64,000 bases of DNA from an uncultured Flavobacteriales bacterium. GTDB taxonomy: Bacteria; Bacteroidota; Bacteroidia; Flavobacteriales_D; Crocinitomicaceae. This document shows, piece after piece, positions 1 to 64,000 of the stretch; position 1 is the stretch's first letter; each line of letters starts with the position of its first letter. A model generated the notes under the pieces. It ran no database searches, had not been told where the DNA came from, and worked only from the letters and a program-made list of their open reading frames with translations. The position numbers and the translations under genes were made by a program. The stretch lies in assembly GCA_903935095.1 (NCBI GenBank), contig CAIZQH010000022.1, forward strand, positions 1-64,000, given 5' to 3'.

Positions 1-1
1 T

Positions 2-259
2 ATTTATCTTTTCGTCATCACACTAGCCATCTCACTTCGCGTTGATGGCCTTTTTGAAACCCCTCTACTAGTTGCGATTTCATCGGCGTTCTTTTTATTG
101 GAAAAATCGGCAACACATATGCAGGATCCATTCGAAAATAGGCCGACGGATACGCCCGTAACTGCGATAGCTAGAACAATAGAAATAAATATTAAACAAC
201 TTATAAAACACAAAGACATTCCAAATGCTCATCAAGCAGATGGATTTTACATAATCTAA
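2..259 (+). CDS. Bestrophin-family anion channel, C-terminal fragment (5' end outside window)
   Basis: An open frame enters from the left edge in frame 2 and ends at a TAA at 257-259. It has no start codon inside the window. About 85 residues are visible: a hydrophobic stretch, then a conserved tail containing HMQDPFENRPTDTP and IARTIEINIKQLI. The DPFEN element followed by RTIEIN is the C-terminal signature I know from bacterial bestrophin (UPF0187/YneE-like) membrane proteins, which form anion channels in the inner membrane. The carbonic anhydrase gene starts only 11 bp after the stop, so the two are probably co-transcribed, suggesting bicarbonate or chloride movement linked to CO2 hydration (inference). 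The opposite-strand frame at 4-219 is taken to be its shadow. Confidence 0.75.
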   Translation: MYLFVITLAISLRVDGLFETPLLVAISSAFFLLEKSATHMQDPFENRPTDTPVTAIARTIEINIKQLIKHKDIPNAHQADGFYII

Positions 260-270
260 CTATATCCACT

Positions 271-915
271 ATGAAAACATTGACAAAAGAAACACAGGAG
301 GCAATTACTCCAACATTAGCTTTGGAACTTTTAAAAAAAGGAAATGATCGCTTCGTTAAAAATCTGAAGATCAACAGAAACCTTCTACAACAAGCGAGTG
401 AAACATCCGATGGACAACACCCTTTCGCTGTTATTCTAAGTTGTATTGATAGTAGAACTTCCGCAGAATTGATTTTTGATCAAGGCCTAGGTGACATTTT
501 TAGTGTTCGAATAGCCGGAAATATCGTCAACGAAGATATTTTAGGCAGCATGGAGTTTGGATGCAAGGTCGCTGGTTCGAAAATCATTGTGGTACTTGGT
601 CATTCAAAATGTGGCGCTGTAAAGGGTGCCTGTGACCATGTTGAATTAGGACACTTGACGGGTTTACTGTCCAAAATAACTCCTGCAGTAGATGAAGAAG
701 TAGACACCAAAGAAAATCGAAATTCAAGCAACGCGGATTTTGTTGAAAATGTCGCAGCGCTTAATGTGAATCACTCGGTTCAATCCATCATGGAACGCAG
801 TCCTATCATCAAAGAGTTAGTGGAAAATGGTCAAATCGGAATTATGGGTGGAATGCATGACATTACAACTGGCGAGGTGATTTTTTACCCAAATCAGTAC
901 AACGATTTGGATTAA
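271..915 (+). CDS. Beta-class carbonic anhydrase
   Basis: This 214-residue protein interconverts CO2 and bicarbonate in the cytoplasm. The beta-class zinc site is plain: Cys58-x-Asp60-x-Arg62 in SCIDSR, and His111 and Cys114 in GHSKCGAVKGA. The AGN motif near residue 82 also fits. Length is normal for the family and no signal peptide is present. It follows the bestrophin-type gene with an 11-bp gap and converges on the carotenoid desaturase, 31 bp away. No separate promoter is obvious, so it is probably read from the bestrophin promoter. Confidence 0.95.
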   Translation: MKTLTKETQEAITPTLALELLKKGNDRFVKNLKINRNLLQQASETSDGQHPFAVILSCIDSRTSAELIFDQGLGDIFSVRIAGNIVNEDILGSMEFGCKVAGSKIIVVLGHSKCGAVKGACDHVELGHLTGLLSKITPAVDEEVDTKENRNSSNADFVENVAALNVNHSVQSIMERSPIIKELVENGQIGIMGGMHDITTGEVIFYPNQYNDLD

Positions 916-946
916 TTATTCATGAAACGAGATTGAGGAGCGCCTT

Positions 947-2425
947 TCAAGAATGTAAGGCGTAATCTTCCCTCACACAACGCTCGACAATCTTCGCACT
1001 GTTCAAGGCCAATGGTATTCCTCCACCTGGATGAACGGTCACTCCAGCGAAGTATAATCCCTTCAATGTTTTGGAGAAATTGGGATGACGGTAAAACGCC
1101 GAAAAGGCGCTGTTAGATGAATTTCCATAAATGGAGCCTTGTTTGCCAAAATAGACAGATTCTATTTTTCTCGGCTCGTTGTGAGACTCTACTTCGATCA
1201 AGGATTCTATGTCCTGACCTAAGGCTTTCGATAATTTCGCAACACAAGTTTTTCGCGTTTCCAAAACGAATTCATCCCAATCCTGTCCTACATTAATTGG
1301 TGCATTGACCATCACAAACCAATTTTCTGATCCATCCGGTGCATCGCCTTTTTCTACCTTGGAAGTGATGTGCACGTATATGGTTGGATCCTCATAACGC
1401 GTTTTCGTTTGAAAAATCGCTTCAAACTCCGCTTGATAATCCTCAGCGAAAAAGATGTTGTGTACGCCAAGTTCTTTAACCGTTTCTTTGATACCCCAAT
1501 AGAAAACAATCGCACTGCTGGATTTCTCTTGGCGTAAAATCTTTTTCGGTTCATGTAATCCTTTCAGCAATCGCTCGTAGGTAAAATGAACATCCATGTT
1601 TGATACCACGATGTTACAGTCGACGGTTTTGAGGTTGGTGCGAATCCCTGTTACTTTATTTTGTGTGTGAAGAATTTCTTCCACCCTTTCGGACAAATGA
1701 AATGTGACCCCAAGACCAAGACACAGTTGATGCAATGTTTTGGAGATTTGAACCATACCACCAATAGGCATCGCTGGACCCTCATTGAATTCCAAGTGAC
1801 TGATGATGTTTAAAAGTCCCGGAGTACGATACGGACTACTGCCATTATACGTAGCCATGCGGTTCAACAATTGTGCTGACTTCGGATTTTTAAACCTAGC
1901 TTGATTCACGGCATACATACTTCGAATCATACCATAATAAGGAATGCGCACAATGGCACGGAAAATACCATTATTAAACCACTGATTTAGCCGATGTAAA
2001 GAAGCCTGTATGAAAACAGGTGACAGTGCCTGATAATTCTTCGATAAGCGTTTTAAAAAGCGTTCTGTGCGCAAACGGTTTTCGCCAAACTCCGTTTCAA
2101 AGGTCTGTGCCGTTTGTTTCATTCCGGCTGGCACGATTACTTGTTGTCCATCCGTAAAGAAATAACGACAAGATTCGGCTAATTGTCTATAATGAAATAA
2201 GGAAGGATCTTTTCCGCACAAGGACAGCAATTCCTCGATTAGGGCTGGTTCGGTAAAAACAGAGGGACCCATATCGAAACGATATTCACCCAACCATTGC
2301 TCGTTGACCTTACCACCCACGAACTCATTCGCTTCGAAGACGGAAACATCTAGTCCTAATTTAGCTAAGCGAATGGCACTTGACAATCCACCGATACCCG
2401 ATCCAATTACTGCAACCTTCATCAT
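947..2425 (-). CDS. Carotenoid desaturase, CrtI/CrtD family (probably CrtD type)
   Basis: This 492-residue FAD-dependent amine-oxidase-fold enzyme desaturates carotenoids at the membrane. The N-terminal dinucleotide site reads VIGSGIGGLSSA (Gly8-x-Gly10-x-x-Gly13), and FEANEFVGGKV follows. The C-terminus carries FAGVTVHPGGGIPLALNSAK, residues about 459-478. From memory of the family, HPGGGIPL with NSAKIV is closer to 1-hydroxycarotenoid 3,4-desaturases (CrtD), used for myxol- or saproxanthin-type pigments, than to phytoene desaturase, which usually has HPGTGVP. The family call is firm and the substrate is inference. No other carotenoid gene is in the window. Two consecutive Met codons (2425 and 2422) leave the exact start open. 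It is convergent with the carbonic anhydrase gene. Confidence 0.88.
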   Translation of the reverse strand: MMKVAVIGSGIGGLSSAIRLAKLGLDVSVFEANEFVGGKVNEQWLGEYRFDMGPSVFTEPALIEELLSLCGKDPSLFHYRQLAESCRYFFTDGQQVIVPAGMKQTAQTFETEFGENRLRTERFLKRLSKNYQALSPVFIQASLHRLNQWFNNGIFRAIVRIPYYGMIRSMYAVNQARFKNPKSAQLLNRMATYNGSSPYRTPGLLNIISHLEFNEGPAMPIGGMVQISKTLHQLCLGLGVTFHLSERVEEILHTQNKVTGIRTNLKTVDCNIVVSNMDVHFTYERLLKGLHEPKKILRQEKSSSAIVFYWGIKETVKELGVHNIFFAEDYQAEFEAIFQTKTRYEDPTIYVHITSKVEKGDAPDGSENWFVMVNAPINVGQDWDEFVLETRKTCVAKLSKALGQDIESLIEVESHNEPRKIESVYFGKQGSIYGNSSNSAFSAFYRHPNFSKTLKGLYFAGVTVHPGGGIPLALNSAKIVERCVREDYALHS

Positions 2426-2612
2426 AATACCAACAAAGATGAGGCTAAATTGTTAGTTCGCCTGTGATATTTGAAAAAAAATCTCCGTTCCTATTCGGTC
2501 AAATCCCTAGTAAAATCAACGAAAAACAGGGGCTTTATTAACAAAATGACTGATTTTTCAACATTTTATGCATTTTTTTCACCTCAATCCGTTACTCGCA
2601 TTGATATTCAGA

Positions 2613-2620
2613 TATATTTG
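2613..2620 (+). promoter_or_regulatory. Putative -7 element of hup promoter (TATATTTG)
   Basis: TATATTTG matches the Bacteroidota -7 consensus TAnnTTTG, 41 bp before the HU start codon. No TTG lies at the usual 17-23 bp upstream, so only half of the promoter is recognisable. Confidence 0.4.
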
Positions 2621-2661
2621 TTACGATAAAATTTATTACTAATTATTAAAACCAATTTATT

Positions 2662-2934
2662 ATGAACAAGGCGGAATTAATTGACGCAATGGCTGCAGCA
2701 GCAGGATTGTCAAAAGCAGATGCTAAAAAAGCATTAGACGGATTTGTAGGAGCTACTACAAGTGCATTGAAAAAAGGAGAAAGAATTTCTTTAGTAGGTT
2801 TTGGATCTTTCGACATTTCTAAAAGAAATGCTCGTAACGGACGTAACCCTAAGACTGGAGCAGTTATCCAAATTGCAGCGAAAAACACAATTCGTTTCAA
2901 AGCAGGTTCTGAACTTTCTTCAAGCGTTAACTAA
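2662..2934 (+). CDS. hup: HU-family histone-like DNA-binding protein
   Basis: This 90-residue protein is the usual HU length and binds and bends chromosomal DNA as a dimer. The N-terminal helices (MNKAELIDAMAAAAGLSK) and the DNA-binding arm RNGRNPKTGAVIQIAAKN are typical. It stands alone, with a TATATTTG -7 element upstream and a strong intrinsic terminator 20 bp downstream, so it is probably a highly expressed monocistronic gene. The frame on the other strand over the same region is a shadow. Confidence 0.97.
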   Translation: MNKAELIDAMAAAAGLSKADAKKALDGFVGATTSALKKGERISLVGFGSFDISKRNARNGRNPKTGAVIQIAAKNTIRFKAGSELSSSVN

Positions 2935-2954
2935 GAAGATATTTCTACTTAACT

Positions 2955-2986
2955 AAATAGGCTTCCAATTGGAAGCCTATTTTTTT
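2955..2986 (+). terminator. Intrinsic terminator of hup
   Basis: A perfect 12-bp stem (AAATAGGCTTCC paired with GGAAGCCTATTT) closes an AATT loop and runs into a T-tract at 2981-2986. Confidence 0.9.
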
Positions 2987-3047
2987 GTTTTCACTTTTTA
3001 GCAACCTTTTTTGATATGGAACTGCTCACTAGAAAATTCTTCTTTAC

Positions 3048-3505
3048 CCCCACTTTTTGGCTTGATCCAAAAAGTTCGCAAAAAGATCAAGACTTCGAAT
3101 TCGATTCCCTTTGCAGATATTACTCCGAATGGATATCCCCCACTTCAAGCAAAGGGTTTTCTTCGGATTTTATCACCCGATGCTTGGCGCATGAGCTTAC
3201 AGCTATGCTTTGCATTGGCGTGTGATAATGCTCCTTGAAAAACGTCGAATTCTAGGTCGGTCAAGATTCTATTACGAATTTCTTTCTTTGAAGTAAAACA
3301 ACATTGATTTTCAAGATTGCTTCCGCGCGCATGAAAAGATGTAACGCGAACCCTCACGACGAAGTTGCGTCAAAATTTCTGGCTGTTTGAGCCGAGGTAC
3401 GAGAGCGAGTTTCAGAAATTTTAGCAGGGAGGAAGATGAGGGTAGTTATATCTTTTAAGCGCTAGTCTTTTTTGTGACTTTTTGTGGCAATGCCAAAAAG
3501 TAAGA
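3048..3505. repeat. Hairpin-rich non-coding intergenic element
   Basis: The 630-bp gap between hup and the SDR gene holds no credible gene. Its left end is a hairpin with ACTTTTTGG/CCAAAAAGT arms at 3052-3060 and 3067-3075. Its right end has a related motif, ACTTTTTG...GCCAAAAAGT, at 3477-3501. In between, AAAATTTCTG (3372-3381) pairs with CAGAAATTTT (3413-3422) around a loop with GTTTGAGC-like sequence. Short frames here give improbable, overlapping proteins. I recall similar CTTTTTGG...CCAAAAAG and TTTCTGGCTGTTTGAG sequences from intergenic regions of other Flavobacteriia, so this is probably a dispersed non-coding repeat. That recollection needs a genome-wide search to confirm. Confidence 0.5.
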
Positions 3506-3564
3506 GTAAAAAAAACAATCTTCTATACCTCAACTATATGTCCGATTGTCGGACTTAATCCATA

Positions 3565-4365
3565 CTAAGTCGGTGATTGTTTTGGAATGATTTTCCAAAA
3601 TAAACGAGGAAGAAAACGCTTCAATTGCACCGCAAGGAGTTCTTTATTTCCAATCAAAACTTCGTGTTTGTTTTTCACCAAGGCTTTTAACAATTGATCA
3701 ACGCACACAACTACCGGCATACCAGTCGCTTGATTGTGATCCATTTGTCCATGCGCTTGCCCATCCGCTGTTACCGCATTTGTTGAAATGGGCGTATTGA
3801 TTTTACCAGGACAAGCCACCGTTACTTTTAAGTTATACTCACTTTCTTCCATCACCAAACTTTCGTAATAGCCGAAAAGTGCATGCTTCGACGCACTATA
3901 CGCTGAACGTAAATGGAATCCGAATTTTCCTGCAATGCTGCTAATTACCAGAATTTGTCCTGATTTTTGCTGACGAAAAATCGGCAATACTGCTTTCGTC
4001 ATGGCAATGTTTCCAAAGTAATTGACTTCCATGATTTGACGGTTGACATCCATGGTCGTATCATACGCCGTTGCACGTTGACTGATGCCGCCATTGTTGA
4101 TCAATATGTCGATTCGTCCATAGTGCGACACGATTTGCTGCGACAAAAGTCCAACGTTGGACGCTTCCGCGAGATCCACTTGAACGACCAAATGTTGTTC
4201 CTTGTGCGCCAGACCTTCCTTTAGTTCATGGAGTTTTTCCACGTTACGGGCTGACAAAATCAACTTTGCTCCGGCGCGGTCTAATTGTCGGGCCAACTCC
4301 TCGCCGATTCCCGAAGATGCTCCGGTAATCCACACGACTTTTTGATGAAAATAGCTTGAATTCAT
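3565..4365 (-). CDS. SDR-family NAD(P)-dependent oxidoreductase
   Basis: A 266-residue classical short-chain dehydrogenase/reductase. The cofactor motif is TGASSGIG near residue 15, the structural motif is NNGG near residue 91, and the catalytic Ser and Tyr-x-x-x-Lys occur in ISSIAGKFGFHLRSAYSASK. The hydrophobic, basic C-terminus (KRFLPRLFWKIIPK) resembles membrane-associated SDRs of the DHRS7 type. The substrate cannot be told from sequence. It is divergent from gmhA, with 80 bp between the two start codons. A TATCTTTG -7 element on the minus strand (4373-4380) lies only 7 bp from the start codon, hinting at a very short or absent leader. Confidence 0.9.
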   Translation of the reverse strand: MNSSYFHQKVVWITGASSGIGEELARQLDRAGAKLILSARNVEKLHELKEGLAHKEQHLVVQVDLAEASNVGLLSQQIVSHYGRIDILINNGGISQRATAYDTTMDVNRQIMEVNYFGNIAMTKAVLPIFRQQKSGQILVISSIAGKFGFHLRSAYSASKHALFGYYESLVMEESEYNLKVTVACPGKINTPISTNAVTADGQAHGQMDHNQATGMPVVVCVDQLLKALVKNKHEVLIGNKELLAVQLKRFLPRLFWKIIPKQSPT

Positions 4366-4372
4366 GATGTCT

Positions 4373-4380
4373 CAAAGATA
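4373..4380 (-). promoter_or_regulatory. Putative -7 element for the SDR gene (TATCTTTG)
   Basis: The plus strand reads CAAAGATA, giving TATCTTTG on the minus strand, a match to TAnnTTTG located 7 bp before the SDR ATG. No TTG lies at the right upstream distance. Confidence 0.35.
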
Positions 4381-4395
4381 CGAAACTCCCGCTTC

Positions 4396-4429
4396 TTGTC
4401 GCGCTCTAACAGAATTTAGTTTAAATTTG
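4396..4429 (+). promoter_or_regulatory. Putative gmhA promoter
   Basis: TTG at 4396-4398 and TAAATTTG at 4422-4429 are separated by 23 bp, within the range given for Flavobacterium promoters. The start codon follows 16 bp later. Confidence 0.45.
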
Positions 4430-4445
4430 AGGACAAATAACAGAC

Positions 4446-5024
4446 ATGGAACTACGCAACTTGATTCAACAGCAATTCGAAGAAGCTCAGCAAACATTGG
4501 TGAATTTCCAAACGGAGGCGAACTTTTCACTGATTTTACAAGCAGTTGAACTAATGAGTCAAGCCATTCAAAATGGTGGAAAAATCATTAGCTGCGGAAA
4601 TGGCGGGTCCATGTGTGATGCCATGCATTTCGCTGAAGAACTTAGTGGACGTTTTCGCGAAAACCGTCGTGCACTTGCTGCCATCAGTATTTCTGATCCA
4701 TCGCATTTGTCTTGCGTGAGCAACGATTACGGCTACGACTTCGTTTTTTCGCGCTTCATCGAAGGACTCGGACAAGAAAACGATGTGTTATTAGGTATTT
4801 CGACTTCTGGAAATTCAAAAAATGTCATTCTGGCGGTTGAAGCTGCGAAAGCAAAAGGAATGAAGACGATTGTACTGACTGGAAAAGACGGTGGTAAACT
4901 CGCTGGACTTGCAGACATTGAAATTCGTGCGCCACATTCCAACTTCGCCGATCGCGCACAAGAAATTCACATCAAAGTCATTCATTCCTTGATTTTAGGA
5001 ATCGAACAGTCACTTGGACTTTAA
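4446..5024 (+). CDS. gmhA: Phosphoheptose isomerase (sedoheptulose 7-phosphate isomerase)
   Basis: This 192-residue SIS-fold enzyme converts sedoheptulose 7-phosphate to D-glycero-D-manno-heptose 7-phosphate, the first step of ADP-heptose synthesis for lipopolysaccharide. The sequence follows E. coli GmhA closely along its whole length: [39 protein letters not shown] and [15 protein letters not shown], with the catalytic Glu and His regions present. The length is also the family's. No other heptose gene is nearby. A short tandem repeat follows the stop. Confidence 0.96.
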
Positions 5025-5050
5025 TTAATTAGCATCCCAAGAGTCGAGTC

Positions 5051-5089
5051 ACATTAGCACATTGGCAAATTAGCAAATTAGCACATTAG
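5051..5089. repeat. 8-bp tandem repeat between gmhA and permease
   Basis: Nearly five copies of an 8-bp unit lie in tandem: ACATTAGC, ACATTGGC, AAATTAGC, AAATTAGC, ACATTAG. On the minus strand the last copy supplies the TAA stop codon of the permease gene (5086-5088). Confidence 0.8.
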
Positions 5090-7041
5090 ATTTCAGCCAA
5101 TTTCGAGTGCTTACGTCCATACAAGAAGTAAATCACCAATCCAAGTAACAACCAAATCGTGAAGTAGATCCAATTGGCCAAAGCCAGCTGACTCATCATA
5201 TACAAGCAGCTCAACAAACCTAAAATTGGAATCAGAGAAAGTTTGTGTCGAACCGCCATAATCGTAATGAAAATGGTAAATAGAATGAAAATCCAACTGG
5301 GGATTTTATTCGCAAAGTGCGACCAGCCTTCATTTTTCAAGTGAACATTCTTCCAATCTTTTTGCTCAATCACTTCGGATAATTTCAATGCACCTGCTTC
5401 GTCTGCATACAACTCATCCAATTCAGTCACATTCTTTTTCGCGTCCAAAGCCTGATTTACCGCCAAAGCATCTTTTTTCAAAGTTTGGATTTGAGGCTCA
5501 GTCAGTTGAAGCAACATTTCTTCACTCGTTTTATACGTCGGTTCGTTTTGAACAAAAGCCATTGTCTCTGTGCGATACGTCGTAAACAAAAGCACAAGTG
5601 TTCCTGCTAACAGAATCGGCATCACGAGTCCACCATTGATAAACGGCGTTTTGAACTTCCCACGTGGAATGTCCGTTTTGTTTTGAAGCACCAATACTCC
5701 ACCGCAAACGAGCACGAAAGCAAACAAGGTTCCAATGGAACACAAATCGGTAACCATAGTCAAGTTCATGAATAAGGCTGGAATAGCGACAACAAATCCA
5801 ACAACAATCGTCGCAAAGGAAGGTGTTTTGTACTTCGGATGAACTTTCGAGAATCGTTTCGGCAACAAACCATCGCGACTCATGCTCATCCATATGCGCG
5901 GTTGTCCCATTTGGAACACCAACAAGACCGAAGCCATCGCAACAACCGCACTAATGGAAATGATTCCAGCCATTTTCGGTAGGTGAATTTCATCAAAGAC
6001 AAACGCCAATGGATCACCCACCGCTAATTTTTCGTACGAAACGATTCCCGTTAAAATAAGTGCGATAATGATGTACAATATGGTACAGATGATAATCGCC
6101 CACATCATTCCGCGTGGCAAGTCACGTTGTGGATTTTCACATTCCTCCGCTGTTGTTGAAATCGCATCGAATCCTATGTAAGCAAAGAATACCGCAGAAA
6201 CTCCTTTCAAAATTCCTGTTACACCTTTCGGTGCGAATGGACTCCAATTATTCGTGTCCACGTAGAACATTCCCACGCCGATCACCAAAAGAATGACAGC
6301 CAGTTTGATTAGTACCATGATATTCGACGCATTGCGACTTTCCTTCATTCCACGATATACGAGCCACGTAATCAATACAATGATAAATAATGCAGGTAAA
6401 TCAAAAATGAGGTGAAAGCCAAAAATTTGCGGCGCACTCATCCATGCTTCCCTCGCAAGTATCAAAGAACCATCCAAATCCACTAAATCTTTCCCTGCGG
6501 CTAATAAGGTACTCGCTTCGTGGAATCCATTTGATGCGGACAAATAATCCATCTGAATCCAACTGGGAAGATGAATACCATTTGGAATACCAAGTGCTTT
6601 GATATGAATTCCTTCTAGCATGTTAGTGAAATAATCACTCCAAGAAATAGCGACGGTTATGTTCCCGATGGCGTACTCCATTATCAGCGCCCAACCGATG
6701 ATCCAGGCTACGATTTCTCCAAAGGCTACATACGAATACGTGTAAGCAGATCCGGAGACGGGCACCATAGATGCGAACTCAGCGTAGGCAAAAGCCGCGA
6801 ATCCACAGGCAATTGCGGTAAATAAGAACAAGAATACTACGGCTGGACCACCCTGAGAACTCGCTTCTCCAATCGTACTGAAAATTCCTGCTCCAATAAT
6901 CGCCGCAATTCCAAAAGCAGCTAAATCTCTTACTTTCAAGTGCTTTCCTAAGGCATGTGCATCACTGTTTTGATCAGCCACTCGGACTTGCTCTAAAATG
7001 TCGTGCACTGATTTTTTACGAAAGAGGGAATTCCAGGTCAT
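5086..7041 (-). CDS. APC-superfamily amino acid permease
   Basis: A 651-residue polytopic inner-membrane transporter. The N-terminal cytoplasmic segment (MTWNSLFRKKSVHDIL) leads into AFGIAAIIGAGIFSTIGEAS, the conserved first helix of the amino acid/polyamine/organocation superfamily. ISTTAEECENPQRDLPRG near residue 300 is typical of cationic amino acid transporters. About 12-14 hydrophobic segments are present. A hydrophilic loop of roughly 90 residues rich in Glu and Lys (region about 500-590) sits before the last three helices and is unusual for the family. I chose the ATG at 7041: the frame is open upstream to 7206, but that extension would overlap the start of the divergent uvrA gene and looks non-coding. 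Confidence 0.88.
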   Translation of the reverse strand: MTWNSLFRKKSVHDILEQVRVADQNSDAHALGKHLKVRDLAAFGIAAIIGAGIFSTIGEASSQGGPAVVFLFLFTAIACGFAAFAYAEFASMVPVSGSAYTYSYVAFGEIVAWIIGWALIMEYAIGNITVAISWSDYFTNMLEGIHIKALGIPNGIHLPSWIQMDYLSASNGFHEASTLLAAGKDLVDLDGSLILAREAWMSAPQIFGFHLIFDLPALFIIVLITWLVYRGMKESRNASNIMVLIKLAVILLVIGVGMFYVDTNNWSPFAPKGVTGILKGVSAVFFAYIGFDAISTTAEECENPQRDLPRGMMWAIIICTILYIIIALILTGIVSYEKLAVGDPLAFVFDEIHLPKMAGIISISAVVAMASVLLVFQMGQPRIWMSMSRDGLLPKRFSKVHPKYKTPSFATIVVGFVVAIPALFMNLTMVTDLCSIGTLFAFVLVCGGVLVLQNKTDIPRGKFKTPFINGGLVMPILLAGTLVLLFTTYRTETMAFVQNEPTYKTSEEMLLQLTEPQIQTLKKDALAVNQALDAKKNVTELDELYADEAGALKLSEVIEQKDWKNVHLKNEGWSHFANKIPSWIFILFTIFITIMAVRHKLSLIPILGLLSCLYMMSQLALANWIYFTIWLLLGLVIYFLYGRKHSKLAEI

Positions 7042-7122
7042 ATATTCATTGTTTAACGGAACTAAAAGTAGGAAATTATTTAAGATTTCGGCCGAATGCG
7101 AACAGCATTCCTTTTCATCTGT

Positions 7123-7130
7123 TACTTTTG
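7123..7130 (+). promoter_or_regulatory. Putative -7 element of uvrA (TACTTTTG)
   Basis: TACTTTTG matches TAnnTTTG and ends one base before the ATG at 7132. If it is used, transcription would start at or inside the first codons. The upstream TTG is not visible. Confidence 0.35.
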
Positions 7131-7131
7131 T

Positions 7132-9918
7132 ATGGTGGAAAAATGCATAGAAATAAAAGGAGCACGGGTTCATAACTTGAAATCCATTGACGTGAAAATT
7201 CCCCACGGGAAATTGACGGTCATCACTGGTGTATCAGGTTCGGGGAAATCAAGCTTGGCATTCGATACCATTTTCGCGGAGGGACAACGGCGTTTCATAG
7301 AAAGTATGTCTTCTTATGCAAGACAATTTTTAGGAAAACTAAACAAACCTGAAACGGAATACATCAAAGGAATCGCTCCATCTATTGCCATCCAGCAAAA
7401 AGTCATTTCGAGCAATCCAAGATCCACCGTTGGAACAACTACCGAAATTTACGATTACCTCAAGTTGTTTTATGCCCGAGTAGGAAAAACGTATTCACCC
7501 GTTTCAGGGAAAGAAGTCCAAAAACATCAGATCAAGGATGTCATCGATTTCCTCAGTACAAATTGGAAAAGCGAAGCAATTGCCATTCTTTGTCCGGTTT
7601 CTCTTTTTGAAACAGAAACATATTTACAAAAATTAGAATCACTTTATAAACAAGGTTTTACAAGAGTATATTTAAATGATTCATTTAAATTAATTGAGGA
7701 CTTATTAAGTGCTGATTTTGATGAGGAATTCCTGTTAGCCATTGATCGTTTCAATAATGATTTCTCGGACGAAAGCAATTTAAACCGCTGCACTGATTCA
7801 CTCGGACTTGCCTTCACCGAAGGAAAAGGAATTTGCGCGATTCTCCACCACAAGGAGCAGAAACTTCAATGGTTTAGCAATCGTTTTGAATTGGACGACA
7901 TGAGTTTCCAGGAGCCGAGCGTAAATCTTTTCGCTTTCAACAATCCTTATGGAGCATGCAAAACGTGTGAAGGATACGGAATGGTACTCGGAATCGATGA
8001 AGAATTGGTTTTTCCGAATCGAAACCTCAGCGTATACGAAGGAGCGATCGCGCCGTGGAAAGGAGACTCCATGGGCGAATACTTAAACCAACTAACCTAT
8101 AACGCAAAGAAATTCGACTTCCCAATTCACCGCCCAGTGAAGGAACTTAGTCAAGAACAATACGACTTACTTTGGAAAGGAAATACTTATTTTGAAGGTT
8201 TAAGTAAATTCTTTAAATTCATTGAAAGTCAAACATATAAGATTCAATATCGTGTCATGCTTTCTCGTTACCGTGGAAAGACAAATTGTCCGGAGTGCAA
8301 GGGGACGCGTTTACGTGGAGACGCTGCTTACGTGAAAATCAATGGCTGTTCGATACAAGATCTTGTCCTAAAATCCATTGACAATGCTGCTGCTTTTTTT
8401 CAAGAACTTTCATTGAACGATTACGACCGCCAGGTTTCCAAACACATTCTTCCGGAAATTCAACAGCGGCTCGGATTCCTGCAAGACGTTGGACTCGGTT
8501 ACTTAAGTTTAAACCGTGGAGCTAACACCTTGTCCGGTGGAGAATCGCAGCGCATTCACTTAGCCACATCCTTGGGGAGTAGCCTCGTTGGATCCATATA
8601 CATTTTGGACGAACCTTCGATTGGATTACATCCAAAAGACACTGCCCGATTAATCAAAGTCCTACTCAACCTCAAAGCGCTTGGAAACACGGTGATTGTC
8701 GTAGAGCACGAAGAAGAAATCATGATGGCGGCCGATGAGATTTTAGATATCGGTCCATTAGCGGGATCGCACGGTGGAGAAGTCGTTTTTCAAGGAGATT
8801 ACAATGCACTCATTAGCGCAAAGGACAGTTTAACGGCCAAGTATTTACTGGGGATAAAAGAAATTCCTGTTCCTCAAAAGAGACGGAGTGGAAAAAACCG
8901 CCTCACGCTTCTTGGCGCAAGACAAAACAACTTAAAAAACTTGACGCTCGATTTTCCATTGAATAAACTTGTGTGCATCACTGGGGTTTCTGGATCAGGG
9001 AAATCGACCTTAATCAAGTCCTTACTCTATCCATCCATTCGAAAAGAGTTGGGATTAAGCGGCGATTTAATCGGGAAATGCGATGGTATTTCCGGCGATA
9101 TCAAATCCATCAAACACGTGGAATTTGTCGACCAAAATCCAATCGGAAAGTCCTCCCGAAGCAATCCAATTACTTATGTTAAAGCTTTCGATGACATACG
9201 TGAACTATTTGCTAGACAGCAACTTGCGAAAATGCGTGGATACAAGCCAGGCTTCTTCAGTTTTAATGTGGAGGGTGGGCGCTGCGAGATGTGTGAAGGA
9301 GAAGGAAGCATCACGGTAGCAATGCAATTTATGGCAGATGTCCATTTGAATTGTGAAACCTGCAAAGGAACGCGTTACAAATCCGAAACCTTAGAAATCG
9401 AATACCGAGGAAAGTCCATTTATGACATTCTCGAGATGACACTTGACGAATCGTTGGCATTCTTTAAAGAGGGACAAGACAGGCTTGACGCAAAAATCGT
9501 TGAGAAGATTCAACCATTAGTTGATGTCGGTTTAGGTTATTTAAAGGTTGGTCAATCCTCCAGTACGATGAGTGGAGGAGAAGCGCAACGCATCAAACTT
9601 GGATCCTTCTTAGCCAAAGGAACACAGGCGCCTCCCACCCTATTTATCTTCGACGAACCTACTACAGGCTTGCATTTTTACGACATTGAGAAATTAGTTA
9701 TTGCATTTAACGCATTAATTGACCGAGGACATTCCATTTTCGTCATTGAGCATAACATGGAAGTGATTAAATGTGCGGACCACATCATTGAATTGGGTCC
9801 AACAGGAGGTGAGCAAGGTGGACACTTGCTTTTCGAAGGTGCGCCAGAAGAAATGGTAGAGGCAAAAAACACGGAAACAGCGCAGTTCTTAGAACAAAAA
9901 CTACATCCAAGGCGTTAA
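7132..9918 (+). CDS. uvrA: Excinuclease ABC subunit A (UvrA)
   Basis: This 928-residue protein is the damage-recognition ATPase of nucleotide excision repair and works with UvrB. It contains two ABC ATPase modules. The first Walker A is GVSGSGKSS (residues 33-41) and the second is GVSGSGKSTL near residue 617. Two LSGGE/MSGGE signature motifs are followed by DEPSIGLH and DEPTTGLH. Zinc-finger cysteines appear as CKTCEGYG, CPECKGT, CEMCEGEG and CETCKGT. I chose the ATG at 7132 (MVEKCIEIKGARVHNL), the usual UvrA N-terminus. The frame is open to 7096, but those 12 extra residues do not fit the family. Confidence 0.96.
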   Translation: MVEKCIEIKGARVHNLKSIDVKIPHGKLTVITGVSGSGKSSLAFDTIFAEGQRRFIESMSSYARQFLGKLNKPETEYIKGIAPSIAIQQKVISSNPRSTVGTTTEIYDYLKLFYARVGKTYSPVSGKEVQKHQIKDVIDFLSTNWKSEAIAILCPVSLFETETYLQKLESLYKQGFTRVYLNDSFKLIEDLLSADFDEEFLLAIDRFNNDFSDESNLNRCTDSLGLAFTEGKGICAILHHKEQKLQWFSNRFELDDMSFQEPSVNLFAFNNPYGACKTCEGYGMVLGIDEELVFPNRNLSVYEGAIAPWKGDSMGEYLNQLTYNAKKFDFPIHRPVKELSQEQYDLLWKGNTYFEGLSKFFKFIESQTYKIQYRVMLSRYRGKTNCPECKGTRLRGDAAYVKINGCSIQDLVLKSIDNAAAFFQELSLNDYDRQVSKHILPEIQQRLGFLQDVGLGYLSLNRGANTLSGGESQRIHLATSLGSSLVGSIYILDEPSIGLHPKDTARLIKVLLNLKALGNTVIVVEHEEEIMMAADEILDIGPLAGSHGGEVVFQGDYNALISAKDSLTAKYLLGIKEIPVPQKRRSGKNRLTLLGARQNNLKNLTLDFPLNKLVCITGVSGSGKSTLIKSLLYPSIRKELGLSGDLIGKCDGISGDIKSIKHVEFVDQNPIGKSSRSNPITYVKAFDDIRELFARQQLAKMRGYKPGFFSFNVEGGRCEMCEGEGSITVAMQFMADVHLNCETCKGTRYKSETLEIEYRGKSIYDILEMTLDESLAFFKEGQDRLDAKIVEKIQPLVDVGLGYLKVGQSSSTMSGGEAQRIKLGSFLAKGTQAPPTLFIFDEPTTGLHFYDIEKLVIAFNALIDRGHSIFVIEHNMEVIKCADHIIELGPTGGEQGGHLLFEGAPEEMVEAKNTETAQFLEQKLHPRR

Positions 9919-9989
9919 CCATCGGAGAATTGTGCATTTATCTGTTGATAAAATACACAGTGTCCAGAATACACAAAGCAAGAATCCTT

Positions 9990-9997
9990 TAACTTTG
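9990..9997 (+). promoter_or_regulatory. Putative -7 element for the alpha-oxoamine synthase gene (TAACTTTG)
   Basis: TAACTTTG matches TAnnTTTG and lies 16 bp before the start codon at 10014. No TTG is found at the preferred spacing. Confidence 0.4.
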
Positions 9998-10013
9998 CAT
10001 AAAAATACATCAC

Positions 10014-11261
10014 ATGTCAGCAGATATTTTCGAAAAAATTCAGGCGAATCGCGGACCTATTGGACAACACGCGAAAGAATCTCATGGATATTTTACCTTT
10101 CCTAAGTTAGAAGGCCCGATCGGACCACACATGATTTTCCGTGGAAAAACTCGTTTGAACTGGTCATTGAACAATTATTTGGGATTGGCTGATCATCCGG
10201 AAGTAAGAAAAATCGATGGTGAGGCAGCAGCTGATTATGGATTTGGATCTCCGATGGGTGCACGCATGATGAGTGGAAATTCTGATCACCATGAGCAATT
10301 GGAGCGCGAGTTGTCGGCATTTGTCAATAAAGAAAGTACCATCCTATGCAACTTCGGTTATCAGGCTGTTGTTTCGGCGATTGACTGTTTAGTGGACCGT
10401 CACGATGTCATCGTTTACGACGCAGAATCTCACGCATGTATCCTTGACGGTGTGCGTTTACACATGGGAAAACGTTTTGTTTTCAAACACAATGATTTAG
10501 AAGATTGCGAAAAACAATTGCAACGCGCAACTAAATTAGCAGCAGAAACAGGTGGAGCAATTTTAGTCATCACCGAAGGTGTTTTCGGAATGCGTGGAGA
10601 TCAAGGTATTCTGAAAGAAATCGTTGCGCTGAAAGAAAAATATAATTTCCGTTTGTTCGCAGATGATGCACATGGCATCGGTACACTTGGTGCAAATGGT
10701 GGAGGAACAGGTGAAGAGCAAGGTTGTCAAGATGGGATCGACATTTACTTCGGTACCTTCGCGAAATCGTTTGCCTTGATTGGTGGATTCATTTCATCCG
10801 ACGAGCAAGTAGTCGAATACTTACGTTACAACATGCGTTCTCAAATTTTTGCTAAAGCGATGCCATTGCCATTGGTTATTGGTGCGTTGAAGCGTTTGGA
10901 GTTAATGAGAAATCACCCAGAATACAAAGCGAAATTGTGGGAAATCACAGAAGCTTTGCAAACAGGATTAACAGAAGCTGGATTCGAGATTGGTCCAACC
11001 AACTCATGTGTAACACCCGTTTACTTAAATGGATCCATTCCAGAATCAACCAACTTGATTTACGACTTACGTGAGAACTACAATGTATTCTGCTCCATGG
11101 TTGTATACCCAGTTGTCCCAAAAGGAATGATCATTTTACGTTTGATTCCAACCGCAACACATACCTTAGAAGATGTAAGATACACGATTGAGTGTTTCTC
11201 TAAAATCGTTAGTAAATTAAAGGCAGGTGAATACGTTTCAGATAAAATTGCAGCGGTTTAA
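10014..11261 (+). CDS. PLP-dependent alpha-oxoamine synthase family enzyme (SPT/KBL/BioF-like)
   Basis: A 415-residue fold-type I PLP enzyme of the group that condenses an amino acid with an acyl-CoA (serine palmitoyltransferase, glycine C-acetyltransferase, KAPA synthase). Visible family features are NWSLNNYLGLADHPEV, ESHACILDG with the PLP-stacking His, FADDAHGIGTLG, and the Schiff-base lysine Lys251 in GTFAKSFALIGGF. Sphingolipid-making Bacteroidota use such an enzyme as serine palmitoyltransferase, but this sequence differs from the well-known SPT clade in its N-terminus (GPIGQHAKESHGYF), so the acyl substrate is uncertain. It is monocistronic, with a TAACTTTG -7 element and a strong terminator. 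Confidence 0.85.
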   Translation: MSADIFEKIQANRGPIGQHAKESHGYFTFPKLEGPIGPHMIFRGKTRLNWSLNNYLGLADHPEVRKIDGEAAADYGFGSPMGARMMSGNSDHHEQLERELSAFVNKESTILCNFGYQAVVSAIDCLVDRHDVIVYDAESHACILDGVRLHMGKRFVFKHNDLEDCEKQLQRATKLAAETGGAILVITEGVFGMRGDQGILKEIVALKEKYNFRLFADDAHGIGTLGANGGGTGEEQGCQDGIDIYFGTFAKSFALIGGFISSDEQVVEYLRYNMRSQIFAKAMPLPLVIGALKRLELMRNHPEYKAKLWEITEALQTGLTEAGFEIGPTNSCVTPVYLNGSIPESTNLIYDLRENYNVFCSMVVYPVVPKGMIILRLIPTATHTLEDVRYTIECFSKIVSKLKAGEYVSDKIAAV

Positions 11262-11283
11262 TTCAAACCGAATTTGATCACAT

Positions 11284-11316
11284 AAAAAAAGGAGCTTCAA
11301 AAAAGCTCCTTTTTTA
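11284..11316. terminator. Bidirectional intrinsic terminator between two convergent genes
   Basis: GGAGCTT (11291-11297) pairs with AAGCTCC (11303-11309). The stem has an A-tract on its left and a T-tract on its right, so it can stop transcripts from the oxoamine synthase gene (plus) and the DEAD-box gene (minus). Confidence 0.85.
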
Positions 11317-11334
11317 TTTTCTATTAAGTTCTAA

Positions 11335-12471
11335 TTAACGGCTTGCGAATGGATGATTGTTCACCACTGGAATCTCCAAGGAAATCAATTTTTGAATGTC
11401 GCGAATGTACTTGCGTTCTTCTTTGTCACAGAATGAAACGGCAATTCCTGATGCTCCAGCGCGTCCTGTACGACCAATACGGTGTACATACGTTTCTGGA
11501 ATGTTTGGAATGTCGTAGTTGATCACAAATGATAACTCATCGATGTCAATTCCACGTGCAGCAATATCCGTAGCGACTAATACGCGTGAAGTTTTATCCT
11601 TAAAGTTCGACAAAGCGCGCTGACGTGCATTCTGAGATTTATTCCCGTGAATCGCTTCCGCAGATACTTTGTTTTTCAATAATAACTTGACGATTTTATC
11701 TGCGCCGTGTTTCGTTCGAGAGAAAACCAATACGCTTGGCGCTTTCGTTTCTTTTAATACGTGCACCAACAAATCTTTTTTCGCCGGAGCATCCACATAG
11801 TACAAAGCTTGATCAATCATTTCCGCAGTTGAGGAAACGGGATTCACTTCCACTTTCACTGGATCCGTTAAAATCGAATTTGCTAAAGAAGTAATCTCTT
11901 TCGGCATTGTTGCGGAGAAAAATAAGGTTTGACGTTTCGCTGGAATCAGTTTAATGATTTTCTTCACGTCGTGAATGAATCCCATGTCTAACATACGATC
12001 GGCTTCATCCAACACAAAAATCTCTAGGCTTCCTAACTTGATAAATCCTTGTTGTTGCAAGTCCAATAAACGTCCAGGTGTAGCAATTAACACATCTACC
12101 CCATTTTTTAAACGGTTGACCTGTTGTGACTGGTTCACCCCGCCAAAAATAACGGTGTAACGCAATTTTAATTCGCTGCCGTAATTCTTGAAACTTTCTT
12201 CGATTTGAATCGCTAACTCTCTCGTTGGCGTAACAATTAAAGACCTGATTTTATTCGAGTTATCCGTCTGTTTGGATGCATGAATGCGTTGAATAATTGG
12301 AATAGCAAATGCCGCTGTTTTCCCTGTTCCAGTTTGTGCACAGCCCATAACGTCTCTTCCTTCGAGTACATATGGTATTGCTTGTTGTTGGATTGGGGTC
12401 GGTTCGGTATAACCTTGTTTGGTAAGAGCGTTTAAAATCGGCTCTAAAAGATTTAATTCATTAAATTTCAT
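11335..12471 (-). CDS. DEAD-box ATP-dependent RNA helicase (RhlE-like)
   Basis: This 378-residue helicase unwinds RNA in ribosome assembly or decay. Motifs in order: [10 protein letters not shown] (Q motif), AQTGTGKT (residues 45-52), [20 protein letters not shown] in [18 protein letters not shown], and the C-terminal [12 protein letters not shown] and [10 protein letters not shown]. The C-terminal basic tail usual in RhlE-type proteins is nearly absent, so this is a minimal helicase core. I chose the ATG at 12471 (MKFNELNLL); four more codons upstream would need a TTG start. The gene lies downstream of cutC on the same strand, 96 bp away. Confidence 0.93.
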
Positions 12472-12567
12472 ATAGATATTCAATCCTAAGGTTGAACAAA
12501 TACATTAATGATTGACCCAGGATTTGCACAAAGGTACTTCAAATAAACCGGATAATCTATTCCTTTA

Positions 12568-13263
12568 CTATCCCAGGGATTCTAAGATGCGAGACACACG
12601 GTGTTCATCCACTTTTAAAATCGTTTCTGAGAAGGCTGAATCTTCATCCAACAAAACCTTGATTGTCCCTGAAAAGTGAATGGCGTCTGGCTGAACCTCT
12701 CGAGCAATTTTTGCAATGTTACCAGCGTTTACACCACCACCCGCCATGATTTCGATGCGTCCATTTGCATACTGCATCATTTCTTTTAAATTCGGTAAGC
12801 CGATGTCCACATGACTCGCAAATCCGGAAGTTAAAATACGATGAAAACCCAATTTGATTAATTGATCCATGGAGCGCTTCCAATCGATGCTTTCATCGAA
12901 TGCACGATGGAAAGTCCATACGAAATCAGGAAATTGCTGCCTCAAGTTCGCTAATGCTTCGGTGTCTAAATCAAAATTGGATTTCAATAAGCCAATGACC
13001 ACACCTTGTACGCCTGCACGCTGACAAAACGCCAAGTCGCTTTCTATGACCGCGATTTCTTCTGCGCTATAACAAAATCCACCGGCTCTTGGACGAATCA
13101 AGACATGGGTATCAGGTCCGTTCTCCAGTGCCAGTGTAATCATCCCTGCAGAAGGAGTGAGTCCACCCTGCTCTAAATTTTGACACAATTCAATGCGGTC
13201 AAAATGAAGTGATTTCGCCAAGATAATTGCCTCGATAGAAGCAGCACACAATTCTAATTTCAT
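12568..13263 (-). CDS. cutC: Copper homeostasis protein CutC
   Basis: A 231-residue TIM-barrel protein of the CutC family. Conserved elements are MKLELCAASIEA at the N-terminus, DRIELCQNLEQGGLTPS, HVLIRPRAGGFCYS, TFHRAFDES, LTSGFASH and IMAGGGVNAGN. CutC has been linked to copper tolerance, but its biochemical role is unsettled. I chose the ATG at 13263, which gives the usual MKLE start; a longer form would need TTG at 13284. It is divergent from the dehydrogenase E1 gene, with 90 bp between the starts. Confidence 0.94.
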   Translation of the reverse strand: MKLELCAASIEAIILAKSLHFDRIELCQNLEQGGLTPSAGMITLALENGPDTHVLIRPRAGGFCYSAEEIAVIESDLAFCQRAGVQGVVIGLLKSNFDLDTEALANLRQQFPDFVWTFHRAFDESIDWKRSMDQLIKLGFHRILTSGFASHVDIGLPNLKEMMQYANGRIEIMAGGGVNAGNIAKIAREVQPDAIHFSGTIKVLLDEDSAFSETILKVDEHRVSRILESLG

Positions 13264-13326
13264 AGGTCCAAAATAGCTAGACAAAATTGCTAAAAAATTC
13301 CATATAAAAACGCCACGGCTTTTCCT

Positions 13327-13334
13327 TATATTTG
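13327..13334 (+). promoter_or_regulatory. Putative -7 element for the E1 dehydrogenase gene (TATATTTG)
   Basis: TATATTTG matches TAnnTTTG and lies 19 bp before the ATG at 13354. The upstream TTG is not in the expected place. Confidence 0.4.
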
Positions 13335-13353
13335 CATACGATTACAATCAACA

Positions 13354-15798
13354 ATGGCAAAAGAAAAAGCACCCAATACGCAAGATCAAATGGATTTTGA
13401 TGCATTCAAAAAACAAGTACTTGCTGACTATCAATTAGCATGCGAATCTCGCGAAGCATCCCTTCTGGGAAGGAAAGAGGTGTTGACTGGTAAAGCGAAA
13501 TTTGGAATTTTCGGAGATGGAAAAGAGCTCGCACAAATTGCTTTAGCAAAACAGTTTCAGAATGGCGATTTTCGTTCTGGGTATTACCGCGATCAAACCA
13601 TCATGATGGCTATTGGTGAATTAACGATTGAACAATATTTTGCTGGATTGTACGCACATACAGACGTGGAAGTTGAACCGCAATCTGCTGGACGTCAAAT
13701 GGGTGGGCATTATTCCACACGTAACCTAGATGCCAACGGAGAATGGAAAAATTTGATGTTACAAAAAAACAGCTCTGCGGATATTTCTCCAACAGCTGGA
13801 CAAATGCCACGTTTGGTTGGATTAGCACAAGCATCGAAAGTGTACCGTCAACAAGAAGCTTTAAAATCAAATCCTGCCTTTGAGAAATTCACAAACGGCG
13901 GAAACGAAGTCGCATTTGGAACCATTGGTGACGCATCAACGAGTGAGGGTCCTTTCTGGGAATCGATCAACGCTGCAGGTGTATTGCAAGTACCGATGGT
14001 GATGTCCGTTTGGGACGATGGCTACGGAATTTCAGTGCCAAGAGAATTACAAACAACGAAAGGAAGCATTTCCGATGCGTTATCAGGAATGCAACGCACA
14101 GCGGACAAACCTGGATATGAGATTTTCATCACCAAAGGATGGGATTACGCACATTTGTGTGAAACCTATGAAAAAGCGGTAAAACTGGCACGCGAAGAAC
14201 ACATTCCAGTTTTAGTTCACGTGAAAGAAGTAAATCAACCACAAGGACACTCCACTTCAGGATCGCATGAGCGTTACAAATCAGCGGAGCGTTTGGAATG
14301 GGAAACGACTTTTGATTGCATCCATAAATTCAAGGAATGGATTCTTTCATTCGAAGCAAAAGGAATGGCGATTGCATCGGAAGAAGAATTAAATACGATA
14401 CAAGCAGCGGCGAAGGAAATGATTCGCAGCGCAAAAAATACAGCATGGTCGCGTTTCACAGATAGCATGAAACAAGATCAAGCGGATTTAGTTTCTGTAT
14501 TGAAAACAGTGGCAGCGGAAAGTTCGCAGTCCGTGTTCATTCAAAAAGACATTGAAACGCTTGAAAAAGAAAAAGAACCGATTCGTCGTGATTTATTGAC
14601 GTTAGCTCGCAAAGTATTGCGTCAAGTTCGTGAGGAACAAATTTCCTCGAAAAAAACTTTAGGTAACTGGATTCAAAGCATGATTTCCGGGAATTTCGAT
14701 CGCTACAGCTCCCATTTGCATTCACAATCTGCTCATTCAGCGATGAATGTTCCTGCAGTGGCGCCAAAATATGCGGATGACGTTCAAATGGAAGACGGTC
14801 GCATCATTTTACGTGAAAACTACCGTACGATTTTAGAAAATCGTCCAGAAGTTCTTGTCTTTGGAGAAGATGCTGGAAAAATTGGTGGCGTAAATCAATC
14901 ATTGGAAGGATTACAAGAGCAATTTGGCGAAATACGTGTTTCAGATACTGGAATCCGCGAGTGTACGATTATTGGACAAGGAATTGGAATGGCGATGCGT
15001 GGACTACGTCCGATTGCAGAGATTCAGTATTTGGATTACCTGTTGTACGCGATTCAAATCATGTCCGACGATTTAGCAACGGTTCAGTACCGCACAAAAG
15101 GTGGACAAAAAGCACCGTTGATTGTATCCACACGTGGACACCGTCTTGAAGGAATCTGGCACAGTGGTTCTCCGATGGGAATGATTGTCAATTCGATTCG
15201 TGGTATTCACGTTTGTGTTCCAAGAAACATGACAAAAGCCGCAGGATTCTACAACACTTTGTTACAAGCAGACGAACCAGCATTGGTGATTGAACCATTG
15301 AACGGATACCGCACGAAAGAGCGCATGCCGATTAACTTCGGAACGTTCACCGAAGCATTGGGAGTGCCGGAAATTGTGAAAGAAGGAAAAGACTTAACAT
15401 TGGTTTCTTACGGATCAACCTTCAATCTTTGCGAGGTAGCAGCCCAACAATTAGAACATTTGGGAATATCCGTCGAACTGATTGACGTTCAAACCTTGTT
15501 GCCATTCGACATCAAACACATGATCAGTGATTCCCTTGCGAAAACGAATCGTTTACTCATTGTGGACGAAGATGTCAGCAGTGGAGCAACTGGATTCATG
15601 TTGGATAAAATCTTAGTGGAGCAAAAAGGTTACTACCACCTCGACTCTGCCCCAGAAACCTTGAGTTCGAAAGACCATCGTCCAGCCTACGGTTCCGACG
15701 GTGATTACTTCTCCAAACCAAGCATCGACGACATCATTGAAAAAGTCTATGCGATGATGCATGAGGCGGAGCCGGCGAGGTATCCGAGTTTGTATTAA
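13354..15798 (+). CDS. Fused 2-oxoacid dehydrogenase E1 alpha/beta subunit
   Basis: An 814-residue thiamine-diphosphate enzyme that decarboxylates a 2-oxoacid (branched-chain 2-oxoacid or pyruvate) and passes the acyl group to a lipoyl E2. The E1-alpha half occupies roughly residues 1-340: YRDQT, the TPP motif beginning GDASTSEGPFWESINAAG, then VWDDGYGISVP. The E1-beta half occupies about 470-814: VFGEDAGKIGGV, the IRECTIIGQGIGMAMRGLRP region, STRGH and a transketolase C-terminal domain. The alpha-beta fusion is common in Bacteroidota. The about 130 residues between the halves are helical and charged. No E2 or E3 gene is nearby, so the substrate cannot be fixed from context. Confidence 0.9.
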   Translation: MAKEKAPNTQDQMDFDAFKKQVLADYQLACESREASLLGRKEVLTGKAKFGIFGDGKELAQIALAKQFQNGDFRSGYYRDQTIMMAIGELTIEQYFAGLYAHTDVEVEPQSAGRQMGGHYSTRNLDANGEWKNLMLQKNSSADISPTAGQMPRLVGLAQASKVYRQQEALKSNPAFEKFTNGGNEVAFGTIGDASTSEGPFWESINAAGVLQVPMVMSVWDDGYGISVPRELQTTKGSISDALSGMQRTADKPGYEIFITKGWDYAHLCETYEKAVKLAREEHIPVLVHVKEVNQPQGHSTSGSHERYKSAERLEWETTFDCIHKFKEWILSFEAKGMAIASEEELNTIQAAAKEMIRSAKNTAWSRFTDSMKQDQADLVSVLKTVAAESSQSVFIQKDIETLEKEKEPIRRDLLTLARKVLRQVREEQISSKKTLGNWIQSMISGNFDRYSSHLHSQSAHSAMNVPAVAPKYADDVQMEDGRIILRENYRTILENRPEVLVFGEDAGKIGGVNQSLEGLQEQFGEIRVSDTGIRECTIIGQGIGMAMRGLRPIAEIQYLDYLLYAIQIMSDDLATVQYRTKGGQKAPLIVSTRGHRLEGIWHSGSPMGMIVNSIRGIHVCVPRNMTKAAGFYNTLLQADEPALVIEPLNGYRTKERMPINFGTFTEALGVPEIVKEGKDLTLVSYGSTFNLCEVAAQQLEHLGISVELIDVQTLLPFDIKHMISDSLAKTNRLLIVDEDVSSGATGFMLDKILVEQKGYYHLDSAPETLSSKDHRPAYGSDGDYFSKPSIDDIIEKVYAMMHEAEPARYPSLY

Positions 15799-15839
15799 CT
15801 AGTGACTAGTGCTCAGTGACTAGTGAACAGTGCTCAGTT
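15798..15839. repeat. 7-bp tandem repeat following the E1 gene
   Basis: Six heptamers in exact register: ACTAGTG, ACTAGTG, CTCAGTG, ACTAGTG, AACAGTG, CTCAGTT. They begin at the last base of the stop codon. A pyrimidine-rich stretch with repeated CGCTCT follows (about 15853-15908) and reaches the end of the convergent sppA gene. Confidence 0.8.
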
Positions 15840-15907
15840 TACTTCGAACCTTCGCTCTGTTCTCTCGCTCTCGCTCTGTTTCCCGCTCTTCTCTCTTCTC
15901 CGCTCTC

Positions 15908-17710
15908 CTATTCCATTATGTACTCAAACGGCATGCGCATCTGGATTCCAGCCATGTTTTCAATTTTCTTGATGCGTGCATAGATGGCTTTTAATTCCGC
16001 TGGAATAGCGACATCCATTTTGACAGAGGTTTCCTCCTCCTCTTCTTGTTGTTGCTCGATCATTTCAGCAATTTCAGAAAGTGTATTTTTCTTTACGATT
16101 GGGTAGTAAATAACTTTCGGAGCTGACTGCGTTTTACATGCATAAGCGATGGCTTTAGACAAGCCGCCAAGTTCATCGACGAGTCCGATGCGCAGGGCAT
16201 CTTCCCCACTCCACACTCGTCCACGCGCTAAAACTGCTACTTTTTCCAACTTCATTTTACGGCCTTCCGAAACACGAGTTAAAAATAGCGTGTAGATTTT
16301 ATCGACTTGTCCTTGAATTACGGACAATTCTTCTGGCGTCAACTTCGCATTCAAGGAAGTCAATGAATGCTGATTGGTACGTACACGGTCGAAAGTGATT
16401 CCCAATTTGTTCTCCATGAATTTACCTGTGTATGGAATCATCCCGAATACGCCGATGGATCCAGTGATCGTAGTTGGTTCCGCGAAAATACGTTCTGCAG
16501 GTGTTGCAACGTAATATCCCCCTGACGCAGCGACATCTCCCATGGATACTATGACTTTTTTCTTCTTTTGTGTCATGGAAACTTCGCGCCAAATTTCTTC
16601 ACTTGCTAAGGCACTTCCACCCGGACTATTGATTCGGAAAACAACCGTTGTTATGTTTTTATCGTTTCGTACTTTTTGAAACAAGCGACAAATACTTGCG
16701 GATGAAACACCATCGCCACTTGTTGCCACATCTCCTTCAGCTAAAATGACAGCGATATTTGGTTTTTGACGTTTCACCAACAATTGTCGGTCTGAAAAAG
16801 CTTTCAATGCATATTTTTCCATGGATTGAATTTCCAATTCTGCATCCTGCTCCATGTTCATCTTTTTCTTCAAGAGTCCCATGAATTCGTCGCGGTAACG
16901 CAAACCAGTGATTAATTTCGCGTTGTACGCGGACTCACAATCCAAGATGTGTAAGGAATCTACATGGTTGTCCAATGTCACGGTATCGATTCCTTTGTTC
17001 AGGGAAATATCGTTTCGCATGGTGCGCCACATCGTACGCAACAGAGCTTGTGTTTGTAATCGGCTTGAATCGCTCATATTGCTGCGAAAGAACGGTTCTA
17101 CGGCACTTTTGAAGTCGTTGTTACTTCCACGTACAATGTCCACCTCAATGTTCAAATTATCCAATAAATTCTTAAAGAACATCATTTGAACACCGACTCC
17201 TGTAAATTCCATGCTTGTAGATGGAAATCCATACACTTCTTTTGCCGCTGAACTGATGTAGTAAGCTGTTTGAGAAACATACTCACCGGACAAATAAGCT
17301 ACGGCAAATTTCCCGCTTGTCTGAAATTCTTTGATAGCATCGTGCAATTCTTTCGCACTGCCCATACCGCATGTCAAGCCACCAAGTTCCAAGTAAATCC
17401 CTTTGATTTTAGAATCCGTTTTCGCTTTTTCGATGCCGTAAAGTAAATCCGGAAGTCCAACAGAACGATTGACTTGAAAATTTGCAATATCTAAGGACTC
17501 ATCGCTTTTGTCCTTTAGTTCGCCTGTCAATTTCAATTGAAGGATGGTCGAATTCTTTATCGCTAATGGCTCCGGACCAAAATCTCCAAAGGAACCAATC
17601 ACTCCACCTAACACGAGGAAGAAAAGAATCAAGGAAACGAGTCCGGCAATCATTACCGCGACAAAACTCGGCCAAAATAATTTACCGAATGATACTTTTT
17701 GATCTGACAT
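15908..17710 (-). CDS. sppA: Signal peptide peptidase SppA, 67-kDa type
   Basis: This 600-residue membrane-anchored Ser/Lys protease degrades cleaved signal peptides at the periplasmic face. One N-terminal transmembrane segment (about residues 11-36) is followed by two tandem S49 domains. The catalytic Lys201 sits in DFKSAVEPFF and the nucleophile Ser396 in GDVAASGGYYVATPAE, matching the Lys209/Ser409 dyad of E. coli SppA. Length agrees with the long two-domain form. The M1 peptidase gene ends 6 bp upstream on the same strand, so the two are likely one operon. Confidence 0.95.
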   Translation of the reverse strand: MSDQKVSFGKLFWPSFVAVMIAGLVSLILFFLVLGGVIGSFGDFGPEPLAIKNSTILQLKLTGELKDKSDESLDIANFQVNRSVGLPDLLYGIEKAKTDSKIKGIYLELGGLTCGMGSAKELHDAIKEFQTSGKFAVAYLSGEYVSQTAYYISSAAKEVYGFPSTSMEFTGVGVQMMFFKNLLDNLNIEVDIVRGSNNDFKSAVEPFFRSNMSDSSRLQTQALLRTMWRTMRNDISLNKGIDTVTLDNHVDSLHILDCESAYNAKLITGLRYRDEFMGLLKKKMNMEQDAELEIQSMEKYALKAFSDRQLLVKRQKPNIAVILAEGDVATSGDGVSSASICRLFQKVRNDKNITTVVFRINSPGGSALASEEIWREVSMTQKKKKVIVSMGDVAASGGYYVATPAERIFAEPTTITGSIGVFGMIPYTGKFMENKLGITFDRVRTNQHSLTSLNAKLTPEELSVIQGQVDKIYTLFLTRVSEGRKMKLEKVAVLARGRVWSGEDALRIGLVDELGGLSKAIAYACKTQSAPKVIYYPIVKKNTLSEIAEMIEQQQEEEEETSVKMDVAIPAELKAIYARIKKIENMAGIQMRMPFEYIME

Positions 17711-17716
17711 AAACTA

Positions 17717-20692
17717 TTATTTAAATCGTGCGAAAAGGTTTGTTGAATTGACTAAATTAAGTTTTAAACTAAAACGAATCTCGTTGGAGTAGTTTGTCCA
17801 TAGTGAGCCCATGTTCGTACTTCGAACGAGCGGAAAATACACACTCAGTACATTGGTTAAACGAACACCTAATCCCGCATTGTAAGCTGTTTGGACAGTT
17901 GTCCCATTTGAAAACGCTCCGTAATCAGCAAATACGCCAAAAAGATTCGGTTTGATTGGTAATTGGAAATAAAGGTTCACACTTCCTAACCATTTCGAGG
18001 TCACACCGAAATTGCTGGTGCTTTTAAAGTTTCCGTAGTTCTCCATGCGCTGTTGAGACCAGAATCCAGACACGTCGTTGCGGGCAAAATTGTATTCTTC
18101 GTAGAATAAATCTTGGTTTCCGCGTCCACCACTCATGCTCAACGAATAGCGATCGGAATAAATTTGAATGGGCGATAACGATTGTTTGTACAAAACATTG
18201 TTTCCGAAAAACGCACGCAATTCTAACTTGCGTTGCAATTTGTTTTTCATATAGCGCCAGTCGTATTTAGCAGTAACGGAGATTCTTCCAACTTGCACTT
18301 GTTTTCCATTCACATATTCTGCTCTCAACTTTACTGCAAGTTGATGGTCAGGATTTGCGTACTGAAAGGCATACTGCGCCATTGCTCCTTTTTCATCTGA
18401 ACCAAATTCAGCTGTTTTCAATCCAACAAGTCCTTTCACAAGTACATCTTGACTGATGTTACTACGGTTTTTTCGGTTCCCAATCGATGCTGACCAATAC
18501 GGGGTCAATGCCACGAAATTCTCACCTGAAAAACTATTTCTCGAGAAGGATTTAACGGAAAGTCCAAGGCGTTCAATTTTCAATCCCTTTTTTGGAAGAA
18601 TCGTATAGGAAAACTCTGCCATTCCAACTGGTTTTTTGGAATAGAAACCAAACATGGGAGTTAAGACATAGGAGAACTTCTGAAACGGAAGTCCCAAGTT
18701 GTGGAACGTTGCTCCTAACATGAATCCATCGTACACATTTCCACCGAGCATGGGCGTCCAACGTACGCTATTGTGATCCGCTTCGTTGTCGCTGAATAAA
18801 AACTCTTGTTTGATTGGTTCGATTTTATGAAGAGGTGTATTCGCTCTCCACGTATTGTTATTGCGGTTCAATTCAGGAATGTCCTTGGACTCGTCGATGA
18901 TTACTTTTTGAATTTCTTTAAACGGCGTTTTCAAGGTAGCGGAATTTTGTCCTGGCTCCAACCAATGTGTTTCCACTAATTTATCCGTTGCATACACATT
19001 GATTTCAATTGGACCATTAACTTGTCCAACGTTTTTCACGCGGACCACTGCTCCCTGTTTACCAATCCCAACATGTTTCAACTTATAATCTACGTGATTC
19101 GTCGTTTGGATTAAATCTTCGAACAACCAAGAAAGGTCTTTTCCGCTGGATGCTTCCATCACTTTACGCATCTCCTCCGGTTGCGGATGCTTAAATTTCC
19201 ACGCTTCGAAATACGCGGACATTGCAGCGTTGAATTTTTCTTCACCCAAGTAATCCTTCAGGTAGAAAAACACGAGTCCCGTTTTCTGGTACATGATTCC
19301 ACCGTAGTTGATGCTCGTAAATTGATCAGAATGTGTTTCAATCGGTTGATCCAATCCAAGGGATGCAAGGGTTGAATAGGTGATGTCTCCAGAATCATGG
19401 TGATCCAAATCCTCTAAGTGAAAACGTCCATTGAGGATCATGTCAGAGAAACGTGTATTGTCTGGATACTTCGTTTGAACGTAACGCATCTCGTTCAAGG
19501 TATTCATTCCTTCATCCATCCATCCGTGAACGCGCTCGTTGGAACCTAAAATTCCGTAGAACCAGTTGTGTCCAACTTCGTGGACAATCACGACTTCCAA
19601 TTCCTCGTTTGAACTTGCATTTCCAATTACTGTGACGTTGGGATATTCCATTCCACCACCCGCACTGATGGTTCCATCTACTGCTGTTACTTGGTTGTAT
19701 GGGTAATCGCCATTCCACAAGGAATAGTAGTATGTTCCATCGTTGAGGTATTCAATAGCATTTTTCCAATATTTGGCATTTTGAGGCGTAAATAATGCCC
19801 ATGATGTCACTTTATGTTTCGAATGAGGTAATTCCACTTCGCCTTTTAAAACACCGTATCGTTTATCTGCAAACCAAGCGAAATCATGCACTTGACTTTG
19901 GGTAAAACGGATGGTTTTCATTTCGGATGAAGATTCTGGGAAAGACGCTTTTTTTTCTTTTTCCTTATTAGATATCCATGATTCGATTTTCTCACCCGTT
20001 AATTTTACTTGGTCCTCCATGAAGGCCACTTCACTTGTTGTTTGCAGGTCACCTGTTGCACCAACGATGTAATTCTTCGGTAAGGTGATACTGACGTCGT
20101 AAGAACCGTATTCTGAGTAGAATTCACCTTGATTCAAATACGGAATGGCATTCCAGCCATTTTTATCATAAACAGCCGGTTTAGGATACCACTGCGTAAT
20201 TTGGTAGGATTGTCCGATGTGTCCCATGCGCGAAATCTCTCCGGAAGGAATTTTCACTTTAAATGGTGTGGTAATGCGCACACGATCTCCGTTTTTCAGC
20301 GGGGTGTTTAGGTAAATCACACAGATATCTGGATTCTCAGCATCGTATTCCCATTTTAGCGGAGTTCCCTCGGACTTAAAGTTCAACGAATCGATGAATC
20401 CTTTGTCCTCTTCTTTAGCAAAGGTCAATTTACCATCACCTTGACGGTACAATTGTTTTGCCAAGGCTGAACTTCCATCCTTGTAGGCATTCGGCCAAAT
20501 ATGCATATAAATGCGGTCCAGGGTGTTCGGTGAATTATTGACATATTCAAACACTTCAAAACCACTTAATGTATGGTTGTTATCATTCAATTTTACTTGA
20601 ATGGTATAATTTACTTCTTGTTGCCAGTAATCTTGAGCGAACACACTGCTAGAAATTGCGAATAACAGCGCTGTTAATAGGGATCTAAACAT
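17717..20692 (-). CDS. M1-family metallopeptidase with C-terminal beta-barrel-like domain
   Basis: A 991-residue secreted protein with a signal peptide (MFRSLLTALLFAISSSVFAQ). The N-terminal half is an M1 aminopeptidase: GGGMEYP exopeptidase motif, HEVGH zinc site (His371, Glu372, His375) and third ligand Glu394 in WMDEGMN. From about residue 640 to the end, the sequence turns into many short alternating polar/hydrophobic, aromatic-rich strands and ends ...STNLFARFK, resembling an outer-membrane barrel. This suggests a peptidase anchored in the outer membrane by its own barrel (inference). It is probably co-transcribed with sppA. Confidence 0.87.
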   Translation of the reverse strand: MFRSLLTALLFAISSSVFAQDYWQQEVNYTIQVKLNDNNHTLSGFEVFEYVNNSPNTLDRIYMHIWPNAYKDGSSALAKQLYRQGDGKLTFAKEEDKGFIDSLNFKSEGTPLKWEYDAENPDICVIYLNTPLKNGDRVRITTPFKVKIPSGEISRMGHIGQSYQITQWYPKPAVYDKNGWNAIPYLNQGEFYSEYGSYDVSITLPKNYIVGATGDLQTTSEVAFMEDQVKLTGEKIESWISNKEKEKKASFPESSSEMKTIRFTQSQVHDFAWFADKRYGVLKGEVELPHSKHKVTSWALFTPQNAKYWKNAIEYLNDGTYYYSLWNGDYPYNQVTAVDGTISAGGGMEYPNVTVIGNASSNEELEVVIVHEVGHNWFYGILGSNERVHGWMDEGMNTLNEMRYVQTKYPDNTRFSDMILNGRFHLEDLDHHDSGDITYSTLASLGLDQPIETHSDQFTSINYGGIMYQKTGLVFFYLKDYLGEEKFNAAMSAYFEAWKFKHPQPEEMRKVMEASSGKDLSWLFEDLIQTTNHVDYKLKHVGIGKQGAVVRVKNVGQVNGPIEINVYATDKLVETHWLEPGQNSATLKTPFKEIQKVIIDESKDIPELNRNNNTWRANTPLHKIEPIKQEFLFSDNEADHNSVRWTPMLGGNVYDGFMLGATFHNLGLPFQKFSYVLTPMFGFYSKKPVGMAEFSYTILPKKGLKIERLGLSVKSFSRNSFSGENFVALTPYWSASIGNRKNRSNISQDVLVKGLVGLKTAEFGSDEKGAMAQYAFQYANPDHQLAVKLRAEYVNGKQVQVGRISVTAKYDWRYMKNKLQRKLELRAFFGNNVLYKQSLSPIQIYSDRYSLSMSGGRGNQDLFYEEYNFARNDVSGFWSQQRMENYGNFKSTSNFGVTSKWLGSVNLYFQLPIKPNLFGVFADYGAFSNGTTVQTAYNAGLGVRLTNVLSVYFPLVRSTNMGSLWTNYSNEIRFSLKLNLVNSTNLFARFK

Positions 20693-20750
20693 AAATAAAC
20701 GTTGTAAATTTTTCTGTAAAGTTAGACGAAAAATGAAACCACAAGTTACA

Positions 20751-20773
20751 AAAAAAGGCCTTTCGGCCTTTTC
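20751..20773 (-). terminator. Intrinsic terminator of the MopE-repeat gene
   Basis: On the minus strand AAAAGGCC-GAAA-GGCCTTTT forms an 8-bp stem with a GNRA-type tetraloop followed by a T-run. It lies about 30 bp after the stop at 20799. Confidence 0.85.
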
Positions 20774-20798
20774 TTTATTTGGTTTAAATTCTTCCTTC

Positions 20799-23700
20799 TT
20801 ATTGAATGATCAATCGGAGGATTTCTTTTTGATTTTCAAGTGTCACATGCACCAAGTATGCACCCGTAGAAAGTCTTAAATTACTTACCTCGAGGCTTGT
20901 TCCATTGATCCACTGTTGGAATAAAACTTTTCCATTCATGTCTGTCACTTGGATGTTTGCATTGGCAACTTCCGCATTGAACCGTATAGCAAATGCACCG
21001 TTTGATGGATTCGGAACAAGTCCAACATGAACGCTTGTTACATCCGTTAACCCAAGGTATCCATCTACGCCATCACAGTTTTCATCGATATCATTCGATG
21101 AAATATCCGTTGCTCCTGGGTATACATTTGGATTCATGTCATCACAGTCACCATCGACTAATACATATCCTGGAATTGGAATTTGTTGACAAGAAACCAA
21201 TCCAATACCCGCACCAAATTGATCATTATCCGAATCTAAATAGTAAGTATTGAATACCAGTCCTTCATCATTTGTTCCATTACAGTTGTTATCGAATCCA
21301 TCACAGATTTCTGCAGCTCCTGGATAAATCGTAGTGTCATTATCGTTACAGTCACCACCGATTATCACTGTGTTTACTGGTTGCGTACATGACAAAGTTC
21401 CTGTAGCATCATCACCGAATCCATCATTGTCTACATCAACATAGTACATTGTTGGGGCAGTAATGTTTGCATTGGAATCATCACAATCAGTATCATTCAA
21501 TACATATCCCGTTGGTGGTGTACATCCTGTAAAGGTATTCGTTGCATCACCTTGCAAATCGCCATCCAAGTCTATATACCAAACCGTTGTTGGATTGATT
21601 GTTGAATCTACATCATTACAATCTTGACTGTTTGAAACAAATCCCATTGGCATTGCACATGAAATAGAATCATTCAAGAAATCTCCAAATCCATCTTGAT
21701 CAAGATCGGCATAGTAGGTAATTCCGGGGTAAATCGTGTTGTCTGCATCATTACAATCTCCACCTACAGTCACCATGTTTACCTGAGGCGTGCAAAAATC
21801 CGCAGCACTTACATCATCACCAAATCCATCAAGGTCAACATCGGCATAATAAGTTGTAGGTCCTGTTATGTTTGCATCGGAATCATTACAATCCGTCGCA
21901 TTCAAAACGTATCCCACAGGTGGTGTACATCCTGTGAAAGTCATTGTTGCATTCCCGAGTAAATCTCCATCCATGTCCATGTACCAAATGGTATTTGGAT
22001 TGATTGTTGCATCTGCATCGTTGCAATCTAAACTGTTTGAAACATATCCTTGCGGTGCATTACAAGAAAATATAGCGTTGGTAGCATCACCAAATCCATC
22101 TAAATCTGCATCTGAAAAGAAGTTCTGAGGTTGTATTGAATTAATATTTCCCCAAAGACTTACATTATCATTTCTCCAAGTGGCCTCTGAGGCAGAAATT
22201 CCGGTGATATAAAATCGAAAAGTAACTTGATTTATCCCACTAAATTCGGGTCCAAGAATAACTGTATCATTTAGTAAAGCGTTACTTAATATCGAATCTG
22301 AGGCAATATTACTCGTGAAATTATCTAAACTTGAACGCAAATACCATAAAGGAGTAGTATTTACATTACTCACTTTATTCGTAAAAGTCAATTTCGTTAA
22401 ATGAAGATTGAAACACGAATCGGATTGTATAGAAAATTGATTGTAATTATTTAGATTAATTATTGCGGTTGTATTCCAAGTATTGTTGTTAAATACATTA
22501 GCGGCACCTACGCATGAACCACCTTGATTGGTATAGTTAGAAAAAGTTGCATTTGAAGGTTGTAAGGTAACCATATCAGCTGTTACAGGACAAGTATTTG
22601 CTTGTGTAAATTCATAAATCCCCAACATCACCGGAGTTAATGGAGCATCCGCACCATTACAATCCTCATCGATTCCATTTCCTTCTATTTCCACTGCACC
22701 AGGATAGATCAAATTGTTTGCATCGTTGCAATCGGTGCTATCCAAAACATAACCAACTGGTAATGAACACGCATTGATCACTTGATTCAAATTCCCAAAA
22801 TTATCCCCATCTAAATCTTGGTAATAATTTAAGAAAATTAGGTTTTCGTCAATTGCTCCAGAACAGTTATTATCAAGGTTGTCACAAATTTCTGTGTTAC
22901 CTGGATACATATTTGCATTCGCATCGTTACAATCGCCGGTTACTAGTACATAATTTGATCCAGGGGAAACAATGTCCACAACAAAGCTTGAACCTCCAAA
23001 TCCATCTCCATCCGCATCTAAGTAAAATGTTAGTGGTGCAAACCCTTCATCCGTAATTCCGTTGCAATTGTTATCTAAACCATCGAATATTTCGATGAAC
23101 GAAGGATTCATAGAAGCTAAATTATCGTTGCAATCTGTACTATTGGCAACATATCCTGTCGGTTGACCGCAGTTTATTTGACTGACTGCTATATTACCGA
23201 AACCATCTCCATCGGCATCTGCATACCATGTGCTTACCTGATTCGCTAAAGGATTATTATCGTTACAATCGGTATTATTGGCAACATAACCTGCTGGTTG
23301 ACCACAATTAGACAAGGTCACTGCGGGATTTCCAAATCCATCTAGATCCGCATCTTGATACCATGTTGACAACTGATTTACCAAAGGATCGTTATCGTTA
23401 CAATCGGTATTATTGGCCACATATCCAAGCGGTTGAGTACATCCTGTCTGGGTAAGTGAACTATTTCCGAATCCATCAGCATCCGCGTCTATGTACCAAA
23501 GCGTATTCGGATTGACACCCGCATTGTTATCATTGCAATCAAGGTTATTGGTAACATATCCCGGGATAGTTTGACAGAGTAACGTTTGAGTATTGGCATC
23601 ACCATAGGTATCACCATCAAGATCTGGGTAATAAACTGTTGGACTAGCACAAGGCGTTACAGATGCCCAAGTTGTTCCAACTCTCAACTCGTCTAATTGT

Positions 23701-24395
23701 ACAAATGGAGTTGTTGCTGCTGCTGCTTGTCTTAAAAGAAATCGCCCTAAACCTGCAGCGGATATATCGGTACCTCCATTACTTGTCAGTGTTGACGTAG
23801 GTTCCGTTCCACCCAGCTGAGTAGTGTTAACCCACATTTTTGAAAAATCATTTCCTGTGCCCGTTACAATTGAATAAGAAATGACTATAAAATAGGATTC
23901 ATTTGTGTTCATGTCAGAAGTGAAATAGACTGGTGTCGAACCTGAGCTACGATTAGAAATACCTATTAAAAATTTACCCGGTGTAGCACTAGCTTTCAAC
24001 CAAACACATGCAGCAAAAGCTGAGATGGAATTCGATTCAATTAAATTTGCACAATAACTTCCTGTAGCATCAAGACCACCTAAGGAAGAAACGTTTATAA
24101 TAAATGATGCATATGTTGTTCCCGAAGTCTGGGTAGAAAACGATTTATAATTATCAGATCCTGCTCCATCAAAAATAACTTTATTTCCACTTGATACTGC
24201 TAAACCAGCATAATCTAAACTACCTGATGAAATCAAAATAGAATCTTGTGTATTAATCTTTATCCAGGCTCCAGAGCTTTGTGATGCAAGTCCGTTTGTT
24301 GGGCTAGGAAGATAATTAAATGGTTCGTGAAAAATTAATTGTGCGTTAGCATAAGTAATTGTAAATGAAATCAAAACAAGTAAAATTCTTTTCAT
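20799..24395 (-). CDS. T9SS-secreted surface protein with MopE-type metal-binding repeats
   Basis: A 1198-residue secreted protein. A signal peptide (MKRILLVLISFTITYANAQ) precedes an about 220-residue beta-rich domain that looks lectin- or LamG-like. Then come 13 copies of an Asp-rich, Cys-containing repeat, with cores such as TDCNDNDPLVN, GDCNDANANMYP and LDCNDADATINP, each preceded by DxDGDGFG-like segments and C..P.GYV. These match the putative metal-binding repeat first described in MopE. The array is interrupted at about residues 590-770 by a unique domain. The C-terminal 75 residues (VPNPSNGAFAIRF...) are a T9SS type A sorting domain. I chose the ATG at 24395, which begins the signal peptide. 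Calcium or copper binding is inference. Confidence 0.88.
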   Translation of the reverse strand: MKRILLVLISFTITYANAQLIFHEPFNYLPSPTNGLASQSSGAWIKINTQDSILISSGSLDYAGLAVSSGNKVIFDGAGSDNYKSFSTQTSGTTYASFIINVSSLGGLDATGSYCANLIESNSISAFAACVWLKASATPGKFLIGISNRSSGSTPVYFTSDMNTNESYFIVISYSIVTGTGNDFSKMWVNTTQLGGTEPTSTLTSNGGTDISAAGLGRFLLRQAAAATTPFVQLDELRVGTTWASVTPCASPTVYYPDLDGDTYGDANTQTLLCQTIPGYVTNNLDCNDNNAGVNPNTLWYIDADADGFGNSSLTQTGCTQPLGYVANNTDCNDNDPLVNQLSTWYQDADLDGFGNPAVTLSNCGQPAGYVANNTDCNDNNPLANQVSTWYADADGDGFGNIAVSQINCGQPTGYVANSTDCNDNLASMNPSFIEIFDGLDNNCNGITDEGFAPLTFYLDADGDGFGGSSFVVDIVSPGSNYVLVTGDCNDANANMYPGNTEICDNLDNNCSGAIDENLIFLNYYQDLDGDNFGNLNQVINACSLPVGYVLDSTDCNDANNLIYPGAVEIEGNGIDEDCNGADAPLTPVMLGIYEFTQANTCPVTADMVTLQPSNATFSNYTNQGGSCVGAANVFNNNTWNTTAIINLNNYNQFSIQSDSCFNLHLTKLTFTNKVSNVNTTPLWYLRSSLDNFTSNIASDSILSNALLNDTVILGPEFSGINQVTFRFYITGISASEATWRNDNVSLWGNINSIQPQNFFSDADLDGFGDATNAIFSCNAPQGYVSNSLDCNDADATINPNTIWYMDMDGDLLGNATMTFTGCTPPVGYVLNATDCNDSDANITGPTTYYADVDLDGFGDDVSAADFCTPQVNMVTVGGDCNDADNTIYPGITYYADLDQDGFGDFLNDSISCAMPMGFVSNSQDCNDVDSTINPTTVWYIDLDGDLQGDATNTFTGCTPPTGYVLNDTDCDDSNANITAPTMYYVDVDNDGFGDDATGTLSCTQPVNTVIIGGDCNDNDTTIYPGAAEICDGFDNNCNGTNDEGLVFNTYYLDSDNDQFGAGIGLVSCQQIPIPGYVLVDGDCDDMNPNVYPGATDISSNDIDENCDGVDGYLGLTDVTSVHVGLVPNPSNGAFAIRFNAEVANANIQVTDMNGKVLFQQWINGTSLEVSNLRLSTGAYLVHVTLENQKEILRLIIQ

Positions 24396-24453
24396 AAAAT
24401 ATATTTTCAGTAAAACTAAGGAAACCAAATGAAATCTGAATTACCAGAACATT

Positions 24454-24478
24454 AAAAAAGGCGACCGAGGCCGCCTTT
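24454..24478 (-). terminator. Intrinsic terminator of pnp
   Basis: AAAGGCG (24457-24463) pairs with CGCCTTT (24472-24478). On the minus strand the stem is followed by a T-run. It lies about 25 bp after the pnp stop. Confidence 0.8.
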
Positions 24479-24503
24479 GTTTATAACTTTTTATTCGTGT
24501 TGA

Positions 24504-26657
24504 TTACGCTTGAGGCGCATCCACTGTGTCCGATGGACGTTCTGGTTTTGGTAAAAGAACTTTACGAGACAATTTCCATTTTTTCGTTTTTGGATCGCGA
24601 CCCATTACTTTAAATGTCAATACATCTCCTTCTTTCACAACATCTTCCATTTTCGCTACTTTTTCCCAGCTAAATTCAGAGATGTGAATCAATCCGTCCG
24701 TACCTGTAAGGATTTCAACGAAACAACCGAAGTCCTTCACTGATTTCACTTTACCTTCATACGTCGCTCCGTCTTCCACTTGTGGAGGGAAAGCGATTAA
24801 ACGAATCAGGCGAATTGCTTCATTCATGTCATCACCGTTTGTCGAAAGGATTTGAACACGACCTTCACCCGTTGCTAATTCTTCAATAGTGATGGTTGTT
24901 TTCGTTTCTTTCTGTAAACCTTGGATGATTTTCCCTCCAGGTCCGATGATTGCTCCAATCATATCATTCGGCACATTGAATGCTTCGATACGTGGAGTTT
25001 GTGGTTTCAATGTAGTACGAGGCGCTGACATTGTCTCCGTGATTTTCCCTAAGATGTGCATACGTCCAGCTTTCGCTTGTTCTAACGCTTCGATCAACAC
25101 TTCGTAAGGAAGTCCGTCTACTTTGATGTCCATTTGACAAGCAGTGATTCCTTTTGATGTACCTGTAATTTTAAAGTCCATGTCACCCAAGTGATCTTCG
25201 TCACCTAAGATATCAGACAATACAGCGAATTTACCTTCGTCTGCAACAAGTCCCATTGCGATTCCAGATACTGGCGCTTTAATTTGCACACCACTATCCA
25301 TCAACGCTAATGTTCCAGCACAAACAGTTGCCATAGAAGACGAACCGTTTGACTCAAGGATATCAGAAACAATTCGAATGGTGTATGGATTATCTTCTGG
25401 TAAAACTGGTTTCAAGGCACGAAGCGCCAAGTTACCGTGTCCGATTTCACGACGAGAAGTTCCACGTAATGGTTTCGCTTCACCTGTTGAGAATGGAGGG
25501 AAATTATAGTGTAATAAGAATTTCTCTGTTCCTTTGAATGTAGCACCGTCGATTAACTGCTCATCCATTTTACCACCAAGGGTAACTGTTGTCAATGATT
25601 GTGTTTCTCCACGTGTAAATACTGCTGAACCGTGAACCATTGGTAAGTAATCAACTTCTGCCCAGATTGGACGAATTTCGTCGAAATTACGACCATCCAA
25701 ACGTTTGCGCTCGTTTAACATCACCCAACGAACTGCTTTTTTCTTCACTTCAGAGAAGTAAGGAGAAATAAATTTCGCTGCTTCTGCAATTTCTTCTTCC
25801 GAGAAAGAAGTTTTCACTTCGTCTTTGATGGCATCGAACAACTCTGTACGTTTTGACTTATTCGCCAAGCCCATACGAGCAACATCTTTACATTTTTCCA
25901 TTGCCACTTCGTACACTCTTGCACGAACTTCTTCGTTGTGTGATTCGTGGCTATATTCTCTTTTTGGATTTGCCGTAGGAATTTCTGCTGCAAGGTCCAA
26001 TTGGAATTGACATTGTTCTTTAATCGCAACGTGAGCAATTTTGAAAACTTCCACTAATTCAGCTTCAGAAATCTCTTGCATTTCACCTTCCAACATGTTG
26101 ATGTCTTTCATTGTTCCAGCGATCACGATATCGATATCCGACAACTCCATTTGAGCCATTGTTGGATTCAATACATATTCACCATCGATGCGTCCAACAC
26201 GTACTTCAGACATTGGACCATTAAATGGAATGTTTGAAACAGCGATTGCCGCTGATGCCGCAAATCCACACAATGCATCTGGATTGTTTACACCATCGTA
26301 AGAAATCAATTGAATCATCAACTGAACTTCTGCGTGGTAATCGTCTGGGAAAAGTGGACGAAGTGCACGATCCACCAAACGCATGACTAAGATTTCAGTC
26401 TCAGACGGACGCGCTTCACGACGGAAGAATCCACCTGGAAAACGTCCAGCAGCAGAATACTTCTCGCGGTAATCTACCGTTAGAGGAAGAAAATCTACGC
26501 CTTCTTTTGCTTCTTGATTAGCTACAATCGTAGCCAATAACATGGTGTCGCCCATGCGCACCACAACGGAACCATCCGCTTGCTTTGCCAACTTACCTGT
26601 CTCGACGCTTATCTCCTTGCCGCCGGTAACAATTGACCTTTTTAAACCTATATTCAT
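24504..26657 (-). CDS. pnp: Polyribonucleotide nucleotidyltransferase (PNPase)
   Basis: This 717-residue phosphorolytic 3'-5' exoribonuclease works in mRNA decay. Two RNase PH domains are evident: [16 protein letters not shown] and RSTxR-like DRALRPLF in the first, [12 protein letters not shown] and [23 protein letters not shown] in the second. A KH domain ([17 protein letters not shown], about 555-615) and an S1 domain ([16 protein letters not shown]...GLIHISE, about 625-695) complete it. Length is normal. It follows rpsO on the same strand, the arrangement known from many bacteria, with a hairpin terminator between them. Confidence 0.97.
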
Positions 26658-26683
26658 CTTTATTTATTTACTAATTAATGTAC

Positions 26684-26717
26684 AAAAAAGGGACTTGCAG
26701 CGTAAAGCCGAAGTCCC
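26684..26717 (-). terminator. Hairpin terminator between rpsO and pnp
   Basis: GGGACTT (26690-26696) pairs with AAGTCCC (26711-26717). On the minus strand the stem is followed by about seven T residues. It may act as a partial terminator or a processing site that sets the rpsO/pnp ratio. Confidence 0.75.
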
Positions 26718-26748
26718 CTCTTCCAATAAAATGTGATCGATGATCGGA

Positions 26749-27018
26749 TTAACGACGAAGTCCTAATTCCTTAACCAACGCTCTGTATTTCTCGATATCT
26801 TTTCTTTTCAAATAATCCAAAAGACTACGACGCTTTCCAACTAAAAGTTGAAGTGAACGCTGTGTTCCGAAGTCCTTGCGGTTCTTTTTCAAATGCTCTG
26901 TTAAGTGACTGATTCGGTAAGTAAATAATGCCACTTGTCCTTCTGTAGAACCAGTGTTTACCTCAGATCCACCGTGTTGAGCGAAGATCTCTTTTTTCTT
27001 TTCTGAATTTAAATACAT
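26749..27018 (-). CDS. rpsO: 30S ribosomal protein S15
   Basis: This 89-residue protein binds 16S rRNA early in assembly of the small subunit. The sequence carries the S15 hallmarks HGGSEVNTGSTEGQVALFTYRI, LTEHLKKNRKDFGTQRSL and VGKRRSLLDYLKRKD. The length is standard. It has a good promoter (27076-27107) with a leader of about 50 nt, room for autoregulation by S15, and is followed by a hairpin and pnp. Confidence 0.98.
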   Translation of the reverse strand: MYLNSEKKKEIFAQHGGSEVNTGSTEGQVALFTYRISHLTEHLKKNRKDFGTQRSLQLLVGKRRSLLDYLKRKDIEKYRALVKELGLRR

Positions 27019-27075
27019 GCTAATATTTATGTAAATGATTATTATGTAGACTGACGCCCTTGGTCAATACGGGTG

Positions 27076-27107
27076 CAAAGATAGCTCAAGTTTTCAAAAG
27101 TGCCAAA
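27076..27107 (-). promoter_or_regulatory. rpsO promoter
   Basis: On the minus strand TTTG (27104-27107) is followed after 20 bp by TATCTTTG (27076-27083), a full match to the Bacteroidota consensus. It lies 57 bp before the rpsO start codon. Confidence 0.6.
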
Positions 27108-27121
27108 TTTAATTTTTGGAC

Positions 27122-27150
27122 AAAAAAAAACCTCCCGAGGGAGGTTTTTT
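27122..27150 (-). terminator. Intrinsic terminator of the 703-residue membrane protein gene
   Basis: AAAAAACCTCC and GGAGGTTTTTT form an 11-bp stem around a CGAG loop, with a T-tract on the minus strand. It lies 4 bp after the stop of the gene ending at 27154. Confidence 0.88.
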
Positions 27151-27153
27151 GTG

Positions 27154-29265
27154 TTAGTTTTCGTCTTCGCAAGAACTGCAATCGCAGCCACCATCATTGT
27201 AAAAGGCTAATGGAATCGATTCGCCATCGTTGCAATAATAATATTCTTCAGGGGCCTCAGAAATGGAAGCATCCTGAGCCAGGTTATCATCAATTACCAC
27301 ATCGTTCTGAACCTCATCTGCTACATTTTCGTTTTCCTCCGTATTGCCTTGAATAGACTCCTCTTTATTATCCTTCGGGTTGGCCGTTGTCATTTCATCG
27401 ACAAAAGAATCGACCCATTTCAATGGCTCATCCATTACTTTATTTGGATTCATTGCTCCTACTGCTAAAGCACCTAAAAGGATAAAAGCCAACCATGGTT
27501 GATTGGAATTTTTAGATTTTTCATCCTCAAATGCTGCAACTAAGCCAGATCCATTATAAGAATCGTAGGTAGATTGAACGGTTAAAGCAAATAATGCAAA
27601 AAAGAACGCAACGATTAGAGAGAACAAGGCATATTTTGAAATTAGGTAGAACAGGTAAGAAGTCGCATAACTAGACCAATTCCCTTTCAAGCTTTCCGTA
27701 TTCGCCTTTGCTGCAGCAATGAGTGCATCGTCATACTTAATCGTTCGCTCTCTTACCACTTGAATTTTATCCAACTCAATTGTCATTGAAGTGATTAATT
27801 CCGTGTAATAATTGGAAGCCAGCGGATTCACAAGGATTTCAGTTAAAGCTCTTTTTGCTTCGTCTATTTGAACGTTATACGTTTTTATCGATTCATCTAG
27901 GTTTTTGATCTCTTCCTTTTTTGAATCTTCTAATTCCTTTGAGAATTTTTCTGAAGCTTCAACTCGGCCATCAAATTCCTTGCGCGTATTCACGGGTTTC
28001 AAATCCGTTCCAAATGAACCAGCTTCGGAAATAAATGAGGTAAACAACTTGTTTTCACCTACTTTATAGTACAATTCACATTCTTGTTTTAGTGAATCTA
28101 GTTCATTAGAAAAGGCATTTTCTTTCGTTGAATCAGCATTCATCAAAAGGTCTTTTTCATCAGAAGTCGTATACACTTTTAGGTCTTTATTCAATTGATC
28201 GAGTTTATCATCTAAATGAACTTGCACAATCGATTTTCCTGCTTGATCTGAGACCATTTTAAGTACAGCAATTGGCAACAAAGTAATGATTGTGCCAATA
28301 ATTGCCACAAATAAATATTGATAACAGAATGATAAAGAGCGCTTGAATGATTCGACAAAGAAAACTCGAATTTTTTCCACCCAATTTTTCTCATTTGTTG
28401 TATTGGAATAAATAACACCAATGGAACTAGAGAATAAAAGGGATAAAGCTATCAACCCTGTAATCAAGAATCCTACGATTGTTGGAACATGTAATATTCC
28501 CGCAAATGTACCTCCCAATTTAATAGAAGCATCTCCTTTGTTTAAGAAGTATAAGATACCGACTATAGCAATAGCAAAGCCACACAATGCTAAGGTAAAC
28601 AGGACGGATTTCATCGCTGCTGCCCTTGTTCCATAAATATGCTCCGATACAATCCATGTTAATGTTAACGCAGCTATAACCAATGTTCCATATTCACTAA
28701 TTGCATTGTTATTTGCCATAAATGCAATAAACATTAAAATTGCTGCAAGCACAGACCCAATCAATGATGGCCATAAAACACGGTGATAAAACGCTCTATT
28801 TAAAACAGATGGCACGCTTCTAATGACTCCTAAAAGGGCGTGAAATGGCATTTTTATCAGATAATGATAGGCTAGTTTTAACAACATCCAAACGGAAGGT
28901 GAAACAACATTTTCCCAAATCCAAAAGAATAAAAACTTGATCCATTTAAATAAGAAATCGGAAATAAAACGTGTCACTTCTAACACAAAGAAAACGGAAT
29001 AGATAAATACATTGTATAAAAAGGATAAAGCGATTCCTAGAATGGCAAATGGCATAAACCAATTTGATTTTTCTGAGATTTTAGCCGCCAAACTATTCCG
29101 GTCGATTATACCATCGGGTTTTTTACTCATCCAATTGGAGAGAATAAACCCTCCCAAGGAAATTACAAGCCAATTTGCAATAAAAAAGGTCACCCAATTT
29201 GCAAACATTGATTGGGGTCCAAAAAGCATAGACATCGCTTGCTCTGGTAATTTTAATAATTCCAT
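27154..29265 (-). CDS. Polytopic membrane protein of unknown family with LDLa-like C-terminal motif
   Basis: I do not recognise this 703-residue protein as a whole. It has about nine hydrophobic segments in the first 350 residues, a soluble coiled-coil-like region at about 350-545 (charged, with ELDSLKQECELYYK and SKKEEIKNLDESIK), then two more membrane segments (about 555-580 and 605-625). An acidic tail ends in a cysteine motif. The last 26 residues hold Cys678, Cys694, Cys696 and Cys699 in CNDGESIPLAFYNDGGCDC and then SSCEDEN. This resembles the calcium-binding core of LDL-receptor class A modules and of the glucosidase II beta N-terminus (CxDGxxIPxxxxNDGxCDCxDGSDE). It is a single gene with its own terminator. 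Role unknown. Confidence 0.8.
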   Translation of the reverse strand: MELLKLPEQAMSMLFGPQSMFANWVTFFIANWLVISLGGFILSNWMSKKPDGIIDRNSLAAKISEKSNWFMPFAILGIALSFLYNVFIYSVFFVLEVTRFISDFLFKWIKFLFFWIWENVVSPSVWMLLKLAYHYLIKMPFHALLGVIRSVPSVLNRAFYHRVLWPSLIGSVLAAILMFIAFMANNNAISEYGTLVIAALTLTWIVSEHIYGTRAAAMKSVLFTLALCGFAIAIVGILYFLNKGDASIKLGGTFAGILHVPTIVGFLITGLIALSLLFSSSIGVIYSNTTNEKNWVEKIRVFFVESFKRSLSFCYQYLFVAIIGTIITLLPIAVLKMVSDQAGKSIVQVHLDDKLDQLNKDLKVYTTSDEKDLLMNADSTKENAFSNELDSLKQECELYYKVGENKLFTSFISEAGSFGTDLKPVNTRKEFDGRVEASEKFSKELEDSKKEEIKNLDESIKTYNVQIDEAKRALTEILVNPLASNYYTELITSMTIELDKIQVVRERTIKYDDALIAAAKANTESLKGNWSSYATSYLFYLISKYALFSLIVAFFFALFALTVQSTYDSYNGSGLVAAFEDEKSKNSNQPWLAFILLGALAVGAMNPNKVMDEPLKWVDSFVDEMTTANPKDNKEESIQGNTEENENVADEVQNDVVIDDNLAQDASISEAPEEYYYCNDGESIPLAFYNDGGCDCSSCEDEN

Positions 29266-29415
29266 AGTAGTAAAATTTAGTAGGTTAGTTCTTGAAAGTT
29301 AGGAATAATAATGATCATTTATCATTTAACTTATTGATTTATCAACACTTATGTTGTTTTCGTGTTGATAAGTACCTGAAATAACAAGAAAAAAGCGTTT
29401 GCAGGAATTTTCAAT

Positions 29416-29423
29416 TATCTTTG
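29416..29423 (+). promoter_or_regulatory. Putative -7 element of the riboswitch transcript (TATCTTTG)
   Basis: TATCTTTG matches TAnnTTTG and lies just before the riboswitch. A TTTG is found 14 bp upstream (29398-29401), shorter than the usual spacing. Confidence 0.4.
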
Positions 29424-29430
29424 CCACGTA

Positions 29431-29625
29431 CATTGGTTCTCATTTTTGAGATTAATAAGGAATCCGGTTTGAATCCGGAGCTGTATCTGCAGCTGTAAAT
29501 GTCTAAAATGCAATTCATTAAGTCACTGAGCGATTGGGAAGACGAATTGAAAGGGACATGAGCCAGAAGACTTGCCCATGAACAGAGAGAAGACTTCAGA
29601 TAAAGGTCGGACTCGCCAAGGGTGT
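29431..29625 (+). ncRNA. Cobalamin riboswitch
   Basis: The region has the ordered blocks of a cobalamin aptamer: TTGGTTCTC near 29433, the AATCCGGTTTGAATCCGGAGCTG core at 29461-29483, GCAGCTGTAA at 29489-29498, GTCACTGAG at 29522-29530, TGGGAAGACG at 29535-29544, and the B12 box AGCCAGAAGACTTGCC at 29571-29586. A small hairpin, GGGTG-TTTTG-CATCC (about 29620-29634), follows and may be part of the expression platform. No strong terminator lies between aptamer and gene, so control may be translational or through folding of the leader (inference). High cobalamin would be expected to lower expression of the downstream gene. Confidence 0.92.
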
Positions 29626-29698
29626 TTTGCATCCTAGCTTTTCCTACTTTTTTCTTCTTCTAGTTTTTTATTGTTTCACATTCAAAAAAACAGAACGA

Positions 29699-30955
29699 AT
29701 GAAAAAGGCATTGATTACATTAAGTTTATTTGCAAGCACATGGAGCTTTGCACAAAATCAATTACACCAAGTTTTGGTCGTAAATGAGGGTTATTTTGAT
29801 TACCAAACAGGTGCCATCTTAGAACCTGTGACCATTGGGAGTTACAATCCAACAACGCAACTATACCAGGTGGTTGATACCTTGGAAAATATGCGTTTCG
29901 CATCCGATTTAGTGATTGACGGGAATTTCTATTTCGTAGCGGCAGATTCGAAAATCTTTAAAATGGAATTAAATACACATCAAGAAATCGCGAGCGTTGC
30001 TTGTCCAGGTGTTCGTAACCTTGCGGTTTACCAAAATAAATTGGTCGCGACTCGTGGAGAGTACTTGACAACTTTCGATTCCTATTTGCATGTATACAAC
30101 ATCGCGGACTTGCAATTAATTCAAGCGTTTGATACAGTGACCGGTCCAAAATGGGCAACTCAAAACATCGTGATTGACGGAACAACAGCCTACCTAGTGG
30201 TAAACAACGCTTACGATTGGGGAAATGAGAAAGGAATCATTGGCCAATTAAACCTCTCGAACCTATCTTATGGAAACGAAGTGGATTTAGGTCCGGAAGG
30301 GAAAAATCCAGATAACCTTATCAAATTTGGATCTGCGCTTTACACGGTAAACAACAAAGACTGGAATGGAACGTCGATTTCGAAATTCGAATTAGCAACA
30401 AACACGCCGTCAACTGTAAATATTGCTAATACCATCGCTGGATGCGGCACTTCCGCTTTAAGAGATGACAAAATTACTTATCAAATTTCCATGGAGACGA
30501 GTTTAAACAACTTTGATATCAATGGAATGAATAACATTGGTCCAGTAAACGGCATCAACGTAAATTTCTACGAACTTGCACAAGAACCAATCAGTGGTGA
30601 ATTTTATGCTTCAACGACGGATTTCTTCTCGACAGGAACCGTTTTCATATACGATGTCATGAATACCGAAGTCCATCAATTCGCTGCCGGTGTTTCCCCT
30701 GGAACCATCGTTTTTGATATTCGATCATCAGCCGGAATAAATGAAACAAGTGCCAACTTTAGTGTTTCTCCGAATCCTACGAATGACATCCTAACGATCC
30801 AAGGCAAATCAGCAAATGAATTGGTTTCCCTACTAGACCTAAATGGAACAACTGTTCTTTCAAGTACCGATACAAGCTTAAATATTTCAGAACTTCCCGC
30901 AGGGATTTACTATGTAAGCATCAACGGAACTTGTCAAAAAGTGATCAAACTTTAA
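29699..30955 (+). CDS. T9SS-secreted beta-propeller protein, BtuG-like (DUF5074/YncE-like)
   Basis: This 418-residue protein has a signal peptide (MKKALITLSLFASTWSFAQ), then a repeat-rich beta-propeller-like region (SDLVIDGNFYFVAADSKIFKM, GVRNLAVYQNKLVATRG, GPEGKNPDNLIKFG). It ends with a T9SS type A sorting domain (FSVSPNPTNDILTI ... LPAGIYYVSINGTCQKVIKL). The position directly behind a cobalamin riboswitch, together with the fold, points to a surface corrinoid-binding protein related to BtuG of Bacteroides. BtuG is a lipoprotein, whereas this one would be delivered by T9SS. I chose the ATG at 29699: the longer frame back to 29627 would run into the riboswitch region and spoil the signal peptide. 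No btuB-type receptor gene is adjacent. Confidence 0.85.
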   Translation: MKKALITLSLFASTWSFAQNQLHQVLVVNEGYFDYQTGAILEPVTIGSYNPTTQLYQVVDTLENMRFASDLVIDGNFYFVAADSKIFKMELNTHQEIASVACPGVRNLAVYQNKLVATRGEYLTTFDSYLHVYNIADLQLIQAFDTVTGPKWATQNIVIDGTTAYLVVNNAYDWGNEKGIIGQLNLSNLSYGNEVDLGPEGKNPDNLIKFGSALYTVNNKDWNGTSISKFELATNTPSTVNIANTIAGCGTSALRDDKITYQISMETSLNNFDINGMNNIGPVNGINVNFYELAQEPISGEFYASTTDFFSTGTVFIYDVMNTEVHQFAAGVSPGTIVFDIRSSAGINETSANFSVSPNPTNDILTIQGKSANELVSLLDLNGTTVLSSTDTSLNISELPAGIYYVSINGTCQKVIKL

Positions 30956-30974
30956 CATTCATTTCGTACCATTT

Positions 30975-31003
30975 AAATCCCGGCATTGTCGGGATTTTTT
31001 TTT
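30975..31003 (+). terminator. Intrinsic terminator of the BtuG-like gene
   Basis: AAATCCCG (30975-30982) pairs with CGGGATTT (30990-30997), followed by a T-run to 31003. Confidence 0.88.
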
Positions 31004-31034
31004 GCCTGAAACTTCGAACAAGTCGTTTGTTTAT

Positions 31035-31042
31035 TAACTTTG
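31035..31042 (+). promoter_or_regulatory. Putative -7 element of the phosphoribosyltransferase-murQ operon (TAACTTTG)
   Basis: TAACTTTG matches TAnnTTTG and lies 20 bp before the ATG at 31063. No TTG at the usual spacing is visible. Confidence 0.4.
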
Positions 31043-31062
31043 ATTTATAATTCAATTTCACT

Positions 31063-31557
31063 ATGCAAATCATCCTGAATCACCAGCAAATCGAACAAAA
31101 AATCATCCGAATTGGTCACCAAATTTTGGAGAACTGTTTCGAAGAAGAACGCATCTTCATTGGTGGGATTGCGGGAAATGGAAGCATCATTGCTCAAAAA
31201 CTGACAGAAATCATCCGGGCAAATAGTTCGCTTGAGGTCGTTTGTTTTGAAATCAAGGTCAACAAAGATGAACCATGGAGCGAGGCGATTCAGTTATCCA
31301 TAGACGAACAGGATTTAAAAAAAGGTTTTATTATTCTAGTTGATGATGTCATCAATTCAGGAAAGACCATGCAATACGCATTAATGAAGTTCTTAGAACA
31401 AGCAACGAAAGCGATTAAAACCGTTGCATTGATTGATCGTCAGCACCGACGTTATCCGATTAAAACAGATTTCGCTGGACTTGGTTTATCTACCACATTG
31501 AAAAATCACGTGGAAGTTGATTTGAACGACACCGATTCGAAAGCTTATTTGCATTGA
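31063..31557 (+). CDS. Phosphoribosyltransferase, PyrR-like
   Basis: This 164-residue type I phosphoribosyltransferase has the PRPP-binding loop in FIILVDDVINSGKTMQYAL (residues about 95-113) and FIGGIAGNGSIIAQKL near the pyrophosphate loop. Size and order fit PyrR or uracil/hypoxanthine phosphoribosyltransferases of Bacteroidota, but the base substrate cannot be read from the sequence, and no pyrimidine genes are adjacent. It starts a compact operon: murQ begins 1 bp after its stop. Confidence 0.82.
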   Translation: MQIILNHQQIEQKIIRIGHQILENCFEEERIFIGGIAGNGSIIAQKLTEIIRANSSLEVVCFEIKVNKDEPWSEAIQLSIDEQDLKKGFIILVDDVINSGKTMQYALMKFLEQATKAIKTVALIDRQHRRYPIKTDFAGLGLSTTLKNHVEVDLNDTDSKAYLH

Positions 31558-31558
31558 C

Positions 31559-32368
31559 ATGAAAAAAGTAACCGAATCAAGCTCACATTACCAGGACTTA
31601 GAACAGATGTCCACCATGGACTTGCTCACCAACATCAACAGAGAAGATCAAACTGTGGCACTTTCTATACAAAAAGAAATCCCTGCCATCGAAGCGTTTG
31701 TGAATGCCTGCAGTGAACGCATGGCTCGAGGTGGAAGGTTGTTTTACATTGGCGCAGGAACGAGCGGTCGACTAGGTATCGTAGATGCGAGTGAATGTCC
31801 ACCAACATTCGGCATTGATCATGGCATCGTTGTCGGAATCATTGCTGGAGGTGACGCAGCGATTCGCAGAGCAGTAGAATTTGCCGAAGATGACCGAAAT
31901 CAAGCGTGGATAGACTTAGCGGATTTTTCCTTGACTTCATTGGATACCCTTGTCGGAATTGCTGCGAGCGGAAGTACACCATATGTTCTCGGTGGAATCG
32001 AAAAAGCAAAGGAACATGGAATCTTAACTGCAGGGATTTCCTGCAATCCAGATTCTCCCTTAGCTGCTGCGGTAGATTTTCCCATTGCACCCGTTGTTGG
32101 ACCTGAATTCGTTACAGGAAGTACCCGTATGAAATCTGGAACAGCGCAAAAATTGGTTTTGAATATGATTTCGACCAGTTTGATGATCAAACTAGGAAGA
32201 GTAAAAGGAAATAAAATGGTGGATATGCAATTAAGTAACCACAAATTAGTCGACCGCGGTGCGCGAATGGTCGCGGATGAAACAGGAGTTTCCATGCCTG
32301 AAGCACAAGCGCTTTTATTGGAACATGGCTCCGTGCGCAAAGCAGTTGATTATTTTAAGCAATTATAA
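31559..32368 (+). CDS. murQ: N-acetylmuramic acid 6-phosphate etherase
   Basis: This 269-residue SIS-fold lyase splits MurNAc 6-phosphate into GlcNAc 6-phosphate and D-lactate in cell-wall recycling. MurQ features are clear: TESSSHYQDLEQMST, FYIGAGTSGRLGIVDASECPPTFG (catalytic Glu in SECPP), GIAASGSTPYV, and GPEFVTGSTRMKSGTAQKLVLNM. The length is slightly below the about 300 of E. coli MurQ because the C-terminal helical domain is short. The stop overlaps the start of the ureohydrolase gene by one base (TAATG). Confidence 0.95.
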   Translation: MKKVTESSSHYQDLEQMSTMDLLTNINREDQTVALSIQKEIPAIEAFVNACSERMARGGRLFYIGAGTSGRLGIVDASECPPTFGIDHGIVVGIIAGGDAAIRRAVEFAEDDRNQAWIDLADFSLTSLDTLVGIAASGSTPYVLGGIEKAKEHGILTAGISCNPDSPLAAAVDFPIAPVVGPEFVTGSTRMKSGTAQKLVLNMISTSLMIKLGRVKGNKMVDMQLSNHKLVDRGARMVADETGVSMPEAQALLLEHGSVRKAVDYFKQL

Positions 32369-33414
32369 TGAGTGAATTTGATCCAAATGGCGTCGGAATC
32401 GCCAACGGAAATATTTTTGGATTTCCTTATACAGAAACGGAAGCGGACATTGTCATTGTTCCCATTCCATGGGACGCAACAGCTTCCTACGGAAAAGGGA
32501 CGAGTGATGGGCCCGAAGCTATTTTAGAGGCATCCACGCAACTCGACTTTTTTCACCCAGATTTAGATCGAGCTTACGATACGAAAGTATACATGTCACC
32601 CATTTCAAAAGAATGGAAAGACATCAATGCACATTGCTGTGAACAAGGAATAGAATACATTCAGTTTTTAGAATCCAACGGTGAGGAAAAAGCACGATTG
32701 AAATACCAAACGGTACTGGATGAAATCAACACCGCTCATGAAGCCTTGAGAGCGAATTTAAAAGAACGTTGCTTAGAATTATTGAAGCAAGGGAAAATCC
32801 CAGCGGTCTTGGGTGGAGAACACTCTACCCCACTAGGACTTATGGAGGCCTTGAACGAAACCTACGAGGACTTTGGCGTCTTGCAAATTGACGCGCATGC
32901 GGACCTTCGCGATGCGTATGAAGGATTTTCACAATCACATGCTAGCATTATGTTTAATGTCCTTCATCATGCTCAAAACATGTCCAAACTAGTACAAGTT
33001 GGCATTCGCGATGTTTCAGAACGAGAAGTGTTTTTAAGCCGTAATTCCAGTCGTGTTCAAACCTATTACGATTGGAACATTAAAAATGAACAATACACAG
33101 GAAGAACATGGTCGGATCAAGTGAGCGAACTGATTCAACACCTACCCATGAATGTATACGTATCCTTCGACATTGACGGATTAAAACCCGAGTTATGTCC
33201 ACATACTGGAACACCCGTTGCAGGTGGATTCGAGCTACAAGAAGTGAGTTATTTGTTGTTCGCCTTGGTTGAATCTGGACGTAAAATTATTGGGTTTGAT
33301 TTAAATGAAGTAGCTCCAGGTCCAGAAGGGGATTGGGATGCGAATGTCGGAGCAAGAGCTCTTTGGCAATTGGTATGCGCTTGTGAAAAATCACGTCGAA
33401 ATCACTTAGGATAA
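32368..33414 (+). CDS. Agmatinase/arginase-family ureohydrolase
   Basis: This 348-residue binuclear manganese enzyme hydrolyses a guanidino or formimino substrate. Metal ligands are visible in GGEHS, DAHADLRDAYEG and SFDIDGLKPELCP. The N-terminal extension FDPNGVGIANGNIFGFPYTE is typical of the agmatinase-like group of Flavobacteriia, some of which may be formimidoylglutamases, so the substrate is open. It is translationally coupled: its start overlaps the murQ stop, and its own stop overlaps the next start. Confidence 0.9.
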   Translation: MSEFDPNGVGIANGNIFGFPYTETEADIVIVPIPWDATASYGKGTSDGPEAILEASTQLDFFHPDLDRAYDTKVYMSPISKEWKDINAHCCEQGIEYIQFLESNGEEKARLKYQTVLDEINTAHEALRANLKERCLELLKQGKIPAVLGGEHSTPLGLMEALNETYEDFGVLQIDAHADLRDAYEGFSQSHASIMFNVLHHAQNMSKLVQVGIRDVSEREVFLSRNSSRVQTYYDWNIKNEQYTGRTWSDQVSELIQHLPMNVYVSFDIDGLKPELCPHTGTPVAGGFELQEVSYLLFALVESGRKIIGFDLNEVAPGPEGDWDANVGARALWQLVCACEKSRRNHLG

Positions 33415-33923
33415 TGGATCAATTCAAACAATACGGAATCATCTCCTTCATTGGCATAGTCATTTTTAGTGGAATGTACTGTAGCATTCAACTGATGGAA
33501 TGGCAATTTTTTCCTTATTTGCAATTGGCAATTTTGAGTTTACTCAGCCTATTGATTGCACTCATCAACTATTTTCACCAGGATAAATCATCCACTTCTT
33601 TTTTGATATCCACATGGGTATTTGTGGGATTTGAATGGCTCATTTGTTTGATCCTATTCAATCAACCGAATGTATTGCTAGACTATGCACAGTTAATGTT
33701 CATTCCACTGGTCTATTTTATTTATTTCGCTTTATTCCAATTGATCTGGAGGAGAGCTGCACACATTCAAAAAAGAGCTAAGATTGTATTTTACTTATTG
33801 ATTCCAAGTACCTTAATATTCTTCATTTCTCCAAGTGTTTGGAGCGCGGGTGGAATGGAATTATTGTTTGTACTCTTTATTGGACTTATCCTATTTAGCA
33901 AACCTATTTCTTCGGCGAAATAA
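33414..33923 (+). CDS. Small polytopic membrane protein, unknown function
   Basis: I do not recognise this 169-residue protein. It has about six hydrophobic segments (roughly residues 8-28, 34-52, 62-82, 88-112, 122-140 and 146-163) and no signal peptide cleavage site. It is the last gene of the operon, and its ATG overlaps the ureohydrolase stop codon. Its 3' end overlaps the convergent NlpC/P60 gene by 20 bp. Confidence 0.78.
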   Translation: MDQFKQYGIISFIGIVIFSGMYCSIQLMEWQFFPYLQLAILSLLSLLIALINYFHQDKSSTSFLISTWVFVGFEWLICLILFNQPNVLLDYAQLMFIPLVYFIYFALFQLIWRRAAHIQKRAKIVFYLLIPSTLIFFISPSVWSAGGMELLFVLFIGLILFSKPISSAK

Positions 33924-34788
33924 AGGTACCGTATCCCACGATGCGTGGTTTCCAATAGCTAGATGATTCGATTTCCACGATGGAAATTCCTTTTGAACTA
34001 CTGGCATGGATCATTGTTTTTGGTTGACCTTTTTCGTTGATCAAAATTCCTACGTGATTGACTTCTCCCCCATTTGAAAAGAATACGAAATCACCAATTT
34101 GAGCTTCATCCTCACTTAATTGAATGCTCGAATCAAATTGATCCGCTGCTCTTCTTGGAATGTTCTTCCCATATTGTTGCAAAACGAAACTCGTGAATCC
34201 ACTACAATCGAATCCACTCGGATCTATGCCGGCAGGTACATACGGAACACCTAATTGTTTTTTGGCGATGTCAATCAACTCATTTCGTTCCTTTAACTCG
34301 GGACGATTGGACACCAAGACATTTCCCTTATTTCCATCAACCTCAATGAGTGGTAAATCCGTGAAAAACTGTTGAACAAACCTCTGCCAATTAGCATGAT
34401 CAAAGGATTTACTTTGTTTCCTGATTGCTAACCAAGAATCTAAGTCCTTTTTTAAGAAACTTACTTCTGAAATGTGTGCTTTGATGATTTTCTGACCCTT
34501 GAATGTTCCCTTCAATTCCAACAAAAAAGATTTGGCCTCCTCGATTCTTGTTTGATGTCGCCTGTACCAATGCTCATCCTGAGCTAATTGCAATGCTGAA
34601 ATGGCCTGATAATATGCTGGAAGCTTTGAGAAATCATAATCTGGCTTATCCAATAAGCGCATTGATTTTCGATAAACAAGTTTGTAGTATCCTTGATCGT
34701 AGAGCATTTCGAGGTGATCAATCGCTGGATTCTGTGCTAAACCATGAAAACTAATAAAGAGTAAAAAGAAACTAAAAATCCGATTCAT
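33904..34788 (-). CDS. Secreted C40-family (NlpC/P60) peptidase
   Basis: A 294-residue periplasmic cell-wall hydrolase that would cut peptide stems of peptidoglycan. A signal peptide (MNRIFSFFLLFISFHGLAQ) is followed by an about 150-residue helical N-domain and a C-terminal NlpC/P60 domain. The catalytic Cys is in DPSGFDCSGFTSFV and the His in NHVGILI, with a third polar residue (His) in MIHASSSKG. The gene begins 2 bp after the stop of the upstream 364-residue protein gene on the same strand, so the two are probably one operon. Confidence 0.9.
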   Translation of the reverse strand: MNRIFSFFLLFISFHGLAQNPAIDHLEMLYDQGYYKLVYRKSMRLLDKPDYDFSKLPAYYQAISALQLAQDEHWYRRHQTRIEEAKSFLLELKGTFKGQKIIKAHISEVSFLKKDLDSWLAIRKQSKSFDHANWQRFVQQFFTDLPLIEVDGNKGNVLVSNRPELKERNELIDIAKKQLGVPYVPAGIDPSGFDCSGFTSFVLQQYGKNIPRRAADQFDSSIQLSEDEAQIGDFVFFSNGGEVNHVGILINEKGQPKTMIHASSSKGISIVEIESSSYWKPRIVGYGTFISPKK

Positions 34789-34790
34789 TT

Positions 34791-35885
34791 CTAGTTCGTA
34801 TATATTTTCCCCTCCGATAAAACTACAGCAGTTTTATTAAACAGTTTTACGAGTACCTTATTTCCATAAATCTCAAATTCCGCATCGCGTATGTTGGTGA
34901 TTTCTTGAATTTTCCCATTGACCAGTGCACTTACACCTCCGACAATATTTCGGAAAACAAAGGTGTTATTCTTTAGTAGGTATTCGTTAGGGAAATAGGT
35001 TGCCACTTGTATTTTTTCGTCGTTGGCATATGCAAAAAGGTAACTATTCTCACTCCAAACAGTCATATCATCCTTCACATCCCAAAAAGAGGTTGAAAAA
35101 TTAGAAAGTGCTATTTTCTCCCCATTTTTAAACATCCACAAATTTCCATTTAAATCCTCATATACGATGAATCCTCTACCAGCCTTGTATTTTTTTATGG
35201 GCGATGATTCCACTTCGAAAAATTCACCTTTATCAAACATCATGAATGATTGCGTGTATGGATCTTTAAAACAAAATACATCCGTACCCACATTAAAGTC
35301 AACAACTTCCTCATTATAGGTTGCAATTTCAAAAGTTTTTCCCTGCCAAAAACAAAAATAAGTATTGCTGTTATCCTTGTAAACTGCAATATTCTCTCCC
35401 ACGGAAGCTGGCATGAAGAGTCCATTTGTCATGGTAACCATGGGGAGTATTTGTTTATTCCAATAAACATTCAATGATTGATAACGGGTATCTTCAAAAA
35501 CAATAAGGCTATCTTTCACGACAAAGCCCCTACCAAAATTCGTTAGCACCGTGTATTTTCCAGCGTCCCACATACGCAATCCATTTGCAATTTTATAGCC
35601 AACAAGGTGATCTGAAACTTGATATTCGACGTTTAATGCGGTCACATCTTTGCGTTCAATTCCATCGTAAATGCGCATGTTTCCCCGTGTATCGATATAC
35701 GCTACCACCTCGTCACCCGCTTTATAGCTTATGATTGGCTGAATTTCAATTGGACGAAAAAATCCTTCTTGAAAATTCACGAAATAGTTGTTAAAATCCA
35801 TTGTGGGGGCAATATTTTGAGCGAATCCACCTATCGAAAATAGCGTGAATACCTGTACAAATAATAGCTGCTTAAAAAATGTCAT
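34791..35885 (-). CDS. Secreted protein of unknown function, beta-propeller-like
   Basis: I do not recognise this 364-residue protein. A signal peptide (MTFFKQLLFVQVFTLFSIGGFAQ) precedes a series of short beta-rich units with aromatic and charged turns (DEVVAYIDTRGNMRIYDG, GNLWMFKNGEKIALSNF, DDMTVWSENSYLFAYAND). The periodic pattern suggests a propeller. No lipobox and no T9SS sorting domain is present, so it is probably periplasmic. It is the first gene of a two-gene operon with the NlpC/P60 peptidase. Confidence 0.75.
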   Translation of the reverse strand: MTFFKQLLFVQVFTLFSIGGFAQNIAPTMDFNNYFVNFQEGFFRPIEIQPIISYKAGDEVVAYIDTRGNMRIYDGIERKDVTALNVEYQVSDHLVGYKIANGLRMWDAGKYTVLTNFGRGFVVKDSLIVFEDTRYQSLNVYWNKQILPMVTMTNGLFMPASVGENIAVYKDNSNTYFCFWQGKTFEIATYNEEVVDFNVGTDVFCFKDPYTQSFMMFDKGEFFEVESSPIKKYKAGRGFIVYEDLNGNLWMFKNGEKIALSNFSTSFWDVKDDMTVWSENSYLFAYANDEKIQVATYFPNEYLLKNNTFVFRNIVGGVSALVNGKIQEITNIRDAEFEIYGNKVLVKLFNKTAVVLSEGKIYTN

Positions 35886-36004
35886 GAGTCAAATTTAACC
35901 AATTTTCGGGCCATTATGCCGACTTTTTTGAAAAGGTAAAAAATCATGCCGAATTTTAGTTTAGCTCAAAATTCTGAAGTACATTCGTATTCCAAATTTT
36001 GAAA

Positions 36005-37471
36005 ATGAAAAAGATAGTATTACTGGGATGTTTTTCTGTGCTCAACATGTTAAGTTTTGGGCAAAAGAAAATTGACTACATCTCCTATGATTTACCGAAT
36101 GGATTACATGTAATCATTCATGAAGAAAACGCGACGCCAATTATTGCCGTATCCGTTTTATACCACGTTGGATCGAAAAACGAAATCGCTGAGCGAACAG
36201 GATTTGCCCATTTCTTTGAACATTTATTGTTTGAAGGTTCTGCCAATATTGGTAGAGGTGAGTACAGTGAATTGGTGGAGAAAAATGGTGGAACATTAAA
36301 CGCCAACACTTCTCAAGACCGAACTTACTATTACGAAATCCTCCCATCGAACCAATTAGAACTTGGATTATGGTTGGAAAGTGAGCGCATGCTTCATGCA
36401 AAAGTGGACATCAAAGGAATTGAAACGCAGCGAAGTGTTGTGAAGGAAGAGAAAAGACAACGTGTGGACAATCAGCCTTACGGATCTTTCTTTACGGAGA
36501 TGTTTAAACGTGTTTTTACAACGCATCCATATAACTGGGCGCCAATTGGGAGCATGGAACACCTGGATGCTGCACAGGAAGAAGATTATGTGAATTTTTA
36601 TAAAAATTACTATGTCCCTTCAAACGCGACTTTGTCCATTGCAGGTGATTTAGATGTCGCTCAAACGAAAATATGGATCGACAAATACTTCGCATCCATT
36701 CCGAAAGGACAAGCCATCAATCTTTACCGTGACTTCATCAACCAAAATGATGCAGATTTTGAAAAACGATACGGTGTTTCTAAAACTAAATTCGATGCAA
36801 AAAACTTTATGACTTCGACTAGTCCAGAAGCGAAAAAATTGATTGCGAGTTACTTGGCAAAACCAATTGTCATTAATCGAACAAGTAAAGACAAAACTTT
36901 TTTGACGGGAGTGACGAAAGAAGTCATTTACGACAACATTCAACTTCCCGCGATTTTTATGGGCTATAAATTCCCAGAGCAAACCAATCCAGATTCATAT
37001 GCCTTAGAAATGATGAACGAAGTTTTATCTGGAGGAAGTTCCTCACGCATTAATAAAATCATCGTAGAGAAAAAAGAAATGGCACAATTTGCGTTTTCTT
37101 TCAACTACGGATTAGAAGATGCTGGAATTGGTATCATGGCTGCCATCGCGGCAAAAGATGTCAATCTAGACGATATTCAAAAAGAATTCGATGAGCAAAT
37201 TCGTTTAATGCAAACCGAATTAATCTCCGAAGAAGAATTCCAAAAAGCACGAAATAAATTCGAAAACGATTTAGTTTCTGCGAATTCGTCAATTGCTGGA
37301 ATTGCAGAAAACCTAGCTGATAATTTTGTGTATTACGGTGATGCAAATCGTGTGAATACACTCCTAGACAATTACCTAAAAGTAAGCCGCGAAGATATTC
37401 AACGTGTTGCTTTGAAATACTTAACGCAAGATGCACGTGTCATCTTACATTACTTACCAAAAGAAAAATAA
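36005..37471 (+). CDS. M16-family zinc peptidase, catalytic subunit
   Basis: A 488-residue periplasmic inverzincin metallopeptidase. A signal peptide (MKKIVLLGCFSVLNMLSFGQ) is followed by the inverted zinc motif HFFEH (His69, Glu72, His73); the distal Glu is expected near residue 150 in VVKEEKRQR. Two M16 domains follow, with LSGGSSSRINK in the second. I chose the ATG at 36005; an earlier in-frame TTG (35999) would add two residues. It is paired with the downstream M16 gene, 11 bp away, which lacks the zinc motif, an arrangement known for M16B heterodimers. Confidence 0.92.
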   Translation: MKKIVLLGCFSVLNMLSFGQKKIDYISYDLPNGLHVIIHEENATPIIAVSVLYHVGSKNEIAERTGFAHFFEHLLFEGSANIGRGEYSELVEKNGGTLNANTSQDRTYYYEILPSNQLELGLWLESERMLHAKVDIKGIETQRSVVKEEKRQRVDNQPYGSFFTEMFKRVFTTHPYNWAPIGSMEHLDAAQEEDYVNFYKNYYVPSNATLSIAGDLDVAQTKIWIDKYFASIPKGQAINLYRDFINQNDADFEKRYGVSKTKFDAKNFMTSTSPEAKKLIASYLAKPIVINRTSKDKTFLTGVTKEVIYDNIQLPAIFMGYKFPEQTNPDSYALEMMNEVLSGGSSSRINKIIVEKKEMAQFAFSFNYGLEDAGIGIMAAIAAKDVNLDDIQKEFDEQIRLMQTELISEEEFQKARNKFENDLVSANSSIAGIAENLADNFVYYGDANRVNTLLDNYLKVSREDIQRVALKYLTQDARVILHYLPKEK

Positions 37472-37482
37472 TCGACTGAAAT

Positions 37483-39564
37483 ATGAAAAAGATATTCACA
37501 CTTTGCTTTCTAGCGTTAGGTACTTGCACAATGGCTCAAGTAGACCGCTCGATTATGCCTGCTCCAACGCAAGCAAAAAAAATCAACATTAACGATTCCG
37601 AAGTTTTCACGACAGCAAATGGCATTACGGTCATTCTATCTGAAAACCATAAATTGCCGAGAGTTTCATTTGACTTAAACATGGGTTCTGATCCACGTTT
37701 GGAAGGAACGAAGGCTGGACTTGCCGACATGGCAGGTTCTTTAATTATGTCCGGAACAATAAACAGAACAAAGGATCAATTAGATCAAGAAATTGATTTT
37801 ATCGGTGCTTCACTGGGTGCGGACAAATCATCCATTTCGATGTCTTGTTTAACAAAGCACATGGACAAAGGATTAAGTTTAATGTCTGATGTTTTACTCA
37901 ACGCAAATTTCCCTCAATCGGAATTCGAGCGAATTAAAAAACAAAATGTTTCGAGTTTATTGTCTGCGAAATCTGATGCAGGTACCATGGCTCAAAACGC
38001 TACGGTAAAAATCAACTTCCCAAATCATCCATTTAGCGATGTGATGTCAGAGGAAACGTTAAACAACATCACCAGAGAAGATGTGGTTTCTTTTTATTCT
38101 GCAAACTTCACACCGACAGGAAGTTACTTAGTTGTGGTTGGTGACATTACACGTCAACAAACCGAAGCAATGGTGAACGCTTATTTTGGAAAATGGAAAG
38201 GTGGACCTGTATTTACAGAGCAGCCGAATGCGGGAAGTTATACCAAAGGTAATCGCGTTGTATTTGTGAAAAAACCAGGCGCTGTCCAGTCAGTAGTTTA
38301 CGTGACCTTTCCAATTGACATGAAAACAGGTGACAAAAATCAATTGCCATTAACTGTTCTGAACGGAATTCTTGGTGGTGGTGGATTTGGAACACGTCTA
38401 ATGCAAAACCTACGTGAGGACAAAGCTTACACTTATGGATGTTACTCAAGCTTGAACATTACTGAAGATGGTTCTTGGATGTCTGCAGGGGGGAATTTCC
38501 AAAATGCCGTAACGGATTCTGCGATTGAGCAAATTTTGTTGGAATTTCAAAAAATCACGAATGAATACGTAAAAGATGAGGAATTAAACCTAACCAAAAC
38601 AAATATGGCAGGTGGATTTGCCCGTTCATTGGAGCGCCCACAAACCATCGCTCGTTTTGCCTTAAACATCATCAAAAACAACCTGCAAAAGGATTATTAC
38701 CAAACGTACTTACAACGTTTAGAAAGTGTTTCTAAGGAGGATGTCCTTCAAATGGCACAACAATACTTCACCGCTAAAAACTGTAACATTATTGTAGTTG
38801 GAAACGAAGATGTATTTGAGAAATTAAAACGTTTCGATGCAGATGGTAAAATTGAAGTGTTAGATCCATTTGGTAATGTGATGAAAGATACAAAACCTGC
38901 CGATATTTCTTCTGAGCAGTTAATCGATAATTATGTTTTTGCCTTGACAGGAACAACTTCTCAAAAAGCAGCGACGAAAAAGTTAAAAGCGATTAAAAAT
39001 TTCGAACGTGTGTATGAATTAAAAGGAGATCAAATTCCATTTGCCTTGAAATCAACAGAGATTTTTGTTGCACCGGCAACAGAGGGACAAAAACTAGAAG
39101 GACAAGGAATGGTTTTCCAAAAATCGTTTTATAATGGAAAAACAGGATTTTCTTTCAACATGCAGACAGGAAAAACTGAATTGACTGCAGAGGAATTAGC
39201 TTCTAAAGCGAAGTCCAACGGAATCATTCCAGAAATGAACTATGTGAAAAACGGTTTGACTCACGAATTAGTGGGCATTGAGAACATGAATGATATTGAA
39301 TACTACGTATTGAAAACCGTTGATGGAAAAAATGAATCGTACGATTACTTCAATAAAACGACATTCATGAAAGAAAAGACCATCAACGTGATGACACGCG
39401 ATGGAGAAACGATGGAATCTACCATAACATTTGGTGATTTCAAAGAAGTAAACGGAATGAAATTTGCACATTCCATTACCCAATCTGTTGGGCCGATGGT
39501 TCTTTCAGGAACTGTAACCTCCATGATTGTTAATGGAAAAATTGATATGAAAGTCTTTGAATAA
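37483..39564 (+). CDS. M16-family non-catalytic partner subunit with C-terminal extension
   Basis: A 693-residue secreted protein with a signal peptide (MKKIFTLCFLALGTCTMAQ). It has the M16 fold (FTTANGITVILSENHKLPRVSFDL; GGGGFGTRLMQNLREDKAYTYG), but where the active partner has HFFEH it reads GLADMAGSL, so zinc cannot be bound. The GFGTRL...R...Y region keeps the substrate-binding Arg/Tyr pair of inactive M16 subunits. An about 230-residue C-terminal extension (from about 465) follows and resembles periplasmic lipoprotein-carrier-like beta domains (inference). It is probably co-transcribed with the catalytic subunit. Confidence 0.9.
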   Translation: MKKIFTLCFLALGTCTMAQVDRSIMPAPTQAKKININDSEVFTTANGITVILSENHKLPRVSFDLNMGSDPRLEGTKAGLADMAGSLIMSGTINRTKDQLDQEIDFIGASLGADKSSISMSCLTKHMDKGLSLMSDVLLNANFPQSEFERIKKQNVSSLLSAKSDAGTMAQNATVKINFPNHPFSDVMSEETLNNITREDVVSFYSANFTPTGSYLVVVGDITRQQTEAMVNAYFGKWKGGPVFTEQPNAGSYTKGNRVVFVKKPGAVQSVVYVTFPIDMKTGDKNQLPLTVLNGILGGGGFGTRLMQNLREDKAYTYGCYSSLNITEDGSWMSAGGNFQNAVTDSAIEQILLEFQKITNEYVKDEELNLTKTNMAGGFARSLERPQTIARFALNIIKNNLQKDYYQTYLQRLESVSKEDVLQMAQQYFTAKNCNIIVVGNEDVFEKLKRFDADGKIEVLDPFGNVMKDTKPADISSEQLIDNYVFALTGTTSQKAATKKLKAIKNFERVYELKGDQIPFALKSTEIFVAPATEGQKLEGQGMVFQKSFYNGKTGFSFNMQTGKTELTAEELASKAKSNGIIPEMNYVKNGLTHELVGIENMNDIEYYVLKTVDGKNESYDYFNKTTFMKEKTINVMTRDGETMESTITFGDFKEVNGMKFAHSITQSVGPMVLSGTVTSMIVNGKIDMKVFE

Positions 39565-39587
39565 AATTCAATCGTGTTTTTTTTTTT

Positions 39588-39620
39588 GAAAAGCCATCCG
39601 TTTCGGATGGCTTTTCTTTT
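39588..39620. terminator. Intrinsic terminator after the M16 pair
   Basis: GAAAAGCCATCCG pairs with CGGATGGCTTTTC around a TTT loop, with T-runs on both sides. It separates the M16 operon from the BNR-repeat gene. Confidence 0.88.
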
Positions 39621-39633
39621 TACCTTTAACTCC

Positions 39634-41196
39634 ATGAAAACATGGATCCTTACCTATTTCCTTTCCTTTGTATGCCTTGTTCTGTTCGCGCAAAACGAAT
39701 TGGTTTCTGAAGGTAATTATTTCGAAGGTGAACCATACTTATGCATGGGGCCCAGCGATCCACAACACCTCGTTGCCGCGTGGATGGGATTTCAGTTCAA
39801 TAATAAAGTCGTCATTAAAACTTCCGTTTCGAACAATGGGGGAAATACATGGTCGACGCCCGTCTGGCAAACACACCTCTCTCCGAATTTTTCAAGTGCG
39901 GATGTGTCCTTAGCCTATGATCACTTGGGAAACGTGTTCATGTGTTACATCGATTACGACAACATCAACTTTAGCGCGGGAAAAGTCCTTGTACGTAAGT
40001 CTATCGACGGAGGAATTTCCTGGGGGAATCCAAGTATCGTTATAGATATTAGTATGTGCCCAAATCAATTGTGCATCGATCGTCCGTGGATGGTCATCGA
40101 CCAAACAACAGGTCCAAATGCAGGAACGATTTATGTGACGAACATGAACGCCAACCAACCGACAATGATTATTCCGCCCTATCATCCATATATTTCCATT
40201 AGCACCGACGGCGGACAATCCTTTCAATCTGAACAATTAGATGCGACCGGATTTCTCTCCGGTTCGGTCATTCCACAGCCAATGCCGTCACCCGTTGTTA
40301 CAGCAGATGGCCGATTCACAGCACTTTATCCAAGCTACCTTCCGAGTCAAAGTATCTTTCCTCGACTCATACGAGCACAATCGAACAATCAAGGTCAAAC
40401 GTACACGTACAATGTTGCCTATCAAGGACTCGGATATGGGACAAGCGATACATTGGTGAAAGCTGGACCCTTGTTGAAAGCTCATCCAAATAATGCCAAT
40501 CAAATGAGTTATTTTTTTCTCAGTGAAGATTTTGGAGAAACAGATGTTGTATTCATCGAAACAACCAATGATGGTCTTTCCTGGAGTACTCCAGCACGCA
40601 TCAATCAAGATCCCGCAGGAAATGGTAAAATACAAGACCTCATTTGGGCAGATTACGCTTCAAATGGAGATTTGGCTGTTTGTTGGCGCGATCGAAGAAA
40701 TGCCAGCGCTAGCGGCTATTCCGTCCAAAGTGAAATCTACTGTACTGTGAGAAATCATTCAACAGGTGTGTGGATGAACGATTTCAGTGTGAGTGATCAA
40801 GCGGTGAATCACCAGTCCATTTTAGAGGATTCTGGAAATGACTTTATGAATGTCATTTTGGAGAGTGACACCTTAAACGTGATTTGGGGAGATGTCCGAT
40901 CTGGAAGTTTGAAGATTTATTTTACCAAACGAGGAATTTATGATTCGACCAATCACACGAGTGAATTACCCGGATCAAACCTACGTGTATTCCCGAATCC
41001 TTTTTTGGAAGATCTCGCATTACCCGATGAATACCTTGGATTTGATTATTACGTGCTATCACATGAAGGCAAAACTGTTCAACAAGGGAAAGTCAAGCTT
41101 GAAAAACTATCACTGACCGATCTTCCAAAAGGAAGCTACCATTTGTTGATTATTTCCCCGGAAAAACGTTATCAATATCAAGTCGTGAAGCATTGA
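39634..41196 (+). CDS. T9SS-secreted sialidase-like (BNR/Asp-box repeat) protein
   Basis: A 520-residue secreted protein. A signal peptide (MKTWILTYFLSFVCLVLFAQ) is followed by a propeller with Asp-box repeats: SNNGGNTWSTP, SIDGGISWGNP, STDGGQSFQSE and TNDGLSWSTP. The C-terminal 75 residues (LRVFPNPFLEDLALP ... LPKGSYHLLIISPEKRYQYQVVKH) form a T9SS type A sorting domain. Sialidase catalytic residues cannot be assigned, so it is best seen as a BNR-repeat surface protein. I chose the ATG at 39634; the frame is open back to 39574, but that part overlaps the terminator. Confidence 0.88.
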   Translation: MKTWILTYFLSFVCLVLFAQNELVSEGNYFEGEPYLCMGPSDPQHLVAAWMGFQFNNKVVIKTSVSNNGGNTWSTPVWQTHLSPNFSSADVSLAYDHLGNVFMCYIDYDNINFSAGKVLVRKSIDGGISWGNPSIVIDISMCPNQLCIDRPWMVIDQTTGPNAGTIYVTNMNANQPTMIIPPYHPYISISTDGGQSFQSEQLDATGFLSGSVIPQPMPSPVVTADGRFTALYPSYLPSQSIFPRLIRAQSNNQGQTYTYNVAYQGLGYGTSDTLVKAGPLLKAHPNNANQMSYFFLSEDFGETDVVFIETTNDGLSWSTPARINQDPAGNGKIQDLIWADYASNGDLAVCWRDRRNASASGYSVQSEIYCTVRNHSTGVWMNDFSVSDQAVNHQSILEDSGNDFMNVILESDTLNVIWGDVRSGSLKIYFTKRGIYDSTNHTSELPGSNLRVFPNPFLEDLALPDEYLGFDYYVLSHEGKTVQQGKVKLEKLSLTDLPKGSYHLLIISPEKRYQYQVVKH

Positions 41197-41222
41197 CATT
41201 TAGAATTTAAACGGTATATTTG
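41193..41222 (+). promoter_or_regulatory. dnaX promoter
   Basis: TTG (41193-41195), 19 bp, then TATATTTG (41215-41222): a complete match to the Bacteroidota consensus. The ATG follows after only 4 bp, so the message is probably leaderless. Confidence 0.65.
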
Positions 41223-41226
41223 TTCC

Positions 41227-42342
41227 ATGAGTGATTTTGTCGTTTCTGCCCGCAAATATCGTCCGCAAACCTTTGATACGGTTGTTGGACAGCATACGAT
41301 TACAAACACACTCAAGAATGCCATCAAAAGTGAACACCTAGCTCAAGCTTTTTTATTCTGTGGTTCACGCGGTGTCGGAAAAACAACCACTGCCCGAATA
41401 TTAGCGAAGACCATTAATTGTTTCCATCCTACGGAGCAAATTGAGGCTTGCGATCAATGTGATTCATGTCTGTCCTTTCACACGGGAAATTCATTAAACA
41501 TCTATGAATTAGATGCCGCATCGAATAACTCCGTTGACGACATTCGAAATTTAATTGATCAAGTCCGCATTGCCCCACAAATAGGTACCCACAAAATATA
41601 CATCATCGATGAGGTGCACATGTTGTCAAATAGTGCATTTAACGCATTTTTGAAGACTTTAGAGGAACCGCCGAAGCATGCCATTTTCATTTTGGCAACA
41701 ACAGAAAAACATAAAATCATTCCTACCATCCTTTCACGCTGTCAAATTTTTGATTTTAGCAGGATTCGTGTGAAGGACATCGCTGATCATTTGGCTCAAA
41801 TAGCGACGAAGGAAGGTGTTTCTGCAGACCCGGAAGCCTTGCATCAAATTGCGATGAAAGCCGATGGTGCGTTAAGAGACGCTTTATCCATTTTTGATCA
41901 AATTGTCACCTTTGCTGGAACAACACTAACGTACAAGGACGTATTAGACAACCTAAACATCCTCGATTACGAATATTACTTCAAAGTAATGGATGCGGCA
42001 GAAAAAGAAGACATTTCAACGTCCTTATTGATTTTGAATGACGTATTTGAAAAAGGATTCGATGGACATCACTTTGTTGTTGGTCTAGCTGAACACCTGC
42101 GCAATTTATTGGTGTGCAAGGATGCGCGAACATCCAATTTATTGGAAGTGCCGGAAACAATCCGTCAACGATTTGTCGAACAGTCGAAGGAAATTGAAGC
42201 GACGCGCATCATGAGAGCCTTAACGATTCTGAGTAAAACAGATGTCGACTATAAATCCTCCAAAAATCAACGTTTGTTGATTGAAGTAGCACTTATGCAA
42301 CTCTGTTCACTGAAACAAGAGTCTGAAAAAAAAAAGGACTGA
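41227..42342 (+). CDS. dnaX: DNA polymerase III subunit gamma (short dnaX product)
   Basis: This 371-residue AAA+ clamp-loader subunit is what ordinary in-frame reading gives. MSDFVVSARKYRPQTFDTVVGQ is the expected DnaX N-terminus. Walker A is GSRGVGKTT (46-54), zinc cysteines are Cys65, Cys75, Cys78 and Cys81, Walker B is IIDEVHMLS, and the SRC motif is in ILSRCQIFDF. The frame runs through a 10-A tract (42326-42335) and hits TGA two codons later, giving an ESEKKKD end. It thus holds the ATPase and collar domains but lacks the tau-specific part. A near-consensus promoter lies directly upstream. Confidence 0.93.
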   Translation: MSDFVVSARKYRPQTFDTVVGQHTITNTLKNAIKSEHLAQAFLFCGSRGVGKTTTARILAKTINCFHPTEQIEACDQCDSCLSFHTGNSLNIYELDAASNNSVDDIRNLIDQVRIAPQIGTHKIYIIDEVHMLSNSAFNAFLKTLEEPPKHAIFILATTEKHKIIPTILSRCQIFDFSRIRVKDIADHLAQIATKEGVSADPEALHQIAMKADGALRDALSIFDQIVTFAGTTLTYKDVLDNLNILDYEYYFKVMDAAEKEDISTSLLILNDVFEKGFDGHHFVVGLAEHLRNLLVCKDARTSNLLEVPETIRQRFVEQSKEIEATRIMRALTILSKTDVDYKSSKNQRLLIEVALMQLCSLKQESEKKKD

Positions 42343-42947
42343 CGGATAGCGTTGTTATTCTACCTTTTCCAACACAAACATTACGAAAATCAAACGCTTC
42401 AGCTCCTGTCAATAAGACAGCTGCCGTTGCAAGCTCACCTGTCGTGGACAATATAGAAAACAAAATCCTCTCCAGTCCACAAGGTGTTATCTCCACAAAA
42501 CATATTTCCATCAAAGATTCCATTGAGAAAATTAAAGAGTCCCAGCAACAAGGAAATTTAGAGGATCAACCAAGGGAGGGATTTAGCATTGAACATGTTA
42601 AAATGTATTGGAAACAGTATGCTTACGTCGTAAAAGAAAATGGATTAGAGACCTTCTATAATGCCTTAATCAAACGTGATCCAGTGTTCATCAGTGAAGA
42701 AATTTTGGGAATCGTTGTGGACAATCAAGTTCAGATGGATTATATCCATGCGGAGTTGGCGGGTTTTATTGAATTCATGCGAAAAAGCTTACAAAACTTT
42801 CACGTGGACATTCAATTGTCTATGAGCAATGAACCAGAAAAAGAAACGAAGTTTTTGACAGGGAAAGATAAGTTCAATGCGCTTGCTCGGAAGAATCCGA
42901 ATCTGCACACCTTGAAAAACTTGTTCAATTTGGACATCGAATACTGA
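41227..42947 (+). CDS. dnaX: DNA polymerase III subunit tau (dnaX product via slippage at A10)
   Basis: A -1 shift at the A-tract joins the gamma frame to an open frame that runs without a stop from 42336 to 42947. The joined protein has about 573 residues, a normal DnaX length for Bacteroidota. The added part has a linker (TLRKSNASAPVNKTAAV) and a helical domain (IEHVKMYWKQYAYVVKENGLETFYNAL...) that ends FNLDIEY, as C-terminal tau domains of this phylum do. Tau is needed to bind the polymerase core and DnaB. A sequencing error in the homopolymer would give the same picture, but the site is the type used for programmed slippage elsewhere. menE follows 2 bp after the stop. Confidence 0.85.
42326..42336 (+). 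promoter_or_regulatory. dnaX slippage site (A10-G, contains A AAA AAG)
   Basis: Ten consecutive A residues followed by G. In the zero frame the codons are GAA AAA AAA AAG GAC TGA, so the A-AAA-AAG heptamer used by E. coli dnaX is in phase. A run of 10 A is also long enough for RNA polymerase slippage, as in Thermus dnaX. I see no strong downstream stem-loop, which leans toward transcriptional slippage. Confidence 0.75.
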
Positions 42948-42949
42948 TC

Positions 42950-43960
42950 ATGCATCCGCTATTTCAATCGATTCAACTGAAAGAGGATAGTACGTCGAAA
43001 GTCGAGTTATTCTGTAGGCAATGGGATGAGGAAGCTCCGATCAGCATACAAACATCCGGTTCGACAGGAAAACCCAAAGTACTTCATTTTACGAAAGCAC
43101 AATTGATCGTTTCCGCTCAAAAAACACATGCATTTTTCCATTTGCAACAAAGCACGAAAGCTTTGCTTTGCTTGTCTCCAGATTCCATTGGCGGTAAAAT
43201 GATGCTCGTGAGAGCCCTCGTTGGAAACTATACGCTGTACATTACTGAACCATCCTTAGATCCGCTTCAACAGCTAACGGAACCGATTGATTTTGTGGCA
43301 TTAGTCCCCGCTCAATTGGCGCATATCCTCAAGAATCCATCTTCTTTATCCAAACTTAAATCCATTCGAAACATTTTGATTGGAGGTGCTGATCTTTCGA
43401 TGGAATTAAGTGAGCAACTTCTTTTTCACGGAATTAAGGCCTATCAAAGTTACGGGATGACGGAAACGGTATCGCATGTTGCACTTCGAGAAATCGGCAA
43501 AGAAATAGCTTATCAAGCCTTACCTGGAATTCATTTTACCACGACAACGGACAATTGCTTAACGATCCATTATCCTGAATTACATGCACATGCTATTCAA
43601 ACAACTGATGCCGTGGAATTATTAAGTGAACACGCATTTTTATGGAAGGGCAGAACAGACTTTGTGATTAATTCTGGTGGAAAAAAGATACATCCCGAAG
43701 CATTAGAACAGCGACTATCCACCTTTATTTCAGGTCGATTTTTCCTCCATTCAATCCCGCATCCACTGTGGGGAGAGGCACTCGTTTTGGTGACAGAAGA
43801 AGCTTGCTCACTCAAAAAAATGGACCTTATCCCGTACTTTTCTTCCCATGAAATACCAAAGTTCAGTCAAACTGTTCCGATGATTTTAACAGCAAGTGGA
43901 AAAATACAACGAACACTCACATTCCAACAAACGGCATCAGATGCGTGGCTCAGCTTATAA
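42950..43960 (+). CDS. menE: O-succinylbenzoate-CoA ligase-like AMP-binding enzyme
   Basis: This 336-residue acyl-adenylate enzyme would activate o-succinylbenzoate in menaquinone synthesis. Adenylation motifs: [11 protein letters not shown] (about residues 33-43), [47 protein letters not shown], and the C-terminal catalytic Lys in TASGKIQRT. It is much shorter than E. coli MenE (about 450), because the N-terminal subdomain is reduced, as in other Bacteroidota MenE-like proteins. No other men gene is nearby. It begins 2 bp after the dnaX stop and overlaps the next gene by 20 bp. Confidence 0.85.
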
Positions 43961-44780
43961 TATTTTTGGCCTAAAACCAGGAGCGAGTGAGGAAGAAATC
44001 CGCAAGCGTTATCGGAAATTAGTGAAGAAATACCATCCCGATGTGAACAAGGATGCGGATGCGGAAAAAACATTCGTTGAAATTCAAGAAGCGTATGAAA
44101 TTTTAATGGCTGGAACAAGCGAAGAGATTGAATACACCGATCAAGCCGCTCAACAATTTCAAACGCGGTATGCCGAATATCAAGCTCATGCGCGACAACA
44201 ATTTCAAGCTCGAAAGAAAAAAGAAGAAGAAGACTTAGCAAAATTGTATGTTCGAATACAAACAGGTCCCGTATTTTTAGTGCACCGCATCATAGCTTAT
44301 GCCGGAATAGCTATTGTCATCGTTTTATGCCTGGACCTCCTATTGCCAAAACACCAAGTTCCCGGAGTCATCACCTCCTACTCAACAGATGTCTATCAAA
44401 GCATGAACGGGAATTTAGTAAGTTTAGCGGTAACGAAGAATGGCGATCGCTTTTTTTTAAATGCCTTTTCCAATCGTTTCTTCGACATCAATCCGTTTAT
44501 CAACATAGAAAAAACGGCAATCTTACATCAATCCACCGTAGTCTATGCGCAAAGCCAAGAATTTTTGCAAAAAATACCCATTCATTTTAGTTTTTACTGG
44601 GCACAATTTGTATTATTTCCCTTCTTACTCGTTCCTTGTATTTTTATTATTTACAAAAAAAAGGATGCGTTTTTCATCATGGGGTCTTATTTTTCTCGTT
44701 ATGTGAGTGGGATCCTGATGCTTTATTTTTTAGCGACGGAAGAACGCTGGTATCATTTATTCACCCTTGGATTTTATTGA
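43941..44780 (+). CDS. Membrane-anchored J-domain protein
   Basis: A 279-residue protein with an N-terminal J domain (residues about 3-65: [20 protein letters not shown], then [16 protein letters not shown] with His32-Pro-Asp34). An Ala/Gln-rich helical stretch follows, then about three transmembrane segments (about 113-135, 215-240 and 248-268). It has no zinc-finger or peptide-binding domain of canonical DnaJ, so it would recruit DnaK to the membrane (inference). I chose the ATG at 43941; the frame extends upstream inside menE, but the J domain starts here. It overlaps menE by 20 bp and ends 1 bp before the nth ATG. Confidence 0.82.
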
Positions 44781-44781
44781 A

Positions 44782-45426
44782 ATGACGAAAAAAGAAAAAG
44801 CACATTATGTGATGTCCGAATTAAGTAAAATATATCCGGAAACACCTATACCATTAGATCACGGCGATGCATACACCTTATTAATTGCTGTTTTGCTTTC
44901 CGCACAATGCACCGATGAGCGCGTGAATAAAATCACCCCATTACTTTTTGCCAAAGCTTCGAATCCAACCGATATGATTACCCTAAGTATGGAAGAAATT
45001 CAGGCAATCATTCGTCCGTGTGGACTATCACCCAAAAAAGCATATGCCATTTGGACCTTGTCCCACATGATTTTAAACGAACATAAGGGTCAAGTACCCA
45101 ATTCTTTTGAAGCGTTGGAAGCCATGCCAGGTGTCGGACATAAAACCGCATCTGTTGTGATGTCGCAGGCATTTGGACATCCTGCTTTTCCAGTAGATAC
45201 GCACATTCACCGTTTACTGACGCGATGGGGTTTGACATCAGGGAAAAACGTCGTTCAAACAGAAAAGGATGCAAAGGCAATTTTTCCTAAAGAATCTTGG
45301 AACAAACTCCACCTACAAATCATCTTTTACGGTCGATCTCATTCACCTGCAAGAAGTCCAAAAAAAGAAATCGACTACATCACATGCCATATTGGAACGA
45401 AAAAGGCTTTGTTGGAGCTGAAGTGA
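44782..45426 (+). CDS. nth: Endonuclease III (DNA glycosylase/AP lyase), cluster-less
   Basis: A 214-residue base-excision repair enzyme removing oxidised pyrimidines. The helix-hairpin-helix MPGVGHKTASVV carries the catalytic Lys121, and the catalytic Asp139 is in FPVDTHIHRL. The C-terminal iron-sulfur loop is not intact: where E. coli Nth has four Cys, this one reads FYGRSHSPARSPKKEIDYITC with only Cys202. I recall the same loss in other Flavobacteriia. I chose the ATG at 44782 (MTKKEKAHYV), one base after the J-protein stop; a TTG start further upstream would overlap that gene. Confidence 0.92.
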   Translation: MTKKEKAHYVMSELSKIYPETPIPLDHGDAYTLLIAVLLSAQCTDERVNKITPLLFAKASNPTDMITLSMEEIQAIIRPCGLSPKKAYAIWTLSHMILNEHKGQVPNSFEALEAMPGVGHKTASVVMSQAFGHPAFPVDTHIHRLLTRWGLTSGKNVVQTEKDAKAIFPKESWNKLHLQIIFYGRSHSPARSPKKEIDYITCHIGTKKALLELK

Positions 45427-45509
45427 TATTAACAATTGTTCATAAGTACCTTTCACATCTTTTTCATAAGAAATTGAATCTGACAATAGAAGGATGATTT
45501 TCGATTCCG

Positions 45510-45517
45510 TATATTTG
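45510..45517 (+). promoter_or_regulatory. Putative -7 element of dnaB (TATATTTG)
   Basis: TATATTTG ends 4 bp before the dnaB ATG, the same layout as at dnaX, which predicts a leaderless message. The upstream TTG is not at the usual distance. Confidence 0.45.
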
Positions 45518-45521
45518 TTTC

Positions 45522-47078
45522 ATGGAGAACCCAGATAACATTCGCAAACCAATTACGCGCTTAAAAACACAAGGCCAACTGATCAACGAACTTGGAAGAA
45601 TACCTCCTCAAGCAGTTGATATTGAACAAGTTGTGCTCGGAGCGATGATGTTGGAAAAGAATGCGGTGAATGACACCATTGATATCTTGAATCAGAATAG
45701 TTTTTATGATCCCAAGCATCAATTTATTTACAAGGCTATCCATGAATTATTTGCAACGACAAATCCAATTGATCTAGTCACGGTTACTTCTCGTCTTCAG
45801 AAAAATGGAGAATTGGAAGCGGCTGGTGGTGCAGCTTATATTGCGGGATTAACCAATCGGGTTGCTTCCTCCGCGCACATTCAACATCACGCACGCATCA
45901 TATCAGAGAAATTCATCAAACGCGAATTAATTCGTGTCAGCAGTGAAATCATCCGCGATGCCTACGATGAAACACGTGATGTTTTCGATTTATTGAACGC
46001 TGCAGAATCAGATTTATTTCTCATTGCCGAGAACAATATGAGCAAACAAGTAAGCTCCATGCAAACGGTAGTTCGAGAAGCCATTCAAGAAATTGAAAAA
46101 GCATCGCAAAATTCAGATGGTGTCTCTGGAGTTCCTACTGGATTCCATGGCTTAGATAAAATTACTTCCGGATGGCAGCGTTCGGACATGATTGTATTGG
46201 CAGCACGTCCAGGCATGGGAAAAACGGCATTTGTCCTTTCCATGGCCAGAAATTCAGCAGTTGATTACAACATGGGGGTTGCCATTTTTTCCTTGGAGAT
46301 GTCCTCGGTTCAATTAGTAAAACGTTTAATTGCCAGCGAATCGCGACTTTCTGCCGAGAAATTACGTAAAGGAGATTTGAAGGAACACGAATTCCAACAA
46401 TTGCACTCGCGCATCACCAAATTGGCAACAGCGCCTATTTTTATCGATGACACGCCTGGTATCAGTATTTTCGATTTTCGCGCAAAATGTCGTCGTTTAA
46501 AGGCACAGCACAATATCGAAATGATCATCATCGATTACCTTCAATTGATGTCCGCAAAAGATGGAAAAGGCGGGGGCAACAGGGAGCAAGAAATATCCAC
46601 TATTTCTAGATCCATAAAGGAAATCGCGAAAGAATTGAATGTTCCAATTATTGCTTTATCACAGTTGAGTCGATCCGTAGAAACACGTGGAGGCGATAAA
46701 AAACCGATGTTATCCGACTTACGTGAATCAGGGGCAATTGAGCAAGATGCAGATATTGTATCGTTCATTTACCGTCCCGAATACTACAACATCACCCAAG
46801 ACGACGATGGGAATTCGTTACATGGTATTGGTGAAATCATCATTGCCAAACATAGAAATGGGGCTTTGGATTCTGTTCAATTACGTTTCGTTCCAGAATA
46901 CGCGCGTTTTGAAAACTTACATGAAGTTCCAGAATTGGATATCGCTGGGAGTAACAATAACGCCGGTTTAAACTCATTTAACCAGGACTCGAACACCTAT
47001 ACCATTAAGAGTAAAATGGATGAAGGTGCGGACTCAGACATATTTGACAACAGCGGTGCAGACGAAAATCCTTTCTAA
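45522..47078 (+). CDS. dnaB: Replicative DNA helicase DnaB
   Basis: A 518-residue hexameric helicase that unwinds the chromosome fork. The N-terminal domain (GRIPPQAVDIEQVVLGAMML) and the RecA-like C-domain are complete: Walker A ARPGMGKTAF near residue 230, IFSLEMSSVQLVKRLIASES, IIIDYLQLMS, ALSQLSRSVETRGGDKKP, DLRESGAIEQDADIV, and AKHRNG. The acidic Asn-rich tail (about 485-518) is usual in Bacteroidota. No intein is present. The gene for the GATase1-like secreted protein begins 3 bp after its stop. Confidence 0.96.
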   Translation: MENPDNIRKPITRLKTQGQLINELGRIPPQAVDIEQVVLGAMMLEKNAVNDTIDILNQNSFYDPKHQFIYKAIHELFATTNPIDLVTVTSRLQKNGELEAAGGAAYIAGLTNRVASSAHIQHHARIISEKFIKRELIRVSSEIIRDAYDETRDVFDLLNAAESDLFLIAENNMSKQVSSMQTVVREAIQEIEKASQNSDGVSGVPTGFHGLDKITSGWQRSDMIVLAARPGMGKTAFVLSMARNSAVDYNMGVAIFSLEMSSVQLVKRLIASESRLSAEKLRKGDLKEHEFQQLHSRITKLATAPIFIDDTPGISIFDFRAKCRRLKAQHNIEMIIIDYLQLMSAKDGKGGGNREQEISTISRSIKEIAKELNVPIIALSQLSRSVETRGGDKKPMLSDLRESGAIEQDADIVSFIYRPEYYNITQDDDGNSLHGIGEIIIAKHRNGALDSVQLRFVPEYARFENLHEVPELDIAGSNNNAGLNSFNQDSNTYTIKSKMDEGADSDIFDNSGADENPF

Positions 47079-47081
47079 GTC

Positions 47082-48344
47082 ATGCGTTTAATTATCCTCT
47101 CCTTTCTTTTGTTCATTTCCCTCCTTGGAAGAAGTACTCAGTTACTTATCCCTATGGATGAAGCGCAAACAGACCATTTAAAAGCGTACGGCATTGCCTT
47201 TTATTGTCTTGAACACAATGTAACCGTTGAATGGTTATTGAATTACCGTGGCGGGTCCTTTCTTGTTCCACATTTAAAATCATTGGAAGAAGAATTGATC
47301 ATTCGAAATGTGCGTTACCAGGTATTGGCAGAAGGACAAGTGAATCAAATTCGGACAGAAATTTCCAATCCTGAAGTGAACATGGAGATTGTTCAATTGG
47401 AAAAAGCGCCGAAAATCGCCGTGTATACACCGCCAAATAAACAACCTTGGGATGATGCCGTTACTTTGGTTTTAGAATATGCCGAGATTCCGTATGATAA
47501 AATTTATGATTCCGCCATCGTGATGGGACTTTTACCTAAATACGATTGGTTGCATTTACACCACGAAGATTTCACAGGACAATACGGTAAATTTTATGCG
47601 AATGCGCGTTACCAAGCATGGTATCAAGAACAGGTTGCTGTAGCAGAGAAAAATGCAAAAATGCTTGGATTCAATAAAGTTTCTGAACTGAAATTAGCTG
47701 TGGCTCAAAACTTAAAGAATTTTGTCATCGGGGGTGGATTCTTGTTCACGATGTGCAGCGGGACAGATAGTTTCGATATTGCATTGGCGGCTCAAGGAGT
47801 GGATCTATGTGCTGCCGTTTTTGATGGAGATCCAGCAGATTCGCGGGCTCAAGACAAACTTAACTTTAATCAAACATTTGCCTTTCAAGATTTTCACCTC
47901 ATTCAAGATCCAATGGTATATGAATACAGTGACATCGATGCAAGTGACCTGCGCATTAAAGGTCAGATTACTCAAAAAATGGATCAATTTACCTTGTTCG
48001 ATTTCTCTGCAAAGTGGGACGTTGTTCCAACGATGTTAACGCAATGTCATGTTGACGTCGTAAACGGATTCATGGGGCAAACAACGGATTTCAGAAAAGA
48101 ACTAATAAAATCGAATGTCTTAATCCTTGGCGAAAACAAAGTAGCGAATACCGCACGCTATATTCACGGTGAAATGGGTCAAGGAACATGGACTTTTTAC
48201 GGTGGACACGACCCAGAAGATTACCAGCATTACGTTGGGGATCCATACACCGATTTAAGTTTACACCCAAACTCACCAGGTTATCGCTTGATTTTAAACA
48301 ACATACTATTTCCCGCTGCGAAAAAGAAGAAAAGAAAAACATAG
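47082..48344 (+). CDS. Secreted Bacteroidota protein often labelled asparagine synthetase B; function unknown
   Basis: This 420-residue protein carries a signal peptide (MRLIILSFLLFISLLGRSTQ), then LLIPMDEAQTDHLKAYGIAF, KAPKIAVYTPPNKQPWDDAVTLVL, LHHEDFTGQYGKFYA, and FVIGGGFLFTMCSGTDSFDIALAA. From memory, orthologues are carried in databases as asparagine synthetase B, but neither the N-terminal glutaminase Cys2 nor the PP-loop (SGGxDS) of AsnB is present, and an exported AsnB makes no sense. The GGG-x-x-x-MCS pattern recalls the nucleophile elbow of class I glutamine amidotransferase-like folds. The C-terminus is strongly basic (KKKKRKT). It is probably co-transcribed with dnaB. Confidence 0.8.
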   Translation: MRLIILSFLLFISLLGRSTQLLIPMDEAQTDHLKAYGIAFYCLEHNVTVEWLLNYRGGSFLVPHLKSLEEELIIRNVRYQVLAEGQVNQIRTEISNPEVNMEIVQLEKAPKIAVYTPPNKQPWDDAVTLVLEYAEIPYDKIYDSAIVMGLLPKYDWLHLHHEDFTGQYGKFYANARYQAWYQEQVAVAEKNAKMLGFNKVSELKLAVAQNLKNFVIGGGFLFTMCSGTDSFDIALAAQGVDLCAAVFDGDPADSRAQDKLNFNQTFAFQDFHLIQDPMVYEYSDIDASDLRIKGQITQKMDQFTLFDFSAKWDVVPTMLTQCHVDVVNGFMGQTTDFRKELIKSNVLILGENKVANTARYIHGEMGQGTWTFYGGHDPEDYQHYVGDPYTDLSLHPNSPGYRLILNNILFPAAKKKKRKT

Positions 48345-48460
48345 TTTTCTCAGAAAATGGTGCTTGAATAAACAATTTTTAGTAAACTTGCAGTATATTC
48401 TTGCGAACCTTCGGTTCAAGCATCTCCAAAATCACACGTTATTTACATACACAATCATTA

Positions 48461-50098
48461 ATGGATCGTAAAACATTAGAGACAAAAAAAATCTCAGACC
48501 TTCGTGCTATGGCACAATCCCTCGGAATAGAAAATACTGAATCATTGAAAAAAACGGAACTCGTTGAGCAAATTGCGGGCAAAGAAGTAAGTGCGGCAGC
48601 ACCTAAAAATTCCGCTGAATCCATGGAGGTAAAGGAAGAAAAAACCGATCGACCTGCGCGAATCGATCGCAAACCAAGAATCCGTCAAATCGTAGAGGCT
48701 CCTATTGCTGAAGTATCTACAGAAAATCAAGCGATTGAAGCAGCTACAGAAGAGCCTATAACTGAGGCTAAAAAACCAGTTCACCGTCACGAACGTGCGG
48801 AACGCAATACTCCACAAGGAGAAACACCGAATAATCAACAAAATAGACGTGATAATAACCGTCAACAAAATACAAATCAGAACCCTAATCAAAATCAGAA
48901 CCCTAATCAACAACGACCACAGCATCAGCGAAATACCCCGGTTGAATCTACGGAAAAAGCAGATGAGTCTAACTACGATTTAGTTGGAATTGTCTCAGCA
49001 GAAGGTGTCTTGGAAGTGATTCAAGAAGGATTTGGATTCTTGCGTTCTTCTGACTACAATTATCTACCATCTCCAGATGATATTTATGTGTCTCAGAATC
49101 AAATCAAATTGTTTGGATTAAAAACAGGAGATACCGTTAAAGGAAGCATACGTCCACCAAAAGAAGGAGAGAAATTCTTCCCATTGGTGAAAGTTGAATC
49201 CATTAACGGACGTCACCCATCTTATATTCGCGACAGAGTACCTTTCCAATATTTAACGCCATTATTCCCTTCAGAGAAATTTAAATTAACTGGGCATGCG
49301 CAAGAGACTTTGTCGACGCGTGTCATGGATCTTTTTGCGCCAATTGGTAAAGGACAACGCGGAATGATTGTTGCGCAGCCTAAAACCGGTAAAACGATGT
49401 TATTAAAGGATGTAGCAAATGCAATTGCAGCCAATCATCCAGAAACCTATTTAATTGTTCTATTAATCGATGAGCGTCCTGAGGAGGTAACGGACATGGC
49501 GAGAAGTGTCAAAGCCGAAGTAATTGCCTCTACTTTCGATGAGCCAGCGGAACGACACGTAAAAGTGGCGAATATGGTGCTTGAAAAAGCAAAGCGATTG
49601 GTGGAATGTGGACACGATGTATGTATTCTTTTGGACTCCATTACACGTTTGGCCAGAGCATACAATACGGTTTCTCCAGCATCAGGAAAAGTGCTTTCTG
49701 GTGGTGTGGACGCAAATGCGCTACACAAACCAAAACGCTTCTTCGGTTCAGCACGTAAAATTGAAAACGGTGGGTCTTTATCCATCCTCGCAACTGCCTT
49801 GACTGAAACAGGTTCCAAAATGGACGAAGTCATTTTCGAGGAGTTCAAAGGAACTGGAAACATGGAGTTACAGTTAGATCGTAAAATCTCCAATCGACGC
49901 ATCTATCCAGCGATTGACATCACTGCCTCTGGTACACGTCGCGAGGACTTACTCGTTAAAAAAGATGTGTTGCAACGGATTTGGTTAATTCGCAAGTTCA
50001 TTGCTGATATGAATCCAGTGGAGGCTATGGAATTCTTGAAATCTCACATGGAAAATACGATGTCAAACGAAGAGTTTTTGATCTCAATGAATAGCTAA
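48461..50098 (+). CDS. rho: Transcription termination factor Rho with disordered Asn/Gln-rich insert
   Basis: A 545-residue hexameric RNA helicase that ends transcription. A Rho N-terminal helical domain (residues 1-42, [20 protein letters not shown]) is followed by an about 140-residue low-complexity insert rich in Asn, Gln, Arg and Glu, then by the RNA-binding cold-shock-like domain ([15 protein letters not shown]) and the ATPase domain ([40 protein letters not shown]). E. coli Rho has 419 residues, so the excess is the insert. I chose the ATG at 48461; an upstream extension to 48401 lacks family support. The stop overlaps the next ATG (TAATG). Confidence 0.95.
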
Positions 50099-50637
50099 TG
50101 AACAAAGCAATAAAATACGGACTCATTGCGAGTCTCATTTGGATTTGTGTGAAAATGGGTGCTTTGGCCTTCAGTGTTTCTTTGTACGACATTAAATACT
50201 TTGGACTTCTGAATATGTTCCTTCTCACGTTTGTGATTACCTGGAGCATTTACAAGCAAAAGCGAACGGAAAGTGAAAGTAATTTGTTGGTGGACATTAA
50301 AAATGGAATGCTCGCAGGTGTTCCATACACAGTAATAGTGAGTGTGTTCTTGTTCTTCTATTACGGACAAATTTTTCCGGAATTCCGAGAAAAAAAAATG
50401 TCAGAAGTTTACGTACGCATTGACACAAAGAAAGAGCTTGATGCCATTCGCAAAAATCAACCGGAATTAGAAAATAAAAGTGATCAAGAAATTAGAAAAC
50501 TTGCGATTAACGATTGGAAAAATAAATTGGACCCCCAATTTACCATGATGATCTCTCTACTTGCATTACTTTTCTATACGACCATGAATTCCTTATTGGT
50601 TTCACTCGTTTTTAGAAGAATCGTTTTTCGTAATTAG
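50098..50637 (+). CDS. DUF4199-type membrane protein
   Basis: A 179-residue protein with four hydrophobic segments (about residues 8-27, 35-52, 77-97 and 146-172). The pattern, with the soluble stretch after the third helix (REKKMSEVYVRIDTKKELD), fits the DUF4199 family of Bacteroidota as I remember it. Function unknown. Its ATG overlaps the rho stop codon, so translation is coupled. Its end overlaps the convergent beta-lactamase gene by 4 bp. Confidence 0.78.
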   Translation: MNKAIKYGLIASLIWICVKMGALAFSVSLYDIKYFGLLNMFLLTFVITWSIYKQKRTESESNLLVDIKNGMLAGVPYTVIVSVFLFFYYGQIFPEFREKKMSEVYVRIDTKKELDAIRKNQPELENKSDQEIRKLAINDWKNKLDPQFTMMISLLALLFYTTMNSLLVSLVFRRIVFRN

Positions 50638-51419
50638 CGATAAATGAGTTGCTCAAAAGCAGCATTCGTTAGTGAAATACGTTTCGTTCCAAAATCAAAT
50701 TTGCCATACGCCTCTTCCGGAGAAGTCATCACTGTTGCGAATAAATAGCGATCCGAATAATGTTTTGCGAATCCTACAAACCAACCGATGTCTTGTCCGT
50801 CTTGGACTCCCCAGCCAGTTTTTCCATAAATCTTAAGAGAACCTTCGCGACGCTCTTGAAAAATACCCATCAACGTTTCATAGGATTCTGAACGCAGTCC
50901 CAATTGACGCTTTTCGATTTTATTCAAAAATTCGATTTGTTCCATAGCACTAATTCGTAAGTCTCCGGTCAACCAAAACGTCGTCAACTCAGGTGTAGAA
51001 AATGTATTTCCAAAGTGAAATCGTTTCAAATATGCGTGCATGTTCTTATCCCCTATTCGTTTAGCGAGTTCTTGGTAATATGGAACAATGGAGTTCTGAA
51101 AAGCAAATTTCAATGTTGGATCATCTAAAGCTCCCAAATTCAATTTCGTCGTTGAATCTTTTAAAATGTTGCATTCCAATCCAATAAGTGTATTCGGAAT
51201 TTTAAACGTCGAAGCTGGAGAAAATGGAACATGCGCCAAGGAATCATTGTAGTAAAAATACTGCTTGGTTTTCAAATCGTAAATGACCACCGAAAAGGAA
51301 TAAAAATTACTTTCTTCCTTTTTCAAGTCTAAAGAAACCGCTTTTTCAACTTGGAATTTTGGCAAGCCACAACTTGCCAATGCAAGCCATAAAACTAGAA
51401 TACTTACAATGTGGCGCAT
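50634..51419 (-). CDS. Class D (OXA-type) beta-lactamase, lipoprotein
   Basis: A 261-residue protein with a lipobox (LALASC17), so it is probably membrane-anchored in the periplasm. All class D landmarks are in place: Ser70-Thr-Phe-Lys73 with PASTFKIPNTLIGLE, Ser110-Ile-Val112, Phe136-Gly-Asn138 (the YGN site), FWLTGDLRISA, Lys200-Thr-Gly202 and Trp213-Phe-Val-Gly216. These are the residues for acylation and for the carbamylated lysine. It overlaps the end of mpl by 16 bp, so the two form one operon. A BlaR-type sensor is less likely because no N-terminal membrane domain is present. Whether it gives clinically relevant resistance is unknown. Confidence 0.9.
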   Translation of the reverse strand: MRHIVSILVLWLALASCGLPKFQVEKAVSLDLKKEESNFYSFSVVIYDLKTKQYFYYNDSLAHVPFSPASTFKIPNTLIGLECNILKDSTTKLNLGALDDPTLKFAFQNSIVPYYQELAKRIGDKNMHAYLKRFHFGNTFSTPELTTFWLTGDLRISAMEQIEFLNKIEKRQLGLRSESYETLMGIFQERREGSLKIYGKTGWGVQDGQDIGWFVGFAKHYSDRYLFATVMTSPEEAYGKFDFGTKRISLTNAAFEQLIYR

Positions 51420-52765
51420 AATTCTTCTCCTAATTGATCGTAATCGATGCCATCAAAGTTTCCTGAAGACATCATTAGAAGCACAGCATTGTTCCAACTC
51501 TGTGAACGGATAAACGCTAAAACATCTGCCGTTTTATCCTTTACACTAACCGAGCCACCAAATCCATCGGACACCTGTTGAATGGAAATCGGTTCTAATT
51601 TCTTGTGATGAACAACCTCAGGATTGAAATACACCAAGGCTTCATCCGCCGTATTCATCGCTCCATCGTAATGGGGTAAGAATTCCCTTTTCAAAGAAGA
51701 AAAGGTATGCAATTCCATACAAGCTACTACTTTTCGATTCGGATATTGGTGTTTCACCGCGGCCGTTGTTGCTTTTAATTTAGATGGAGAATGGGCAAAG
51801 TCCTTAAACATGACGAAATCAGGACGCTCAATTACTTTTTGCAAGCGTTTCCCAGCACCCGTAAAATCAGACATCGATTTTAGGAAGTCGGTATATTGAA
51901 TCCCAATGGACTTTGCTAAATTCATCGCGCCCATTAAATTTTGAAGGTTATGTGGACCAAAAACCAATAATGGAAAGGATTCTCCTTCGAAATGCAAAAG
52001 GGTTCCTGTTTCTGTTGGGTCGAATGTTGGTGTTTGATATGCGATGGAAGTGATTCCTTCACGCGCTTGTTCGCCAAGCTTGCGGACTTCTGGGTCCTCC
52101 GAGTTGTAAATCAACGTTCCGTTCGGCTCGATTAAATCACAAAAGATTTCGAATTGATTGGTGTAATTTTCGAAAGTTGGAAACACGTTGATATGGTCCC
52201 ACGCAATGCCGCTAATGAGCGCAACGTTTGGATGATACAAATGAAATTTTGGACGTCGATCAATGGGTGAGCTCAAGTATTCATCCCCTTCCAAGATCAT
52301 GAATTTTGCGTCGTTAGTCAATTTCACCATGCAATCGTATCCTTCTAATTGTGCCCCAACCATGTAGTCGACATTCATATCTAGTTTATTGATGGCATGT
52401 AACAACATGGAAGTAATCGTCGTTTTCCCATGACTCCCACCGATAACGATGCGCATTTTATCTTTGCTTTGCTCATACAAGTACTCTGGATAGGAGAAAA
52501 TGGGGATTTGAAGCTCCTTTGCTTTCAACAATTCAGGATTGTCCTCTCGTGCATGCATTCCAAGGATAACCGCATCTAATTCAGCGTGAATATTCGCAAC
52601 ATCCCAGCCGATTTTTGCTGGTAAAATTCCTTCATTATCCAAACGCGTTCTGGAAGGCTCAAAAATTTCATCATCAGAACCACTTACATGAATTCCTTTA
52701 CGATTGAGGGCGATGGCTAAATTGTGCATGGCACTTCCACCAATAGCGATAAAATGTACGTTCAT
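51404..52765 (-). CDS. mpl: UDP-MurNAc:L-Ala-gamma-D-Glu-meso-DAP ligase (murein peptide ligase)
   Basis: A 453-residue Mur ligase that re-attaches recycled murein tripeptide to UDP-MurNAc. MurC/Mpl-type motifs: HFIAIGGSAMHNLAIAL at the N-terminus, GGSHGKTT (109-116), LEGDEYLSSPIDRRPKF, ISGIAWDHINVFPTFENY, and DFAHSPSKLKATTAAVK. The GSAMHNLA variant of the first loop and the DEY motif speak for Mpl rather than MurC. Its 3' end overlaps the beta-lactamase gene. With murQ elsewhere in the window it suggests active peptidoglycan recycling. Confidence 0.92.
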   Translation of the reverse strand: MNVHFIAIGGSAMHNLAIALNRKGIHVSGSDDEIFEPSRTRLDNEGILPAKIGWDVANIHAELDAVILGMHAREDNPELLKAKELQIPIFSYPEYLYEQSKDKMRIVIGGSHGKTTITSMLLHAINKLDMNVDYMVGAQLEGYDCMVKLTNDAKFMILEGDEYLSSPIDRRPKFHLYHPNVALISGIAWDHINVFPTFENYTNQFEIFCDLIEPNGTLIYNSEDPEVRKLGEQAREGITSIAYQTPTFDPTETGTLLHFEGESFPLLVFGPHNLQNLMGAMNLAKSIGIQYTDFLKSMSDFTGAGKRLQKVIERPDFVMFKDFAHSPSKLKATTAAVKHQYPNRKVVACMELHTFSSLKREFLPHYDGAMNTADEALVYFNPEVVHHKKLEPISIQQVSDGFGGSVSVKDKTADVLAFIRSQSWNNAVLLMMSSGNFDGIDYDQLGEELCATL

Positions 52766-52847
52766 TACTTGACTTTTAACGAAAGTACAAGAAAGGAGAA
52801 TTATTTTAGTTGAAGGATAGAATAGTTACTGACAACGGAATATGAAT

Positions 52848-55376
52848 TTACTTTTCAATCACATTTGCCCCGGTGGACTCATTGAACCAAATGTAATCCG
52901 TAATTACTTGTTCATTGCGCGTAAACGTATTCACTCCATCTTCCTTCGTTGTTTGCTCGAAAACAACACCATAACCGTTTTTGTCAACTACGACCCGACG
53001 TACAATCACCGTAGTCACGAATCCTTGTCCGTTTTTAACAGTATAGGTCCGTTCCGTCATCGCGTTTTTTGGAAATAAGATACCATCTTCGTCCTTCAAA
53101 TTATTTGGGGCATTTGTTAATTCCAATTTTGATGAAGCGATTTTTTCAATTTGCTCATATTGTTGATCTTGGTTCGACGCATTCTCCACATCACGTTTGG
53201 TCACCGAAAGCTCGTAATTCGTTTTCATTTTCTCTTGTGCTGTCAAATCCTTTTCTTCTTGTGCTTTCAATTTGTTAGCACGCATGGTCTCTTCATTCGA
53301 CAAGCGAAGGGAACGAGACAGTTCCGATTCCTGTAAATTATCCGCTGCTTTTTGCACATTGGCGTTGGAGGCATCTTTTGCATCCTTCCACACACTGATG
53401 TTCTCGGCATTTTGATTTTGTTTTTCTTCCTGTGTTTGATTGCGTGTTGTTACCGCGACTTCGTTTTTTTGCAGTTCCTTTTGCAGATCCACTTGGCGTT
53501 GATCAGCAGCTTCCTGATTTTTGCGCTCAATCATGGTCTGTTCAGATTTAAAAGTCTCCATGTTTTGATCCGTAGATTCTTGTTGAACAGCGCTCATCGT
53601 TTCATTAAAATGATTTTGATAATCAAACACATTTTTAATTTCCTGGATTTGTTCTTGTGGTCGTTCAGCTTTTTGCTGAGTCGTTTTATTCAAATCATTA
53701 AACGCTTGTTCTGGCGTTCCATTGGTACGTTCCCCTGGCGCCTTTAATTGCGTACCAACAATCACATCTTCTATCACGCTTGGACTCGTTTTCACCACCA
53801 TTGGAGTGGTAAGAGTAGTCAAAGAATCGATGCTTTTTTGAAGTTGACTCAATTCCGTTGCAGGTAACGAACGTGCATTGGTAGATGCCAAAATCTGCAC
53901 CGCTTTCAATTCTTTCAATGCTTGCGCATTGTTTTTTGCCTTTACAGTCAGATACGCCGCCTTGCGTTGCGCATAGTACGCTTCCATCTTGATGATTTTT
54001 TCTTTTAACTCAATTACAGAAGGTTCATTTTGACGACTTTTCATCGGGTCTGAATTCAAAATATTCTTCGCTACTGGATAAAATTGGAGTCCTTTCAAAA
54101 AGTTTTCATTGGCCTTTGCAAGTTGGTCTTTGTAAATTTGCTCTTGGGAATTTTTCCAATCTGTTACTTTCTTCATTCCATTTTGAAGTTCTTTGGAGTA
54201 TTGGTCAATTAAGCTTTGTTTTTTAAACTTCGCAATACTTCCATCTGCCTTTTTGTACATATCAATGGAAAGATCATATTTTTTTTGACTGTACAAATCG
54301 TTCGCAGATTTTAATTGCTGCTTTACTTCGAGCTCCGTTTTCACATCTCCTTGGATGGTTTTAATTTTATTGATTTCCGTTTCTATTTTTTCCTTTTCAT
54401 TAGGTTGAAGCTTCAATGCTTCCGTGTACTTCACGAGCGCATCATCGTATTTTTTCGCAGCAAATAAGGTATTTGCTGTTTGCATCACCTTATCATATTG
54501 TGTTTTGTTCGCCGCATTTTTTGCTTCATTCGAGATGATTTCAGAGATCTTTGCCAACTTCGCAGTGATGTATGCATCTTTTGGGATTTGTTGATCTGCC
54601 AATTTATATTTCTGCTCCGCCAACTTCCAATTGTTCGCTGTAAAAGCAACATCGCCTTCAGATTTCAGTTTATTGAATTCTTTTTTGCGTTTTGCTTCGT
54701 TTTCGTTGATTTCAATAATCGTTTGAACGGATTTTCTTTTTTGAGTGATGTTCTCATCCAATGGGGAAACAACCAAAGCAGAATCGTAATAAAGAATGGC
54801 ACTATCGTATTCTTTTGTACTTACGGCTAGGTCAGCAGAGGCAACGTACGCAATTGTTTTTTCTTTGTCACGGGCAATTTTATATAAATCTTTGACTCTT
54901 TTGTCCATGTCCGCCTTTACTTGAGCATCTGGAATCGCTTTGTAAATTGCTTGGTCCCACACAAACTTTTCTGCATAAGTTTCCTTTGTGAAATTTAAAT
55001 CAACATTGGGACGAATCACATACAATTGCAGTGGAAGTTGATCGATTAACTTAACGCCGTTTGACCCATTTGTTTTTGGTGCAATCGTTTTTAAGTCAAA
55101 GGACATTTTTTTTGTCATATAGCCTGGATTAGCAACAACAAGCGCCATTATTTGGCTTGGGTTTACCTTTGCTGATACATAATAATATCCTTTGTTATCA
55201 GAAACAACACGAGAAACAGAAACGCCATTTTGAATGACATTAACCGTTGCTCCAAATAATTTATTTCCAGTAACAAAATCTTGAACGGTTCCTTCTAATG
55301 CAACAAGCACTGGCGTTTGTCCAACCACCATCGATTGAAAACCTAAAAACAAAAGAAAAATAAAGAGTCTACCCAT
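52848..55376 (-). CDS. Large secreted TPR/coiled-coil protein with N-terminal CarboxypepD_reg-like domain
   Basis: I recognise the parts but not the function of this 842-residue protein. A signal peptide (MGRLFIFLLFLGFQSMVVGQ) is followed by a carboxypeptidase-regulatory-like beta-sandwich (VQDFVTGNKLFGATVNVIQN, about 28-115). TPR-like helical repeats come next (about 170-470; for example YDKVMQTANTLFAAKKYDDALVKY, split here only to show the pattern). A long Gln/Lys/Glu-rich coiled-coil or disordered region runs about 560-750, and a small beta domain (TYTVKNGQGFVTTVIVRRVV) closes it. No lipobox or T9SS domain is present. It is probably periplasmic, perhaps scaffolding. Single gene. Confidence 0.78.
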   Translation of the reverse strand: MGRLFIFLLFLGFQSMVVGQTPVLVALEGTVQDFVTGNKLFGATVNVIQNGVSVSRVVSDNKGYYYVSAKVNPSQIMALVVANPGYMTKKMSFDLKTIAPKTNGSNGVKLIDQLPLQLYVIRPNVDLNFTKETYAEKFVWDQAIYKAIPDAQVKADMDKRVKDLYKIARDKEKTIAYVASADLAVSTKEYDSAILYYDSALVVSPLDENITQKRKSVQTIIEINENEAKRKKEFNKLKSEGDVAFTANNWKLAEQKYKLADQQIPKDAYITAKLAKISEIISNEAKNAANKTQYDKVMQTANTLFAAKKYDDALVKYTEALKLQPNEKEKIETEINKIKTIQGDVKTELEVKQQLKSANDLYSQKKYDLSIDMYKKADGSIAKFKKQSLIDQYSKELQNGMKKVTDWKNSQEQIYKDQLAKANENFLKGLQFYPVAKNILNSDPMKSRQNEPSVIELKEKIIKMEAYYAQRKAAYLTVKAKNNAQALKELKAVQILASTNARSLPATELSQLQKSIDSLTTLTTPMVVKTSPSVIEDVIVGTQLKAPGERTNGTPEQAFNDLNKTTQQKAERPQEQIQEIKNVFDYQNHFNETMSAVQQESTDQNMETFKSEQTMIERKNQEAADQRQVDLQKELQKNEVAVTTRNQTQEEKQNQNAENISVWKDAKDASNANVQKAADNLQESELSRSLRLSNEETMRANKLKAQEEKDLTAQEKMKTNYELSVTKRDVENASNQDQQYEQIEKIASSKLELTNAPNNLKDEDGILFPKNAMTERTYTVKNGQGFVTTVIVRRVVVDKNGYGVVFEQTTKEDGVNTFTRNEQVITDYIWFNESTGANVIEK

Positions 55377-55419
55377 AGCTGTAACTTAGAAAACAAATCA
55401 TAGAGTCAACGTAAAATCC

Positions 55420-55427
55420 TACATTTG
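55420..55427 (+). promoter_or_regulatory. Putative -7 element for the FAD oxidoreductase gene (TACATTTG)
   Basis: TACATTTG matches TAnnTTTG and lies 40 bp before the ATG at 55468. No TTG at the expected spacing. Confidence 0.35.
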
Positions 55428-55467
55428 TTTCAAAGACAAATTTGCTAAAAATTAATGAGCTAAAAAA

Positions 55468-56592
55468 ATGCTTCCTTTTTCAAAGTTAAGTTTCTGGGAA
55501 CGTTCCATTTACACCGACGGAATTGATTTCACCATCATTGGCGCCGGGATTGTTGGCATGAGCACAGCATTACACCTTCGGAAAGCACATCCCAAAGCGA
55601 AAATCATCCTCGTAGAACGTGGGTATTTACCCACTGGTGCAAGCACCAAAAATGCGGGATTTGCCTGTTTCGGTAGTCCTACGGAACTAAAAGATGATTT
55701 GGCAAAGATGGACGAGCACTCGGTATGGGAAACGGTAGCGATGCGCTTGCACGGATTAAGGGAATTGTTTTCATTGGTTAATGCTGCCAAGGTTCAATAC
55801 GAAGCATGCGGTTCGTGGGACATCATCCGTGAAGATGAAGAGACTTTATCTCCAGATTTTCTTGATTATTTAAATGAAAAACTACTGGAAATAACCAGTG
55901 AAAAATTGGTGTTTACGGAGGATCATGCAAAAGTGATTGAATCCGGATTTAGCGGTGTAAAAACAACATACTTTAATCGCTTGGAAGGAGCAATTCATAC
56001 GGGGAAATTGATTGAAGAACTGCATCGATCCTGCACGAACGAAGGAATTCACTTTCTGTTTGGAGTAAATGTACTTTCTTTTGAATCACATGATTCAGGA
56101 GTCGATATTCAAACCTCCATGGGTCTGCTGGAAACAGCAAAACTTTTAGTTTGCACAAATGCATTTGCCAGAGAATACCTAAGCGATATTCAACCTGCTC
56201 GAGCACAGGTTCTTATCACGAAACCCATTTCTAATCTTTCCGTAAACGGAACCTTTCACATGGAATCCGGATATTATTATTTCCGCAATGTAGGTAATCG
56301 AATTTTATTTGGTGGTGGAAGAAATGAAGATTTTTCAGGGGAAACAACTACTGAATTTGACACCACGACAATAATCCAAGAAAAATTAAGGCATTACCTC
56401 CATGAACTAATACTTCCCCATTCACCCGTTGAAATTGATTACAGTTGGTCTGGAATCATGGCGATTGGATCTGAAAAAAAACCAATCATTCAAAAAACGA
56501 ACAAAAACGTAGCTTTCGGTGTTCGTATGGGAGGGATGGGTGTTGCCATTGGTGCATCTGTTGGTAAAAAACTGTCAAATTTATTTTCGTGA
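55468..56592 (+). CDS. FAD-dependent oxidoreductase (DAO family)
   Basis: A 374-residue flavoprotein of the D-amino-acid oxidase/glycine oxidase fold. The FAD site is FTIIGAGIVGMSTALHLRK (about residues 22-40), followed by VERGYLPTGASTKNAGFACFG. The C-terminal flavin-contacting segment is WSGIMAIGSEKKPII...GVRMGGMGVAIGASVGKKLS. The oxidised substrate (an amine or amino acid) is not predictable. It forms a two-gene operon with the DUF2452 protein gene, whose GTG start overlaps its stop. Confidence 0.9.
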   Translation: MLPFSKLSFWERSIYTDGIDFTIIGAGIVGMSTALHLRKAHPKAKIILVERGYLPTGASTKNAGFACFGSPTELKDDLAKMDEHSVWETVAMRLHGLRELFSLVNAAKVQYEACGSWDIIREDEETLSPDFLDYLNEKLLEITSEKLVFTEDHAKVIESGFSGVKTTYFNRLEGAIHTGKLIEELHRSCTNEGIHFLFGVNVLSFESHDSGVDIQTSMGLLETAKLLVCTNAFAREYLSDIQPARAQVLITKPISNLSVNGTFHMESGYYYFRNVGNRILFGGGRNEDFSGETTTEFDTTTIIQEKLRHYLHELILPHSPVEIDYSWSGIMAIGSEKKPIIQKTNKNVAFGVRMGGMGVAIGASVGKKLSNLFS

Positions 56593-57062
56593 GTCAACCT
56601 GAAGGAAAAAAAGCATTTATGAATCCCATTGATCCAGATAAGATCACGGAGAATCCGCATTCGCTAGAATACGCACATCACGCTGGATCAGCCATTATCA
56701 AACCGGAGGACCAAGGAAAAATCAAAGGTCGTGCGGTGAGTGCCATGGAGCATCAAACCGACATGCAACTTTCTCAATTATATGAGCAAATGCAATTATT
56801 GGCATCACAAGCGAAAAAATTAAATGAACGAAAAGAAATTTCCCATTTTATTTATCAAGCAGAAATGCGTTTCGAACCATTCATCAATCATACCTACCAT
56901 TTATACCAGCGTAGCACGGGAAAATATGCATTATCGCTAGTTGGCCCCACGCAATGGGGAAAATCAGGACAGGAATTGACATTTATCGCAACCGTTAAAT
57001 TACTTGCCGATCACACGTGGGATATTCTTGATAGAAATCCAGATTTTAGTTTTAACGAGTAA
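56589..57062 (+). CDS. DUF2452-type protein
   Basis: A 157-residue soluble protein that I match to DUF2452 from memory: NPIDPDKITENPHSLEYAHHAG near the N-terminus and YQRSTGKYALSLVGPTQWG near the C-terminus. No catalytic motif is evident. The GTG start at 56589 overlaps the previous stop (GTGA); an ATG at 56619 is the alternative. Its end overlaps the convergent yaaA gene by 11 bp. Confidence 0.78.
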   Translation: MSQPEGKKAFMNPIDPDKITENPHSLEYAHHAGSAIIKPEDQGKIKGRAVSAMEHQTDMQLSQLYEQMQLLASQAKKLNERKEISHFIYQAEMRFEPFINHTYHLYQRSTGKYALSLVGPTQWGKSGQELTFIATVKLLADHTWDILDRNPDFSFNE

Positions 57063-57813
57063 AAACCCATTCGCTATCAGTTGACAACAAATCGTCATAT
57101 TGGTAGCCATCCACATCGTAAAGTTTGAGTTCTTCAATATCCGTGATATTCTGTTCAATCAGGTAACGTGCCATTGCTCCCCGCGCATGCTTCGCATACA
57201 TCATCACAACGGAATATTGACCATTTTTAAATTCTTTGAAAATGGGTGTAATAATTTTGTTTTTCAGAAGATTAGCTTTGATAACTTTAAAATATTCAGT
57301 AGAAGCCAAGTTGACAATGACTTCATCCTTTTGGAGCTCCTTTTCCAATGCTTTCGTCACCTTATCACCCCAAAATTCATACAGATTTTTTTGATCTTCT
57401 TTAAAGGAAAATTTAGTTCCCATCTCTAATCGGTATGGGTAAATTAAATCCAACGGTTTTAAGATGCCGTAAAGTCCAGACAAAATACGAAGATCCTCAT
57501 TTAATTTATGAAGGAGCCCTGCTGGGAGGGTCTGTACGTCTAGCGCACGATAAACCTCGCCATTAAACACATAAACTGCCGAAAGTGCTTGATCTGCTTG
57601 AACGGAGGCCTTTTTCCAATTTTTATAACGAAGTAAATTTTGCTCCGCTAAATCCATGGAAATTCCCATTAACTCTTGCAACCCAACCTTTTTTAACTTT
57701 TTAAGGTCTTTTATTAATTGATTGGCCTCTTTTTCAAAAAGCGGGATGGAAGAATCATGATTTTCACGCACTTGTTCATTTAAGTTTTTTGCTGGTGACA
57801 AGATGATTTTCAT
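57052..57813 (-). CDS. yaaA: Peroxide stress protein YaaA
   Basis: This 253-residue protein belongs to the YaaA/DUF328 family, linked in E. coli to limiting free iron and DNA damage during peroxide stress. Hallmarks: MKIILSPAKNLN at the start, ALSAVYVFNGEVYRALD, LRILSGLYGILKPLDLIYPYRLEMGTKF, LASTEYFKV, and MMYAKHARGAMARYLI. Length is standard. It is monocistronic and divergent from the SprB-repeat gene. Confidence 0.96.
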   Translation of the reverse strand: MKIILSPAKNLNEQVRENHDSSIPLFEKEANQLIKDLKKLKKVGLQELMGISMDLAEQNLLRYKNWKKASVQADQALSAVYVFNGEVYRALDVQTLPAGLLHKLNEDLRILSGLYGILKPLDLIYPYRLEMGTKFSFKEDQKNLYEFWGDKVTKALEKELQKDEVIVNLASTEYFKVIKANLLKNKIITPIFKEFKNGQYSVVMMYAKHARGAMARYLIEQNITDIEELKLYDVDGYQYDDLLSTDSEWVFTR

Positions 57814-57887
57814 GGGAATTACTTTTTGTTTTACGAAGATAGTTAATTGAAAAGAATGTCTTACTTTTAGTGCTCAAAACTATAACT

Positions 57888-60800
57888 ATGCAAAAAAAAC
57901 TACTCAAAGTTGGATTATTTTCCCTTTTGAATTTCTTGAGTTATGCTCAAGGATCCGAATTTTTGGGCTATTTCACTCCTACTATTTCCCATTTGGTGCC
58001 AGCTAATCCAAGTCAAGTAACACCTCACGAAGCAATCATTAAACCGAACTTTAAAGGCCGTGAATTAATTGAGGTTGACCAAAGCAATACGCATAATCCA
58101 GATTGGGTTTGGCAACAGCACGCGGTTACGGAGAAGACTCCCTCTGCGAGTGTTCTTTGGGCATTTCAAGGACTTGGGACAAATCTATCACCGCCAGATC
58201 CAACAGTAGATGCAGATAGTAATGTGGTGATTGAAGCGACGAATTCAGGTGGTGGTGCAGTTTATCGTATTTTCAATAAAAATACTGGAGCAACAATTGT
58301 TAGTTCCTTAACTATGCAAAGTTTAGGTGGTGTAAACGGATTAGGTGACCCAATCGTTTTATACTACAAACCAGCAAGACGTTGGTTTTTAACAGAATTT
58401 TCAAGCACTGGAAATAAATTGTTGATTCACGTTTCTCAAACAAGCAATCCACAAGGAGCTTACTATACGTATGCTTTTACTTGTACAGCCTTCCCTGATT
58501 ATCCGAAATATGGTTTTTGTGAAACATCGGATGCATTCATAGCTAGCACCAATCAAGGGGGACCTCCAACGATTTATGCTATGAAAATAAGCGCAATGTT
58601 AACAGGGGCAACCTCTCCATTCATTAAAACAGCTATTGGATACTCACTTAATGGATTCGGTTTTCAGTCCATTACTCCTGTTGACTTAGAAGGCGATAAC
58701 GCAGCTCCGACAGGAATGAAACCCTTGTTTATTCGACACCGCGACGACGAATCCCATACCAATGGATCTCCGGACAGCGGAACAAATGATTGGATTGAAT
58801 TGTGGGAAATGAGTATTAATTGGACGGCAAATACTGCTACGGTTACAAAAATTCAGGACATCGTCATCGCTGAAATCGACTCAAAATTGTGTGGATTAAC
58901 AAGCTTTGCCTGTATTAAACAACCGGGAACGACCAATACCCTTGACCCGTTGAGAGAAACGGTCATGTACAAAGCACCAATGCGTGTTTTCGACGATCAT
59001 CAAACAATATTAGCAGCTTTATCAACAGATGTCGATGGTGCTGATCGCGCAGGTGTTCGCTGGGTAGAATTGAGACGCGCATCAAATGTTCTTACTCCAA
59101 CATGGGTGAATTACCAAGAAGGTACCTATGCGCCTGGAACCGCAACAAGTAGATGGATGCCAGCGATTAACATCGATAAATTCGGTAACATCATCATGGC
59201 TTATTCCACATCTAGTAATACGACTGCAGATTTTCCATCCATCAAAATGACCGGAAGAAAACCATGCGATCCACTTGGACAAATGACTATGCCTGAAACA
59301 ACTATTATTGCAGGTACATCCTCCAAAACAGGAGATACACGATGGGGAGACTATCATCATATGTCTATTGATGACTTCGATGGGAAAACCTTTTATTTTA
59401 CTGGTGTTTACCACAATTCTCAAACAAAAACGAATGTCAGCGCCATTCGAATGAATCCAGATGTTTTGGACGCTTCCATTGTCAATGCATTTGTTCCAGG
59501 TAATGGAATAGCATGTGGGACATCTTCTCAAATTGGTGTGATTATAGAACAAACTGGAAGTACAAGTATTACGTCAGGTAGTTTGACATGGCAAGTTGGC
59601 AGCGGAGCTGTAACTTCTGTAAATTACTCATCTGCTCAGTTGACAGGTATTGGCACTACCGATACGGTATTTGTTACGGTAAACGGATTGGTCATTGGTG
59701 CGAATACAATTAACTTTTCAACGACAACAGTGAACGGCATTTCACAAGATGATAATATTTGTAATAACGCAAAAAACATATCGATTGATGTAATTGGAGG
59801 TTCACCGATTACAACAGATTTCAACATTGACTTCATTCCATCGTGTACAGCAAATAATGGTCAAATCTCACTATCCGTAACCGGTGGTGATGCTCCATAT
59901 GTGTATCAATTAAATAATGGACTTCTACAAAACACCCCTGTTTTCGGCAACTTGGCCCCAGGAACGTATACCTACACTATTTCAGAAAACGGTGGTTGCT
60001 CTGATTTTGGAACTTTTGTTCTTCCCCCTTCCGCCATCATCAATGTTGTGTTGACACAAACCAATTCTATTGTGTGCAACGGAAATACGAATGGATCGAT
60101 TTCTATTAATGCCACTGGTGGACAAGCATCCTATAGTTATTCTATGAATGGAATGAATTATCAAACTTCCAATAGCTTCAATAATTTGGCAGCGGGCACG
60201 TACACACTTTATGCACAAGACGCGAATGGGTGTATTGGGACTTCAAATATTACCATAACTCAACCTGCAGCGATAGGTGTTAACGCTGTCCCAACAATGA
60301 TTTCTTGTACAGGATCAAACAACGGACAAATTTTCATAAGCGCCTCAGGTGGATCAGCTCCTTTGACTTATAGTATTAACGGAACGACCTTTGTGTCTAG
60401 TAATACCTTTAATGGACTCTCTGCAGGAACATACACGGTTACTGTAAAAGATGTGAATGGTTGTCAACAATCCTTCTCTACAACCATTACCGAACCAGCG
60501 CCATTAACGTTAACATGTGTCCCTACCGTATCAAATGGTTCCAATGGGACAATAACCGTAACTGGTGCCGGAGGAAATCTGCCTTACAGTTACAGTTTGG
60601 ATGGAGTCAATTACTATTCTGCATCTCTATTTTCAGGACTAGGGATCAGTGTTTACACCGTATACATCAAAGATGCAAATGGCTGTATTACCAGCATGGA
60701 AGTGAACATCAACTCGAATGGTATAGAGGAGTTAGGCTTCTCTTTTGTTCGACTATATCCGAATCCAAACAAAGGGGTTTTTGAGCTTGAAATTGATGGA

Positions 60801-60992
60801 ATAACAGGGTCTAAAGTTGATGGGAAATTATTCAATGTTGCCGGACAACTTGTTAGTTCTTTCGAGTTAAAAGTTCAAGACGGTAAGGTTAAAGAAACCA
60901 TTGAAATGAGTAAGAAATTAGCAGCTGGAACCTATTACCTTGGATTATACCAGGGTAATAAAGCAGTTGTGAAACAATTTGTGAAAGAATAA
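57888..60992 (+). CDS. T9SS-secreted protein with SprB-type repeats
   Basis: A 1034-residue secreted protein. A signal peptide (MQKKLLKVGLFSLLNFLSYAQ) precedes an about 520-residue propeller-like domain (WAFQGLGTNLSPPDPTVDAD, YYKPARRWFLTEFSSTG, WGDYHHMSIDDFDGKTFYF). About four SprB-type repeats follow at about 650-950, with cores such as GGQASYSYSMNGMNYQTSN, NLAAGTYTLYAQDANGC and LSAGTYTVTVKDVNGC. The end is a T9SS type A sorting domain (LYPNPNKGVFELEIDG ... AAGTYYLGLYQGNKAVVKQF). SprB is the gliding adhesin of Flavobacterium; such repeats alone do not prove gliding. I chose the ATG at 57888, which begins the signal peptide. Confidence 0.9.
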   Translation: MQKKLLKVGLFSLLNFLSYAQGSEFLGYFTPTISHLVPANPSQVTPHEAIIKPNFKGRELIEVDQSNTHNPDWVWQQHAVTEKTPSASVLWAFQGLGTNLSPPDPTVDADSNVVIEATNSGGGAVYRIFNKNTGATIVSSLTMQSLGGVNGLGDPIVLYYKPARRWFLTEFSSTGNKLLIHVSQTSNPQGAYYTYAFTCTAFPDYPKYGFCETSDAFIASTNQGGPPTIYAMKISAMLTGATSPFIKTAIGYSLNGFGFQSITPVDLEGDNAAPTGMKPLFIRHRDDESHTNGSPDSGTNDWIELWEMSINWTANTATVTKIQDIVIAEIDSKLCGLTSFACIKQPGTTNTLDPLRETVMYKAPMRVFDDHQTILAALSTDVDGADRAGVRWVELRRASNVLTPTWVNYQEGTYAPGTATSRWMPAINIDKFGNIIMAYSTSSNTTADFPSIKMTGRKPCDPLGQMTMPETTIIAGTSSKTGDTRWGDYHHMSIDDFDGKTFYFTGVYHNSQTKTNVSAIRMNPDVLDASIVNAFVPGNGIACGTSSQIGVIIEQTGSTSITSGSLTWQVGSGAVTSVNYSSAQLTGIGTTDTVFVTVNGLVIGANTINFSTTTVNGISQDDNICNNAKNISIDVIGGSPITTDFNIDFIPSCTANNGQISLSVTGGDAPYVYQLNNGLLQNTPVFGNLAPGTYTYTISENGGCSDFGTFVLPPSAIINVVLTQTNSIVCNGNTNGSISINATGGQASYSYSMNGMNYQTSNSFNNLAAGTYTLYAQDANGCIGTSNITITQPAAIGVNAVPTMISCTGSNNGQIFISASGGSAPLTYSINGTTFVSSNTFNGLSAGTYTVTVKDVNGCQQSFSTTITEPAPLTLTCVPTVSNGSNGTITVTGAGGNLPYSYSLDGVNYYSASLFSGLGISVYTVYIKDANGCITSMEVNINSNGIEELGFSFVRLYPNPNKGVFELEIDGITGSKVDGKLFNVAGQLVSSFELKVQDGKVKETIEMSKKLAAGTYYLGLYQGNKAVVKQFVKE

Positions 60993-61013
60993 ACATAGAA
61001 CATTTGATTATTT

Positions 61014-61040
61014 AAGCCAAGTTAACACTTGGCTTTTTTT
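61014..61040 (+). terminator. Intrinsic terminator of the SprB-repeat gene
   Basis: AAGCCAAGT (61014-61022) pairs with ACTTGGCTT (61027-61035) around TAAC, followed by a T-run to 61040. Confidence 0.88.
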
Positions 61041-61251
61041 ATGTCTACTTTCCTGAAAAACACATCTGGTAAATTCCATAGCTTTATCTGAGAATTGTTG
61101 ATTTCCTTCGATTGAATTCGATGGATCTATTCATAATACCCATTCTGAATGGACAGGAGCTCACAGAAGTATGTTGCGCGAAATGTATTATTCCTAGCGT
61201 AAAAGAAGATAATATAAGGCGCTAAAACCCAAGGTTAAGAAAATTATAATA
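61041..61251. other. Intergenic stretch without recognised features
   Basis: Within the 308-bp gap between the SprB-repeat gene and secDF, these about 210 bp between the two terminators show no gene, repeat or RNA structure that I can recognise. Confidence 0.6.
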
Positions 61252-61283
61252 CAAAAAAAAGCCGGCTACAAAGCCGGCTTTTT
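61252..61283 (-). terminator. Intrinsic terminator of secDF
   Basis: GCCGGCT (61261-61267) pairs with AGCCGGC (61272-61278). On the minus strand the stem is followed by a run of nine T. It lies about 20 bp after the secDF stop. Confidence 0.88.
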
Positions 61284-61300
61284 AATAAAGGTTTAAACCC

Positions 61301-64000
61301 TTAAGCTTTCAATTTCTTTGAGAAATCAATCAAAATTGGTGTTGCTACACATAGTGAAGAGTACGTTCCAATCACTACTCCTACAAGCATTGCGAATAAG
61401 AATCCTTTAATCGCTGGTCCACCGAAGATGAACATAATTAAAACAACCACAAATAAGATCATGGATGTATTGAAAGTACGACTCAAGGTTTTATTCAATG
61501 ATTGATTGATAATGTCATGGTGATTGTCCGAAGCCGAACTTTTTCGCAAGTTCTCACGAATTCGGTCAAATACAATCACGGTATCGTTCATCGAGTAACC
61601 GATAACCGTTAAGATCGCGGCTATGAAGGCCTGATTCACATCTAAACTGAATGGCAAGTAACCGTGAAGTAAAGAGAAAATCGAAATAACGAAGAATGCA
61701 TCATGCGCCAATCCCACAATCGCACCAATCGAGTATTGCCAGTGTCCAAATCGCAATAAGATGTATGCAAAAATTGCCAACATAGCTAACGACAAGGCAA
61801 TAGCAGATGAAGACCATAATTCACTGGAAACGGATGCAGAGATAAATCGTTGACCGGTAATTTTGTGATCTCCTAATTTTGAGTCACAGGCGTTTAATCC
61901 TTCTATCAATTTCGTTTTTACTTCATCCATCGCTCCTTCTTTCTTCAATAAGTAGTTGGTAACGATGTCCACATTGTAATCATTTGACTTTGTTTTCAGG
62001 TCAATTGAAGCAATCTCGTTGTTTTCAATAAATACTTTTTCCAAGTTGGTGCGAATGAACTCGATATCCGCTTTTTTCTCAAACTTCACAGAGAAGGTAT
62101 ATCCGCCGGTAAATTCTACGCTTTGTTTCAATCCACGCGTAAATAATCCAACCATTCCTAAAATTGTCACGGTGATTGAGAAAATGTAGAAATATTTGCG
62201 GTTACCAACCCAGTTAAAATTAAAGTTTTGGAATAAGCCTTTAGAATATTTAGTATTGAAGGAAACTGATTTTCCTTTTGCTAACCATGTATTGATTACC
62301 AACTCTCCAATAATAATTGCGGAGAACAAAGAGGTAAAGATACCAATGATTAATGTCGTAGCAAATGACTCGATTTCACCAGTTCCGAAAATTTTCAAGA
62401 TTAAGGCCACTAAGAAGTGAGTCACGTTTGCATCGATGATGGATGGCAAGGCTTTTCTAAATCCAACAGCGATAGCTGATGTTAAATCCATTCCAGCTGC
62501 CTGCTCCTCACGCACACGCTCAAAGATGAGGATATTCGCATCGACAGCAGTACCAATCGTTAAAACGATACCTGCAATTCCCGCTAAGGTTAATACTGCA
62601 CCAAATGAAGCTAAACAGCCAAAAATCAACACGACATTAATCGTCAAAGCGATGTTTGCGGCTAATCCTGCTTTACCGTAGTAGAAGAACATGTAGATTA
62701 ATACGGCTAAGAATGCCACTGCGAAGGAAATTAATCCCGCTTGTGAGTTTTCAGCTCCGATGGTTGGACCAACTTTTTGCAATTCTTTAATCACACAAGG
62801 TGCAGGCAAAGCTCCACCATTTAATAATCCAGCTAAATCTTCTGCTTCTTGGAAGGTAAAGCTTCCAGAAATCTGTGTTCTACCTGTTGTAATTGGATTG
62901 ATAACACGTGGCGCACTATATACAACACTATCCATAGAAATCGCAATGATGCGGTCTTTGTTTTCTGTTGTCATTCTTCCCCACTCATCTGATCCTTCTG
63001 CTGTCATTTCCAAATCCACCGTGATTTTTCCATCTTGCGAATCGTAACCAGTCGATGCTTTAGAAATGTGAGATCCATTTACACGTGCTTTTCCACCTTC
63101 AGGAATGCGACAAGCGTATAAAAAGTAAGCCGTTTTTTTCGATTTATCGTCCACTTTCTCTGGCTCTGCTGACCACATGAATTTAACATCCTCTGGGAAT
63201 GCACGTTGAATATCACGTCGGCGTAACAGTTGATCTACGGTTACTTTGTCAGCTAATTCCGCATAACCCATTGCAAATCCACCAACAGGTTTTACTAATT
63301 CTGCTAAGGATTTTGTTTTGTTATTCATGTTTTTCAATGAAAGTCCAGCAGCTGGTTTCACTTCAGTAATTTTCGATGTATCCTTTCCTGTTGTATCTGC
63401 AACTATTTCAGCAAGCTCTTCGACTTCTTTTTGCGTAGACAAACGGCTAGCGTCCTGCCATTGAATTTGAAGTTGATCGGGCATGTACGTTTCAAAAAAC
63501 TCTAAGTTCGCAGTGGATTGAATTTTCTTTGCCACTGTATTCTCGTCCTGTACTCCTGGAAGTTCGATGTACAATCTGTTCGTTGATAAGTCACGTTGAA
63601 TATTCGGTTGTGCCACACCAAATTGATTGATACGACGGCTAATGATTTGCTCCACACCATCCATGGAAGAAGCAATCAATTTACGGAAGTATGATTCGAT
63701 ATCACTATCCGATGATTTAATTCCTAGTCCATCCGCTTTAATGATATAGTTCAAAGGCAATCCTTTGTTGATTTTCTGGTAAGAAGCGATGAAAATATCC
63801 AAGAAATCACCGCCATTTCTGTAAGATGCTACTGCAGCGTCAAACGGTTTGGTGAATTTTAAGTCCTTTGGGTTTTTAACATGCGAACGGATTAAATCAG
63901 GATAAGAAATTTCCATGGTCACACTCATTCCTCCGACAAGGTCTAATCCAAAGGCCAATGATAATTTCTTTACCTCAGAGAATGTTGCTCCTAAAACAGG
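61301..64000 (-). CDS. secDF: Fused protein translocase subunit SecDF (5' end outside window)
   Basis: This inner-membrane RND-type protein uses the proton gradient to aid Sec export. The SecD part is seen in LAFGLDLVGGMSVTMEIS, IISRRINQFGVAQPNIQR and the periplasmic domain. The first membrane bundle holds GTAVDANILIFERVREE. The SecF part follows (TGGYTFSVKFEKK, YSMNDTVIVFDRIREN). Fusion of SecD and SecF is normal for Bacteroidota. About 900 residues are visible. The frame stays open to the last base of the window (PVLGATFSEVKKLSLAFGLD), so the first about 90-100 residues, including the first membrane helix, lie beyond it. The TTG at 63956-63958 is not the true start. Confidence 0.95.
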   Translation of the reverse strand, partial: PVLGATFSEVKKLSLAFGLDLVGGMSVTMEISYPDLIRSHVKNPKDLKFTKPFDAAVASYRNGGDFLDIFIASYQKINKGLPLNYIIKADGLGIKSSDSDIESYFRKLIASSMDGVEQIISRRINQFGVAQPNIQRDLSTNRLYIELPGVQDENTVAKKIQSTANLEFFETYMPDQLQIQWQDASRLSTQKEVEELAEIVADTTGKDTSKITEVKPAAGLSLKNMNNKTKSLAELVKPVGGFAMGYAELADKVTVDQLLRRRDIQRAFPEDVKFMWSAEPEKVDDKSKKTAYFLYACRIPEGGKARVNGSHISKASTGYDSQDGKITVDLEMTAEGSDEWGRMTTENKDRIIAISMDSVVYSAPRVINPITTGRTQISGSFTFQEAEDLAGLLNGGALPAPCVIKELQKVGPTIGAENSQAGLISFAVAFLAVLIYMFFYYGKAGLAANIALTINVVLIFGCLASFGAVLTLAGIAGIVLTIGTAVDANILIFERVREEQAAGMDLTSAIAVGFRKALPSIIDANVTHFLVALILKIFGTGEIESFATTLIIGIFTSLFSAIIIGELVINTWLAKGKSVSFNTKYSKGLFQNFNFNWVGNRKYFYIFSITVTILGMVGLFTRGLKQSVEFTGGYTFSVKFEKKADIEFIRTNLEKVFIENNEIASIDLKTKSNDYNVDIVTNYLLKKEGAMDEVKTKLIEGLNACDSKLGDHKITGQRFISASVSSELWSSSAIALSLAMLAIFAYILLRFGHWQYSIGAIVGLAHDAFFVISIFSLLHGYLPFSLDVNQAFIAAILTVIGYSMNDTVIVFDRIRENLRKSSASDNHHDIINQSLNKTLSRTFNTSMILFVVVLIMFIFGGPAIKGFLFAMLVGVVIGTYSSLCVATPILIDFSKKLKA

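Follow-up and report, generated by a model that had tools for sequence, protein, structure and literature searches.

The 64,000-nt stretch of DNA analysed here (the window; positions 1 to 64,000 of contig CAIZQH010000022.1, assembly GCA_903935095.1) derives from an uncultured Flavobacteriales bacterium of the Crocinitomicaceae and carries a cobalamin riboswitch followed by a gene for a predicted beta-propeller with a type IX secretion system (T9SS) sorting domain (Table 1). The riboswitch match to RF00174 covers the full length of the model (1-189) and scores far above the gathering score of 31.5 bits (E 1.5e-22). The full B12 aptamer proposed in the initial annotation is therefore borne out by the covariance model, although its start had been put at 29431, 14 nt inside the actual match. 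It is the single RF00174 match in the whole 2.48 Mb genome (99.6% complete). A chance resemblance is ruled out by the covariance score and by the position of the element immediately 5′ of the propeller gene in 29/29 congeneric loci scanned (the best-scoring 29 of 37 other propeller genomes in the genus). The same arrangement is found at loci L048 and L057, and a cobalamin riboswitch is present in 43 of 45 sampled genomes of the genus.

Table 1. Features of the propeller locus (window positions) and proteins recurring at related loci (locus:positions).
Feature	Position	Strand	Basis or remark
TATCTTTG, -7 promoter-like	29416..29423	+	sequence; overlaps first bases of Rfam match
Cobalamin riboswitch aptamer RF00174	29417..29593	+	covariance model, 95.6 bits
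Aptamer loop TATCTG, complementary to loop of hairpin 29592-29608	29484..29489	+	sequence
P13-like hairpin GACTTCAGATAAAGGTC, loop CAGATA	29592..29608	+	can pair with aptamer loop (complementarity only)
Terminator-like leader hairpin (stem 29619-29635) and T-rich tract	29619..29660	+	consensus scan and fold
BtuG-like T9SS propeller gene, 418 aa	29699..30955	+	ATG 29699, stop 30955
Sec-type signal peptide, residues 1-19	29699..29755	+	judged by eye
Beta-propeller, residues 20-343	29756..30727	+	AlphaFold model, Foldseek
Type A T9SS C-terminal sorting domain, residues 355-418	30761..30952	+	HMMs and model
Terminator-like hairpin 3′ of gene	30975..30997	+	consensus scan only
DUF4465 protein with T9SS tail	L066:4064-5020, L167:7814-8770, L168:387-1343, L171:7413-8378, L172:5244-6200, L173:7835-8815		
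CSP	L066:8078-9025; also L050, L051, L052, L072, L075, L167-L175, L181		

The octamer at the head of the leader fits what we take to be the Bacteroidota -7 promoter element, TAnnTTTG. Within the aptamer, the loop TATCTG sits in GCTGTATCTGCAGC (from 29480) and, in a feature not covered by the Rfam model, is complementary to the CAGATA loop of a P13-like hairpin with which it may pair. A hairpin of this kind, its stem paired, is found in 59 of 65 leaders, the window's included, and is followed by a T-rich stretch in 57 of these 59; it was not found in the other six leaders, all of which belong to loci labelled marine from isolate names, and in several relatives the complementarity between the two loops extends over at most 5 bases. 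Further 3′, a second leader hairpin at 29619 folds at -8.8 kcal/mol (z -2.59; 3 of 200 shuffles were equally good) and, with its T-rich tract, is probably the expression platform of the riboswitch. It appears by eye to be kept with altered letters in several relatives (e.g., L090, L091, and L103), and on this by-eye reading its retention despite changed letters fits transcription attenuation. A shared-hairpin energy of -5 or lower in 59/59 leaders, calculated without a shuffled control, was set aside as evidence.

The listed open reading frame begins at a TTG at 29627, a start that was rejected because relatives align from the ATG at 29699. The encoded protein lacks a lipobox cysteine, its cysteines lying at residues 102, 249, and 412 only, and its body has zero Pfam or NCBIfam matches at E 0.1. 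The T9SS sorting domain noted at the outset is recovered by PF18962 (40.5 bits, cut-off 27; residues 357-416), by TIGR04183 (33.4 bits, cut-off 23), and in an AlphaFold model built from a 65-sequence alignment (A2; mean pLDDT 88.8, pTM 0.76). The model is predicted to have seven blades, a number inferred from strand order. Further T9SS tails occur in one other window protein, and six tail matches are present in the genome. The terminator-like hairpin beyond the stop codon suggests that the propeller gene is probably a one-gene transcription unit. Elsewhere in the window are an S15-Flavobacteria ribosomal leader (RF03161; 27016-27083, minus strand) before rpsO; a 703-aa membrane-like protein encoded between that gene and the riboswitch (27154-29265), for which Pfam and NCBIfam gave no match at E 0.1; a T9SS-tailed protein of 1209 aa (20799-24428) in which MopE-type metal-binding motifs are repeated; and a 10-bladed propeller domain protein (PF21734, 303.6 bits; 34791-35885).

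When the predicted structure was compared with solved structures using Foldseek, ranks 1-10 were all occupied by BtuG chains (8okv, 8bmx, 8p97, 8bai, 8bmy, and 8bn0), the best match having an E of 7.8e-16, a TM of 0.82 on the target, and an rmsd of 2.5. Rank 11 was a designed propeller (E 1.2e-12, rmsd 12.7), and ranks 11-20 were other propellers at E 1.2e-12 or worse with rmsd values of 5.8-22, so that at the level of a model the likeness to BtuG noticed earlier holds, BtuG chains ranking before all others. Sequence comparison points the same way: a profile of 65 sequences reaches BtuG 8bmy by hmmsearch with a whole-sequence E of 2e-6, the best stretch being the last blade, and hhalign against 11 BtuGs gives a probability of 98.8 and an E of 1.3e-16. 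With a single sequence, phmmer places BtuG chains at only E 0.08-0.14. The propeller protein has no match to DUF5074 (PF16819), which counts against the reading developed below.

The residues described for the upper-ligand cavity of BtuG2 are Trp194, Trp272, Tyr316, and Tyr335 (PMC10404256). Tyr316 aligns with propeller Tyr291, which is invariant (65/65), and Tyr335 with Phe309. For Trp194 and Trp272 no one-to-one counterpart was found in the propeller, the position of the latter being occupied by GCGTS; almost all sequences of alignment A2 keep propeller residues Trp174 and Trp222. The missing tryptophans are not decisive, because the BtuG of locus L051 lacks both as well. In our reading the hhalign alignment of the whole propeller with BtuG seems to be one blade out of register, the last blade excepted, and for the pocket mapping we therefore relied on that blade together with a joint MAFFT alignment. 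The propeller would function in a BtuG-like manner, yet it lacks the marks by which the field recognizes a BtuG, namely a lipid anchor, DUF5074, and a btuB neighbour.

The absence of an adjacent btuB, also part of the initial annotation, is confirmed by tblastn of the window with BtuB, BtuG, BtuJ, CSP, BtuF, BtuC, and BtuD references at E 1e-3, which returned only the propeller and T9SS tails; an S1 query in the same search matched pnp. The genome as a whole contains zero btuB matches at E 0.001 and one match to DUF5074, below the cut-off (16.9 bits). It does encode B12-dependent enzymes: four of its five PF02310 matches lie above cut-off, and two of these four are MetH (TIGR02082, 1216 bits against a cut-off of 1011) and methylmalonyl-CoA mutase (1049 bits against 876). 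The sole FecCD permease, for which the best NCBIfam model is BtuC at a score below cut-off, is part of a BtuF-BtuC-BtuD-like set (L065). A 290-aa MerR-like regulator with a B12-binding domain is encoded at L063:958-1830 (G000:C19), its best NCBIfam model being CarH (96 bits, cut-off 400).

Within the genus (86 genomes), the propeller (counted at E 1e-20, some contig-end fragments included) is found in 69 and a close BtuB (identity of at least 55%) in eight; no genome has both and nine have neither. BtuB matches at E 0.001 were obtained in 13 of the 86, namely the eight close ones and five short ones at 27-33% identity in propeller genomes (G043, G067, G200, G268, and G339), which were not counted as BtuB and four of which lie inside the 618-aa receptor discussed below. 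Seven of the nine genomes with neither system are <90% complete, and in the other two (G142 and G218, 98-99% complete) the riboswitch, the propeller, a close BtuB, and BtuG were all not found. The zero overlap has a chance of 4.6e-7 if genomes are taken as independent, which relatives are not, and the set includes many incomplete genomes.

The BtuB genes of the genus belong to a cassette, seen for example in the propeller-less genomes G238, G260, and G286 (L066-L068), with the order riboswitch-BtuJ-BtuB-BtuG-CSP. BtuJ is here a DUF4465 protein that bears a T9SS tail in 6/6 tested, BtuG is a DUF5074 lipoprotein, and CSP denotes a T9SS-tailed cassette protein without a family. The BtuB of L066 matches BtuB1 of Bacteroides thetaiotaomicron at E 7e-74; in L068 the contig stops within BtuB. 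An RF00174 match stands immediately before BtuJ in all eight BtuB loci (L066-L068 and L167-L171). By tblastn, all eight also have flanks in common with the window propeller, pnp-S15 and/or PRTase-MurQ: both are present in L066, L067, L167, and L171, PRTase-MurQ alone in L168, L169, and L170, and pnp-S15 alone in L068, the other side lying beyond the contig or stretch. The cassette and the propeller hence occupy a neighbourhood that is shared though not identical. In 7/7 BtuB loci that extend far enough, CSP and PRTase are separated by a 339-aa gene that the window lacks; three BtuB loci have a 260-aa gene close to S15; and in none of the eight was a match obtained to the 703-aa gene of the window. 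The 339-aa gene (L066:9036-10052 and equivalents) is unassigned to a family. A tree of flanking genes, built from 48 of 89 loci including seven of the eight BtuB loci (41 loci without marker genes, L067 among them, were left out), needs two state changes. A test for the BtuB carriers forming a single clade, run on a quick tree, yielded p 0.039 and is treated as weak.

The same exchange of cassette and propeller is observed in a second genus (g8), at a different site from that of the window genus. Of its nine genomes, four contain the cassette, five the propeller, and none both, and the cassette genomes (L172-L175) retain the order riboswitch-BtuJ-BtuB-BtuG-CSP. One flank is a TonB receptor of ∼815 aa (67-95% identical across eight of nine loci; Pfam run on L172 and L178), and the other a TPMT-type methyltransferase gene (58-94% identical). 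The propeller locus L178 has both flanks in common with the cassette loci; in the other propeller loci the receptor flank is found in L176, L179, and L182 and the methyltransferase flank in L177.

Another possibility is that the propeller is simply a BtuG without a lipid anchor, acting as the lid of a BtuB encoded elsewhere. The candidate for such a partner is a 618-aa receptor (G000:C21; L059 7814-9667), which is the best match in the genome to TIGR01779, has E. coli BtuB as its nearest solved structure (E 5.8e-9, plug region), and is present in none of the eight BtuB-cassette genomes (chance ∼0.01 without ancestry correction). Its TIGR01779 score, however, is ∼99 bits against a cut-off of 599.7, heme receptor models score it nearly equally (94.0 and 91.5 bits), and FhuA follows closely in the structure ranking. 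No riboswitch was found upstream of it. It occurs in 32 of the 69 propeller genomes, for which reason an obligate partnership with the propeller was rejected, and its absence from 20 of 44 high-quality propeller genomes also counts against our preferred reading, that of a stand-in for the cassette. Nor was it detected in the 98%-complete genome G294, which by propeller identity is the nearest relative. A lid on this receptor is consequently regarded as rather unlikely.

In 299 sampled genomes of the order, a sample of a larger group, 92 contain the propeller only, 136 BtuG only, three both, and 68 neither (95 with a propeller body, tail-only matches excluded and some fragments kept; DUF5074 at E 1e-6 in 140, G250 with its 1301-aa frame not being counted as BtuG). 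For genus g1 in this sample the corresponding numbers are 38, five, zero, and two. The three genomes with both (G005, G011, and G014) belong to other families and encode, in one operon (L050-L052), a riboswitch followed by a T9SS propeller, CSP, a BtuB-like receptor, and BtuG. Their propellers are ∼25% identical to that of the window, and the operons indicate that the propeller family does not in every case replace BtuB-BtuG. Across the marine-labelled loci, where propeller identity is 44-50%, the riboswitch is immediately 5′ of the propeller in seven of eight; the remaining one (L156) is cut off by a contig end 13 nt upstream of the gene. The Rfam scan covered 10 of 80 loci: a riboswitch is present at L165, and none was found at the Saprospiraceae homolog L166 (41% identity). 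In family f9, 0 of 13 homolog loci (27-38% identity) have a riboswitch, which counts against the reading that we prefer. The protein tree of the propellers has weak deep branches, long-branch warnings, and scattered g8 rows, and no transfer history was drawn from it.

The f9 loci also invite the view that the propeller binds a non-corrinoid ligand or is an adhesin, the riboswitch signalling B12 status for some other purpose. Propellers bind many ligands, and two of the BtuG2 pocket tryptophans are not kept. Such a role appears quite improbable given that the propeller retains its position behind the riboswitch at identities as low as 44-50%, and in the operon-type members at ∼25%, that it excludes a B12 cassette in two genera, and that BtuG clearly leads all other folds in the structure ranking. 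Moreover, B12-binding-domain proteins are encoded in 11/11 f9 propeller genomes tested, as they are in six comparison genomes.

Several other proteins recur at B12-related loci of these bacteria. CSP (∼315 aa) is found repeatedly in B12-riboswitch operons of the order; beyond its tail it has no Pfam family (L050 and L066) and no solved relative (L066), and it is perhaps an undescribed B12 uptake component. A lipoprotein-like protein of ∼355 aa follows the propeller in L157 (9264-10334), L161 (9225-10280), and L163 (1727-2791). No Pfam match was obtained for the two of these that were tested, and the 13 best matches of a model of the L161 protein (three sequences, pLDDT 73.8) are BtuG chains, suggesting that some relatives pair a T9SS propeller with a distant BtuG. 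In another genus a riboswitch precedes a T9SS-tailed protein of ∼648 aa with an EGNFG motif (L070:3509-5752 and L071:3356-5579), which from its sequence may be a further T9SS protein under B12 control. In G129 (L181:5068-7393), cobT, cobS, and cobC, each above its model cut-off, adjoin a BtuB-CSP-BtuG locus.

The reading that we favour, at a probability of roughly 0.7, is that the propeller is a T9SS-exported, B12-repressed corrinoid-capture protein standing in for the BtuJ-BtuB-BtuG-CSP cassette. It is built on the riboswitch, the T9SS tail, the homology and predicted fold in common with BtuG, the exclusion of the cassette, the shared neighbourhood, and the B12-dependent enzymes of the genome. 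When B12 is scarce, the riboswitch would allow the single propeller gene to be read; repression by B12 is expected by analogy with the B. thetaiotaomicron riboswitch, for which ∼70-fold repression is described (PMC6143338). The type IX system would then carry the propeller across the outer membrane, to the surface or into the medium, where it would catch corrinoids outside the cell in the manner of BtuG and replace the uptake cassette found in congeners in this neighbourhood, downstream of the same riboswitch. The caught corrinoid would presumably be handed to a TonB-dependent receptor encoded elsewhere and then, by way of the genome's only BtuFCD-like ABC transporter, reach MetH and the CoA mutases. 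We regard as no more than tentative the stronger proposal that a single T9SS propeller is a full functional substitute for the four-protein cassette, permitting B12 import without a BtuB-family transporter by an undescribed hand-over to a different receptor, so that the two systems would be exchangeable modules behind a shared riboswitch.

T9SS cargo is described as either attached to A-LPS or released to the medium (PMC10202324), and the propeller, having no lipid anchor, might be released and act remotely as a siderophore-like corrinoid binder, to be shared or gathered in afterwards. In B. thetaiotaomicron, extracellular vesicles are described as carrying B12 binders (PMC12751083). Release would nevertheless appear costly in open water unless a receptor recovers the complex, and although the present data fit release and surface attachment equally, remote action of this kind is considered unlikely. 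With respect to the stand-in for the cassette, the alternative surface corrinoid-capture route put forward in the initial annotation is supported at the sequence level by the exclusion, the neighbourhood, and the riboswitch in congeners; it does not extend to the three genomes of other families in which a ∼25% identical member is combined with BtuB and BtuG.

In common with BtuG1-3 of B. thetaiotaomicron, the protein has a (predicted) propeller fold, sequence homology, B12 riboswitch control, an outward address, and an equivalent of Tyr316 (PMC10404256; PMC6143338). It differs from them in that a T9SS tail replaces the lipid anchor, a PF16819 match is absent, btuB is not adjacent and a close BtuB was not found in the genome, and it would replace BtuB-BtuG instead of joining them. 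BtuJ likewise represents riboswitch-controlled extracellular B12 capture (a role only predicted for the propeller) and is T9SS-tailed in congeners (PMC13398666; PMC12751083), but it is a jelly roll and belongs to the cassette that the propeller would replace. A flavobacterial B12 riboswitch before an outer-membrane uptake gene is also described for THC0290_1776 of Flavobacterium psychrophilum; there it controls the TonB receptor itself, and the available portion of that account mentions no T9SS propeller (PMC9723704). A BtuF/BtuC/BtuD-like ABC set is shared with the E. coli BtuB-BtuF-BtuCD system (PMC10404256), from which the present one differs in having no BtuB above cut-off and in the proposed extra capture step outside the cell. 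Among the matches listed in the open-access literature searched, no paper on a T9SS-exported BtuG relative was found.

Family models read the gene merely as a T9SS type A sorting domain protein, and a B12 locus of this kind is therefore easily overlooked in annotation. In one genus, 69 of 86 genomes encode the propeller but lack a close BtuB, which raises the questions of which receptor takes in B12 where BtuB is missing and of whether T9SS cargo is able to do the work of a surface lipoprotein. Scavenged B12 is needed by many microbes, and a differing strategy for its capture bears on the dependence between organisms.
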